A stretch of DNA of 39,492 nucleotides, from NCBI RefSeq assembly GCF_007997295.1, contig NZ_VORY01000026.1:1-39492 (forward strand). Reading direction: 5' to 3'. The translations under genes were made by a program, and so were the position numbers. The notes beneath the pieces are model-generated. The model had not been told where the DNA came from, searched no databases, and saw only the letters and a program-made list of their open reading frames with translations. Shown here one piece after another: positions 1 through 39,492 of this stretch (within the stretch, counting starts at the first letter, position 1; each line of letters starts with the position of its first letter). Origin of the DNA: Gillisia hiemivivida. Its GTDB lineage: Bacteria > Bacteroidota > Bacteroidia > Flavobacteriales > Flavobacteriaceae.

Positions 1-212
1 TAAAAAGTCTGGAAGGTAAAACAGAGAAACAAAAAAACCACTATAAGAAAAAAGAGCTGAAAAGATATGTTTGGGCGATAGCTAGACTTGGTGGTTGGAA
101 AGGGTATGAAAGCAAAAGACATCCAGGGATAACAACCCTATGGATAGGATTGAAATATTTTAAAGCCGCAATGGAAGGGTGGACCATTCATAAAGATATG
201 TCCACACGATAG
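1..212 (+). CDS. IS4-family transposase, C-terminal fragment (enters from left edge)
   Basis: The frame open from base 3 to the TAG at 210-212 gives about 69 residues typical of the C-terminus of IS4/Tn5-type DDE transposases: a Lys-rich stretch, then AIARLGGWKGYESKRHPG, then TTLWIGLKYFKAAMEGW. Tn5 transposase has the same ARLGG...LW.G arrangement at its end. The catalytic DDE residues would lie upstream, outside the window, so activity cannot be judged. The stop codon is followed within one base by a repeat (213-336) that also occurs as short stand-alone elements elsewhere in the window, so this repeat may be the right end of the insertion sequence. Confidence 0.8.
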   Translation, partial: KSLEGKTEKQKNHYKKKELKRYVWAIARLGGWKGYESKRHPGITTLWIGLKYFKAAMEGWTIHKDMSTR

Positions 213-336
213 GATGGTTCGGGAGGAAAATACTTTTAAAAATTCGAGGCAAGCCCGCCTGAATGAAATTCTTTTCGGGCAGACCTCGGGGAACCTGCCC
301 AGCCGGTCAGGCGGGTTAAACCCTCAATGAGGGATT
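213..336 (+). repeat. Hairpin-rich AATC/GATT element, copy D (3' part, joined to transposase)
   Basis: From GATGGTTCGGGAGG to the closing CTCAATGAGGGATT this matches the right two thirds of the element at 3674-3829 (there on the other strand) and the right half of the 98-bp copies at 5032 and 21320. It carries an extra GC-rich hairpin (CCTGCC...GGCGGG) not seen in the others. The left part with AATCAAGAACCT is missing; the transposase gene takes its place. Either an IS4 element joined this repeat, or this is the true right end of the IS and the small copies are its internally deleted derivatives. Confidence 0.75.
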
Positions 337-425
337 AAGAAAGTGGAATTACAATAATTCCTTTAAATGAAAGTGGAAAAATAAAAGCGACAGTTGAATA
401 CAAATTGAATAATAACGTGTGGTAA
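337..425 (+). pseudogene. C-terminal remnant of an unknown gene
   Basis: After the repeat, a frame reading ESGITIIPLNESGKIKAT and ending NNNVW runs to the TAA at 423-425. The composition looks coding (Lys, Asn and Ile rich, regular beta-like pattern), but there is no start and the upstream part has been replaced by the repeat and the transposase. I do not recognise the family. The stop codon coincides with the first bases of the next intergenic repeat, as for other genes in this window. Confidence 0.35.
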
Positions 426-557
426 CACCCTGCAAAATTAATTGCTTGGTTCTAGCCTACTTGGAAATCCCTTCGGAATTTCCTCTGGTTCGCTCTATTT
501 TTTTGCTAAATTAGTTGCTTAAACACGCAACTAATCTTATACATAAACCTTATTTGC
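423..557 (+). repeat. Intergenic structured repeat, second type
   Basis: This segment starts TAACACC at the stop codon of the preceding remnant. It has two clear inverted repeats: GGAAAT/ATTTCC around CCCTTCGG, and TTAGTTGC/GCAACTAA around an 8-base loop. Its plan is like that of the R1-R8 repeats of this window (starts TAAC at a stop codon, about 130-150 bp, internally palindromic), but the sequence is different. It separates two unrelated genes. No other copy is seen in the window. Confidence 0.5.
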
Positions 558-578
558 AAGCGGTTTACAGAAAAATCT

Positions 579-923
579 ATGAAAAAAGATATTATCGACA
601 TAAACGAATCGACTATAAAAAAATTCGTTGAATCCTTAAGACCAGAAGATCCTGAAATTAGGGAAAAACTTGATTTCGGATATTCCTATGATGGTAAAAT
701 TATCGAGATTTTCGAAATCAGACCAGAATGGGATAAACCAAAAGAAATTCAACATATCCCATTTGTGAAAATTCGATATTATAAATCCAAAAATAGTTGG
801 AACTTATATTGGATGCGCGGAAATTTAAAATGGGAATCATACGAGCCATTTCCTAATTCTTCGCACTTAAATAAAATTTTAGAAATCATTCAAGAAGATA
901 AATACGGATGCTTTTATGGATAA
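579..923 (+). CDS. DUF3024 family protein
   Basis: This 114-residue cytosolic protein has the hallmarks of DUF3024: an IFEIRPEWDKP motif near residues 44-54, a VKIRYYKSKNSWNLYWMR strand pair with conserved Trp residues, LKWESYEP, and the terminal DKYGCFYG. Function is unknown for the family; proteins of this type are common as single accessory genes. Its last 8 bases overlap the start of the UPF0158 reading frame, so the two were probably translated together. It starts 22 bp after the upstream repeat. No signal peptide or membrane segment. Confidence 0.75.
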   Translation: MKKDIIDINESTIKKFVESLRPEDPEIREKLDFGYSYDGKIIEIFEIRPEWDKPKEIQHIPFVKIRYYKSKNSWNLYWMRGNLKWESYEPFPNSSHLNKILEIIQEDKYGCFYG

Positions 924-1353
924 ATCTGAACAAAATATTATAAACAATATAGCGCAAGAATTAGATTGCGGAAATGATTGCTACTATAATCCAGAAACAA
1001 AATTATTAATTTGCATTCCCAGCGCCGACTTAAGAATGGGGGATGAAGATTATTTTGAAGAGGTTTTTAAAGATGATTTTGAAAAAATAAAAAAGCAGAA
1101 AAAGAATTTGATAAAAATTGAGGTTTTAAAAAGTTTCGAATCATTTTAAATAATGGAGAATTTCAAAGATGAGCTTACAGACAATCATTTTAAAGAAAAG
1201 TTAAATGAAGCTTTGACAAATAGGAAACCATTTCAGAATTTTAAATATTTAATAGACAATTCAGAGTACCGAGAAAGTTGGTTTGGGTTTAAACAAAAAG
1301 AAATAGAAAAAATAGTTGTAGAAACTATAAATCGTAATAATGCCAGTACGTAA
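916..1353 (+). pseudogene. UPF0158 family protein broken by one in-frame TAA
   Basis: Two pieces in the same frame, 916-1149 and 1153-1353, together make a normal UPF0158 protein of about 145 residues. The N-terminal piece has the CYYNPETK motif and acidic DYFEE segment; the C-terminal piece has LTNRKPFQNFKYLIDNSEYR, ESWFGFKQKEIE and a helical end. They are parted only by the TAA at 1147-1149, between ...SFESF and IMENF. A single AAA-to-TAA change would explain it. The ATG at 1153 could allow reinitiation. I call it a pseudogene; suppression of the stop cannot be excluded. The ATG overlaps the end of the DUF3024 gene. Confidence 0.75.
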
Positions 1354-1493
1354 CATCGTTAAGCAAATAGCGGGCATTCCCATGTAAAGTGATATTTTAA
1401 ACTTCAGGTTTCAAACAACTAAGCCGACAATCCCGATAACAACTGGGACGTGTCTCTACTCCACGCCACTTGTGTTAACCTAGACCGTTGGAA
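1351..1493 (+). repeat. About 150-bp intergenic repeat, copy R1
   Basis: R1 begins with TAACATCG, whose TAA is the stop codon of the UPF0158 frame. It contains the three conserved blocks of the family: A (CAAATAGCGGGCATTCC...AAAGTGATATTTTA), B (AACTAAGCCGACAATCCCGA, which can pair in part with A) and C (GTGTCTCTACTCCACGCCAC ... GTTAACCTAGACCGTTGG). The ends have a weak inverted relation (TGCCA...TTGGA). Seven more diverged copies in the same orientation lie further right. Confidence 0.75.
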
Positions 1494-1512
1494 ATAAATA
1501 AAACTAAAAAAA

Positions 1513-2394
1513 ATGAGAAAGAACAGACTAATTCTTTTCTTTATAGTTGCATGCTTATGTTCATGTCAAAATGAACCCGTAGGATTACCTTCTGAAATTG
1601 AAGAACTCGAATTTGCTACTGGTAGTATATGCAATGGAAATGGAGAATATAAAATTGATAATAATAACTTGCTTGTAAATTATGTGATTCCTAATAATTT
1701 ACCTGATAGTTACGACTTGTCCCATTTATTGCCGCCAATAGGAAATCAAGGTCAGCAAGGCTCCTGTGTTTCTTGGGCGATTAGTTATTATATGAAATCA
1801 CTTCAAGAAGGGATAGAATCCAATAATCAGCCTTTCACAACAACAAGTACAATGAGTCCGGCATACACGTACAATCAGTTAGCTCAAGGCAATTGTTTAG
1901 GAACTCAAATTACTGAAACACTGGAATTATTAAAAGATAAAGGTGTTTGCTCATTAGCTTCTTTTCCTTATAACGACACCAGTTGTAGTTTACAGCCAAA
2001 TGAAGAACAAAATGATTTAGCATCTACATATAAAATTAGTGACTATAAAAGTTTAAGTGGACAAAATATGGTGCTAGAAATGAAAGCTTTAATTAATGAA
2101 AAGACACCTGTAATAATTGGAGCATATTTATCTTCTGAATTTGGCAAAATAGATAACTTTGGCTTAGCGGCATACAGAGAACATCTTGTTAATTACAGCT
2201 TAGAAAGATGTCATGCAATGCTGGTGATTGGGTATTCTGATGACTATAGTGCCTTCAAAGTTGTAAACTCATGGGGAAATGAATGGGGAAATGATGGATT
2301 TGTTTGGATTGATTACAAAGCATTTGAAAATGTATTAGATGAAGCTGCAGAATTTAGAGTAATCAATCAAGCTTACATCGCTTATGACTTATAA
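1513..2394 (+). CDS. Papain-like (C1) cysteine peptidase lipoprotein
   Basis: 293 residues. The N-terminus has a lipoprotein signal with the modified Cys at about residue 18 (VACLCSC), so export to the periplasm or cell surface is likely. The C1 peptidase core is complete by motif: oxyanion Gln and nucleophile in NQGQQGSCVSWA (Cys85), His234 in ERCHAMLVIGYSDD, and Asn252 in VVNSWGNEWGNDGFVWI. There is no long propeptide, unlike secreted papains, which resembles the short bacterial C1A-like proteins. It stands alone between repeats R1 and R2. Substrate is unknown. The stop TAA overlaps the start of R2. Confidence 0.85.
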   Translation: MRKNRLILFFIVACLCSCQNEPVGLPSEIEELEFATGSICNGNGEYKIDNNNLLVNYVIPNNLPDSYDLSHLLPPIGNQGQQGSCVSWAISYYMKSLQEGIESNNQPFTTTSTMSPAYTYNQLAQGNCLGTQITETLELLKDKGVCSLASFPYNDTSCSLQPNEEQNDLASTYKISDYKSLSGQNMVLEMKALINEKTPVIIGAYLSSEFGKIDNFGLAAYREHLVNYSLERCHAMLVIGYSDDYSAFKVVNSWGNEWGNDGFVWIDYKAFENVLDEAAEFRVINQAYIAYDL

Positions 2395-2552
2395 CAACCA
2401 GTGCCAGCATCAGTTACCAGCAAATAGTAGGTATTCCAGTGAAAAGTGATATTTTAGTCCTCAAGTAAAACACAACTAAGCCTACTATCCCGATAGTTAC
2501 CGGTACTCGGCCCTACGCTAAGATACTTAGATTATCCAAGCCCCAATGGCTG
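2392..2552 (+). repeat. About 150-bp intergenic repeat, copy R2
   Basis: R2 begins TAACAACC on the stop codon of the peptidase gene. It has block A (CAAATAGTAGGTATTCCAG, then AAAAGTGATATTTTAG) and block B (AACTAAGCCTACTATCCCGA). TAGTAGG in A and CCTACTA in B are exact reverse complements; compared with R1 (GCGGGC/GCCGAC) both sides changed together, which suggests that the stem matters. Block C is degraded here. Confidence 0.75.
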
Positions 2553-2616
2553 TCATTTTAAACAAGTTAGTAAATTCAAAAAAACAAACTTAATTTAAGA
2601 AATTGACTGAAAAATT

Positions 2617-3459
2617 ATGCGGAACTTAATCTTAAATGATGGAAATATAATACCGATAGTAGGATTTGGAACCTACAAATCTCAGAATCAAGAGGGAATA
2701 GAATCGGTCATATCTGCTATCTCTAATGGTTATTCTCTAATCGATACAGCAGCAATTTATGGGAATGAAGAAGCTGTTGGTAAAGGAATCAAAGCTAGTG
2801 GAGTTTTAAGAAAAGATATTTTCATAACCACCAAATTATGGCGTGAGAGTTTAGGTTATAAATCAACTAAAATAGAATTTGAAAAATCCCTAAAAAGACT
2901 TAATCTAGACTACATTGATTTGTACTTAATACACTGGCCTGCTAATGCTAAAAATTATGACAATTGGCAAAAAACCAATGCCGATACTTGGCGGGCAATG
3001 GAAGAATTACAAGCTGAAGGCAAAATAAAATCTATTGGTGTAAGTAATTTTTTTCAAGAACATTTAGAAGCTTTATTTCAAACAGCTAATGTGATTCCGT
3101 CCATTAATCAAATAGAATTTCATCCAGGTTATTGGCAACAGGAATTAGTAGAATTCTGTAAAAGACAAAACATAGTAGTTGAATCATGGTCGCCTTTGGC
3201 AAGAGGAAAAGTGTTTGGAAATGAAGTGTTAAAGGCAATCGCTAACAAACACAACAAATCTGTTCCACAGGTTTGTTTGAGATGGATTATTCAACACGAT
3301 GTAATTGTTATCCCTAAATCTACATCACCCAGAAGAATCCAAGAAAACATGAATCTGTTCGATTTTGAATTGATAACAGCAGAAATGGAACTCATTAATA
3401 AGCTTCAAGAAATGGGTTTCAGTGGAGAATTACCTAACATCTGGCCAGACAGAATTTAA
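2617..3459 (+). CDS. Aldo/keto reductase
   Basis: 280 residues, normal length for the NADPH-dependent AKR superfamily of single-domain (beta/alpha)8 barrels. The catalytic tetrad is visible: Asp43 and Tyr48 in LIDTAAIYGNEEAVG, Lys73 in ITTKLW, His106 in LIHWP. The cofactor-binding end has VIPKSTSPRRIQENMNLFDF. The overall pattern is closest to AKR5-type 2,5-diketo-gluconate reductase-like enzymes, which reduce varied aldehydes and ketones; the substrate cannot be told from sequence. Single gene, 65 bp after repeat R2. Confidence 0.9.
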   Translation: MRNLILNDGNIIPIVGFGTYKSQNQEGIESVISAISNGYSLIDTAAIYGNEEAVGKGIKASGVLRKDIFITTKLWRESLGYKSTKIEFEKSLKRLNLDYIDLYLIHWPANAKNYDNWQKTNADTWRAMEELQAEGKIKSIGVSNFFQEHLEALFQTANVIPSINQIEFHPGYWQQELVEFCKRQNIVVESWSPLARGKVFGNEVLKAIANKHNKSVPQVCLRWIIQHDVIVIPKSTSPRRIQENMNLFDFELITAEMELINKLQEMGFSGELPNIWPDRI

Positions 3460-3484
3460 AAACATTTGCTAACATCCACAAAAC

Positions 3485-4000
3485 ATGAGAATTAAAAAAA
3501 TAATTCGGGCGGTTTTAATTTGACTACCTTCTATAATGATATCTATGATTTTTATCCAAAACGGATTAGGAAAAATATTTCACTCCAATCAAATGGATAA
3601 AATTATTACAAATAATACGATAATAATTATCGTTGGAATTATTCTACTTATAGCAACTGCTTTGTTCTTATTTAATCCCTCATTGAGGGTTTAATTCCCC
3701 GAGGCCTGCCCGAAACATTCAGGCGGGCTTGCCTCGATTTTTTAAAAGTATTTTCCTCCCGAACCATCGGGACATACCTCGTGGGCCCGCCCGTACCGTT
3801 CGGGCGGGCTTGCCACAAGGTTCTTGATTAAAACTATAATTTTGAGAACGACTCTTTTAGCATTATATATGACATTTATAGTTTTTATTCATATATCTAA
3901 AGAGAAGCCATTTGAAGTTGTAGCTATTATTGTATTGGCTACAATTTTTGCAGCATATATTAGACAACCACAACTATTCCATCAGAAACACAATCAATAA
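3485..4000 (+). pseudogene. Small multi-span membrane protein, split by a repeat element
   Basis: Joining 3485-3673 to 3830-4000 gives one frame of about 119 codons with four hydrophobic segments: one around the ATG at 3536, then IIIIVGIILLIATALFLF, then LLALYMTFIVFIHI, then VVAIIVLATIFAAYI, ending at TAA 3998-4000. The frame is broken twice: a TGA at 3521-3523 (bypassed if translation starts at ATG 3536) and a 156-bp element at 3674-3829, which brings its own stops. The family is not recognised. Junction codons are TTT|AAA, with nothing gained or lost around the insertion. Confidence 0.65.
3674..3829 (-). repeat. Hairpin-rich AATC/GATT element, copy C (longest, 156 bp)
   Basis: Read on the minus strand it begins AATCAAGAACCTTGTGGC and ends CTCAATGAGGGATT. 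It holds a perfect 9-bp GC stem (GCCCGCCCG 785-793 with CGGGCGGGC 801-809, counting from 3000), a second imperfect stem GCCCGCCTGAA/TTCGGGCAGGC, and a smaller CCCGA/TCGGG hairpin. The 98-bp copies B and A match it but lack the GC hairpins. Alternating GC hairpins with short conserved ends resemble REP/BIME-like sequences. It interrupts the membrane protein gene without a target duplication. Confidence 0.85.
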
Positions 4001-4140
4001 AATGTGTGTAAAAAATTGACTTAAATATTTGCTCCATTGATTCTCAACATAAATGAGTAAAATTGGCGGTAATATCATTTCTTTTTTAATCTGTCAACTT
4101 GGCCCAACTGAAAAGCCTACTTTTGTATTAATTTCATAGT

Positions 4141-4638
4141 ATGAATTACACTTTAGGTATCACGTTGAAAAATCATGAGATACTAACAAGCTATCTGGAA
4201 GACCTTTCTTTGGAAGAGCTTAATGCCATTCCTGAAGATTTCAACAACAATATATTTTGGAATATCGCGCATACGCTCGCAAACCAGCAAATGTATGTCT
4301 ATGTTTTTTCTGGTCAGACTCCCTTGATTTCAGAGGAATGGATCACCAACTACAAAAAAGGAACAAAACCCACCAAAAACATAGACAAAATGGATGTGGA
4401 ATACCTAAAATCAAAGCTTATACCTGCGATAAACCAGACCAGGATTGATTTGCACAATGGGCTTTTCAAAAACTACCAGCCCTACACGGCAAACTCTGGT
4501 TCAACATTGAAAAACATTGAGGAAGCCATTATTTTCAACAATTTTCACGAAGGGATTCATCATGGTGCTATTTCAGGGCTTAAGCGAGCTATAAACGCAC
4601 GGAAAGAAAAGAGGCTCCCTCTTGTTTCGGGATTGTGA
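4141..4638 (+). CDS. DinB family protein
   Basis: 165 residues, the usual size of the DinB/YfiT-like four-helix bundle. The metal-binding His set is visible: His44 in FWNIAHTLANQQ, and His136 and His140 in NFHEGIHHGAISGLKR. Such proteins bind a divalent metal; some are thiol-dependent transferases using bacillithiol or similar thiols, but the role of this one is unknown. No membrane segment or signal peptide. It is alone, followed by about 330 bp without an intact gene. Confidence 0.85.
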   Translation: MNYTLGITLKNHEILTSYLEDLSLEELNAIPEDFNNNIFWNIAHTLANQQMYVYVFSGQTPLISEEWITNYKKGTKPTKNIDKMDVEYLKSKLIPAINQTRIDLHNGLFKNYQPYTANSGSTLKNIEEAIIFNNFHEGIHHGAISGLKRAINARKEKRLPLVSGL

Positions 4639-4973
4639 TTTTAAAGTTCATTCATAAGCAACTCTAAGGGAAACCAAGGCGTGATTAAGTTGAGAACTGC
4701 TTTCATTTTGGTGTTTACAGGTAGCACATGTCGGTACAGTAGAGAACACCTGATATAACAAATAGTAGTGTTCTTTTATAAGCCAAAAATTTCGGTTTAT
4801 TTAGAAAACTGTCAATCTTTGTATTAGTCATTTAAAACAAAAAAAGATAGAACTCAAAAACAAAAATCTGGCTTTAACATGGAATGAAGGCACTCGCTTT
4901 TTTCTCCGCTACTTGCCAAATACAAACTCGTAGACTTTATTTGCAGAAACATACAATTTCTAAGATGCAAAAA
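4639..4973. other. Intergenic region with an inverted repeat
   Basis: No gene is visible. An inverted repeat AGAACAC ... GTGTTCT spans about 4742-4775 with a loop of about 20 bases. Further right, GAAGGCACTCGC and CTCCGCTACTTGCC (about 4883-4918) stand out from the AT-rich background and look like a piece of another dispersed repeat, though there is no second copy in the window. The start of the broken lipoprotein gene follows. Confidence 0.3.
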
Positions 4974-5428
4974 ATGATTAAGAATTATGTCAGATTATTT
5001 ACGATTTTAATATTGTTGAGTTCGTGTGAAAAATCAAGAACCTCGGGGCAAGTCCACGAGGTATCAACTGGAAATTACTTTTAAAAATTCGAGGCAAGTC
5101 TCGAGGAATTAAACCCTCAATGAGGGATTCAACTGATAAAAAAGAAGTTACAATTGATAATTTCGATAAAAAATTCATCGATAGTTTAATCCCAAATCCT
5201 GATGAAAACTATTCAGTTTTTTATGCTAAAATTAAAGGTTACTCAAATGATAAAATTAGATTGAGTATAAGCCCCGTCAAAATCGAAAATCCAGAAAGCT
5301 ATTACTATTTCATCGGAGATTTTGAAGAGGAAGTCAGACTTGATTATTATGGTGAGTCGAATAAATATATATCTTTTGATCCGTATAAAGCGACTCAAGG
5401 AAAGGTGAAATTGAAGTACCAATTATAA
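4974..5428 (+). pseudogene. Lipoprotein gene split by a 98-bp repeat element
   Basis: The ATG at 4974 (or in-frame ATG at 4965) starts a lipoprotein signal peptide, IKNYVRLFTILILLSSCE, with the lipid-bearing Cys at 5025-5027. Immediately after it a 98-bp element (5032-5129) intervenes. Beyond the element the frame goes on as TTDKKEVTIDNFDKKFIDSL to a TAA at 5426-5428, giving about 119 residues in all. The join A|CA restores a Thr codon, so the original gene was cut cleanly. The mature part is an unknown beta-rich domain. The element supplies an ATG at 5120, so an unexported product could still be made. Confidence 0.75.
5032..5129 (+). repeat. Hairpin-rich AATC/GATT element, copy B (98 bp)
   Basis: Starts AATCAAGAACCTCGGGGC and ends CTCAATGAGGGATT. 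It differs from copy A (21320-21417) at only a handful of positions over the same 98 bp, and matches copy C except for C's extra GC hairpins. It lies inside a lipoprotein gene just after the lipobox. No target duplication flanks it: left flank TGTGAAA, right flank CAACTGA. It has stops in the host frame. Confidence 0.9.
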
Positions 5429-5436
5429 AATTCTTA

Positions 5437-5592
5437 TAAACACTAGCAACAATATCAAATATCCCAAATAGCAGCGTTTGATTTAAAAGTGATGTTTTAG
5501 ATCTAAATTAACAAACAGCTAAGCCAACAATCCCAATAGATAGCGCTATGTGTTCCAACTCTAGGCCACTTGTGGAAAGCAAAACCGAGAGA
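5437..5592 (+). repeat. About 150-bp intergenic repeat, copy R3
   Basis: Starts TAAACACT, 8 bp after the stop of the broken lipoprotein gene. Block A reads CAAATAGCAGCGTTTGA then AAAAGTGATGTTTTAG; block B reads CAGCTAAGCCAACAATCCCA; block C is partly kept (GTTCCAACTCTAGGCCACTTG). Same orientation as the other copies. Confidence 0.7.
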
Positions 5593-5636
5593 TGTTATTT
5601 TTGAACAGAAAATTGAAAACAAACGAAGTAAATTAA

Positions 5637-6500
5637 ATGAAAGAAATTCGAGTTGGTTTTTTAATGTCTTATGATCATAAGTTATTAAAAAATTCAATAC
5701 CATTAGTTTATAAAGAAGCCGACTCGATCACAATTGCCCTTGACGAGAACTTAAGAACATGGTCAGGTGGAAATTTTGAAATTGATGACAGCTTTTTTCT
5801 TTGGCTCAAATCTTTTGATATTGAAAAAAAGATAACAATTTATAGAGATGATTTTTTTGATTCCAATCTGAATGCGATGGAAAACGAGGTAAAAGAAAGA
5901 AAAATGTTAGCCTCGAAAATGGGAATAGGCAATTGGTTAATTCAAATAGATAGTGATGAATATTTCGTAGACTTCAAGAAATTTACGGAAGAACTTAAGC
6001 TCAGAAATAAATATTTAAATAATCCAGAAAAAAATCAAATTCAGATAGCTGGATATTATGTAAACTTATATAAATATACAGAAGATGGGATTTTATATGT
6101 ATCCAAACCACGAAATCAAAAATTTGCTACTAATTATCCGAGTTATGTAACTGGCAGAAACACCAAAAAACAAGTAATCTATATTCCAAGTCTAGTGATA
6201 CATGAATGTTTATCGCGTAGTGAAGAAGAAATTCGGACGAAATTTACCAATTGGGGACATTCACATCAAGTAGATATTGATAAATTTTTAAATAAATGGC
6301 GAAAAATAAACCAATCCAATTATAGTAAGTTTGAAAATCTATTTTATCTCAAACCTGAATTATGGAAAAAATTAAATTATGTAGAAGGTAAATCCATTAC
6401 TGAAATATCTCGCAATCTAGATTATCAGAAATTAAAGCCTTCAAGATCATTCCTAATAAGTAAAAATTTTGGTCAATGGTTTAAGTTTTTATACAAATAA
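5637..6500 (+). CDS. Glycosyltransferase-like protein (GT-A/GT2 type)
   Basis: 287 residues without signal peptide or clear membrane span. The segment GNWLIQIDSDEYFVDF (about residues 98-113) resembles the DxD-containing metal and nucleotide-sugar site of GT-A fold transferases. Earlier parts (GFLMSYDHKLLKNSIPLVY, ITIALDEN) fit the first beta strands of such a fold, and VIHECLSRSEEEI with WGHSH further on resembles later conserved parts of bacterial glycosyltransferase-like proteins. Acceptor and donor sugars are unknown, and no polysaccharide operon surrounds it. It stands alone after repeat R3. Confidence 0.6.
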   Translation: MKEIRVGFLMSYDHKLLKNSIPLVYKEADSITIALDENLRTWSGGNFEIDDSFFLWLKSFDIEKKITIYRDDFFDSNLNAMENEVKERKMLASKMGIGNWLIQIDSDEYFVDFKKFTEELKLRNKYLNNPEKNQIQIAGYYVNLYKYTEDGILYVSKPRNQKFATNYPSYVTGRNTKKQVIYIPSLVIHECLSRSEEEIRTKFTNWGHSHQVDIDKFLNKWRKINQSNYSKFENLFYLKPELWKKLNYVEGKSITEISRNLDYQKLKPSRSFLISKNFGQWFKFLYK

Positions 6501-6603
6501 AATGTTTTAGTTTAAAAAACTTAATAGAATTAAAAAAATACGGCTGACATACGGATCAAGACCGTTGTCTTTCATTGCAGAACGAATTCAAAATAAATGA
6601 CAT

Positions 6604-6759
6604 ATGAAAAATTTAAACCTGAACACAATTCTATTAATACTATGTTTAATTCTACTAATAGTATGTGCTTACGGAATTTATTCACGTCCAACATTGGAAC
6701 AAATTGATGCGAGAATTATGCATTGGGGACAACATTATGGACAGCATTTTTCCAATTAG
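6604..6759 (+). CDS. Small single-span membrane protein (51 aa)
   Basis: An ATG at 6604 opens 51 codons to TAG 6757-6759. The product has a hydrophobic helix, TILLILCLILLIVCAYGIY, followed by a polar tail with several His and Gln (MHWGQHYGQHFSN). Hydrophobic core plus charged ends make a real small membrane protein plausible, but there is no family match I can name. It precedes a second mini-ORF with the same character. Confidence 0.4.
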   Translation: MKNLNLNTILLILCLILLIVCAYGIYSRPTLEQIDARIMHWGQHYGQHFSN

Positions 6760-6831
6760 ATTTTCTTTTCTAATGAAATTAGAACGTGGTTTTATTTGTA
6801 AAACTGGAAACTATATTTAAAACTAAGAAAT

Positions 6832-6930
6832 ATGAGATCATTTTATAACAAAATCACTAAGAAAATAACTGGAATTACCTTAGCGATTATACTGTTCATA
6901 TTATTAATTTTAAAGTTCGTAATTGAATAA
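6832..6930 (+). CDS. Very small single-span membrane protein (32 aa)
   Basis: ATG 6832 to TAA 6928-6930. A basic N-terminus (RSFYNKITKK) is followed by a hydrophobic helix, ITLAIILFILLILKFVI. It is 72 bp downstream of the 51-aa ORF. Short hydrophobic ORFs can arise by chance in AT-rich DNA, so this is tentative. The positive-inside layout is the only support. Confidence 0.3.
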   Translation: MRSFYNKITKKITGITLAIILFILLILKFVIE

Positions 6931-7357
6931 ACTCAAACTAACTGAATTCAAGAAAATATAAAGATAGATTGATTGTTAAGCTCAATTAATTCGGTTGCGA
7001 AATTTCTCACTCAAACGGAATTTAGCAGATTTACGTAAAACATTAACGACTCAAATAACTGGAAATCTAAATTTATAAATTAAAATGTTAATTAAAATCA
7101 ATCTCGAGAGGAGAAAATAAAACTGTAAAAAACAAGTGAGCAAAACCTTTAAAACTAAAGGCTTATGGTCTTTAATTAGGTATTAAGAATTAAACTAAAA
7201 CATATTGGTATTAAGTCTAGAATAATTATTAATATGGAGATTAAAAATCCTAATTATCAAATTATCAGGATTTTTATTTCACAGCAAATTTGAACAACTT
7301 TCATAATTCCTTCTTAAATAATTTCACACCACTTAAGGCTTCATTATTTTTATATAA
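6931..7357. other. Intergenic region before crtI, with a hairpin at 7243-7275
   Basis: No gene is seen. AAAAATCCT at 7243-7251 is the exact reverse complement of AGGATTTTT at 7267-7275, with a loop of about 15 bases and a T-rich right arm, which may be a terminator for transcripts from the left. Promoter elements for crtI should lie at 7280-7357, but I find no convincing TAnnTTTG box. Confidence 0.35.
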
Positions 7358-8863
7358 TTGAAAAAGAAAATCATTATTATCGGTTCTGGAATTGGAGGCT
7401 TAGGTTCTGCTGCGTTGTTAGCTAAATCTGGTTATGACGTCACTGTCATTGAAAAGAATGCCAATCTTGGTGGTCGTGCTAATATTTTTGAAGCCGAGGG
7501 TTATACTTTTGACATGGGACCTTCCTGGTATCTAATGCCAGATGTATTTGAGCATTATTTCAAATTGCTCGATGAAGACATTACTAAACATTTAGATCTG
7601 GTAAAGCTCTCTCCTTCTTACCGTGTGTTTTTTTCTAATGATAAAGAATTACCTATAGTCGATATCCATTCTGATCTGGATAAAGATTTACCTCTTTTTG
7701 AGCAGTTAGAGCCAGGCATCACGCCTAAGATCAAAGAGTACCTTAAACGTTCTGGTGAGCAATATGAGATGGCTAAAGATACTTTTATGTATAGAAATCT
7801 AGGGTTCTCATTAGATTTTTTAAAATGGGATGTGATTAAAAAAGGGATAGAACTCAATCCTTTTCAAACCATGCAATCCTACTTAAATAAATGGTTTAAA
7901 AGCGAGCGTGTTAAAAAAATATTAGAATATACATTGGTGTTTTTAGGTTCTGATCCTGCAAAAACACCTGCGATGTATAATATCATGAATGCCATAGATT
8001 TCAATATGGGTGTTTACTACCCTAAAGGCGGGATTTATGAGATTGTAAAGGCATTAGTAACTATAAATAAAAAACATGGTACACAGTTTATGACAAATAT
8101 GCCTGTATCAAAAATTATAGTTGAAAACAAAAAAGCTACAGGTGTTCAACTCGAAAATGGGACTATTTTAGAAGCAGATTTGATCATCTCCAATGCCGAT
8201 TTATGGTTTACGGAAACCCATTTACTTGAGAAGCGTCAGCAAACCTATCCTGAACGATATTGGGAAAAGGCAGTTTTGAGTCCGAGTGCGTTTATTATGT
8301 ACCTTGGTTTGGATAGAGAATTAGAGATTTTAAGTCATCACAACCTACGCTTTGGTGGAGATTGGAAACAAAATTTCAAAGAGCTGTTTGATACGCCTAA
8401 ACTTCCGGAAGATCCTAGTTATTATATCTGTAAGCCCACGGAAACCGATCCAGACTTATCGCCACCAGGAACTGATAATTTATTTGTTCTGGTGCCAATT
8501 CCTCCTGGTTTAAGGCTTTCCAAAACTGATATGGAAAGTTACCGTCAAAAAATTTTAAATCTGATGAAAACGGACTTAAATCTACCAGCAATTGAAGAAT
8601 ATATCGTTTATGAAAGGTCTTACTGGAGTGATGATTTCCGAAGGGATTATAATGCCTATAAAGGCACCGCATTAGGATTAGCGCATACATTAAAACAAAC
8701 ACTAAAACGACCATTAAACTATAGTAAAAAGGTTAAAAACCTCTATTATGTTGGTGCTGGTACAAGTCCGGGAATTGGTATGCCTATCTGTTTGATTTCG
8801 GCTGAACTCGTCTATAAACGTATTCAAAAGATTAAAACCTCTAAACCCTTAGAATCCTTGTAG
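7358..8863 (+). CDS. crtI: Phytoene desaturase family protein (CrtI/CrtD type)
   Basis: 501 residues, normal length. The N-terminus carries the FAD-binding Rossmann motif GSGIGGLGSAALL (from residue 9) and EKNANLGGRA; the C-terminus has the family's second FAD segment, YYVGAGTSPGIGMPICLIS (about residues 462-480). CrtI enzymes desaturate phytoene to lycopene at the membrane; CrtD enzymes introduce the 3,4 double bond, and I cannot separate the two here because no other crt gene is present. The start is TTG: an in-frame TAA lies directly upstream and the FAD motif starts a few codons later. The UbiA gene faces it 6 bp away. Confidence 0.88.
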   Translation: MKKKIIIIGSGIGGLGSAALLAKSGYDVTVIEKNANLGGRANIFEAEGYTFDMGPSWYLMPDVFEHYFKLLDEDITKHLDLVKLSPSYRVFFSNDKELPIVDIHSDLDKDLPLFEQLEPGITPKIKEYLKRSGEQYEMAKDTFMYRNLGFSLDFLKWDVIKKGIELNPFQTMQSYLNKWFKSERVKKILEYTLVFLGSDPAKTPAMYNIMNAIDFNMGVYYPKGGIYEIVKALVTINKKHGTQFMTNMPVSKIIVENKKATGVQLENGTILEADLIISNADLWFTETHLLEKRQQTYPERYWEKAVLSPSAFIMYLGLDRELEILSHHNLRFGGDWKQNFKELFDTPKLPEDPSYYICKPTETDPDLSPPGTDNLFVLVPIPPGLRLSKTDMESYRQKILNLMKTDLNLPAIEEYIVYERSYWSDDFRRDYNAYKGTALGLAHTLKQTLKRPLNYSKKVKNLYYVGAGTSPGIGMPICLISAELVYKRIQKIKTSKPLESL

Positions 8864-8869
8864 CCTCAA

Positions 8870-9721
8870 CTACATTATTTCATTAAAAAACATATAGAAA
8901 AACAATATTGCTCCTGTAAGCACATTGATAAGTGGAAAGTAGGTATAGTATTTAAATAGTTTTGAAATATTATTAATACTTAGTAGTACGATAGAGATAT
9001 AAACAATACCGAAGACAATTGCAATAAAACCTACATAGTAAAATCCAATAGATGCAGAGATGAAATAGGCTATTAGGCAAAACCATAAGGCTTTTTTCTC
9101 ACCAAGCATAATTGCTAGTGTATTCACTCCGGCTTTTCTATCTGCTTCAATATCTGGAATAGCAGAATAGGTTTGCATACCAAAGGCCCAAATAAGACCG
9201 CCAAGTACAGCTAACCATTGTATATTGGTGTTTCCTGTGATGAAAAATCCAACTAGTGCCGGGGAAACATATATAATTGCCGAAAAAAGGACATCTAAAG
9301 GGGGTTTACTTTTTGCTCTTACAGGCCTTGCGGAATAAAATAGCCCCGTAAATAAAAACAACAATAAGGCGAGTTTTGTGGGTACATTAACCATAAAAAA
9401 TAATGGCACAAAAGGAATTAATAAAAGGACTATGATGATCCACAAGCTTTTATGTTTTTCCAGTTTTAATACAGATTCGTATTTTATCTTCTTGTCGTTA
9501 TAGATATCGGTTTGATAATCATAGATATCGTTAACACCGTAGATAAAAACATTTGCTGGCAAGGAAAAAAATACACCAAACGCTATTAAAAGAAGCGTAG
9601 TGCTATCATCATACAAGAACAGATTTCCTGAAGAAATAACACCAACAAGAAAAGTTCCGAGGACGTACATCCAGAATCTCGGTCTAGATAAAAAGAAAAC
9701 CTCTTTGATCGTTAGTTTCAT
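8870..9721 (-). CDS. UbiA-family prenyltransferase (possible carotenoid elongase)
   Basis: 283 residues with about eight or nine membrane segments. Both Asp-rich motifs for Mg-diphosphate binding are present: NDIYDYQTD (residues 64-72) and DIEADRKAG (from 190). UbiA enzymes attach prenyl chains to aromatic or other acceptors. Its place next to crtI suggests lycopene elongase activity (as in C50 carotenoid pathways), but that is inference from position; a menaquinone or heme role would need other neighbours, which are absent. Convergent with crtI, so not in the same operon. Confidence 0.8.
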   Translation of the reverse strand: MKLTIKEVFFLSRPRFWMYVLGTFLVGVISSGNLFLYDDSTTLLLIAFGVFFSLPANVFIYGVNDIYDYQTDIYNDKKIKYESVLKLEKHKSLWIIIVLLLIPFVPLFFMVNVPTKLALLLFLFTGLFYSARPVRAKSKPPLDVLFSAIIYVSPALVGFFITGNTNIQWLAVLGGLIWAFGMQTYSAIPDIEADRKAGVNTLAIMLGEKKALWFCLIAYFISASIGFYYVGFIAIVFGIVYISIVLLSINNISKLFKYYTYFPLINVLTGAILFFYMFFNEIM

Positions 9722-10183
9722 GGCATAGCAAAAATAAGGTTATAGAATCATTAAATCTAAATATTTATTTTTATTTGTTTATTTGATTTTATTATATGTT
9801 AAACAAAAGATAGTGTCATTTTGTAATTACTGTAGAATCCAAAAAACAAACTTCTTTTGACTGCAGATATCACCAATTTAAACAGTTGACATCCAATTAC
9901 ATTATGTGCAATTCCTTATATATAACTTTATTAATCTTTAAAATAAGCGGGATTAATTTTGGACTATTTTAAAAATGAAAGTTTCGTGTAAGTGAAAATT
10001 AGAAACAAAAAAAGAATAATAGTATAAGTATAATCCAGACTTAACTTAACTCTAGTATATTGCATTAATAAAGTATTATTATGAAATGAGCATAACGCCA
10101 ATAGGATAAAAACACCGATGAAGATATGCGAATTGCTAAAGATAGCTTTCGAGAGACCATTATAAAACAATAAATATCAACAT
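9722..10183. other. AT-rich intergenic region between ubiA-like gene and 74-aa gene
   Basis: This holds the divergent upstream regions of the two flanking genes. On the minus strand TATTTTTG (9729-9736) fits a TAnnTTTG -7 box, but it sits only 7 bp before the start codon of the UbiA gene and no -33 partner is seen. Short reading frames on the minus strand here have low-complexity Phe/Leu/Tyr content and no coding signs. Confidence 0.3.
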
Positions 10184-10408
10184 ATGAAATTAAACTTATT
10201 GTCCTGTCATGCTCAGAGACCAGATAGAAGAGCGATAGCGAATTGTATTGCAGAAATTTCAACTAACATCGATGAATCATTGTCAAATGAACTTACAGAT
10301 CTCCTCCTAGAAGGAGACGCTGTAGATATTGAGATGGAAGATAAAAATACTGGTTCTGCTTTAAGAGCTTTGCGAAAATTAAGTATTGACTACGAAATTA
10401 TAGAATGA
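10184..10408 (+). CDS. Hypothetical 74-aa protein
   Basis: ATG 10184 to TGA 10406-10408. The product is soluble and acidic, with RRAIANCIAEISTNIDES, a leucine-rich acidic helix (NELTDLLLEGDAVDIEME) and TGSALRALRKLSIDYEI. The balanced composition and amphipathic helices look like a real small protein, perhaps an alpha/beta regulator, but I do not recognise the family. A symmetric hairpin follows the stop codon at once (10409-10430), which supports a monocistronic transcript. Confidence 0.55.
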   Translation: MKLNLLSCHAQRPDRRAIANCIAEISTNIDESLSNELTDLLLEGDAVDIEMEDKNTGSALRALRKLSIDYEIIE

Positions 10409-10430
10409 ACCAAATTACTGGCAATTTGGT
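10409..10430 (+). terminator. Hairpin after the 74-aa gene
   Basis: ACCAAATT and AATTTGGT form a perfect 8-bp stem around ACTGGC directly after the stop codon. There is no T run after it, so intrinsic termination is uncertain; it may protect the 3' end instead. Confidence 0.4.
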
Positions 10431-10670
10431 AACATATTCATGTGAACTATTGTCTAGCAGACTGATTACTATTGCATATCGGTTGAATATCTTTGAAATA
10501 AAAAAAAACGCACCTCACTGTTTATAAGACATAACTAATAAAGACTAAATAGAAAGATTTGTGCTTATGCTCAAAGACCACCAAGCTATCTCCTACTCCA
10601 CTCCAATGAATTGCTAAAAATATTAACTAAGAAGCAAAGCAATACAAAATCGCTCAATCTTGCTCAAAGC

Positions 10671-10826
10671 TGTTGCCAAAGCAGGTAACATCGATTAGGG
10701 CAAATAGTGGATCTTCCAATGAAAAGTGATATTTTAGAGACCCAGTAACAAAAAAGTAAGCCAACAATTCCAATAGCTACTGGGTCGTGTCCCCAATCCA
10801 CGCTAATTGCGTTAACCAAGATCTTT
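10671..10826 (+). repeat. About 150-bp intergenic repeat, copy R4
   Basis: Left end TGTTGCCAAAGCAGGTAACA, then block A (CAAATAGTGGATCTTCCAA, AAAAGTGATATTTTAG), block B (AGTAAGCCAACAATTCCAA followed by the near palindrome CCAATAGCTACTGG) and block C (GTGTCCCCAATCCACGC, GTTAACCAAGATC). Between 10431 and 10670 there is no gene; a short CTCCTACTCCACTCC stretch there resembles block C. Confidence 0.75.
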
Positions 10827-10863
10827 TTTACTATGCATTTTCATCAGATAAGCTACAAGGCAT

Positions 10864-11436
10864 ATGATTAATGAAATATACTTTAATAATTTTCCAAGTT
10901 TAGAAAGTGAAAGGCTAATTCTGAGAAAGTTGGAATTGACAGATGCAGCTGAAGTGCAATTAATTCGTTCGGATGAAAAAGTTATGATTTATATGGATTC
11001 AGAAAGACAAATGACCATTCAACATTCTGAAAACTTTATTTCTAACAAATTAAAAATGTACGAAGAAAGAACTGGAATCTTTTGGGCTATTATTGAAAAA
11101 TCAACCAATAAGTTTATGGGTGATTTTGCGTTTTTCAAAATAGATAATAAAAATTCTAGAGCAGAGATCGGATATACGTTGAAACCAGAATTTTGGGGAA
11201 ATGGATTTATGAAAGAGGCAATGCTGAATGTTTTCAATTTTGGCTTCAGTGATTTAAAACTTCATAGTTTAGAAGCAAACATTAATCCCCAAAATGACAA
11301 TTCTCGAGCAATATTGACGAAAATGGGATTTCAAAAAGAAGCCTATTTTAGAGAGAATTATTACTATAACGGGGATTACTTAGATAGTGAAATTTACTCT
11401 TTACTCAAAACTGACTATCAAAAAAGCAAAAAATAA
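10864..11436 (+). CDS. GNAT acetyltransferase (RimJ/RimL-like)
   Basis: 190 residues, the size of RimJ/RimL-type N-acetyltransferases (Acetyltransf_3). SERLILRKLELTDAAEV at the start gives the family's first strand and helix. The acetyl-CoA binding motif A is EIGYTLKPEFWGNGFMKEA, and motif B is NPQNDNSRAILTKMGFQKEA. These enzymes acetylate protein N-termini, ribosomal proteins or small amines; the substrate here is unknown. It is a single gene between repeat R4 and another dispersed repeat. Confidence 0.88.
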   Translation: MINEIYFNNFPSLESERLILRKLELTDAAEVQLIRSDEKVMIYMDSERQMTIQHSENFISNKLKMYEERTGIFWAIIEKSTNKFMGDFAFFKIDNKNSRAEIGYTLKPEFWGNGFMKEAMLNVFNFGFSDLKLHSLEANINPQNDNSRAILTKMGFQKEAYFRENYYYNGDYLDSEIYSLLKTDYQKSKK

Positions 11437-11504
11437 AGAACAAAACTTGAAACTATCAAAATACAGAACATCGGGTGCTATCGGAAAATCAGATATTGAA
11501 ATAT

Positions 11505-11723
11505 ATTGTCGTCTGACAAAAGATATAAGATCGCTGCGCTACTAGATTCAAGACGTAAGACTTTTTTCCAACTAATTGAAAATCATTATTTTAATCTGTA
11601 TAAATTTTTCAAAAAGGAAAAAATAATTCTGTGTTCTAATAGCAAGCTCCTAAACATTGAAAACATTCTTAATCCACGTTTCTTCTAGCCTCATCGAAAT
11701 CCTGAATTTTTTACCGGACAATA
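11505..11723 (+). repeat. Dispersed repeat E, copy 1, with a possible short ORF (11506-11688)
   Basis: 121 bp from ATTGTCGTCTGACAAAAG match 39372-39492 with six differences, while the left flanks differ. The left end has the palindrome TTGTC/GACAA, and ACCGGACAATA at 11713-11723 may be a matching inverted right end, giving about 219 bp. In the frame beginning with TTG at 11506 (SSDKRYKIAALLDSRRKT...), five of the six differences fall at third codon positions, which hints at past or present coding selection. The frame stops at TAG 11686-11688. The family is unknown. Confidence 0.6.
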
Positions 11724-11754
11724 CTAATTGAAATATTTAAAAAAATAGTGTCAT

Positions 11755-11783
11755 AATAAAAAAGCCCCGAATTATCGAGGCTT
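11755..11783 (-). terminator. Terminator of the FAS1 gene
   Basis: On the minus strand GCCTCGA/TCGGGGC forms a stem of about 10 bp (one mismatch) with AAAG/CTTT extension, followed by a run of six T. It lies 25 bp past the stop codon of the FAS1 gene. Confidence 0.75.
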
Positions 11784-11807
11784 TCATTTTTATTTACAAA
11801 ACATTCA

Positions 11808-12323
11808 TTACTTAGGCATTACTACAGTGTCTATTACGTGAATTACACCATTGCTGCCCATTACATCTGTAGCTACAATTTCACTATAATTACCATTTAC
11901 ATCTTTCAACCAAATTTTACCATCTTTTTGCATTACAGTTAAGACTTGACCATTTAATGCTTCCAATTCTACCATACCATTTCCTTTCTTTAAAGCAGCT
12001 ACTACATCTGTTGCAGTTAAATTTCCAGATACTACATGATAAGTTAAGATATTAGCTAATGCTTTTTGATTTTTTTCTTCTAATAGAGAGTTCAATGCAT
12101 TAGAATCAATTTTAGCGAAAGCACTATTTGTTGGAGCGAAAACGGTGAATGGTCCATCTCCTTGTAAAGCACCAACTAAATCGGCAGCAGTTAATGCTGT
12201 AACTAAAGTTGAAAAATCTTCATTGCCAACGGCAACATCTACTATTGTTTCTTGTGCAGCAACATTTTTAGATAAGGCTACAGTCATTAGAATTGTTAAA
12301 ATAAGGACTAATTTTTTCATCAT
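11808..12323 (-). CDS. Secreted FAS1 (fasciclin) domain protein
   Basis: 171 residues. A Sec signal peptide (KKLVLILTILMTVALSKNVAA, cut about residue 23) leads to one full FAS1 domain: IVDVAVGNEDFSTLVTAL, GPFTVFAPTNSAFAKI (the H1 motif) and GVIHVIDTVVMPK (the H2 motif). FAS1 domains act in adhesion or protein contacts outside the cytoplasm. There is no lipobox, so the product is probably periplasmic or secreted. A minus-strand TATATTTG (12352-12359), about 28 bp upstream of the start, fits a -7 box. It is monocistronic, with its own terminator. Confidence 0.92.
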   Translation of the reverse strand: MMKKLVLILTILMTVALSKNVAAQETIVDVAVGNEDFSTLVTALTAADLVGALQGDGPFTVFAPTNSAFAKIDSNALNSLLEEKNQKALANILTYHVVSGNLTATDVVAALKKGNGMVELEALNGQVLTVMQKDGKIWLKDVNGNYSEIVATDVMGSNGVIHVIDTVVMPK

Positions 12324-12544
12324 TTCTAGTTTTAGATATTAAATTGTTTTACAAATATATACTAAAGTTTCGTTTTGTCTAACGTTATTAACTTTTTATT
12401 AAACAAAATTTTAAAAGATTATTTCTAATTTTCATCTTTAATACAAAAAGATAAAGTTCTTATAGTTCAATTATGAAATAAGCTTTGAGAAATAAAAAAT
12501 AAGAAAAGCTAAAACGAAATGATTGGAATAAAAAGCTACAGGAG

Positions 12545-12697
12545 CTAACAACTGCTATCACAAATAGCAGGCAATTGAATGATAAGCGATGTTTTATAGA
12601 TTAATTATGAAACTAACAAAAGCGACAATCCGGGCAACTTTTAGGACATTCCCCTACTCCACTCTGCTTGGGTTTACTAAAACCGCTACTTGCAAGA
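12545..12697 (+). repeat. About 150-bp intergenic repeat, copy R5
   Basis: Starts TAACAACTGC, with block A (CAAATAGCAGGCAATTGAA, then AAGCGATGTTTTATAG), block B (AACAAAAGCGACAATCCGGG) and block C (TTCCCCTACTCCACTCTGC). The two neighbouring genes both run on the minus strand, yet this copy keeps the plus orientation of the family. Confidence 0.7.
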
Positions 12698-12733
12698 AAT
12701 AAAGATTTATCGTCCTGAATAATACATAAATGA

Positions 12734-13408
12734 TCAGGACAATAATTTATCAGCAAAATAATTCAACATTGTTTCCACTTCATCTACATTATTCCCATTA
12801 ACCGATATATCTGTAAGCCTTGGAAGATGCTTTGCAAAATAAATATGGTTATTAGACATTTCAAAAAGATTAGTGGCTAACGCGTAGGGGTATTTAAATT
12901 GCGGATTGATCTCCGAAATAATATTGGAAACTGAATTGGCTAAACTTTTATAACTTTTAAAAAATCCTTTTGAATTATCCTTATCTACATCTTTTGTATG
13001 ATATGCTTTGACCCCTTCTGATATAAAAATATTATGGAGTTTACTTTCATTAACATATTCTACACCGGGATTATCTTTAGGTGCAAAAACAAAAGAATGT
13101 ATAATGATCTTCAGTTTTATCCTTGGATCGCTAACATTCATGGTATTTACTTTTATAAGATAGCTTACCCATTCCCAATACCAATTAACTAAGAATATTA
13201 ATAACAAATGTTTGTTCTCAAAGTACCGATAGATGGAAGCTTCTGTTGAACCTATTCTCTCTGCTAACTTTTTAAAAGTAAAGGATTCGAAACCATATTC
13301 ATCTATTAAGAGAATACTATGCTGAATAATATTTTTTCCAAGTTTTGAATCTTGTGGATCCTTAAGGTATAAACCGTCGTTTAAAGAAAATCTTATTTGT
13401 AAACTCAT
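12734..13408 (-). CDS. TetR-family regulator, paralog 1
   Basis: 225 residues when started at ATG 13408 (MSLQIRFSLNDG), which matches the start of paralog 2; the longer frame to 13447 has an unlikely hydrophobic extension. The N-terminal helix-turn-helix reads FKKLAERIGSTEASIYRYF, FENKHLLL. The C-terminal domain ends EMSNNHIYFAKHLPRLTDIS...NYFADKLLS, nearly identical to the protein at 22822-23496. It is divergent from the SulP/carbonic anhydrase operon, with a shared operator (13492-13510) between, so it likely controls that operon and itself. The ligand is unknown. A GTCCTGA/TCAGGAC hairpin (12712-12740) overlaps its stop. Confidence 0.85.
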   Translation of the reverse strand: MSLQIRFSLNDGLYLKDPQDSKLGKNIIQHSILLIDEYGFESFTFKKLAERIGSTEASIYRYFENKHLLLIFLVNWYWEWVSYLIKVNTMNVSDPRIKLKIIIHSFVFAPKDNPGVEYVNESKLHNIFISEGVKAYHTKDVDKDNSKGFFKSYKSLANSVSNIISEINPQFKYPYALATNLFEMSNNHIYFAKHLPRLTDISVNGNNVDEVETMLNYFADKLLS

Positions 13409-13491
13409 TGTTAAATGTATCCAAAACCAGATTCGAAAATCGAACAAAGTTGTAATTAAAATTCAAATATACAAAAGCAAAACAATTTTTT

Positions 13492-13533
13492 ATGATAGTA
13501 TTACTATTGTTTTAAAAAGTCTTATTATATTTA
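13492..13533 (+). promoter_or_regulatory. Predicted TetR operator 1 and -7 box before SulP
   Basis: ATGATAG-TATTA-CTATTGT at 13492-13510 is an imperfect inverted repeat (5 of 7 arm bases). It is matched by the perfect ATGATAG-GTTTA-CTATCAT in front of the second carbonic anhydrase. In both places a TATATTTR box follows (here TATATTTA, 13526-13533) about 15-16 bases after the operator, so a bound repressor would cover the -33 region. Confidence 0.7.
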
Positions 13534-13569
13534 CAGCTAAAATTTTAATAATTTAAGAAAAATGGGACT

Positions 13570-15162
13570 ATGAAGATTAATATTTTTTCACACTTAAAAA
13601 GTGATATACCATCAAGTATTGTGGTATTTTTTGTGGCATTACCTCTATGTTTAGGTATCGCCTTAGCCAGTGGAGCACCACTTTTTTCAGGTTTAATAGC
13701 TGGAATTATTGGAGGTATAATCGTTGGTGCCTTAAGCGGATCAAATATTGGAGTAAGCGGACCTGCAGCAGGATTAGCAGCAATTGTTTTAACAGCTATA
13801 GGTTCTTTAGGGGGATTTGAGAATTTTCTGTTAGCAGTTGTTTTAGGTGGTGCTATACAACTACTCTTTGGGATTCTAAAAGCTGGTATCATAGGATATT
13901 ATTTTCCTTCATCTGTTATTAAAGGGATGCTTACTGGAATAGGAATTATAATTATTCTTAAACAAATTCCTCATTTTTTTGGATACGATGCCGATCCTCA
14001 AGGTGATTTTGCGTTCTTTCAAATAGATGGAGAAAACACTATTTCCGAAATATTTAAAACGGTGAATTATATTCGGCCTGGATCTGCATTAATCGGTATT
14101 ATAGGTTTATCCATTTTATTATTATGGGATAAAGTATTATCCAAAAAATCTAAAGTATTCCAAGTAATACAAGGTCCGTTAGTAGCTGTGGCTGCAGGAA
14201 TTATCTTCTTTTTAGTAACAAAATCCAACGATACAATTGCTATTACTCAATCTCATTTAGTTAGCGTACCTGTACCAGAAGATTTTTCCTCATTCTTAGG
14301 TCAATTCAGTTTTCCGAATTTTGGAGCTATTACGAATCCAGAAATATGGGTTGTTGCATTTACTATTGCTTTGGTTGCAAGTTTAGAAACCTTACTTTGT
14401 GTTGAAGCTACAGATAAACTAGATCCACACAAAAATGTAACTCCAACAAATAGAGAATTGTTAGCCCAAGGCACAGGTAACATCATCTCTGGAATGATAG
14501 GTGGATTACCAATTACTCAGGTAATTGTAAGAAGTTCTGCCAATATTCAATCGGGAGGAAGAACCAAGATGTCGGCAATTATCCACGGGTTTCTGTTGTT
14601 AATTTCTGTAGTGGTGATTCCAAATTTATTAAATATGATACCACTATCTGTACTTGCTGCTATATTATTGATTGTAGGATATAAGTTAGCGAAACCAGCT
14701 TTATTTAAAAAAATGTACGATTTAGGCTGGAAACAATCTATACCTTTTACAGTAACGGTTCTAGGTATTGTATTTATCGATCTGCTTTACGGAATAGGAT
14801 TAGGATTGGCAGTGGGAATTGTTGTTATACTAATAAAGAGTTATCAAAACTCTCATTTCTTGCATAAGGAAGGTGAAGAGTTAAACGACGGAACCATTAA
14901 AATGACCTTAGCAGAAGAGGTAACATTTTTTAACAAAGGTGCAATTCTTAAGGAATTAGAAAGCTTACCTGAGAACTCCTATTTAGAGTTGGACGTTAGA
15001 AAAACCAGGTACTTAGACAATGACATTATAGAAATTTTGGAGGACTTCGCATTTAAGGCTAAGGAACGAAACATAAACATAAAATTAATTTCAGAGCGAG
15101 GTATCGTTGAAAACCCACCAAGCTATATTGAATTTTTTAAACTAAGACCTAAATCAGCATAA
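13570..15162 (+). CDS. SulP-family anion transporter, probably bicarbonate uptake
   Basis: 530 residues: about 12-14 membrane segments (residues 10-425), then a STAS domain from about residue 440 (EEVTFFNKGAILKELE...YLELDVRKTRYLDNDIIEIL). Family signatures include GLIAGIIGGIIVGALSGSN and VSGPAAGLAAIV early in the core. SulP proteins move sulfate or bicarbonate, often with Na+. The beta-carbonic anhydrase gene 29 bp downstream argues for bicarbonate, since such pairs are common in marine bacteria. The operon is preceded by the predicted TetR operator. The alternative substrate is sulfate, but no sulfur gene is nearby. Confidence 0.88.
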   Translation: MKINIFSHLKSDIPSSIVVFFVALPLCLGIALASGAPLFSGLIAGIIGGIIVGALSGSNIGVSGPAAGLAAIVLTAIGSLGGFENFLLAVVLGGAIQLLFGILKAGIIGYYFPSSVIKGMLTGIGIIIILKQIPHFFGYDADPQGDFAFFQIDGENTISEIFKTVNYIRPGSALIGIIGLSILLLWDKVLSKKSKVFQVIQGPLVAVAAGIIFFLVTKSNDTIAITQSHLVSVPVPEDFSSFLGQFSFPNFGAITNPEIWVVAFTIALVASLETLLCVEATDKLDPHKNVTPTNRELLAQGTGNIISGMIGGLPITQVIVRSSANIQSGGRTKMSAIIHGFLLLISVVVIPNLLNMIPLSVLAAILLIVGYKLAKPALFKKMYDLGWKQSIPFTVTVLGIVFIDLLYGIGLGLAVGIVVILIKSYQNSHFLHKEGEELNDGTIKMTLAEEVTFFNKGAILKELESLPENSYLELDVRKTRYLDNDIIEILEDFAFKAKERNINIKLISERGIVENPPSYIEFFKLRPKSA

Positions 15163-15191
15163 AACAACTTGTTAATTAAAATACATAAATT

Positions 15192-15821
15192 ATGAAAGCA
15201 CATACAAAAGAGACACAAGCTACAATGACCCCGGAGAAAGCATTAAACTTTTTAAGAGAAGGTAATGTTCGATTCCAAAACAATTTAAAAGCGAATAGAA
15301 ATCTTTTGGAGCAGGTAAATGATACCAGCGAGGGGCAATTTCCTTTTGCTACCATTTTAAGCTGCATAGACTCAAGAGTATCAGCCGAGTTAGTTTTTGA
15401 TCAAGGATTAGGGGATGTTTTTAGTGTGCGTATAGCAGGTAATTTTGTAAACCAGGACATCCTTGGAAGTATGGAATTCGCTTGCAAACTTGCTGGAACT
15501 AAATTAATTGTTGTTTTAGGCCATACAGCTTGTGGGGCGGTAAAAGGTGCTTGTGACGATGCAAAACTTGGAAATTTAACAAGTATGCTGGCTAAAATTA
15601 AACCAGCAGTAGAAGCCGTAAAAGAACCAAAAGATGCTAGTTTACGTAACTCTTCAAATTCAGAATTTGTAGATAATGTTTCAGCAAAAAATGTTCAGCT
15701 TTCAATAGATAGAATTATGAAAGAGAGTGATGTTCTTTCAGAAATGCAAAGCAATGGTGAGATAAAAATTATAGGTGCGATGTACGATATTAATACAGGT
15801 ACAGTTGATTTTTATGAATAA
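15192..15821 (+). CDS. Beta-class carbonic anhydrase, cytosolic
   Basis: 209 residues, normal for beta carbonic anhydrases, which interconvert CO2 and bicarbonate. The zinc site is complete: Cys58 and the Asp60/Arg62 pair in SCIDSRVSAELVFDQG, His111 and Cys114 in LGHTACGAVKGAC. RIAGNFVNQDILGSMEFA is the conserved core after it. No signal peptide, unlike the paralog at 23657. It follows SulP in the same operon and ends at a strong terminator (15865-15901), suggesting that imported bicarbonate is equilibrated with CO2 for carboxylases. Confidence 0.93.
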   Translation: MKAHTKETQATMTPEKALNFLREGNVRFQNNLKANRNLLEQVNDTSEGQFPFATILSCIDSRVSAELVFDQGLGDVFSVRIAGNFVNQDILGSMEFACKLAGTKLIVVLGHTACGAVKGACDDAKLGNLTSMLAKIKPAVEAVKEPKDASLRNSSNSEFVDNVSAKNVQLSIDRIMKESDVLSEMQSNGEIKIIGAMYDINTGTVDFYE

Positions 15822-15864
15822 ATAAAAATAATAAGAAAGTTAAATTAAGTTTTAAAATAAAGAT

Positions 15865-15901
15865 GGTAGCATTAACTCTAGGGTGATTGCTACCTTTTTT
15901 T
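15865..15901 (+). terminator. Intrinsic terminator of the SulP-carbonic anhydrase operon
   Basis: GGTAGCA and TGCTACC form a perfect 7-bp stem, followed by seven T. Confidence 0.85.
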
Positions 15902-15990
15902 GCTCAAGCTCAAGACAATAATCTTGGGAATTGCTAATTTATATTGCAGATAAAAAGTTAAATCAATATTTAACCTATAACCATATTTCA
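15895..15990 (+). pseudogene. Relic of a DUF2490 gene 5' end
   Basis: AATCTTGGGAATTG, CTAATTTATATTG and ATAAAAAGTTAAATCAA occur in the same order and spacing as in the intact DUF2490 gene at about 24620-24670 (AATCTTGGGAATTGG, CTAATTTATATTGG, ATAAAAAGATAAATCAA). The encoded start QDNNLGN parallels QDSNLGN. The relic keeps only the region around the signal peptide cut site and has stops and indels. It lies after the carbonic anhydrase gene, exactly where the second module has its DUF2490 gene. Confidence 0.7.
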
Positions 15991-16007
15991 GGACAAGACA
16001 GCCAAGT

Positions 16008-17480
16008 CTAAAACTTAGCGTTTAATTCTTCAACAATAATTTCTATCTTTTTATTCTTAGCTTTTTTCTCTAAATAAATTGCCGATGTTTGCCTTACCTC
16101 ACAGTCTTTAATAGCGCAACGTTCGCAGGTTACACCAACCTCTTGTTTTTTAATAGTCTTATCGCCTAAAAATTTCAACTTGCGCTCCAATTGCTTATTA
16201 ATTAGTAACCCAATACTTATACTTCTATATTGATTGTTTCTAAAAGGATCTTTCGTAGCAGATGAGAGTACTAAATACTTTGTATCATGGCTTGGATAAT
16301 TCGAAATTTGAATATCAAATTCATGAGAATTTTTACTTATACTAATATCTTTTAAAACTTTCAAGGACACCCAACGTCTGCAATAATGCTCATTGGTTTC
16401 ATTGGCCCGAGGTGAATGCTGATGTGATAAATGAAGTTCCTTGTTTAAGTAAAATTTTTCGGAATCTGCTTTATGTGTAATCCTTAAAAAGAATAAATTC
16501 TTAATATTAAATGCTTTAGGCAAGATATTGGTTAAACGTTGATAGAATGATTCTGGTGAAGTATTGAAAGCTTTCAAAATTTGAAGAAATAGCGCTTTGT
16601 CAAAAGTTTCTTTTTCAAAAACTGTCTCTAATTGTAATGTTAATTCATCTTTAGGAATAACAAGCGCTCCAGCAAAATATGAGGCATAAAAATTATTGAG
16701 AACTTGGTCAAAACTTTCAAACTTTATCCAAGGAAATGTATACAAACGATCTTTGATTTCTAAAAAATTATATGCAAGTTCTTTTGCATATATAAAGGTG
16801 CGCTGAGCTTCATCAATCCCATTTGCCAATAAGAGAGTATGAGTTTTAGGAACAAAAACTGAACGTAAATTCCCTAAAGCTTCATATTTACTTAATTCAT
16901 TTTCAATAATAGAATATCCATATTCCTCTATTAAAATTTCTTCCAAATCTTTTGAGGAAACCGTTTGGCGTAAATCTAATTGGTAGGCTTTCACAAATTT
17001 CAAAACACTTTGTTCTAAATCATCAAAATAATTATTATTTGCTTCTTGAAAGGACCTTAATGAAGCAAGAAAAAAACTTTCTCTGCTAAAACTATAATGT
17101 TGTGCAATTTCAATAATAGTACTTATAAATGCATTTACTTTTGCAGGAGCGTTAGCGACAATATCTATTAAAGTATTTTCCTTAATTCCAAAGAGTTCCA
17201 AAGGAATTTCCTTTAGTATTTTAGATTGCAACAGGTCTCCAATAGGTGCTAAATTTTTATCTAATTTTAAAGACACCATTTGGTCGTACGGCACATCCAA
17301 TTTTTCGGAAAGTATCGCTATTTTATCTGGTTTCGGATATTTTTTACCATTCTCAATCTCATTTAAATAAGACTTAGATAAACCCGAAAGTTTAGACAAT
17401 CCAAATAAGGATAATTTGTTGTCAGTCCTTATCTGCTTTAACTTTAACCCAAATATTAGTTTGATATAATCTTCCTTCAT
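16008..17480 (-). CDS. XRE/ScfR-type regulator (RamB/MccR-like)
   Basis: 490 residues from ATG 17480 (the GTG two codons upstream is less likely). Domains: an XRE helix-turn-helix at residues 8-65 (KLKQIRTDNKLSLFGLSKLS, SKSYLNEIENGKKYPKPDK), a central ImmA/IrrE-like region in which the usual HExxH is replaced (AKELAYNFL), and a C-terminal short-chain fatty-acyl regulator domain with the cluster GVTCERCAIKDCEVR. RamB of actinobacteria and related regulators with this layout control isocitrate lyase, malate synthase or methylcitrate genes in response to acyl-CoA. It is divergent from aceB across an intergenic region with three GCGAA boxes. Confidence 0.85.
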   Translation of the reverse strand: MKEDYIKLIFGLKLKQIRTDNKLSLFGLSKLSGLSKSYLNEIENGKKYPKPDKIAILSEKLDVPYDQMVSLKLDKNLAPIGDLLQSKILKEIPLELFGIKENTLIDIVANAPAKVNAFISTIIEIAQHYSFSRESFFLASLRSFQEANNNYFDDLEQSVLKFVKAYQLDLRQTVSSKDLEEILIEEYGYSIIENELSKYEALGNLRSVFVPKTHTLLLANGIDEAQRTFIYAKELAYNFLEIKDRLYTFPWIKFESFDQVLNNFYASYFAGALVIPKDELTLQLETVFEKETFDKALFLQILKAFNTSPESFYQRLTNILPKAFNIKNLFFLRITHKADSEKFYLNKELHLSHQHSPRANETNEHYCRRWVSLKVLKDISISKNSHEFDIQISNYPSHDTKYLVLSSATKDPFRNNQYRSISIGLLINKQLERKLKFLGDKTIKKQEVGVTCERCAIKDCEVRQTSAIYLEKKAKNKKIEIIVEELNAKF

Positions 17481-17497
17481 AATCACAAATATACGCT

Positions 17498-17549
17498 ATT
17501 TTGCGAACATGCTTATTTTGCGAATATATACTTTTAGCGAACGTTCGCT
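17498..17549. promoter_or_regulatory. Triple GCGAA operator between regulator and aceB
   Basis: GCGAA starts at 17503, 17520 and 17537, exactly 17 bp apart. The first two are in ATTTTGCGAA context; the third is part of a perfect 14-bp palindrome, AGCGAACGTTCGCT (17536-17549). The actinobacterial RamB box is a related TTTGC-type sequence. These are the likely binding sites of the divergent ScfR-type regulator, controlling both itself and the glyoxylate genes. Actual binding is an inference. Confidence 0.7.
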
Positions 17550-17599
17550 TGTTTTTTAGAAAACTTTGTTCTAATATTGTCCTGTAAAACAATAAGACC

Positions 17600-19198
17600 A
17601 TGGAACACAAAACTTTAAAACTACCTAAACTAAACTTTTCAAAAGATGTAAGTAATTACTATCCAGAAATTCTTACAGAAGATGCTTTAAACTTTATAGC
17701 CGCACTTCATGAAAAATTTAATGCGAGACGACTTTCACTTTTGGAAAAGAGATTGTTACAGCAAAAGGTTTTTGATGAAGGTAACTTACCTGAATTCCCT
17801 CAAGAGACTCAATCTATAAGGGAAAGTGATTGGACTGCGGGTAACATTCCTGAAGATTTAAAAGATAGACGTGTAGAAATTACAGGTCCTGTAGATAGAA
17901 AAATGATCATTAATGCATTGAACTCCGGAGCACGAACATTTATGGCAGATCTGGAAGATAGCACTGCTCCTACCTGGGAAAATGTTATTGAAGGTCAACA
18001 AAATCTAATTGATGCCAACAATAAAACCATTTCATTGGTAGATTCAAAACGAGGTAAATCCTACATACTGAATCAAGAAACTGCAGTTTTAATGGTTAGA
18101 CCCAGAGGTTTACACTTAAACGAAAGACACATTCTAGTAAACGAAGAAGAAACTTCTGGAAGTTTGGTAGACTTTGGCCTTTACGTATTTCACAATACTC
18201 AAACCTTACTTTCCAACAATACGGCACCTTACTTCTACCTGCCAAAGCTAGAGCATTATTTAGAAGCACGTTGGTGGAATGATGTATTTACTTTTGCTCA
18301 AGACTATTTAGAGGTTCCTAAAGCAACTTTTAAGGCAACTGTTCTTATAGAAACTATTACTGCAAGTTTTCAGCTAGACGAGATCATTTTTGAACTTAAA
18401 GATCATATTGTGGGTTTAAATTGTGGTCGCTGGGATTATATATTTTCATACATCAAAAAATTTAGAAACCATCCAAACTTTGTGGTGCCAAACCGTGATC
18501 AGGTTACTATGACAACTCCTTTTATGGATGCGTATTCTAAGCTTGTGATTCAACGTTGTCATAAACGTGGTATCCTCGCCATTGGTGGAATGGCAGCTCA
18601 AATTCCCATTAAAAATGATGAATATGCAAATATTGTTGCTTTAGAAAAAGTAAGAAAAGACAAAGAAAGAGAGGCTAAAAATGGTCACGATGGTACTTGG
18701 GTTGCGCATCCAGCTTTAATTGAAGTAGCTATGGAAGAATTCAACAAACACATGCCATCACCAAACCAGTTACACGTTACTCGTGAAGATATCAATATTA
18801 CAGAACAAGATTTAGTAGAAATACCAAAAGGAACTGTAACCGAAGCCGGAATTAGAAAAAACATCAACGTAGGTATTTTATATACCGAAGCTTGGTTGAG
18901 AGGTCAAGGTGCTGTAGCGCTTTACAACTTAATGGAAGATGCTGCCACTGCAGAAATATCCCGAACCCAACTTTGGCAATGGTTAAAAAACGAAGTTGTA
19001 CTGGAAGATGGACGAAAATTTAATATAGAATTGTACATCGATTTATTCAACGATGAAGTCGAAAAAATATTAAAAGAGTTTGGAGTTGACACTATTAAAA
19101 ATACCAAGTTTAAACTCGCTATAGCGCTTTTTGACAAATTAGTGTTATCAGAAAAGTTTGAAGAATTTTTAACGCTTCCCGCCTATCAATACCTATAA
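17600..19198 (+). CDS. aceB: Malate synthase A
   Basis: 532 residues, standard for malate synthase A, which condenses glyoxylate with acetyl-CoA to malate, the second step of the glyoxylate bypass. The family signature KDHIVGLNCGRWDYIF lies near residues 268-283. TFMADLEDSTAPTWEN (about 114-129) and VLMVRPRGLHLNERH carry the active-site loop and the glyoxylate-binding Arg. GGMAAQIPIKND and HDGTWVAHPALIEVA close the barrel. aceA follows after 72 bp with a small hairpin (ATCCTG/CAGGAT near 19204-19236), so the two are likely co-transcribed, perhaps with differential stability. Confidence 0.96.
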   Translation: MEHKTLKLPKLNFSKDVSNYYPEILTEDALNFIAALHEKFNARRLSLLEKRLLQQKVFDEGNLPEFPQETQSIRESDWTAGNIPEDLKDRRVEITGPVDRKMIINALNSGARTFMADLEDSTAPTWENVIEGQQNLIDANNKTISLVDSKRGKSYILNQETAVLMVRPRGLHLNERHILVNEEETSGSLVDFGLYVFHNTQTLLSNNTAPYFYLPKLEHYLEARWWNDVFTFAQDYLEVPKATFKATVLIETITASFQLDEIIFELKDHIVGLNCGRWDYIFSYIKKFRNHPNFVVPNRDQVTMTTPFMDAYSKLVIQRCHKRGILAIGGMAAQIPIKNDEYANIVALEKVRKDKEREAKNGHDGTWVAHPALIEVAMEEFNKHMPSPNQLHVTREDINITEQDLVEIPKGTVTEAGIRKNINVGILYTEAWLRGQGAVALYNLMEDAATAEISRTQLWQWLKNEVVLEDGRKFNIELYIDLFNDEVEKILKEFGVDTIKNTKFKLAIALFDKLVLSEKFEEFLTLPAYQYL

Positions 19199-19270
19199 AA
19201 AACAATCCTGCGATTGCGGCAACAATCAACAGGATCTAATTATTAATAATAAATAACATATTACAAAATT

Positions 19271-20896
19271 ATGAAAAATTTAGCTCACAGTAATTATCAA
19301 TCTGCACTAGACACGGTTAGAAACCTTAAAGAAAAATACGGAGAAACCTGGAATGCAATCAATTCTGAAAGCGCGGCAAGGATGATTGCTCAAAATCGTT
19401 TTAAAACAGGTTTGGATATCGCTAAATATACAGCTGGCATTATGAGAAAAGATATGTCAGATTACGATGCAGATTCATCTAAATACACTCAATCACTCGG
19501 TTGCTGGCATGGTTTTGTGGCGCAGCAAAAAATGATAGCTGTCAAAAAGCATCATAAAACGACCAGTAAAAAGTACTTGTATCTTTCTGGTTGGATGGTA
19601 GCCGCATTACGTTCAGAATTTGGACCATTGCCAGATCAATCTATGCACGAGAAAACTGCTGTACCTTTATTAATAAAAGAAATTTATGATTTCTTACGTC
19701 AAGCAGATGCTATTGAGTTAAATGATCTATTTAATAGACTTGAAAAAGGAGAAGATGTGCAAGATCAAATAGATAATTTTGAAACCCATATAGTGCCTAT
19801 TATAGCAGATATTGACGCTGGTTTTGGAAATGAAGAAGCGACCTATTTGTTAACCAAAAAAATGATTGAAGCTGGAGCTTGTGCTATTCAGATTGAAAAT
19901 CAAGTTTCTGATGCTAAACAATGTGGGCATCAAGATGGAAAAGTTACGGTACCTCATGAAGATTTTATTGCAAAATTAAATGCAATTAGATATGCGTTTT
20001 TAGAATTAGGAGTAGATGACGGAGTTATAGTTGCAAGAACAGATTCTGAAGGAGCTAGCTTAACTCAAAAATTACCTGTTAGTCAAGAACCTGGAGATTT
20101 AGCTTCTCAATATTTAGCTTTTGTAGAAGCTGAAGAAATTGACGTAAAAGATGCTAAAGAAGATGATGTTCTTCTAAAAAGAGATGGGAAATTAGTACGT
20201 CCTGTAAGATTATCCAATGGTTTGTATAAATTTAAAGATGGCTCCAATATAGATAGAGTGGTATTAGATTGTATTACAAGTCTTCAAAATGGAGCAGATC
20301 TTTTATGGATTGAAACACCAACCCCAAATGTTAAGCAAATCGCTTATATGGTAAACAGAGTTAAAGAAGTAGTACCTAATGCGAAATTGGTTTACAATAA
20401 CTCCCCATCTTTCAACTGGACATTAAACTTCCGTAATCAAGCATATGAAGAAATGCTTTCTGAAGGCGAAAATATGACCGCTTATGATAGAAATAATTTA
20501 ATGGATTTAGAATATGATGGTAGTGAATTATGTCATCGTGCAGACGAGAAAATTAAAACGTTCCAAATTGATGGTGCAAGAGATGCAGGGATTTTCCATC
20601 ACTTAATTACGTTACCAACCTATCATACTACTGCTCTTCATATGAACGATTTAACAAAGGGGTATTTTGCAGAAGAAGGCATGTTAGCTTATGTAAAAGG
20701 TGTTCAAAGACAAGAAATTCGCAAAGGCGTTTCTTGTGTAAAACATCAACGAATGGCAGGTTCAGACCTAGGAGATGATCACAAAAGCTTCTTTGCAGGA
20801 GATAAAGCTATAAAAGCAGGAGGACAAAAGAATACAAGTAATCAGTTTGAAATCAAAGAAACTGAAGCAAAGCCAGAACTTGTTCTAGATAAATAA
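19271..20896 (+). CDS. aceA: Isocitrate lyase
   Basis: 541 residues, the longer bacterial isocitrate lyase form (as in Pseudomonas) rather than the 430-residue E. coli form. It splits isocitrate into succinate and glyoxylate. The catalytic Cys loop reads KQCGHQDGK (about residue 217), where the E. coli type has KKCGH. PIIADIDAGFGNEEATYLL binds Mg and substrate, and IQIENQVSD precedes the loop. NNSPSFNWTLNFRNQAYEEM matches the family's later active-site segment. It is downstream of aceB in the same orientation; together they let the cell grow on acetate, fatty acids or other C2 units. Confidence 0.96.
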   Translation: MKNLAHSNYQSALDTVRNLKEKYGETWNAINSESAARMIAQNRFKTGLDIAKYTAGIMRKDMSDYDADSSKYTQSLGCWHGFVAQQKMIAVKKHHKTTSKKYLYLSGWMVAALRSEFGPLPDQSMHEKTAVPLLIKEIYDFLRQADAIELNDLFNRLEKGEDVQDQIDNFETHIVPIIADIDAGFGNEEATYLLTKKMIEAGACAIQIENQVSDAKQCGHQDGKVTVPHEDFIAKLNAIRYAFLELGVDDGVIVARTDSEGASLTQKLPVSQEPGDLASQYLAFVEAEEIDVKDAKEDDVLLKRDGKLVRPVRLSNGLYKFKDGSNIDRVVLDCITSLQNGADLLWIETPTPNVKQIAYMVNRVKEVVPNAKLVYNNSPSFNWTLNFRNQAYEEMLSEGENMTAYDRNNLMDLEYDGSELCHRADEKIKTFQIDGARDAGIFHHLITLPTYHTTALHMNDLTKGYFAEEGMLAYVKGVQRQEIRKGVSCVKHQRMAGSDLGDDHKSFFAGDKAIKAGGQKNTSNQFEIKETEAKPELVLDK

Positions 20897-20914
20897 TTAT
20901 TTTACTAATTGATC

Positions 20915-20940
20915 AAGGCAACATATAAAAGTGTTGCCTT
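20915..20940 (+). terminator. Hairpin after aceA
   Basis: AAGGCAACA and TGTTGCCTT are perfect 9-bp arms around TATAAAAG, 18 bp after the aceA stop. Only two T of the right arm precede AGTC, so it may act as a partial terminator or 3'-end stabiliser before the broken rraA gene. Confidence 0.55.
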
Positions 20941-20974
20941 AGTCAATATTAGTAAATTAAACACTACTTGTAGT

Positions 20975-21549
20975 ATGTTTACAACAGCAGACCTTTGGGA
21001 TGAGTATGAAGAACTTCTAAGATGTGTTGACTCAATTTTTAATCATTTTGGAAAGAAAAAAGCGTTTTTTGGAAAAATCACAACTCTAAAGTTGTTTGAA
21101 GACAACTCCTTAGTGCGAAAACAATTAGAATCTAACGGGAAAGGCAAAGTACTTGTCATAGACGGGGGTGGTTCATTGCGTTGTGCATTAATAGGTGATC
21201 AGCTAGCTGCACTGGCAATACATAATAATTGGAATGGCATTATTGTAAATGGGTGTATTCGTGATAGTCAACTAATTAATTCCATGTAAACAGGTATAAG
21301 AGCTCTAAATACTTCTCCAAATCAAGAACCTCGGGGCAAGCCCACGAGGTATGAATTGGAAAATACTTTTAAAAATTCGAGGCAAGTCTCGGGGAATTAA
21401 ACCCTCAATGAGGGATTAAAAGTATTAAACGCAATATTGGAGAAATAGATATTCCAGTTAAAATTGGAGGTGTTTATTTTAATTCAGATGACTATATTTA
21501 TGTAGATACAGATGGGATACTTGTTAGCAAACTTAATTTGAAGAAATAA
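20975..21549 (+). pseudogene. RraA-family aldolase gene broken by a stop and by a repeat
   Basis: From ATG 20975 the frame reads [19 protein letters not shown], then [20 protein letters not shown] (the RraA Asp/Gly/Arg site) and [11 protein letters not shown]. An in-frame TAA (21287-21289) follows SM; the same frame continues TGIRALNTSP, is then split by a 98-bp element (21320-21417), and resumes KSIKRNIGEIDIPVKIGGVY...DGILVSKLNLKK to TAA 21547-21549. All parts match RraA in order. RraA-family proteins are class II aldolases acting on 2-oxo acids or, in E. coli, RNase E inhibitors. Between glyoxylate genes an aldolase role is the better guess. The truncated product lacks the C-terminal third. 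Confidence 0.85.
21320..21417 (+). repeat. Hairpin-rich AATC/GATT element, copy A (98 bp)
   Basis: Starts AATCAAGAACCTCGGGGC and ends CTCAATGAGGGATT, the same length as copy B. It sits inside the rraA frame between CCA (Pro) and AAA (Lys). Deleting exactly these 98 bases gives ...TSPKSIKRNIGE..., as expected for RraA, so insertion caused neither duplication nor loss. Stem CGAGG...CCTCGGGG-type pairings remain, but the long GC hairpins of copy C are absent. Confidence 0.92.
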
Positions 21550-21561
21550 ATTAAAGGATAA

Positions 21562-22734
21562 ATGAAAGGTAGAAAATTACTTATGATTCCTGGTCCTATT
21601 GAGTTTGAACCAGAGGTATTACAAGCATTGGGCATGTCTACTACTAGTCATGTAGCCCCAGATTTTATTGAGGTTTTTGGTAATAGCCTTGAACTGATGA
21701 GAAAAGTATGGAAGTCGCCAAAAGGACAAGCATTTATAGTTTCAGGAACCGGTACACTAGCTATGGATATGGCAGCAGCCAATCTTATAGAACAAGGGGA
21801 TCGTGTATTGGTTATTTCCACAGGATATTTTGGTAAACGCTTTAAAGATATTTTGGATCGTTATGGTGCGAATACAACTATTTTAGAAGCTCCTTTAGGC
21901 GAAGTTGTACCCCTAGAAGCAATTGAAAAAGAGCTTAAAACCGGGAGTTTTAAAGCGCTGACTATTACACATGTAGATACCTCAACTGGAATATTGGTGG
22001 ATCCGAAACCTATTGCGAAATTAGCCCAGAAATATAACACCTTAAGTATTTTAGATGGCGTCTGCTCGGTTGCAGGCGAAGAAATAAACCAAGACGAATG
22101 GGGGCTTGATGTTGTTTTAACCGGTTCTCAAAAGGCCATTGGTGTGCCTCCAGGACTCGCGCTTTTAATGGCATCGGAAAAAGCGATGGAAGTTTGGAAA
22201 AAAAGAAAAACGCCTGTATGCAATTATTACGCAGATTGGAATAATTGGTTGCCTATAATGACCGCTTACGAAGAAAGAAGACCTTCTTATTTCGGAACAC
22301 CCGCAGTTAATTTAATTGTTGCATTAGAAACTAGCTTGAAAATTATATGTAAAGAGGGTATGGACAAAAGGGTGAAAAGACATCAACTTTTAGCAAAAGC
22401 CTTTAGAGCTGGAATAACTGCACTAGACCTTGAAATATTACCAAAAACAAAACAAATAGCAGCTAATACTCTTACAGCAGTTTACTATCCAAAAGGAATT
22501 GATGGCGCGGCATTACTTTCAAAAATAGCTAGTAGTGATGTTATAGTTGCTGGTGGATTACTTTCAGAAATAAAAACCTCCTATTTTAGAATAGGTCATA
22601 TGGGCTCGGTATCATCAAATGATCTACTTGCAGTATTAGGTGCCATAGAACGTGCTTTATTAGAATTGGGGCAGAACATAGTTTCTGGAAACAGTTTACA
22701 AGCTTTTCAAAATGAACTTTTGAGATCTAATTAG
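21562..22734 (+). CDS. Class V aminotransferase, alanine/serine-glyoxylate type
   Basis: 390 residues of the PLP fold-type I, class V group. The Schiff-base Lys191 is in VVLTGSQKAIGVPPGLAL, preceded by Asp165 in LSILDGVCSVAGEE which contacts the PLP ring nitrogen. IPGPIEFEPEVLQALG and FIVSGTGTLAMDMA are the family's early motifs. This group includes alanine-glyoxylate and serine-glyoxylate aminotransferases, which convert glyoxylate to glycine. It starts 12 bp after the broken rraA and lies in the aceBA direction, so it probably drains or buffers glyoxylate made by isocitrate lyase. A phosphonate transaminase role is less likely. Confidence 0.85.
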   Translation: MKGRKLLMIPGPIEFEPEVLQALGMSTTSHVAPDFIEVFGNSLELMRKVWKSPKGQAFIVSGTGTLAMDMAAANLIEQGDRVLVISTGYFGKRFKDILDRYGANTTILEAPLGEVVPLEAIEKELKTGSFKALTITHVDTSTGILVDPKPIAKLAQKYNTLSILDGVCSVAGEEINQDEWGLDVVLTGSQKAIGVPPGLALLMASEKAMEVWKKRKTPVCNYYADWNNWLPIMTAYEERRPSYFGTPAVNLIVALETSLKIICKEGMDKRVKRHQLLAKAFRAGITALDLEILPKTKQIAANTLTAVYYPKGIDGAALLSKIASSDVIVAGGLLSEIKTSYFRIGHMGSVSSNDLLAVLGAIERALLELGQNIVSGNSLQAFQNELLRSN

Positions 22735-22750
22735 ACCTTCAAATACAAAA

Positions 22751-22825
22751 ATGAGATGGACAATAAAAAATATAAAAAATCTATTGATTCTCGTAAGCTG
22801 CTCACCTGTCGGAATAAATTATTAG
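22751..22825 (+). other. Possible lipoprotein signal-peptide scrap
   Basis: A 24-codon frame (ATG 22751, TAG 22823-22825) reads NIKNLLILVSCSPVG, a typical lipoprotein leader with Cys, and then stops at the end of the TetR gene on the other strand. It may be the truncated 5' end of a lost lipoprotein gene, or chance. Confidence 0.25.
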
Positions 22826-23496
22826 GACAATAATTTATCTGTAAAATAATTCAACATTATTTCTACTTCATCCACGGTATTTCCATAAACAGATATATCT
22901 GTAAGTCTTGGAAGATGTTTTGCGAAATAAATATGATTGTTGGACATTTCAAATAGGTTGCTGGCCAAAGCATAGGGATACTGGAATGTGGGATTGATTT
23001 CTGAAATTACCCCAGCAACCGTCGTTATAAGTTGCTTGTAATTTCTAAAATAACCTTTTCCGTATTCCTCATCCACGTCTTTTGTGCGATAGACTTTTAT
23101 ACCTTCTGCTATAATCACGCTGTGCAGTTTGCTTTTGTCCAAATAGTCAATGCTGGGGTTTTCAAAGGATGCAGAAACAAAGCAGTTGATAATTATTTCA
23201 AGTTTTCTCTTTGGGTCATTGATATTTAATGTGTTTATCCTAATTAAATAGGCTACCCATTCCCAATACCACGAAACCAGATAGATAAGCACTAGGTGTT
23301 TGTTTTCAAAATATCTGTAAACAGAGGACTCTGTACTTCCAATTTCCAGGGAAAGCTTTTTAAAATTAAAGGCTTCGAAACCTAGATCGCTCAACAACAA
23401 AATACTATGCTTGATAATATTTCTGCCCAAGACTGAATCTTGTGGATCCTTTAAGTATAGACCTTCGTTCAGTGCTATTTTGATTTCGATACCCAT
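22822..23496 (-). CDS. TetR-family regulator, paralog 2
   Basis: 225 residues from ATG 23496 (MGIEIKIALNEG), the start shared with paralog 1. HTH: FKKLSLEIGSTESSVYRYF. The ligand domain follows LVSWYWEWVAYLIRINTLN and ends in a stretch almost identical to paralog 1 (EMSNNHIYFAKHLPRLTDIS). It is divergent from the lipoprotein carbonic anhydrase and DUF2490 genes, with the perfect operator 23574-23592 between. Both regulators probably recognise the same site, so the two carbonic anhydrase modules may be cross-regulated. Confidence 0.85.
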   Translation of the reverse strand: MGIEIKIALNEGLYLKDPQDSVLGRNIIKHSILLLSDLGFEAFNFKKLSLEIGSTESSVYRYFENKHLVLIYLVSWYWEWVAYLIRINTLNINDPKRKLEIIINCFVSASFENPSIDYLDKSKLHSVIIAEGIKVYRTKDVDEEYGKGYFRNYKQLITTVAGVISEINPTFQYPYALASNLFEMSNNHIYFAKHLPRLTDISVYGNTVDEVEIMLNYFTDKLLS

Positions 23497-23573
23497 AATT
23501 ACTCTATTCAGACACAAAATTAGCAATTGAAATTCATAGTAATGGCTATACTTTGAAAGTTTAATAATTATTT

Positions 23574-23616
23574 ATGATAGGTTTACTATCATTATTAATA
23601 GTAATTATTATATTTG
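23574..23616 (+). promoter_or_regulatory. Predicted TetR operator 2 and -7 box before carbonic anhydrase 2
   Basis: ATGATAG-GTTTA-CTATCAT (23574-23592) is a perfect 7-bp inverted repeat with a 5-bp spacer. TATATTTG at 23609-23616 fits the Bacteroidota -7 consensus TAnnTTTG and lies 40 bp before the start codon. Operator, spacing and box are shared with 13492-13533. Confidence 0.75.
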
Positions 23617-23656
23617 ATCAGTTCACTTATAATAGTGAATCTCTAAAACACTAAAA

Positions 23657-24427
23657 ATGAAAAGAATAAAAACCAAATTAGCATTTGCTGTAATGATGGT
23701 ATTAAGCATCGCAGTGCTGTTTTCTTGTAAAGAAGAAAATAAGAATGAGAAAGAAATTGTAAGCACCCAAGAAAAAATTGAAGAACCTGTAACGGTAACT
23801 CATGTAATGACGAAGGAAGTTCAGGAAAGATTGACGCCACAAATGGTGATTGATGATTTTAAAGCCGGTAACGAACGTTTCGTGAATCAACAAACAACTA
23901 CCCGTAACCACGGAGAGCAAATTCGTAAAACGGCATTATCGCAGTATCCAAAAGCTATTGTACTTAGTTGTGTGGACAGCCGCATTCCAGTTGAAGATTT
24001 ATTTGACCAAGGTATTGGCGATGTTTTTGTTGGCCGTGTGGCGGGAAACTTCGTTAACGAAGATTTACTTGGAAGTATGGAATTTGCCACCAAAGTAGCT
24101 GGCGCCAAACTTGTTGTTATTATGGGTCACAAAAATTGTGGTGCTATTAAAGGCGCTATTGATAAGGCCGAACTTGGAAACTTGACGGCTATGCTCAAAA
24201 ACATACAACCCGCTGTAGATGCGGTGGTAGAACCAAAGGACGAATCCCTTAGAAATTCACAAAACGATGATTTTGTAGACGCAGTTTCCGACAAAAACGT
24301 GCTGTTGAACATTGAAAAAACACTAGCTCAAAGCCCTGTGCTGGTAGAGATGAAGGAAAATGGTGAAATAGAAGTTGTGGCAGCAACCTATGACCTTTCC
24401 ACTGGGAAAGTGACATTCCTTGAATAA
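23657..24427 (+). CDS. Beta-class carbonic anhydrase lipoprotein
   Basis: 256 residues. The leader KRIKTKLAFAVMMVLS...LFSC puts a lipid-bearing Cys at residue 24, so the enzyme is exported, an uncommon location for the beta class. A spacer of about 35 residues precedes the catalytic domain. Zinc ligands are complete: Cys105, Asp107/Arg109 in SCVDSRIPVEDLFDQG; His158, Cys161 in MGHKNCGAIKG. The catalytic domain is close to the cytosolic paralog at 15192 (shared NFVN.D.LGSMEFA, LGNLTAML, EPKD.SLRNS). Probably it interconverts CO2 and bicarbonate in the periplasm, feeding uptake. First gene of a unit with DUF2490. Confidence 0.92.
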   Translation: MKRIKTKLAFAVMMVLSIAVLFSCKEENKNEKEIVSTQEKIEEPVTVTHVMTKEVQERLTPQMVIDDFKAGNERFVNQQTTTRNHGEQIRKTALSQYPKAIVLSCVDSRIPVEDLFDQGIGDVFVGRVAGNFVNEDLLGSMEFATKVAGAKLVVIMGHKNCGAIKGAIDKAELGNLTAMLKNIQPAVDAVVEPKDESLRNSQNDDFVDAVSDKNVLLNIEKTLAQSPVLVEMKENGEIEVVAATYDLSTGKVTFLE

Positions 24428-24436
24428 ATTGATTTA

Positions 24437-24508
24437 AGAGTGGTCAAAATAATTTAATTGCTTTGAATTAGCCTTTTTAGCGTAAATGACCACTCTTTCT
24501 TTTTTGCC
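24437..24508 (+). terminator. Terminator after carbonic anhydrase 2
   Basis: AGAGTGGTCA and TGACCACTCT form a perfect 10-bp stem (about 24438-24446 with 24487-24496) around a loop of about 40 bases, followed by TTTCTTTTTT. It may partly separate the enzyme from the DUF2490 gene. Confidence 0.7.
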
Positions 24509-24559
24509 TTTATTTAATTAACAAATAGACCTTCTTTTTAGGTTCATAAACAAAATAAA

Positions 24560-25216
24560 ATGAAGAAATACTTTTTTTTATTAGCCTTTCTTTTACCTTT
24601 TTTAGCGAGTGGCCAAGATAGTAATCTTGGGAATTGGCTAATTTATATTGGAAATAAAAAGATAAATCAAAACTGGAATATCCACAATGAAGTTCAATAT
24701 AGAAACTATAATGCCATTGGAGATTTGGAGCAATTATTACTAAGAACAGGATTAGGTTATACTTTCAATGAGGGTAACAACAATTTCTTAATTGGCTATG
24801 GCTATATTTTATCTGAAAACTACGTAGATAATAGTGACAATAAAACATCGATAAATGAGCATCGCATTTTTCAACAATTCACTTCAAAACAAAACGTAGG
24901 AATTATAAAAATAAATCATCGCTATCGTTTTGAACAGCGCTTCGTTGAAGAGGATTATAAAATGCGATTCAGATATTTTTTAAGCCTGAACATCCCCTTA
25001 GTGAAAGCGGATAATGATAGCAAACATTTATATCTGTCAGCCTATAATGAAATATTTCTAAACACAGAATCTTCGATATTTGATAGAAATAGGCTTTATG
25101 GTGGTATTGGCTATCACTTAAATAAGAATATAAGACTAGAGCTGGGTTATATGAACCAGTTTTTTGAAACAAGTAGTCGCGATCAAATTAATATTATAAC
25201 ATTCGTGAACTTTTAG
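24560..25216 (+). CDS. DUF2490 outer-membrane beta-barrel protein
   Basis: 218 residues. A Sec signal peptide (KKYFFLLAFLLPFLASG, cut before QDSNLGNW) is followed by alternating amphipathic strands (IHNEVQYRNY, LRTGLGYTF, FLIGYGYIL, INHRYRFEQRF, FRYFLSLNIP) and a terminal aromatic (FVNF), typical of an outer-membrane barrel. DUF2490 has no proven function. It stands downstream of the exported carbonic anhydrase, and a relic of the same gene follows the cytosolic carbonic anhydrase at 15895, so the family seems tied to this module, perhaps as a pore for bicarbonate or another anion (inference). Confidence 0.85.
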   Translation: MKKYFFLLAFLLPFLASGQDSNLGNWLIYIGNKKINQNWNIHNEVQYRNYNAIGDLEQLLLRTGLGYTFNEGNNNFLIGYGYILSENYVDNSDNKTSINEHRIFQQFTSKQNVGIIKINHRYRFEQRFVEEDYKMRFRYFLSLNIPLVKADNDSKHLYLSAYNEIFLNTESSIFDRNRLYGGIGYHLNKNIRLELGYMNQFFETSSRDQINIITFVNF

Positions 25217-25229
25217 CATTGTAGTCTAT

Positions 25230-25388
25230 TATACCTGCAGATACCACCGGTTAATTGCAAATACCAGGCAATTTAGTATAAAGTGATAATTAAGAGACCA
25301 TATAAAAAACAACTAAACCGACAATCTCTATAGCTATCGGATTGCTTCCCCTACTTAAGGCTTCATGCATTGACCCCTAGTCGGAACC
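25230..25388 (+). repeat. About 150-bp intergenic repeat, copy R6
   Basis: Begins 13 bp after the DUF2490 stop. Block A: GCAAATACCAGGCAATTTAG then AAAGTGATAATTAAG; block B: AACTAAACCGACAATCTC then the near palindrome ATAGCTATCGG; block C: GCTTCCCCTACTTAAGGC. The most diverged of the set with R8. Confidence 0.65.
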
Positions 25389-25421
25389 GTAATATTGAAT
25401 AACCGTTCAAAAACAAGAGAC

Positions 25422-26240
25422 ATGGACAAAATGAACAGAATCACAGTTTTAGTTGACTTTTCAGAGCATTCCAAGAATCTAGTCAATTTTGCATTTGGCC
25501 TTTCTGAAAGCATTAAAGCCAAGGTCTTATTTATACATAAATATACCTCTATGGTACCAGGAATGACCGATCAGGATACCCGAGATGAGATAATGCGCAC
25601 TAACAAGGAGGAAGCCCATGCCAAGTTATGGAAGTTGGTTAAAAACAGGGTCTTTAGCGAAGATTCCATCCATGTAAGCCCTAAACCGATTCTTACAATA
25701 CTGAATGAACTTAAAGCCGATCGCTATTTTGACTGGGTATTGGCTGGGCTAAAGGGCACTGGTGCATTAAAACGCCTATTCATTGGCAGCACTACCGTTT
25801 CAATTATTGATAATTCTGATCATTTAACCATAGCTGTTCCGATAAACATGCCCATATCTATACCAAGAAAACTTTTAGTAGGAGTCAACCCCCTATTCCC
25901 GTTAAATCAACACCAGTTTAGCAACATGCTAAGGACACTTGCCGGGAAAGTTCAAGAGGTGGAATTTTTTTCTATTGTTAAAGATGGTGAAAATGAAGAT
26001 AAGGCTAAAGATCAACTCAACAGATTACGTAAAGAATATGATGCGTATAATTCAAGCATTTCTTTATTCAAAGGAGAAGATGCATTTAATGGATTGAAAG
26101 CTTATCTAGAGAAGACTCCCGATTCCTTTCTGGTGCTTCAACAAGGATCTCGCTCCCTTCAAGACAAGCTTTTCAGAAAATTTATGATCAATGAACTGGT
26201 ATATAGCGGGCAAACTCCATTAATTGTTATTTCAAAATGA
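25422..26240 (+). CDS. Universal stress protein, tandem UspA domains
   Basis: 272 residues from ATG 25422; an upstream TTG at 25395 and an ATG at 25431 are alternatives. The first UspA domain reads ITVLVDFSEHSKNLVNFAF through the nucleotide-binding pattern LKGTGALKRLFIGSTTVSII; the second, from about residue 145, is more degenerate and ends with the strand PLIVISK. Bacteroidota UspA proteins are often tandem. The stop overlaps the Kef-type antiporter start by 4 bases (ATGA), so it is translationally coupled and may sense ATP or stress for the transporter, as Usp domains do in some K+ systems. Confidence 0.85.
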   Translation: MDKMNRITVLVDFSEHSKNLVNFAFGLSESIKAKVLFIHKYTSMVPGMTDQDTRDEIMRTNKEEAHAKLWKLVKNRVFSEDSIHVSPKPILTILNELKADRYFDWVLAGLKGTGALKRLFIGSTTVSIIDNSDHLTIAVPINMPISIPRKLLVGVNPLFPLNQHQFSNMLRTLAGKVQEVEFFSIVKDGENEDKAKDQLNRLRKEYDAYNSSISLFKGEDAFNGLKAYLEKTPDSFLVLQQGSRSLQDKLFRKFMINELVYSGQTPLIVISK

Positions 26241-27913
26241 ATTGGCTCTACTCCATTATAGGTAATCCGTTTTTTGAATTCACGGTCATATTGGCTCTAG
26301 CTGCTGTTTTGGGTGCTTTAGGACAATTGTTAAAACAGCCGTTAATCGTGATGTTTATTGCTTTGGGTATTATTGTAGGCCCCTCTTTCTTCGACATTGT
26401 TCAATCTCATGACCAAGTACACTTACTCGCTGAAATAGGCATTGCTTTACTCCTTTTTATTGTTGGGCTCAAACTTGATTTAAGAATAATAAAATCGGTA
26501 GGAAAAATAGCCTTACTCACAGGATTGGGTCAAGTAATATTTACCTCGCTTATTGGTTATTTTATAGGAATATTATTAGGATTTTCAAGTTTACATAGCT
26601 TCTATATTGCAGTTGCACTAACCTTTTCCAGCACCATCATCATCGTTAAATTATTATCAGACAAAAAGGAAATTGATTCTCTTCATGGGCAGATCGCCAT
26701 AGGATTTCTGATTGTGCAGGACATAGTGGTCATTCTGGCAATGATTATCTTGTCTGCCATGCAAAAAGGCGATGAAACCTCCCTCACACAGGATGTTATC
26801 AAAACTTTAATTGCCGGAATCGGCTTATTGGGCTTCACTTTTTTGGCATCGAAATGGGTCATTCCAAAGATAAGTCACCTACTGGCAAAGTCGCAAGAAT
26901 TGCTTGTACTTTTTGCCATTGCTTGGGCAGTTTCACTTGCTTCAGTCGGTGAACTTATTGGATTTAGCCGGGAAGTAGGCGCTTTCCTTGCTGGTTTAAG
27001 CCTGGCATCGGCAGACTTTAAAGATGCACTCAGCAGTCGTCTTGTGAGTCTGAGGGATTTCTTGCTTTTATTCTTCTTTGTGAATCTGGGAGCCAACCTG
27101 GATCTCTCCCTAATTGGGGGTCAGGTATCTTCTGCCCTTGTATTTTCCACATTTGTGCTTATCGGTAATCCTATTATCGTATTAATTATAATGGGAATCA
27201 TGGGGTATAGAAAGCGTACATCTTTTCTCGCAGGACTAACCGTTGCCCAGATTAGTGAGTTCTCACTGATTTTTGCTAGCCTCGCATTAACCGTTGGGCA
27301 CATCACAGATGAAATTGTTGGTCTGATCACTTTGGTAGGTCTAATCACAATCGGGCTTTCCACCTACCTTATTTTATATTCTCATCAGATATATAATTTT
27401 ATTTCACCTGTTCTTTCTGTTTTTGAACGAAGTAAGATTTCTGAAAATGATAGTTTGTACTTAGGCTTAGAAAAGTATGATGTAATTATTTTCGGTTTAG
27501 GTAGATTTGGCTACCGCCTTGCAGAAAAATTAGACGAGCATCCTAATATTTCTTATTTAGGTATTGATTTTGACCCTAGAACTATTAAAGAATGGAGGCA
27601 AAAAGGAAGAAATGTAAAATATGGTGATATAGAAGACCCTGAACTGCTTGAGCAAATTCCCTATCAAAGTAGTAGTTATATTATAAGTACAATATCCGAT
27701 ATTGATCATTCACTAATTTTGATGAATACATTAAAAACAAACCAATATGGAGGGAAACTCTTTATAACAGCATTGACCGAAAAAGACTATCAGAAAATGA
27801 CCAAATATGGAGCAGAAAATATTCTAAGACCTCATCAAATGGCAGCTTCAAACTTTTACAATTTCTATTTAAAAAATGGATTTGAAAAAATACTTGTTAC
27901 TAACACTATATAA
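26237..27913 (+). CDS. Kef-type CPA2 cation/proton antiporter with RCK domain
   Basis: 558 residues. About 12 membrane segments of the Na+/H+ exchanger fold (residues 8-390; LIVMFIALGIIVGPSFFDIV, IALLLFIVGLKLDLRIIKS, VGAFLAGLSLASADF) are followed by a TrkA-N/RCK domain (YDVIIFGLGRFGYRLAEKL, GLGRFG at 419-424, acidic LGIDFDP ending strand 2). Such proteins exchange K+ or Na+ for H+ and are gated by nucleotide or ligand at the RCK domain. The C-terminal TrkA-C domain is lacking. It is coupled to the Usp gene upstream and followed at a distance by other ion genes. 27914-28157 holds nothing recognisable. Confidence 0.9.
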   Translation: MNWLYSIIGNPFFEFTVILALAAVLGALGQLLKQPLIVMFIALGIIVGPSFFDIVQSHDQVHLLAEIGIALLLFIVGLKLDLRIIKSVGKIALLTGLGQVIFTSLIGYFIGILLGFSSLHSFYIAVALTFSSTIIIVKLLSDKKEIDSLHGQIAIGFLIVQDIVVILAMIILSAMQKGDETSLTQDVIKTLIAGIGLLGFTFLASKWVIPKISHLLAKSQELLVLFAIAWAVSLASVGELIGFSREVGAFLAGLSLASADFKDALSSRLVSLRDFLLLFFFVNLGANLDLSLIGGQVSSALVFSTFVLIGNPIIVLIIMGIMGYRKRTSFLAGLTVAQISEFSLIFASLALTVGHITDEIVGLITLVGLITIGLSTYLILYSHQIYNFISPVLSVFERSKISENDSLYLGLEKYDVIIFGLGRFGYRLAEKLDEHPNISYLGIDFDPRTIKEWRQKGRNVKYGDIEDPELLEQIPYQSSSYIISTISDIDHSLILMNTLKTNQYGGKLFITALTEKDYQKMTKYGAENILRPHQMAASNFYNFYLKNGFEKILVTNTI

Positions 27914-28157
27914 GCCAGATTCCTCATGAATTACTGAAGCAGTAAATTTTTGCACCAAAGAAATATCCTTCTTAAAATACGAAATTTGACGAGTTCAAAT
28001 ACTGAAATAAAGTTGCCTTGGAAATTTAAAAAAAACAATACAAAACCTAAAAAGTCATTATTAGCCGCAAGAGCAAGAATCAAGCTTTCAAATAAAATTA
28101 TGCCTCATCAACTAAAATTGGTAATTTAACATATACATCATTGCCAAATTTAACATT

Positions 28158-28658
28158 ATGAAAAAACCATTTTATATGTTTCGCTATTTTAGTTTTATAG
28201 CAATTATTTGTTCTTTATTAGGTTCTTTACTCCTTTTTTTTATTGGTGCTTGGAAAACCTATAACGCAATTAAAATACTTTTTTTTGACTATATCCCGAA
28301 AGGGAGCGAACATTTGCATTACACAGATATTGCAACTATATATATAATGAAATCATTGGATACATTCCTAATAGCTTTGGCATTTTTCATCTTTGCTTAT
28401 GGTATTTTTGCATTATTTATTTCTAATAAAAATGATATTGAAGACAAGGGAGTATTAAAATGGATTAGTATACCAAATATTGAACATTTAAAAACCGTAC
28501 TTGCAAGAGTCATTATTATTATTCTATTTGTTATTTTTCTTGAGATCATAATCGAAAATATTAACGATTTGAAATGGGAATTTTTGATAATTCCAATCTC
28601 TGTTCTCCTATTTGCACTTGGATTAAAATTTTTAAAATCAGATAAAGAGGAGCATTAA
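28158..28658 (+). CDS. YqhA/UPF0114 family membrane protein
   Basis: 166 residues with four membrane segments: FIAIICSLLGSLLLFFIGAW, a long segment from IMKSLDTFLIALAFFIFAYG, VIIIILFVIFLEIII, and LIIPISVLLFALGLKFL. The central ALFISNKNDIE and LKTVLARVIIIIL pattern fits the UPF0114 (YqhA) family of unknown function, found widely in inner membranes. It precedes the MscS and CaCA genes in the same direction, at about 165 bp, so it may share a stress or ion-related role. Confidence 0.75.
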   Translation: MKKPFYMFRYFSFIAIICSLLGSLLLFFIGAWKTYNAIKILFFDYIPKGSEHLHYTDIATIYIMKSLDTFLIALAFFIFAYGIFALFISNKNDIEDKGVLKWISIPNIEHLKTVLARVIIIILFVIFLEIIIENINDLKWEFLIIPISVLLFALGLKFLKSDKEEH

Positions 28659-28824
28659 AAAACTATTAAGCCAAGAGAAAACAAGGTTTATAAATTATGG
28701 TTTGCTCTGTCTACTCTAAGAAAATTATACAGATTTTCCAGAACCATCAATAATTTAGAGAGGTTACTGCCGAGAAACGTCAAGGCATATTCTATAAGCA
28801 ATAGCCAATTAAAAAGTCATCTAT

Positions 28825-29310
28825 ATGGAAATTAGAATAATAGAAACCATAATTGCAATTGTCTCCTTCTTGATTTTCAGAATTTTAACTATAAAATTTT
28901 TTGCAAAAATTCAGAATACATATAATTATTCGAAATACAGGGTAAGACCTATTTTAAAGTTTATTAATATATTCATTCTTATAACACTTATAATTGTAAT
29001 AATAGCAATTTGGGGAGTTGAGCAGGCAAAGCTTTTGACTTTCATTACTTCTGTCCTCGCCGTTGTTGGTATAGCATTATTTGCCCAATGGTCTATACTT
29101 TCTAACATATCTTCTGCTCTAATCATTTTTATAAGCCATCCTGTTAAATTGGGAGAATCAATTACAATTATTGATAAGGAATTTGATATTAAAGGACAAG
29201 TGTCCGACATAGGACTATTCTATGTAATTTTGAAGACAGATACAAATGAAAAGATTATGATTCCCAACAATGTGTTTCTACAGAAAGCAACAAAAATAAA
29301 TAATCAATAA
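28825..29310 (+). CDS. Small MscS-family mechanosensitive channel
   Basis: 161 residues, shorter than E. coli MscS (286). Two N-terminal membrane segments lead to the pore-lining helix region (LLTFITSVLAVVGIALFAQW) and the start of the cytosolic beta domain (HPVKLGESITII, IKGQVSDIGLFYVIL, KIMIPNNVFLQK). The large C-terminal cage domain is missing, so this is a natural mini-form, with the beta domain complete. It would release solutes under osmotic downshock. The next gene starts one base after the stop, so they are an operon. Confidence 0.85.
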   Translation: MEIRIIETIIAIVSFLIFRILTIKFFAKIQNTYNYSKYRVRPILKFINIFILITLIIVIIAIWGVEQAKLLTFITSVLAVVGIALFAQWSILSNISSALIIFISHPVKLGESITIIDKEFDIKGQVSDIGLFYVILKTDTNEKIMIPNNVFLQKATKINNQ

Positions 29311-29311
29311 T

Positions 29312-30265
29312 ATGGTTATTTCATTAGTATTGATTGTAGTTGGATTTGCAGGTTTAATTTTTGGAGCGAATTGGCTTGTTGATGGAGCATCAGGCTTGGC
29401 AAAAAAGTACAATATTCCTGATTTGGTAATCGGTTTGACCATTGTCGCATTTGGTACTTCCGCACCCGAATTAGTTGTTAATTCAGTAGCTTCATTAGAC
29501 GGACTTTCAGATATAGTTTTGGCAAATGTAATTGGAAGTAATAATTTCAACTTATTTATAATTTTAGGAATCGCTGGTTTAGTTTATCCAATTACTGTAC
29601 AATCTTCAACCGCTTGGAGAGAAATCCCAATATCCCTGATAATTACAGTAGTTTTATTTGGACTTGCAAACGATTTTTTTATCAATCAAAACTCGGAAAT
29701 ATCAAGACTTGACGGAATTATTTTACTCCTATCTTTTATAAGTTTTCTGTACTATATATTTAAACAAATGAAAACGGAAAAAACTGAAGTAGTTCCATAT
29801 ACTCAAAAGTCAAATATTAAGATTTGGAGTTTAATTCTAATTGGTTTTAGCGGACTAATCATTGGAGGAAAATTAGTTGTTGATAATAGCATAGGTTTAG
29901 CCACAGATTTTGGAATTAGTCAAAAAATAATTGGATTAACCATAATTGCTGCTGGCACATCATTGCCAGAATTAATAACCTCAATAGTTGCTGCCCTTAA
30001 AAAGAATAGTGACATAGCAATTGGTAATGTTGTTGGTTCAAACATATTTAATATTTTGCTTATACTTTCAATTAGCTCTTTAATAAATCCCATAAAATAT
30101 AATCAGATTTTCAATCAAGATTTTGCTATACTGATTGGAGGAACAGTTTTCCTAATAATTGCAATGTTTACAGGAAAAAGAAAAAAACTTGACAGATGGG
30201 AAGCATTAATATTATTAGCATTTTATTTGATATATACTGTTTATCTGGTAACAAAAGAATTATAA
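29312..30265 (+). CDS. CaCA-family Na+/Ca2+ (or K+) exchanger
   Basis: 317 residues, about ten membrane segments. The two inverted alpha repeats are clear: AFGTSAPELVVNSVASL with ANVIGSNNFN, and AAGTSLPELITSIVAAL with GNVVGSNIFN; each has the ion-binding Glu and Asn. A short cytosolic loop (about residues 148-165) separates the halves. This matches YrbG-type bacterial exchangers, which extrude Ca2+ against Na+ or H+. Directly coupled to the MscS gene, hence an osmotic/ionic homeostasis operon. The stop is followed by repeat R7. Confidence 0.92.
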   Translation: MVISLVLIVVGFAGLIFGANWLVDGASGLAKKYNIPDLVIGLTIVAFGTSAPELVVNSVASLDGLSDIVLANVIGSNNFNLFIILGIAGLVYPITVQSSTAWREIPISLIITVVLFGLANDFFINQNSEISRLDGIILLLSFISFLYYIFKQMKTEKTEVVPYTQKSNIKIWSLILIGFSGLIIGGKLVVDNSIGLATDFGISQKIIGLTIIAAGTSLPELITSIVAALKKNSDIAIGNVVGSNIFNILLILSISSLINPIKYNQIFNQDFAILIGGTVFLIIAMFTGKRKKLDRWEALILLAFYLIYTVYLVTKEL

Positions 30266-30269
30266 AAAC

Positions 30270-30425
30270 TCAGCACAAGATCGGTTATATCAAAAAGCTG
30301 GCATTTCAGTGAAAAGTGATATATTCTAGTCCAAATATCAAAACACTAAGTCTAAAATCGCGAGAACTATCGTTAAGTGTCCCTACTGCACGCATCTTGG
30401 ATTAACCAAGACCTTTGGTAATCAT
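30270..30425 (+). repeat. About 150-bp intergenic repeat, copy R7
   Basis: Starts within 5 bp of the exchanger stop. Block A: AAAAAGCTGGCATTTCAG then AAAAGTGATATATTCTAG; block B: CACTAAGTCTAAAATCGCGA then GAACTATCG; block C: GTGTCCCTACTGCACGC, GATTAACCAAGACCTTTGG. Same orientation as the others. Confidence 0.7.
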
Positions 30426-30437
30426 TAAACATATATA

Positions 30438-31630
30438 ATGTTAAAACCAGAAGTACACGAGAACGAGAGAGATTAAAAGACTTAGAATCATATTCTATAC
30501 TCGATACTCTTTCAGAAACTGATTATGATGATATAACTGCTATTGCAGCAGAAATATGTGGTACTGAAATTTCTTTAATTAGTTTAATTGACGATAAGCG
30601 TCAATGGTTTAAATCTCATCATGGCATAGACGTAACAGAAACACCAAAAGATTATGCCTTTTGTGTTCATGCTATAAATGATCAAGAAAATGTATTCATT
30701 GTTCCAGATGCCAGGAGAGATGACCGATTTTATGATAATCCATTAGTAACCAGCGACCCTAACGTGATATTCTATGACGGTGTTCCTTTAATCAGCCATA
30801 ATAGGCTTCCTCTTGGCAATTTGTGCGTGATTGACCACGAACCAAAATTATTAAGTCAAAGTCAGATAAAATCCTTGAGAGCCTTAGGACGTCAGGTGAT
30901 GAATATATTAAATCTCAGAAAAACTAAATTGACCCTAGAAAAAACCTTACTAAATTTAGAAGAAAAAAATCTAGAATTAGAGCGTTTTGCATATGTCGCT
31001 GCGCATGACCTTAAATCTCCACTAAATGGCATTAACAGGCTGTCACAATTACTTTCTGAAAATTATAGGTCTCAGGTTGATAATGAGGGCAAGGAAATCA
31101 TCATCTTAATTGCAAAATCCAGAGATAAACTAGGAAAACTTATTGACAGATTACTAGAATACAGTAGAAGCGAGAATGTATTAAAAGAAAATAAATCCCA
31201 GATAAATATTAACAGTTTAATAGATGACTTTTCTGGACTTTTTGTTTAAGAGCGAAATTTGAAACTTAAATTAAATTCTTCAATTACTGATATTGTAATA
31301 AATAGAGCTGCTCTTGAGCAAGTTTTGATAAATCTTATTACTAACGCGATCAAATATAATGATAAGAAAAATGTTGAAATTGTAATTGGGCTGGCAGCTT
31401 CAACAACACATTACGAGTTTTATGTTCAGGATAATGGATTAGGAATAGCTTTAGAACATCAGGAAAATATTTTTGATATTTTTGAAGTTCTTGGAAATGA
31501 AGATAGGTTTGGTATGAAAGGCAACGGAATAGGTTTGGCAACAGTAAAGAAACTAATAGAAAATAGTGGTGGCTCACTAAAAGCAGAGTCAGAACAAACA
31601 AAGGGAGCCAAGTTCATATTCACATTTTAA
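30438..31630 (+). pseudogene. GAF-domain sensor histidine kinase with two lesions
   Basis: ATG 30438 opens LKPEVHENER but shifts out of frame at a GA tract (30465-30472). From there the GAF frame runs RLKDLESYSILDTLSETDYD, ICGTEISLISLIDD, KSHHGIDVTETP, FYDGVPLISHNRLPLGNLCV, then a coiled coil and the HisKA H-box AAHDLKSPLNGINRLSQLL. An in-frame TAA (31247-31249) splits off the HATPase_c domain, which is otherwise whole: N-box LINLITNAIKY, DNGLGI, GNGIGLATVKKL, ending at TAA 31628-31630. Two lesions argue for a pseudogene. GAF-kinases of this type sense redox or small ligands; no response regulator is adjacent. Confidence 0.85.
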
Positions 31631-31639
31631 AAATAGGGA

Positions 31640-31785
31640 TTGCCAACATCAGTTACTTTCAAATAGCAGGTATATAATTATGTACCTTTTTTCACTTTAA
31701 AAATAATAATTCAAACCTAAGCTAGCTATTGGTACTCACCCCTGCTCCATGCCTCTTGCGCTTGGCAAGACCATTGGCAACAAGC
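31640..31785 (+). repeat. About 150-bp intergenic repeat, copy R8
   Basis: Its ends are the clearest of the family: TTGCCAAC at the left and its complement-type GTTGGCAA equivalent (ATTGGCAAC) at the right, so the whole unit can fold end to end. It keeps CAAATAGCAGGT and CTAAGCTAGCTATTGGTAC, and block C reads CCCCTGCTCCATGCCTCTTG, GGCAAGACCATTGG. Starts 9 bp after the kinase stop. 31786-32074 has no recognisable gene. Confidence 0.65.
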
Positions 31786-32074
31786 TGAAAAGAAACACGA
31801 ATAAACAAAATTAGTTACCTGTTTAATATGGACTATTATATTTATGCTTTTCATGTCAAAAACATAAATTGAGTAAAAATGCCAATAGTCATTAAAGCAT
31901 ATAAAACACTTCGATAAGTTGAAACAAATTTAATGGTCAAAAAAAGCGTGGACCAATAATCTATGTGGCAAAAACATGTATCTTTAAATTCATAAAAGTG
32001 GAGACTAGAAATCACTTAAAAAACGGGGCGAAACCGAAAAGCCAAATGATTAGGAAATTATCATAAGTAAAAAA

Positions 32075-32254
32075 ATGTTTAAAAAATTTAACTTAACCGA
32101 CAAGTTGCTTTTTCTAGCAGCAATACTTTCGCTTATTTATTCTGAGATTTTATTTTTTAGTGGCCACCAAAACCAAGCTATTTTTATTGGTCTCTGGGTT
32201 CCTTCATTACTGTCTTTTGGAATATACTTACATCTAATAAATAAAGAAAAATGA
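32075..32254 (+). CDS. Small two-span membrane protein (59 aa)
   Basis: ATG 32075 to TGA 32252-32254. Two hydrophobic segments, LLFLAAILSLIYSEILFF and AIFIGLWVPSLLSFGIYL, with a short polar link (SGHQNQ) and basic ends (FKKFNLTDK, LINKEK). Its stop overlaps the next start as ATGA, the mark of a real translationally coupled pair. The family is not named with certainty; a conserved flavobacterial mini-protein is likely. Confidence 0.6.
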   Translation: MFKKFNLTDKLLFLAAILSLIYSEILFFSGHQNQAIFIGLWVPSLLSFGIYLHLINKEK

Positions 32255-32349
32255 TTGAATTTATACCATATTTTGCAGGAATAGTTACCTTATTGTTTGG
32301 ATTTGCGTTTGCTTATGCCATAACTGCACATATTAAAAAAGACAAATAA
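32251..32349 (+). CDS. Very small membrane protein (32 aa), coupled to the 59-aa gene
   Basis: ATG 32251 overlaps the preceding stop by 4 bases. The product IEFIPYFAGIVTLLFGFAFAYAITAHIKKDK has one membrane helix and a basic tail. Overlap plus matching character with the upstream ORF makes a two-gene membrane peptide unit plausible. Confidence 0.5.
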   Translation: MIEFIPYFAGIVTLLFGFAFAYAITAHIKKDK

Positions 32350-32469
32350 AACCAGACCGTAACAATACTTACCCAAAAGTGGTTGAAAAGTGCGATTACG
32401 GAAATTCATGGATTTAATATAGTTTCATTTGACTCGTGCGGAATAAAGGCTACATAATTCTAAACAGTT

Positions 32470-32730
32470 ATATATAAAAATGACAGATTAACTAGATGTT
32501 ACAGCGAACCATTCAAATTAAAAATCTCATCTAGACTAAGTGCTGGAAAACATACTAAGTATGAATTAGGAGAACTCTATGGGATTGCACCCTCGACCAT
32601 TAAAGAATGGGTCAGTAAATATAAACCTAAAGGCATAATGAACACAAGGGTTATGGTAGAAACAAAAGATTATCTAACACGGGTCTAAGCACTCCAAAAG
32701 AGATTTAGCAGCTTAAAAAACGATTTTAAC
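32470..32730 (+). pseudogene. IS3-family OrfA (HTH) relic
   Basis: A frame from about 32494 reads RCYSEPFKLKISSRLSAG, KYELGELYGIAPSTIKEWVSKY and NTRVMVETKDYLTRV, then TAA (32686-32688) and ALQKR. This is the helix-turn-helix and start of the leucine zipper of IS3-type OrfA proteins (normally ...ALEKEL.QLK). No start codon fits, stops occur, and there is no OrfB after it, so it is an old remnant without visible ends. Confidence 0.8.
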
Positions 32731-32772
32731 CTGTAGCCATATATCAGGGCGAAAATTCACAAAATAGTATTT

Positions 32773-33339
32773 ATGATTACTGATTCCCTTCTAAAGTCCG
32801 TGCCTTTTTCTCACGACGAACTCAATGAAATTCTAGCTCAATTTGAAAAAGAAAATGTCAAAAAAAATGAGGTGCTACTGAATAAGGGTAAGGTTTGCAA
32901 TAAATTATATTTTGTAGATAAGGGTATTGGAAGAAGTTTCTACCTAAAAAATGATGGGAAAGAAGTGACTCAATGGTTTTTTGGAAATGGAAGCTTTATG
33001 TCTAGTGTAGACAGCTTCTTCCAGCAAAGCCCAAGTTTTTATTCTATAGACATTATAGAAGATTCAGTTTTATACAGTATTACTAAAGAAAGAATGGACT
33101 TCTTGCTAGCTAAATATCACCATATGGAAAAATTTGTCAGACTTTTAACCATAGAAACGCTTGCCAAATTTGTCCAAAAACTTAATGCACTTCAGTTCCA
33201 AACAGCAAAAGAGCGCTATAATTATATGCTTACTGAATATCCTGAAATTTCGCATCGTGTTCCTTTAGGCTATATATCTTCATATCTGGGCATGTCCCAA
33301 GAAACACTTAGCCGCATAAGAAGTAACGGTTCACCCTAA
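32773..33339 (+). CDS. Crp/Fnr-family transcriptional regulator
   Basis: 188 residues, typical for the short flavobacterial Crp-like proteins. A cyclic-nucleotide-binding beta barrel (NEVLLNKGKVCNKLYFVDKG through FMSSVDSFFQQSPSFYSIDI) is followed by a dimer helix and a C-terminal HTH in which GYISSYLGMSQETLSRIRSN matches the recognition helix. There is no Cys set as in Fnr, so no Fe-S cluster. The efflux genes start 89 bp downstream in the same direction, so it likely regulates them, in response to an unknown ligand. Confidence 0.88.
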   Translation: MITDSLLKSVPFSHDELNEILAQFEKENVKKNEVLLNKGKVCNKLYFVDKGIGRSFYLKNDGKEVTQWFFGNGSFMSSVDSFFQQSPSFYSIDIIEDSVLYSITKERMDFLLAKYHHMEKFVRLLTIETLAKFVQKLNALQFQTAKERYNYMLTEYPEISHRVPLGYISSYLGMSQETLSRIRSNGSP

Positions 33340-33394
33340 GACGGATGATTTTCACTTTTTGATATAGGTCAAAAGAAATTAATAGCATCTCTAA

Positions 33395-33402
33395 TACCTT
33401 TG
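33395..33402 (+). promoter_or_regulatory. Possible -7 box before the TolC gene
   Basis: TACCTTTG fits TAnnTTTG and lies 26 bp before the start codon. No TTTG at the usual -33 distance was found, which fits a promoter that needs an activator such as the Crp-like protein (inference). Confidence 0.45.
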
Positions 33403-33428
33403 TACTATTAATAATAAAATTATCTATT

Positions 33429-34802
33429 ATGAAAAACAACCAATCACGACTAAGCATAATTCTTCTTGCTTTTGCATGTTTTTTTTCATCAATTTCTATA
33501 GCTCAACAACTAGACCCTGAACTTAAGGATCTTATAAATAAAGGCCTTAATAAAAGTCACGGTGTTAAAATCCAATATTTTAATGCAGAGCAAGCTCAAG
33601 TAGATCAAAAATTGGCTAAGTCTGTTTTCCTGCCTAAAGTTACATTTAATGGAAGTTATACCAGATTAGATGATAATATTTCCTTTGATGAAGACACTCA
33701 AAATCTTTTAATCTCAACACAAAAGCTGCTAATTAAAGAGGCTGCCGGTATAGCATTTAATAGTCCATTCCCTGCTGGCATTCCCCTAGCTCCTGTTCCA
33801 GATTTGCAAAACAAGAATATCCTGAAATCTTCTATGGATGTAGATTGGGTATTATTTAGCGGATTTGAAGCCAGCAATGCACTTAAGGCAAGTAAGCACA
33901 AAGAAGCATCTATAAATTATTTGGCTATGGCCGAAAAGGATAAAATAGCTTTACAAATAATAGAGACTTATGATAAACTCGCATTGGTTTATGCATCTAA
34001 ACGTGTACTAACTACTTCTGAAAATTTCTTGGACGAACAAGAACATTACGTGAGAAAGGCCATAGAATATGGTTTGGCAACACCCATTGGCCGAAAGAAA
34101 ATTGAACTAGCACAGCAACAATTGGCCGGAAAAATGTTGGAATTTAATCAGAATAAAAAGTTATTAATAGAAGTACTTCACCAACTCACTAATGAAAGCA
34201 AGGAGAAATTAACGCTGCTTAATCCCCAGTTACAACCTTTTACTGCAGACTCATTATCAAAGACTGAAAAGCGAAACGAAATTAAAGCTCTTGAAGAGGC
34301 CGAAAAAGCAACACTTTATAAAGCTAAAATGGAAAAAAGCAATTTTATACCTAAGCTTGCTTTAAAAGGTCATTATGAATTTTTAGAAGAAGATCTATCC
34401 TTGTTAGATCCAGTTTGGTATTTAGGTGTTGGTGTAAAATGGAATGTATTTGACGGTAACCAATCTCATTTAAAAAGTGAAAAATCATTAATAGAAGCTA
34501 AGAAATATAGACAGCAATTAGAAGAAGCCGATGAAATGATCGCCTTAAGCATCATTAAAGCGGAATTATCCTATGAAGCTTCCTTACAAAATACTGAAAT
34601 GATCCAGAAAGAAATTGAACTGGCAAATGACACTTATGAAATGATTGATAAGCAATATAGAAATGATCTCGCTTCGATAAAAGAGGTACTAGATGCTTTG
34701 AATGATGTGGAAAAAGCAAATTTTAAATTACAACAATCATATTATGATCAACGAAGAGCTGTTACAAATCTTCTTAATGCTAAAGGAACACTTAATTACT
34801 AA
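33429..34802 (+). CDS. TolC-family outer-membrane efflux protein
   Basis: 457 residues. A signal peptide (SIILLAFACFFSSISIA, cut before QQLD) precedes two internally repeated coiled-coil/beta blocks, as in TolC trimers: LINKGLNKSHGVKIQYFNAEQ ... LVLFSGFEASNALKASKHKE in the first half and FLEEDLSLLDPVWYLGVGV, WNVFDGNQSHLKSEKSL in the second. It would form the outer-membrane duct of the tripartite pump whose other parts follow 23 bp and further downstream. First gene of the four-gene unit. Confidence 0.9.
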   Translation: MKNNQSRLSIILLAFACFFSSISIAQQLDPELKDLINKGLNKSHGVKIQYFNAEQAQVDQKLAKSVFLPKVTFNGSYTRLDDNISFDEDTQNLLISTQKLLIKEAAGIAFNSPFPAGIPLAPVPDLQNKNILKSSMDVDWVLFSGFEASNALKASKHKEASINYLAMAEKDKIALQIIETYDKLALVYASKRVLTTSENFLDEQEHYVRKAIEYGLATPIGRKKIELAQQQLAGKMLEFNQNKKLLIEVLHQLTNESKEKLTLLNPQLQPFTADSLSKTEKRNEIKALEEAEKATLYKAKMEKSNFIPKLALKGHYEFLEEDLSLLDPVWYLGVGVKWNVFDGNQSHLKSEKSLIEAKKYRQQLEEADEMIALSIIKAELSYEASLQNTEMIQKEIELANDTYEMIDKQYRNDLASIKEVLDALNDVEKANFKLQQSYYDQRRAVTNLLNAKGTLNY

Positions 34803-34825
34803 AATAACCTGATAAAATTTTAAAA

Positions 34826-35788
34826 ATGAATTCAATTACAAACATAAGTATTCTTTCCATCTTAATGATGTCGTTAATTTCCTGCGGAAATGATGATACA
34901 ATTACAGATTACAGAGGACAGGTGAAGTTTGAAACTATATCAGTAAGTAGTAAACTTGCCGCAAGGATTAGCGAAATTTACGTTGAAGAAGGCCAAACAG
35001 TAAAAAAAGGAGATACGCTGGCATATATGGATATTCCGGAGGTGAATGCAAAAATGATGCAGGCCGAAGGCGCTATAACTTCCGCAAAAGGTCAATTAAA
35101 TATGGCTTATAATGGTGCAACTGCAGATCAATTAAATCAAATTGATGGTCAAATTGATGCAGGAAAAGCACAATTAAACTTTGCTCAGGAATCTTATAAT
35201 AGACTGCAAGCCATGTACAAAGACTCTCTGGTAAGTTTGCAGCAATTTGATGAAGTAAAAATGAAGCTCGAAATGGCAAAGGCACAAGTTGCATCATTAA
35301 ATGCTAAACGCAAGGAAGTAAACAACAGTGCACGAGTTGAGCAAATTGATCAAGCTAAAGGTCAGTTAGATCGGGCTGTAGGTGCTAAAGAAGAAGTACT
35401 TTCTGCAGCAAACGAAAAATTTTTAATTGCACCTACAGATATGACCATTGAGACTATAAGTCTTCAAGAAGGTGAATTGTTAACCCCTGGTTTTACATTG
35501 TTCAACGGTTATCAAAAAAGTAGCTTGTATTTTAGATTTACAGTGCCAGAATCAAAAATATATGATTTTAAAGTTGGTGAAAAAATAACGTTAGTCAACC
35601 CATTTACAGATCAAGAAACGGAAGGTGAAATTGCTACTATAAAACAATTGGCTAATTATGCTGATATTACAAGCACTGCGCCTTTATATCAGCTATCCGA
35701 ATCCATATATGAATTGAAAGTTGTTCCTACTTCAAATGGAGCTGATCAATCATTTTTTCTAAATGCAACCATTCTTATTAAGAAATAA
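34826..35788 (+). CDS. HlyD/EmrA-like membrane fusion lipoprotein
   Basis: 320 residues. Lipoprotein leader with Cys20 (ILSILMMSLISC). A split biotinyl-lipoyl domain (KLAARISEIYVEEGQTVKKG and the later FLIAPTDMTIETISLQEGE) encloses a long alpha hairpin with heptads (residues about 65-175), then a beta-barrel (FRFTVPESKIYDFKVGEKI). It bridges TolC and the inner-membrane permease. Lipid-anchored rather than membrane-spanning, as in many RND and ABC adaptors. 5 bp before the permease gene. Confidence 0.9.
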   Translation: MNSITNISILSILMMSLISCGNDDTITDYRGQVKFETISVSSKLAARISEIYVEEGQTVKKGDTLAYMDIPEVNAKMMQAEGAITSAKGQLNMAYNGATADQLNQIDGQIDAGKAQLNFAQESYNRLQAMYKDSLVSLQQFDEVKMKLEMAKAQVASLNAKRKEVNNSARVEQIDQAKGQLDRAVGAKEEVLSAANEKFLIAPTDMTIETISLQEGELLTPGFTLFNGYQKSSLYFRFTVPESKIYDFKVGEKITLVNPFTDQETEGEIATIKQLANYADITSTAPLYQLSESIYELKVVPTSNGADQSFFLNATILIKK

Positions 35789-35793
35789 AAGCT

Positions 35794-36978
35794 ATGAAAG
35801 ATTTTTTTAGACTGGTAAGAGTAGAGTTCTCACGTATTTTTTCAAATAACGTGTTGCTTGCCATTTTTATTGGAGCACCTATATTCTATGGATTTATATT
35901 TGGTTATGTTTATCAACAAGGGAAAGTAGTAGACTTACCTATAGTCATAGTAGATCAGGACAACAGCCCTACTTCAGATAAGATAATTGATGCTTTTTCA
36001 GATAATGAAGTTTTATTGGTTAGCGATGTTCGCTATACTCCCGGAAATATTTTAGCTGAAATGCCAACGGAACAATATGCTGCGGTTATTACGCTGCCAA
36101 CTAATTTTGAAGCCGATATATTTCAAAAAAGACATCCTGAAATACGAGTTGATTTGAATATGGCAAATATGGTAAATGCCAACACTGCCAGCAAAAGCAT
36201 ACAATCTGTTTTAATGACACTAAATGCAGGTATTGAAATAGAAGGTCTAAAAAAAACCGGGCTTCATCCTACTCAAGCTGCTGCGGCATATGAAAGTTTT
36301 AAGATCAATTTTAATAAACTATATAATTCTACGGGCAACTATGTAACATTTATGTTGCCCGGAATGCTCGCAGCTATTATGCAGCAAATTATCTTTTTGG
36401 CCATGGCTTTGGTTTTTTCCCGGGATTTTGAAGACGGCTATTTTGGAAATCTAATTCAGGAAAGCAAGTTTTCTATATATCATATTGCAGTTAAATCTTT
36501 TCCATTCCTATTGATGATACCAATAATGTGGGCCATAATAAGCATGTTCATCCCCTACTTTCAAATTGATGCAGATGTATTTAACTTTCCCATGCTAATT
36601 TTAGTATCGCTCTTATCATTAGCCTCTATGTTTATAGGAATGTTGTTTTCAATTGCTATTCCAAGTCAATTAAAAGCGACAGAACTTTTAATGGTTATTT
36701 CTACTCCTGCTTTTGTTCTTAGTGGATTCACATGGCCAAGCTTAGCTTTTCCTGATGCTATATCTAGTGTAGCGCAATTTATTCCGTTGACACAGTTCTT
36801 AAGTGCTTTTAGAAAAATAGCTTTTTACGGCGGGGACATATCCTCCATTGCTCCAGAAATCAATATTTTACTAATCATTATTTTTATCACCTTTATTGCT
36901 ATGCTATTATTGCTTCAACTTAAAATATATAGGTATCGTAAAAATCCAAAAAACTCACTAACGACAGTACAAGACTAA
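35794..36978 (+). CDS. ABC-2 type permease
   Basis: 394 residues with the ABC2_membrane_3 layout: one N-terminal span (VLLAIFIGAPIFYGFIFGYV), a large periplasmic domain (residues about 45-185, with PIVIVDQDNSPTSDKIIDAF), then five spans from YVTFMLPGMLAAIMQQIIFL. It would move a substrate across the inner membrane. No ATP-binding subunit is encoded in the operon or window, unlike YbhFSR-like systems, so the ATPase must be elsewhere or the protein acts otherwise. Overlapping style of spacing (5 bp either side) shows an operon. Confidence 0.88.
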   Translation: MKDFFRLVRVEFSRIFSNNVLLAIFIGAPIFYGFIFGYVYQQGKVVDLPIVIVDQDNSPTSDKIIDAFSDNEVLLVSDVRYTPGNILAEMPTEQYAAVITLPTNFEADIFQKRHPEIRVDLNMANMVNANTASKSIQSVLMTLNAGIEIEGLKKTGLHPTQAAAAYESFKINFNKLYNSTGNYVTFMLPGMLAAIMQQIIFLAMALVFSRDFEDGYFGNLIQESKFSIYHIAVKSFPFLLMIPIMWAIISMFIPYFQIDADVFNFPMLILVSLLSLASMFIGMLFSIAIPSQLKATELLMVISTPAFVLSGFTWPSLAFPDAISSVAQFIPLTQFLSAFRKIAFYGGDISSIAPEINILLIIIFITFIAMLLLLQLKIYRYRKNPKNSLTTVQD

Positions 36979-36983
36979 TTAAA

Positions 36984-37964
36984 ATGCAAGAAAATAAATC
37001 TATGGACAATACACCCCAGGAATATCATCCTGATGTTCTGGGTGATGGATTTAAAAAACTGAAACTAAAGCTTTCCAATGATTATGAAGGTGAAGTGATT
37101 GCTACATTAATACGTCGAATTTCCGATAATAAATTAGAGAAGGCAATCCTCTATGTCCATGGTTTCAACGATTATTTCTTTCAGAAGGAATTGGCTATAA
37201 GATTTAACCAACAAGGATATAATTTTTATGCACTGGATTTAAGAAAGTATGGGAGATCTTACCTGAGTCATCAAAAATTTAATAACGTCCGTTCCATTTT
37301 AGAATATGATGAAGAATTAGACCTTGCCTTGCAAATCATTAAATCTGAAAACAACCATCAAGTAATTTTAATGGGGCATTCAACCGGAGGGCTTATAACC
37401 ACCAATTACGCTGTTACTCATTTAAATAGCAAGTTATTTCATGGGTTGATTTGTAACAGTCCTTTTTATGAATTTAATTTAAACTACTTAGAGAGGACAG
37501 TTGGTATCCCAATACTTTCATTTATTGGTAAATATTTGCCTAATATTCCTATATCAGGAGGGTTTTCAGAACTCTATGGATATAGTCTTCATATAGAAAA
37601 ATATGGGGAATGGAACTATTCTCTTCTTTGGAAACCACATAATATTCCGAAAGTGAATCTTGGTTTCATTAGAACTATTCGAAGAGCACAATTAAATATT
37701 CGAAACAAATCCATTGTCAATGTACCCACACTTGTGATGCACAGCGATAATTCTGTCTACGAAAAATATTGGTCTGAGAAATTTAAAGAAGGAGATGCTG
37801 TTTTGAATGTGGATCATATTAAAGAAAATGCCCACAAATTGAACGGTGGAGTAAGTATTCTGGAAATTGAAAACGGAATGCACGATTTGGTTCTTTCAAA
37901 AAAGGCAGTGAGAGAAAAGGTATACTCTAAGATATTTGCATGGCTCGATCACAGCATTTCTTAA
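36984..37964 (+). CDS. Alpha/beta hydrolase (lysophospholipase-like)
   Basis: 326 residues, soluble, no signal peptide. The catalytic triad is visible: nucleophile Ser133 in LMGHSTGGLITTNY, Asp255 in VMHSDNSVYEKYW, His300 in NGMHDLVLSKK; the oxyanion region is YVHGFNDYF. The pattern fits the Hydrolase_4 (monoglyceride lipase/lysophospholipase) group. It ends the tolC-hlyD-ABC-2 operon, 5 bp after the permease. It may modify the exported compound or hydrolyse an ester that would harm the cell; the substrate is unknown. Confidence 0.85.
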   Translation: MQENKSMDNTPQEYHPDVLGDGFKKLKLKLSNDYEGEVIATLIRRISDNKLEKAILYVHGFNDYFFQKELAIRFNQQGYNFYALDLRKYGRSYLSHQKFNNVRSILEYDEELDLALQIIKSENNHQVILMGHSTGGLITTNYAVTHLNSKLFHGLICNSPFYEFNLNYLERTVGIPILSFIGKYLPNIPISGGFSELYGYSLHIEKYGEWNYSLLWKPHNIPKVNLGFIRTIRRAQLNIRNKSIVNVPTLVMHSDNSVYEKYWSEKFKEGDAVLNVDHIKENAHKLNGGVSILEIENGMHDLVLSKKAVREKVYSKIFAWLDHSIS

Positions 37965-38091
37965 TACTTAAAATAATACCCTGATTGAAAGCCATTTCCG
38001 CTTATCATGCCCATCTCCTCAATTGATATAAATGGAATGTTATCGCGCACCTCGCTCTATTTAAGTAGAAAATATAAAGTTGAAAACACAG

Positions 38092-39126
38092 CTATTGTTC
38101 CTTTTTTTCAATTAAATATGCATAGGCCTCCATTCCTTTAGTATGCTCGAATATGACGTTCAGAACACCGATTATGGGCAGTGCAATAATGGCACCTACA
38201 ATTCCCCAAAGCGCCGAAAAAAGAATAATACCAAACACCGTGATAAACGGATTCAAGTTTGTTTCGTTACCTATAATCCAAGGAGTAAGAATATAATTTT
38301 CCACTAATTGCGTTACGGAAATCACACCAATTACAATAAGTGCAGGGGTTGCGCCTGAGTACAAAAACGACAAGATTACTGCAATACCGCCGCCTATAAT
38401 ATTACCAACATAAGGTATTATTGAAAAAAGCGCTGCAAATACAGCCAAAAACAGTGCATAAGGAACAGAACCTAGGCTAAAACCAAGATAATAGATACCG
38501 AATAAAAAAACCATAATCTTAGCTTTCCCAAAAAGATAATCACTAATTATTTGTGCTGAGTTTCTTAAAAGGGATGTCATTGCAGAAGGGTTCGAACTAA
38601 GTTTTTTAAAGAAATTGATAAACATTTTCTTCTGCATCAATAAGAGGACTATATACACAAAAATTAAAAGTGCTTGTGACAGCAAACCCATTATAGAAGA
38701 CAAAAAGAAACCTGCCAGACTTTCCGCTTTTTCAATCAACCTTTTGTTATTTGCGATATAATCCTTGTAATTCCAATTCAAATTTTTGCTAGCCCATTGA
38801 GAAAAGCCATTCAGTTTTTCAGTAGCTTTTTCCTTTATTGTAGGCCAATCGCCTGCCATCGTATTTATCTGTGAGCTTATTAGCCATGTAAGCAATACAA
38901 AAATCACTATCATTAAAATAATAGACAATGTTATAGACAACCAGTTTGGCAATCCCCACTGCTTTAGTTTTTTGTTGGGTTTGTCTAAAAGAATAGCAAT
39001 AATTGCAGCAACGATCAGGGGCAATATAATGCCGGATCCAATATAAAAAATAGTCAAAATACTTCCAACAATAAGGAACATTTTTATCAAATAATTGCCG
39101 GAAATACTTATTTTGGAATCACTCAT
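38092..39126 (-). CDS. AI-2E/PerM family transporter
   Basis: 344 residues with about eight membrane segments: two at the N-terminus (LIKMFLIVGSILTIFYIGSG, IILPLIVAAIIAILLD), a middle periplasmic/coiled region (residues 85-140), and a C-terminal group with IPYVGNIIGGGIAVILSFLYS and NLNPFITVFGIILFSALWGIVGAIIALP, the family's conserved ends. Members include the AI-2 exporter TqsA and Na+/H+ antiporters; function cannot be predicted at this level. Single gene. It faces the efflux operon tail to tail with about 127 bp between. Confidence 0.85.
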   Translation of the reverse strand: MSDSKISISGNYLIKMFLIVGSILTIFYIGSGIILPLIVAAIIAILLDKPNKKLKQWGLPNWLSITLSIILMIVIFVLLTWLISSQINTMAGDWPTIKEKATEKLNGFSQWASKNLNWNYKDYIANNKRLIEKAESLAGFFLSSIMGLLSQALLIFVYIVLLLMQKKMFINFFKKLSSNPSAMTSLLRNSAQIISDYLFGKAKIMVFLFGIYYLGFSLGSVPYALFLAVFAALFSIIPYVGNIIGGGIAVILSFLYSGATPALIVIGVISVTQLVENYILTPWIIGNETNLNPFITVFGIILFSALWGIVGAIIALPIIGVLNVIFEHTKGMEAYAYLIEKKEQ

Positions 39127-39371
39127 AGGTTGGTTTTGGTTAAAAATTTGATTTTTTAGCTCTAAATTTCTTGTAAATTTAGCCGAAATTTTTCTATTCT
39201 CTCCTCGGCGCTTTCATTTATCCTGATGTCTTTGCAAATTTAAAACTCTCTTTACTTCACTTCTTCGAGTTTTTGGTACTTTAATTGATTTTTCTCTAAG
39301 CTCCAAAATAGGAGAGTTTTCTCAAATAAAATTCATACTAAGTATCATTCTTGAAAAAGAACTAATAAATC
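39127..39371. other. Intergenic region with an inverted repeat
   Basis: No gene. AAAACTCTC (about 39242) and GAGAGTTTT (about 39311) are inverted arms with about 60 bases between. This lies upstream of the AI-2E gene and could be a regulatory fold or chance. Confidence 0.25.
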
Positions 39372-39492
39372 ATTGTCGTCCGACAAAAGATATAAGATCG
39401 CTGCGCTGCTAGATTCAAGACGTAAGACTTTATTCCAACTAATTGAAAATCACTATTTTAATATGTATAAATTTTTCAAAAAAGAAAAAATA
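39372..39492 (+). repeat. Dispersed repeat E, copy 2 (cut by window end)
   Basis: Starts ATTGTCGTCCGACAAAAG and matches 11505-11625 over all 121 bp available, with six substitutions. Five are at the third position of the frame starting TTG 39373 (SSDKRYKIAALLDSRRKT). The left flanks of the two copies are unrelated, so the left boundary is sharp. The repeat continues beyond the window. Confidence 0.75.

Follow-up and report, generated by a model that had tools for sequence, protein, structure and literature searches.

The window, by which we mean the whole analysed stretch of 39,492 nt (contig C19 of the Gillisia hiemivivida draft genome), carries four copies of a short, hairpin-bearing repeat. 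The end motif CAATGAGGGATT occurs in it four times at up to one mismatch, compared with 0.27 matches expected. Three of these matches belong to the copies listed in a preliminary description, whose coordinates, strands and lengths (98, 98 and 156 nt) were all borne out: copy A (5032..5129, + strand), copy B (21320..21417, + strand) and copy C (3674..3829, - strand). The fourth, absent from that list, marks a copy at about 213-336 of the + strand (left edge approximate), which has lost its 5' part and holds hairpins in the spacer, the H2 tip and the linker. Copies A and B each represent a net insertion of 95 nt; copy C carries extra hairpins in the H1 tip, the spacer and the H2 tip. Within copy B, H1 with its CAAG loop (21328..21350, + strand) shows compensatory changes across genera; H2 (21378..21391, + strand) and the GGGGAATTAAACCC following it are common to an insertion sequence of G. 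limnaea; H3, CCCTCAATGAGGG (21402..21414, + strand), adjoins the target and was seen in none of the insertion sequences read. The target pentanucleotide TTTAA (TTAAA on the + strand) lies on the conserved side, at 21416..21420 of the - strand. The corresponding target of copy C is TTTAA at 3671-3675 of the + strand, and the target side of copy A reads TTGAA on the - strand.

Copy B interrupts an rraA-like gene, the 5' part of which extends over 20909..21289 (+ strand) and which, by comparison with Gillisia sp. LH_M84 (G012), resumes past the copy to about 21549. Since an in-frame stop is also present upstream of the insertion, this gene (20909-21549) looks like a decaying one. All three listed copies had been placed inside genes. 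This holds for copy B, where an rraA homologue spans the site in LH_M84, and is well supported for copy A, located within a lipoprotein-like gene with a homologue in genome G009; for copy C the evidence consists of a 107-codon open frame across the joined site, no empty homologue having been found.

The window contains further repeated DNA. A second family of 127 nt is present in five copies (1363-1489, 2420-2546, 5463-5589, 10700-10826 and 30290-30416) with 63-76% identity to a reference copy, and a 121-nt repeat occurs at 11505-11625 and 39372-39492 (95% identical), the latter reaching the contig edge. The stretches at about 10079-10189 and 10687-10821 are probably further repeats, because they have many matches of 72-85% identity in Gillisia relatives. 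A DUF805 cis-regulatory RNA lies at 31993-32060 (80 bits).

The boundaries of the element were derived from empty sites at five loci, at which left flank-NTT-right flank corresponds to left flank-AATC...GGGATT-right flank in the filled state, without duplication. The empty counterpart of copy B in LH_M84 reads cttctcca-GTT-aaaag, one codon more than the join proposed earlier. The other four have ATT: copy A in G009 (distant, 75% identity), where the length of the homologue fits only if ATT is kept; L135:14933 in LH_M84; L138:2498 in LH_M84 and Gillisia sp. CAL575 (G006); and L138:7003 in these two and in G014. Three bases (NTT) thus belong to the target, so that a 98-nt copy adds 95 nt and, in general, the net gain equals the previously given length minus 3 nt. 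In the AATC/GATT ends given previously, the terminal TT (21416-21417 in copy B) are target bases, and the first A probably is one as well. The base ahead of TT is A at four empty sites and G at the 21320 site, with A in the filled state there. Either the target prefers A at this position and one substitution has occurred, or the base comes from the element and has displaced one of the target. Deletion of AATC...GATT had been reported to restore an open frame at each copy. The frame is indeed the same, since the error amounts to one codon, but the bases so joined are separated by three others in LH_M84 and G009, which merely shifts the boundary.

The absence of target duplication, also claimed before, was confirmed at the five loci and for a nested copy, whose older host element is retained in G006 and G014; at another nested copy, L007, the boundary is off by one. 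At four further sites the left side does not give a clean junction: L133:13386 has 5 extra nt, L133:11299 has 218 nt of another repeat, 16 nt are absent at L138:15441, and unrelated DNA is found at L135:16756. All four retain TTAAA on the right in LH_M84, and no duplication was seen. One-ended transposition was considered for the 218 nt at L133:11299 and rejected, as these bases resemble other repeated DNA; the segment L133 11081-11299, beside an element copy, is similar to other repeated DNA of the same genome.

The flanks are asymmetric. Among 83 listed copies (82 distinct ones, the L007 copy being listed twice), A predominates at the three positions following GATT (frequencies of.90,.98 and.94); no consensus is apparent in the ten bases at the opposite side of the element. 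On the other strand the conserved flank reads TTTAA, followed by the element. Likewise, in G036, a complete genome from another genus, TTTA precedes 17 of 17 copies, and the sequence past the far end varies. The element hence has a fixed tetra- or pentanucleotide target on one side and inserts 3' to it: insertion is at TTTAA, without duplication, and with a target consensus on the TTTAA side only. On this strand the layout is TTTAA ^ TCCCTCATTGAGGGTTTAATTCCCC-[H2]...[H1]-TTCTTGAT ^. Inspection by eye revealed no evident Watson-Crick guide for TTTAA.

The genome holds roughly a hundred copies, if not more. A search of the 3.73-Mb genome (56 contigs) with the 21-nt end core yielded 146 matches at up to 2 mismatches, some of them perhaps counted on both strands as the core is nearly palindromic; 100 were listed, and 83 among these are exact. 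The reversed core gave 0 matches in this genome, LH_M84 and CAL575. By DNA search 46 matching pieces were recovered from the same genome. Repeat length ranges from 40 to 186 nt, 98 nt being commonest. The 21-nt core is also found 20 times in LH_M84 (65% complete) and 16 times in CAL575. Matches to the element exist in 18 of 60 genomes searched, its own included, some being short pieces only, and a 25-nt core was located in 62 stretches belonging to records of Salegentibacter, Gillisia, Gramella, Galbibacter, Aquimarina, Maribacter and Gelidibacter as well as of MAGs. In alignment A2 the final 23 nt are invariant by construction for the loci found with that pattern; this invariance was not used as evidence. 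The 17 copies in G036 represent a diverged version with the terminal hairpin TTGGCACCGCCAA, and 13 of them are identical across a 28-nt probe. We found no description of this repeat family in open-licence full texts, a collection to which most subscription journals do not belong; a review of MITEs (PMC10969869) does not mention IS200, IS605, PATE, Bacteroid or Flavobacter.

The 98-mer folds better than its shuffled versions (z of -2.8 to -2.9 as RNA and -2.8 as DNA), and so does copy C, with z of -6.3 as DNA. The hairpins are located near the termini, and real terminal inverted repeats are lacking; the 4-nt match AATC/GATT includes target bases. In 15 sequences (6 elements and 9 insertion sequences) the pairs of H1 covary: 94.8% are paired, and 23 cells with double changes compare with 6.4 in shuffles, none of 500 shuffles reaching as high. 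A known RNA family was rejected as an explanation, the window's sole match at gathering score falling elsewhere; in four copy-bearing loci a Hatchet match stayed below threshold (25 bits, cut-off 51) and lies outside the element.

Internally the element is modular. It has four slots for hairpins, namely the H1 tip, the spacer, the H2 tip and the linker, and at least 10 of 16 combinations were seen in the 64 of 83 rows that could be parsed, two further classes (L007 117 and L150 111) having been excluded as mis-parsed. Copies of 40 nt without any slot hairpin also occur. We rejected the idea that the internal hairpins are independent mobile units, as in 300,412 bases (40 stretches of the G. hiemivivida genome plus the window) no module of the H1, H2 or linker type was met outside the element context; in these bases three spacer-type TCCCGA...TCGGGA hairpins lie outside elements, in other repeats. 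At one orthologous site (L023 and L090) G. hiemivivida and LH_M84 have different H2 modules. This suggests exchange in place, although independent insertions at one site may have produced it. In two of the 17 G036 copies (L290 and L291), an unrelated hairpin of about 35 nt was noticed by eye in the H2 tip, beside a repeated GCTTGCC.

It had been proposed that the element hits genes unusually often. The family as a whole contradicts this: joining the flanks yields an open frame of 100 codons or longer in 4 of 81 copies. Control sites taken from the same stretches gave 46% for ATTAAA sites (717) and 60% for random sites (2400). Because of this difference, the family either stays out of genes or is removed from them after insertion, and the three listed copies of the window are exceptions. 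The copy at 21320, whose gene has an extra stop, is by comparison a fifth in-gene copy. A preference for intrinsic terminators, hinted at by a few copies beside T-runs, gained no support: 14% of 81 copies have a hairpin next to the target, as do 16% of 532 control sites.

Orientation of the copies follows replication. In G036, 17 of 17 copies are oriented against the local GC skew (P 7.6e-6). In a second complete genome, G002, 20 of 38 copies had this orientation in an initial test that used 20 samples; the profile was noisy, and therefore a denser sampling was made after this result was known. With 40 samples, GC skew gave 31-33 of 38 and third-position skew 33-34 of 38, depending on the radius. 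The rRNA copies, three in each of the two genomes, all agree with the assigned leading strand (6 of 6). It follows that the TTTAA strand has the sequence of the leading strand and is the lagging-strand template, and the orientation in both complete genomes fits insertion into that template. In the G. hiemivivida draft, 71 of 91 copies (89 of the 100 listed core matches, on contigs with at least 2, plus 2 from the DNA search) lie on the majority strand of their contig, compared with 61 expected; 9 of 5000 shuffles were as high.

A potential source of transposase was found in G. limnaea (DSM 15749; G001), a genome which, like CAL575 and LH_M84, showed full identity to its named record at the loci compared. 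Of 11 Y1 hits in this genome, seven consist of a 172-aa open frame between H1 and H2. The 21 nt of H1 are identical in all seven and the 27 nt of H2 in six, the remaining copy having one mismatch; two other Y1 loci that were examined are devoid of H1 and H2. Four of the seven, when aligned, measure 557-561 bp and end with AATAGAGATT ahead of AAA (GATT-AAA). The protein scores 115 bits with Pfam Y1_Tnp and 116 bits with the NCBIfam IS200/IS605 transposase, and it matches solved transposases, one PDB chain of which is labelled ISHp608 transposase. H1 and H2 are therefore the end hairpins of an insertion sequence coding for a Y1 transposase. The preliminary description had called for a Y1 (RAYT) gene flanked by the same hairpins; such a gene exists, in seven copies and of the IS200 type, in G. 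limnaea, and none was found in G. hiemivivida, where the loci of the three Y1 hits lack the element hairpins and a genome-wide search at 1e-25 recovered no protein resembling that of G. limnaea. At the same threshold homologues of this protein were detected in 15 of 299 sampled genomes of the bacterial family. Across 30 homologue loci, several cut by contig ends, RE-like ends were present in 19, LE-like ends (GGGGAATTAAACCCTAAGAGATT-AAA type) in 5 and both in 2, the motifs having been chosen after some of the loci had been seen. Among 26 other Y1 loci one had an RE-like and three an LE-like end, none of these three being followed by GATTAAA. A tnpA pseudogene at G002:4060934, situated between two copies, was considered and dismissed as a mere neighbour.

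Copies are present together with 0 Y1 hits in G036, G004, G006, G012 and G014. One may thus ask if in G036 and similar genomes a non-Y1 enzyme moves the element, the ends common with G. limnaea being due to ancestry or capture; that G036 is complete and holds 13 copies identical over the probe, and that G006 and G014 are 99% complete, would speak for this. However, loss of a donor insertion sequence is the simpler assumption, and target form and polarity are as expected for the Y1 family, which makes such an enzyme very improbable.

The other possibility raised previously was a REP/BIME element with a RAYT (TnpA_REP) as its transposase. The repeats are short, palindromic, numerous and mostly outside open frames, and a single gene of the RAYT type, at L061, exists in G. 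hiemivivida (106 bits with NCBIfam REP-associated tyrosine transposase). Yet no GT[AG]G was seen by eye at the hairpin foot of the copies, and the hairpin-bearing protein of G. limnaea reaches just 24.5 bits with the REP type (cut-off 80). Furthermore, an unrelated repeat array of the GCACGGATT type lies downstream of the RAYT-type gene (L061 1405-1959), and the locus is without the element hairpin. We consider this origin hardly credible. Practically out of the question is a terminator or regulatory element placed by gene direction without any transposon: the hairpins, the intergenic location and an orientation against the strand that carries most genes locally (16 of 17 copies in G036; in G002 23-30 of 38 with 40 samples and 16 of 38 with 20) agree with it, but empty sites in relatives exclude it as the sole explanation, rraA is interrupted, hairpins are not in excess beside the target, and in G002, with 40 samples, skew is a better predictor of orientation than the gene strand. 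Among general classes, a classical MITE of a DDE transposase was rejected for want of long terminal inverted repeats and target duplication, and a Rickettsia-type in-frame palindromic element because the net 95 nt shift the frame and 4 of 81 copies lie in open frames.

Taken together, we regard the repeat, with a probability of roughly 0.86, as a non-autonomous offshoot of the IS200/IS605 family, derived from an IS200-type (tnpA-only) member and thus a palindrome-associated transposable element (PATE). Empty sites, the one-sided TTTAA, the ends common with a Y1 insertion sequence and the orientation all argue for it, and the IS200/IS605 half of the original proposal is thereby retained and its REP/RAYT half abandoned. 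The element probably spread via a borrowed IS200-type transposase during DNA replication, and we infer mobilisation in trans by a TnpA of the G. limnaea type. Such a Y1 TnpA would bind H1 and H2 on single-stranded DNA, excise the element and, within the lagging-strand template, place it on the 3' side of TTTAA. The hairpins of the interior may be gained, lost or swapped among copies while the ends stay fixed. A more far-reaching reading, which we think rather unlikely, sees a single-strand transposon without genes, whose evolution proceeds by exchange of hairpin cassettes at fixed internal slots and which can multiply in Y1-less genomes by means of a transient foreign transposase or an unrecognised enzyme. 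The family constitutes a countable natural record of single-strand transposition, with one target, a preferred fork polarity and empty sites in relatives, and its combinatorial internal hairpins between recognisable ends make it directly testable which hairpin is read by the transposase.

Several known systems invite comparison. Members of the IS200/IS605 family have a one-sided target, not duplicated, beside subterminal hairpins (PMC6006769, PMC7290912). The Gillisia element resembles IS608 and ISDra2 in its subterminal hairpins, the fixed flanking target on one side and the lagging-strand template, and differs in lacking an internal tnpA and in the additional H3 at the target side (PMC6006769). 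With REP/BIME-RAYT systems it has in common that it is palindromic, numerous and mostly extragenic (PMC3733652, PMC8266576; for REPINs PMC3116915), but no GTAG-type tag was seen in it and no associated RAYT was found. The PATEs of Haloquadratum walsbyi are described as having no terminal inverted repeats, target duplication or transposase, and as carrying IS605-related near-terminal palindromes, within which small repeats sit; their insertions vary among strains, though one strain has its IS200-type genes as pseudogenes (PMC3119063). The Gillisia element is like them in having near-terminal palindromes and in lacking terminal inverted repeats, transposase and target duplication. Unlike them, it resides in Flavobacteriaceae, its ends correspond to those of a tnpA-only insertion sequence in a related species, its internal modules are small hairpins and its replication polarity has been measured. 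The PATE-like element of Halanaerobium hydrogeniformans is likewise an ends-only derivative of IS605; one such element is reported there, together with IS605 copies showing no strand preference (10 of 22 on the leading strand; PMC7290912). The modular interior and the missing partner make the Gillisia element a variant among PATE-type derivatives.
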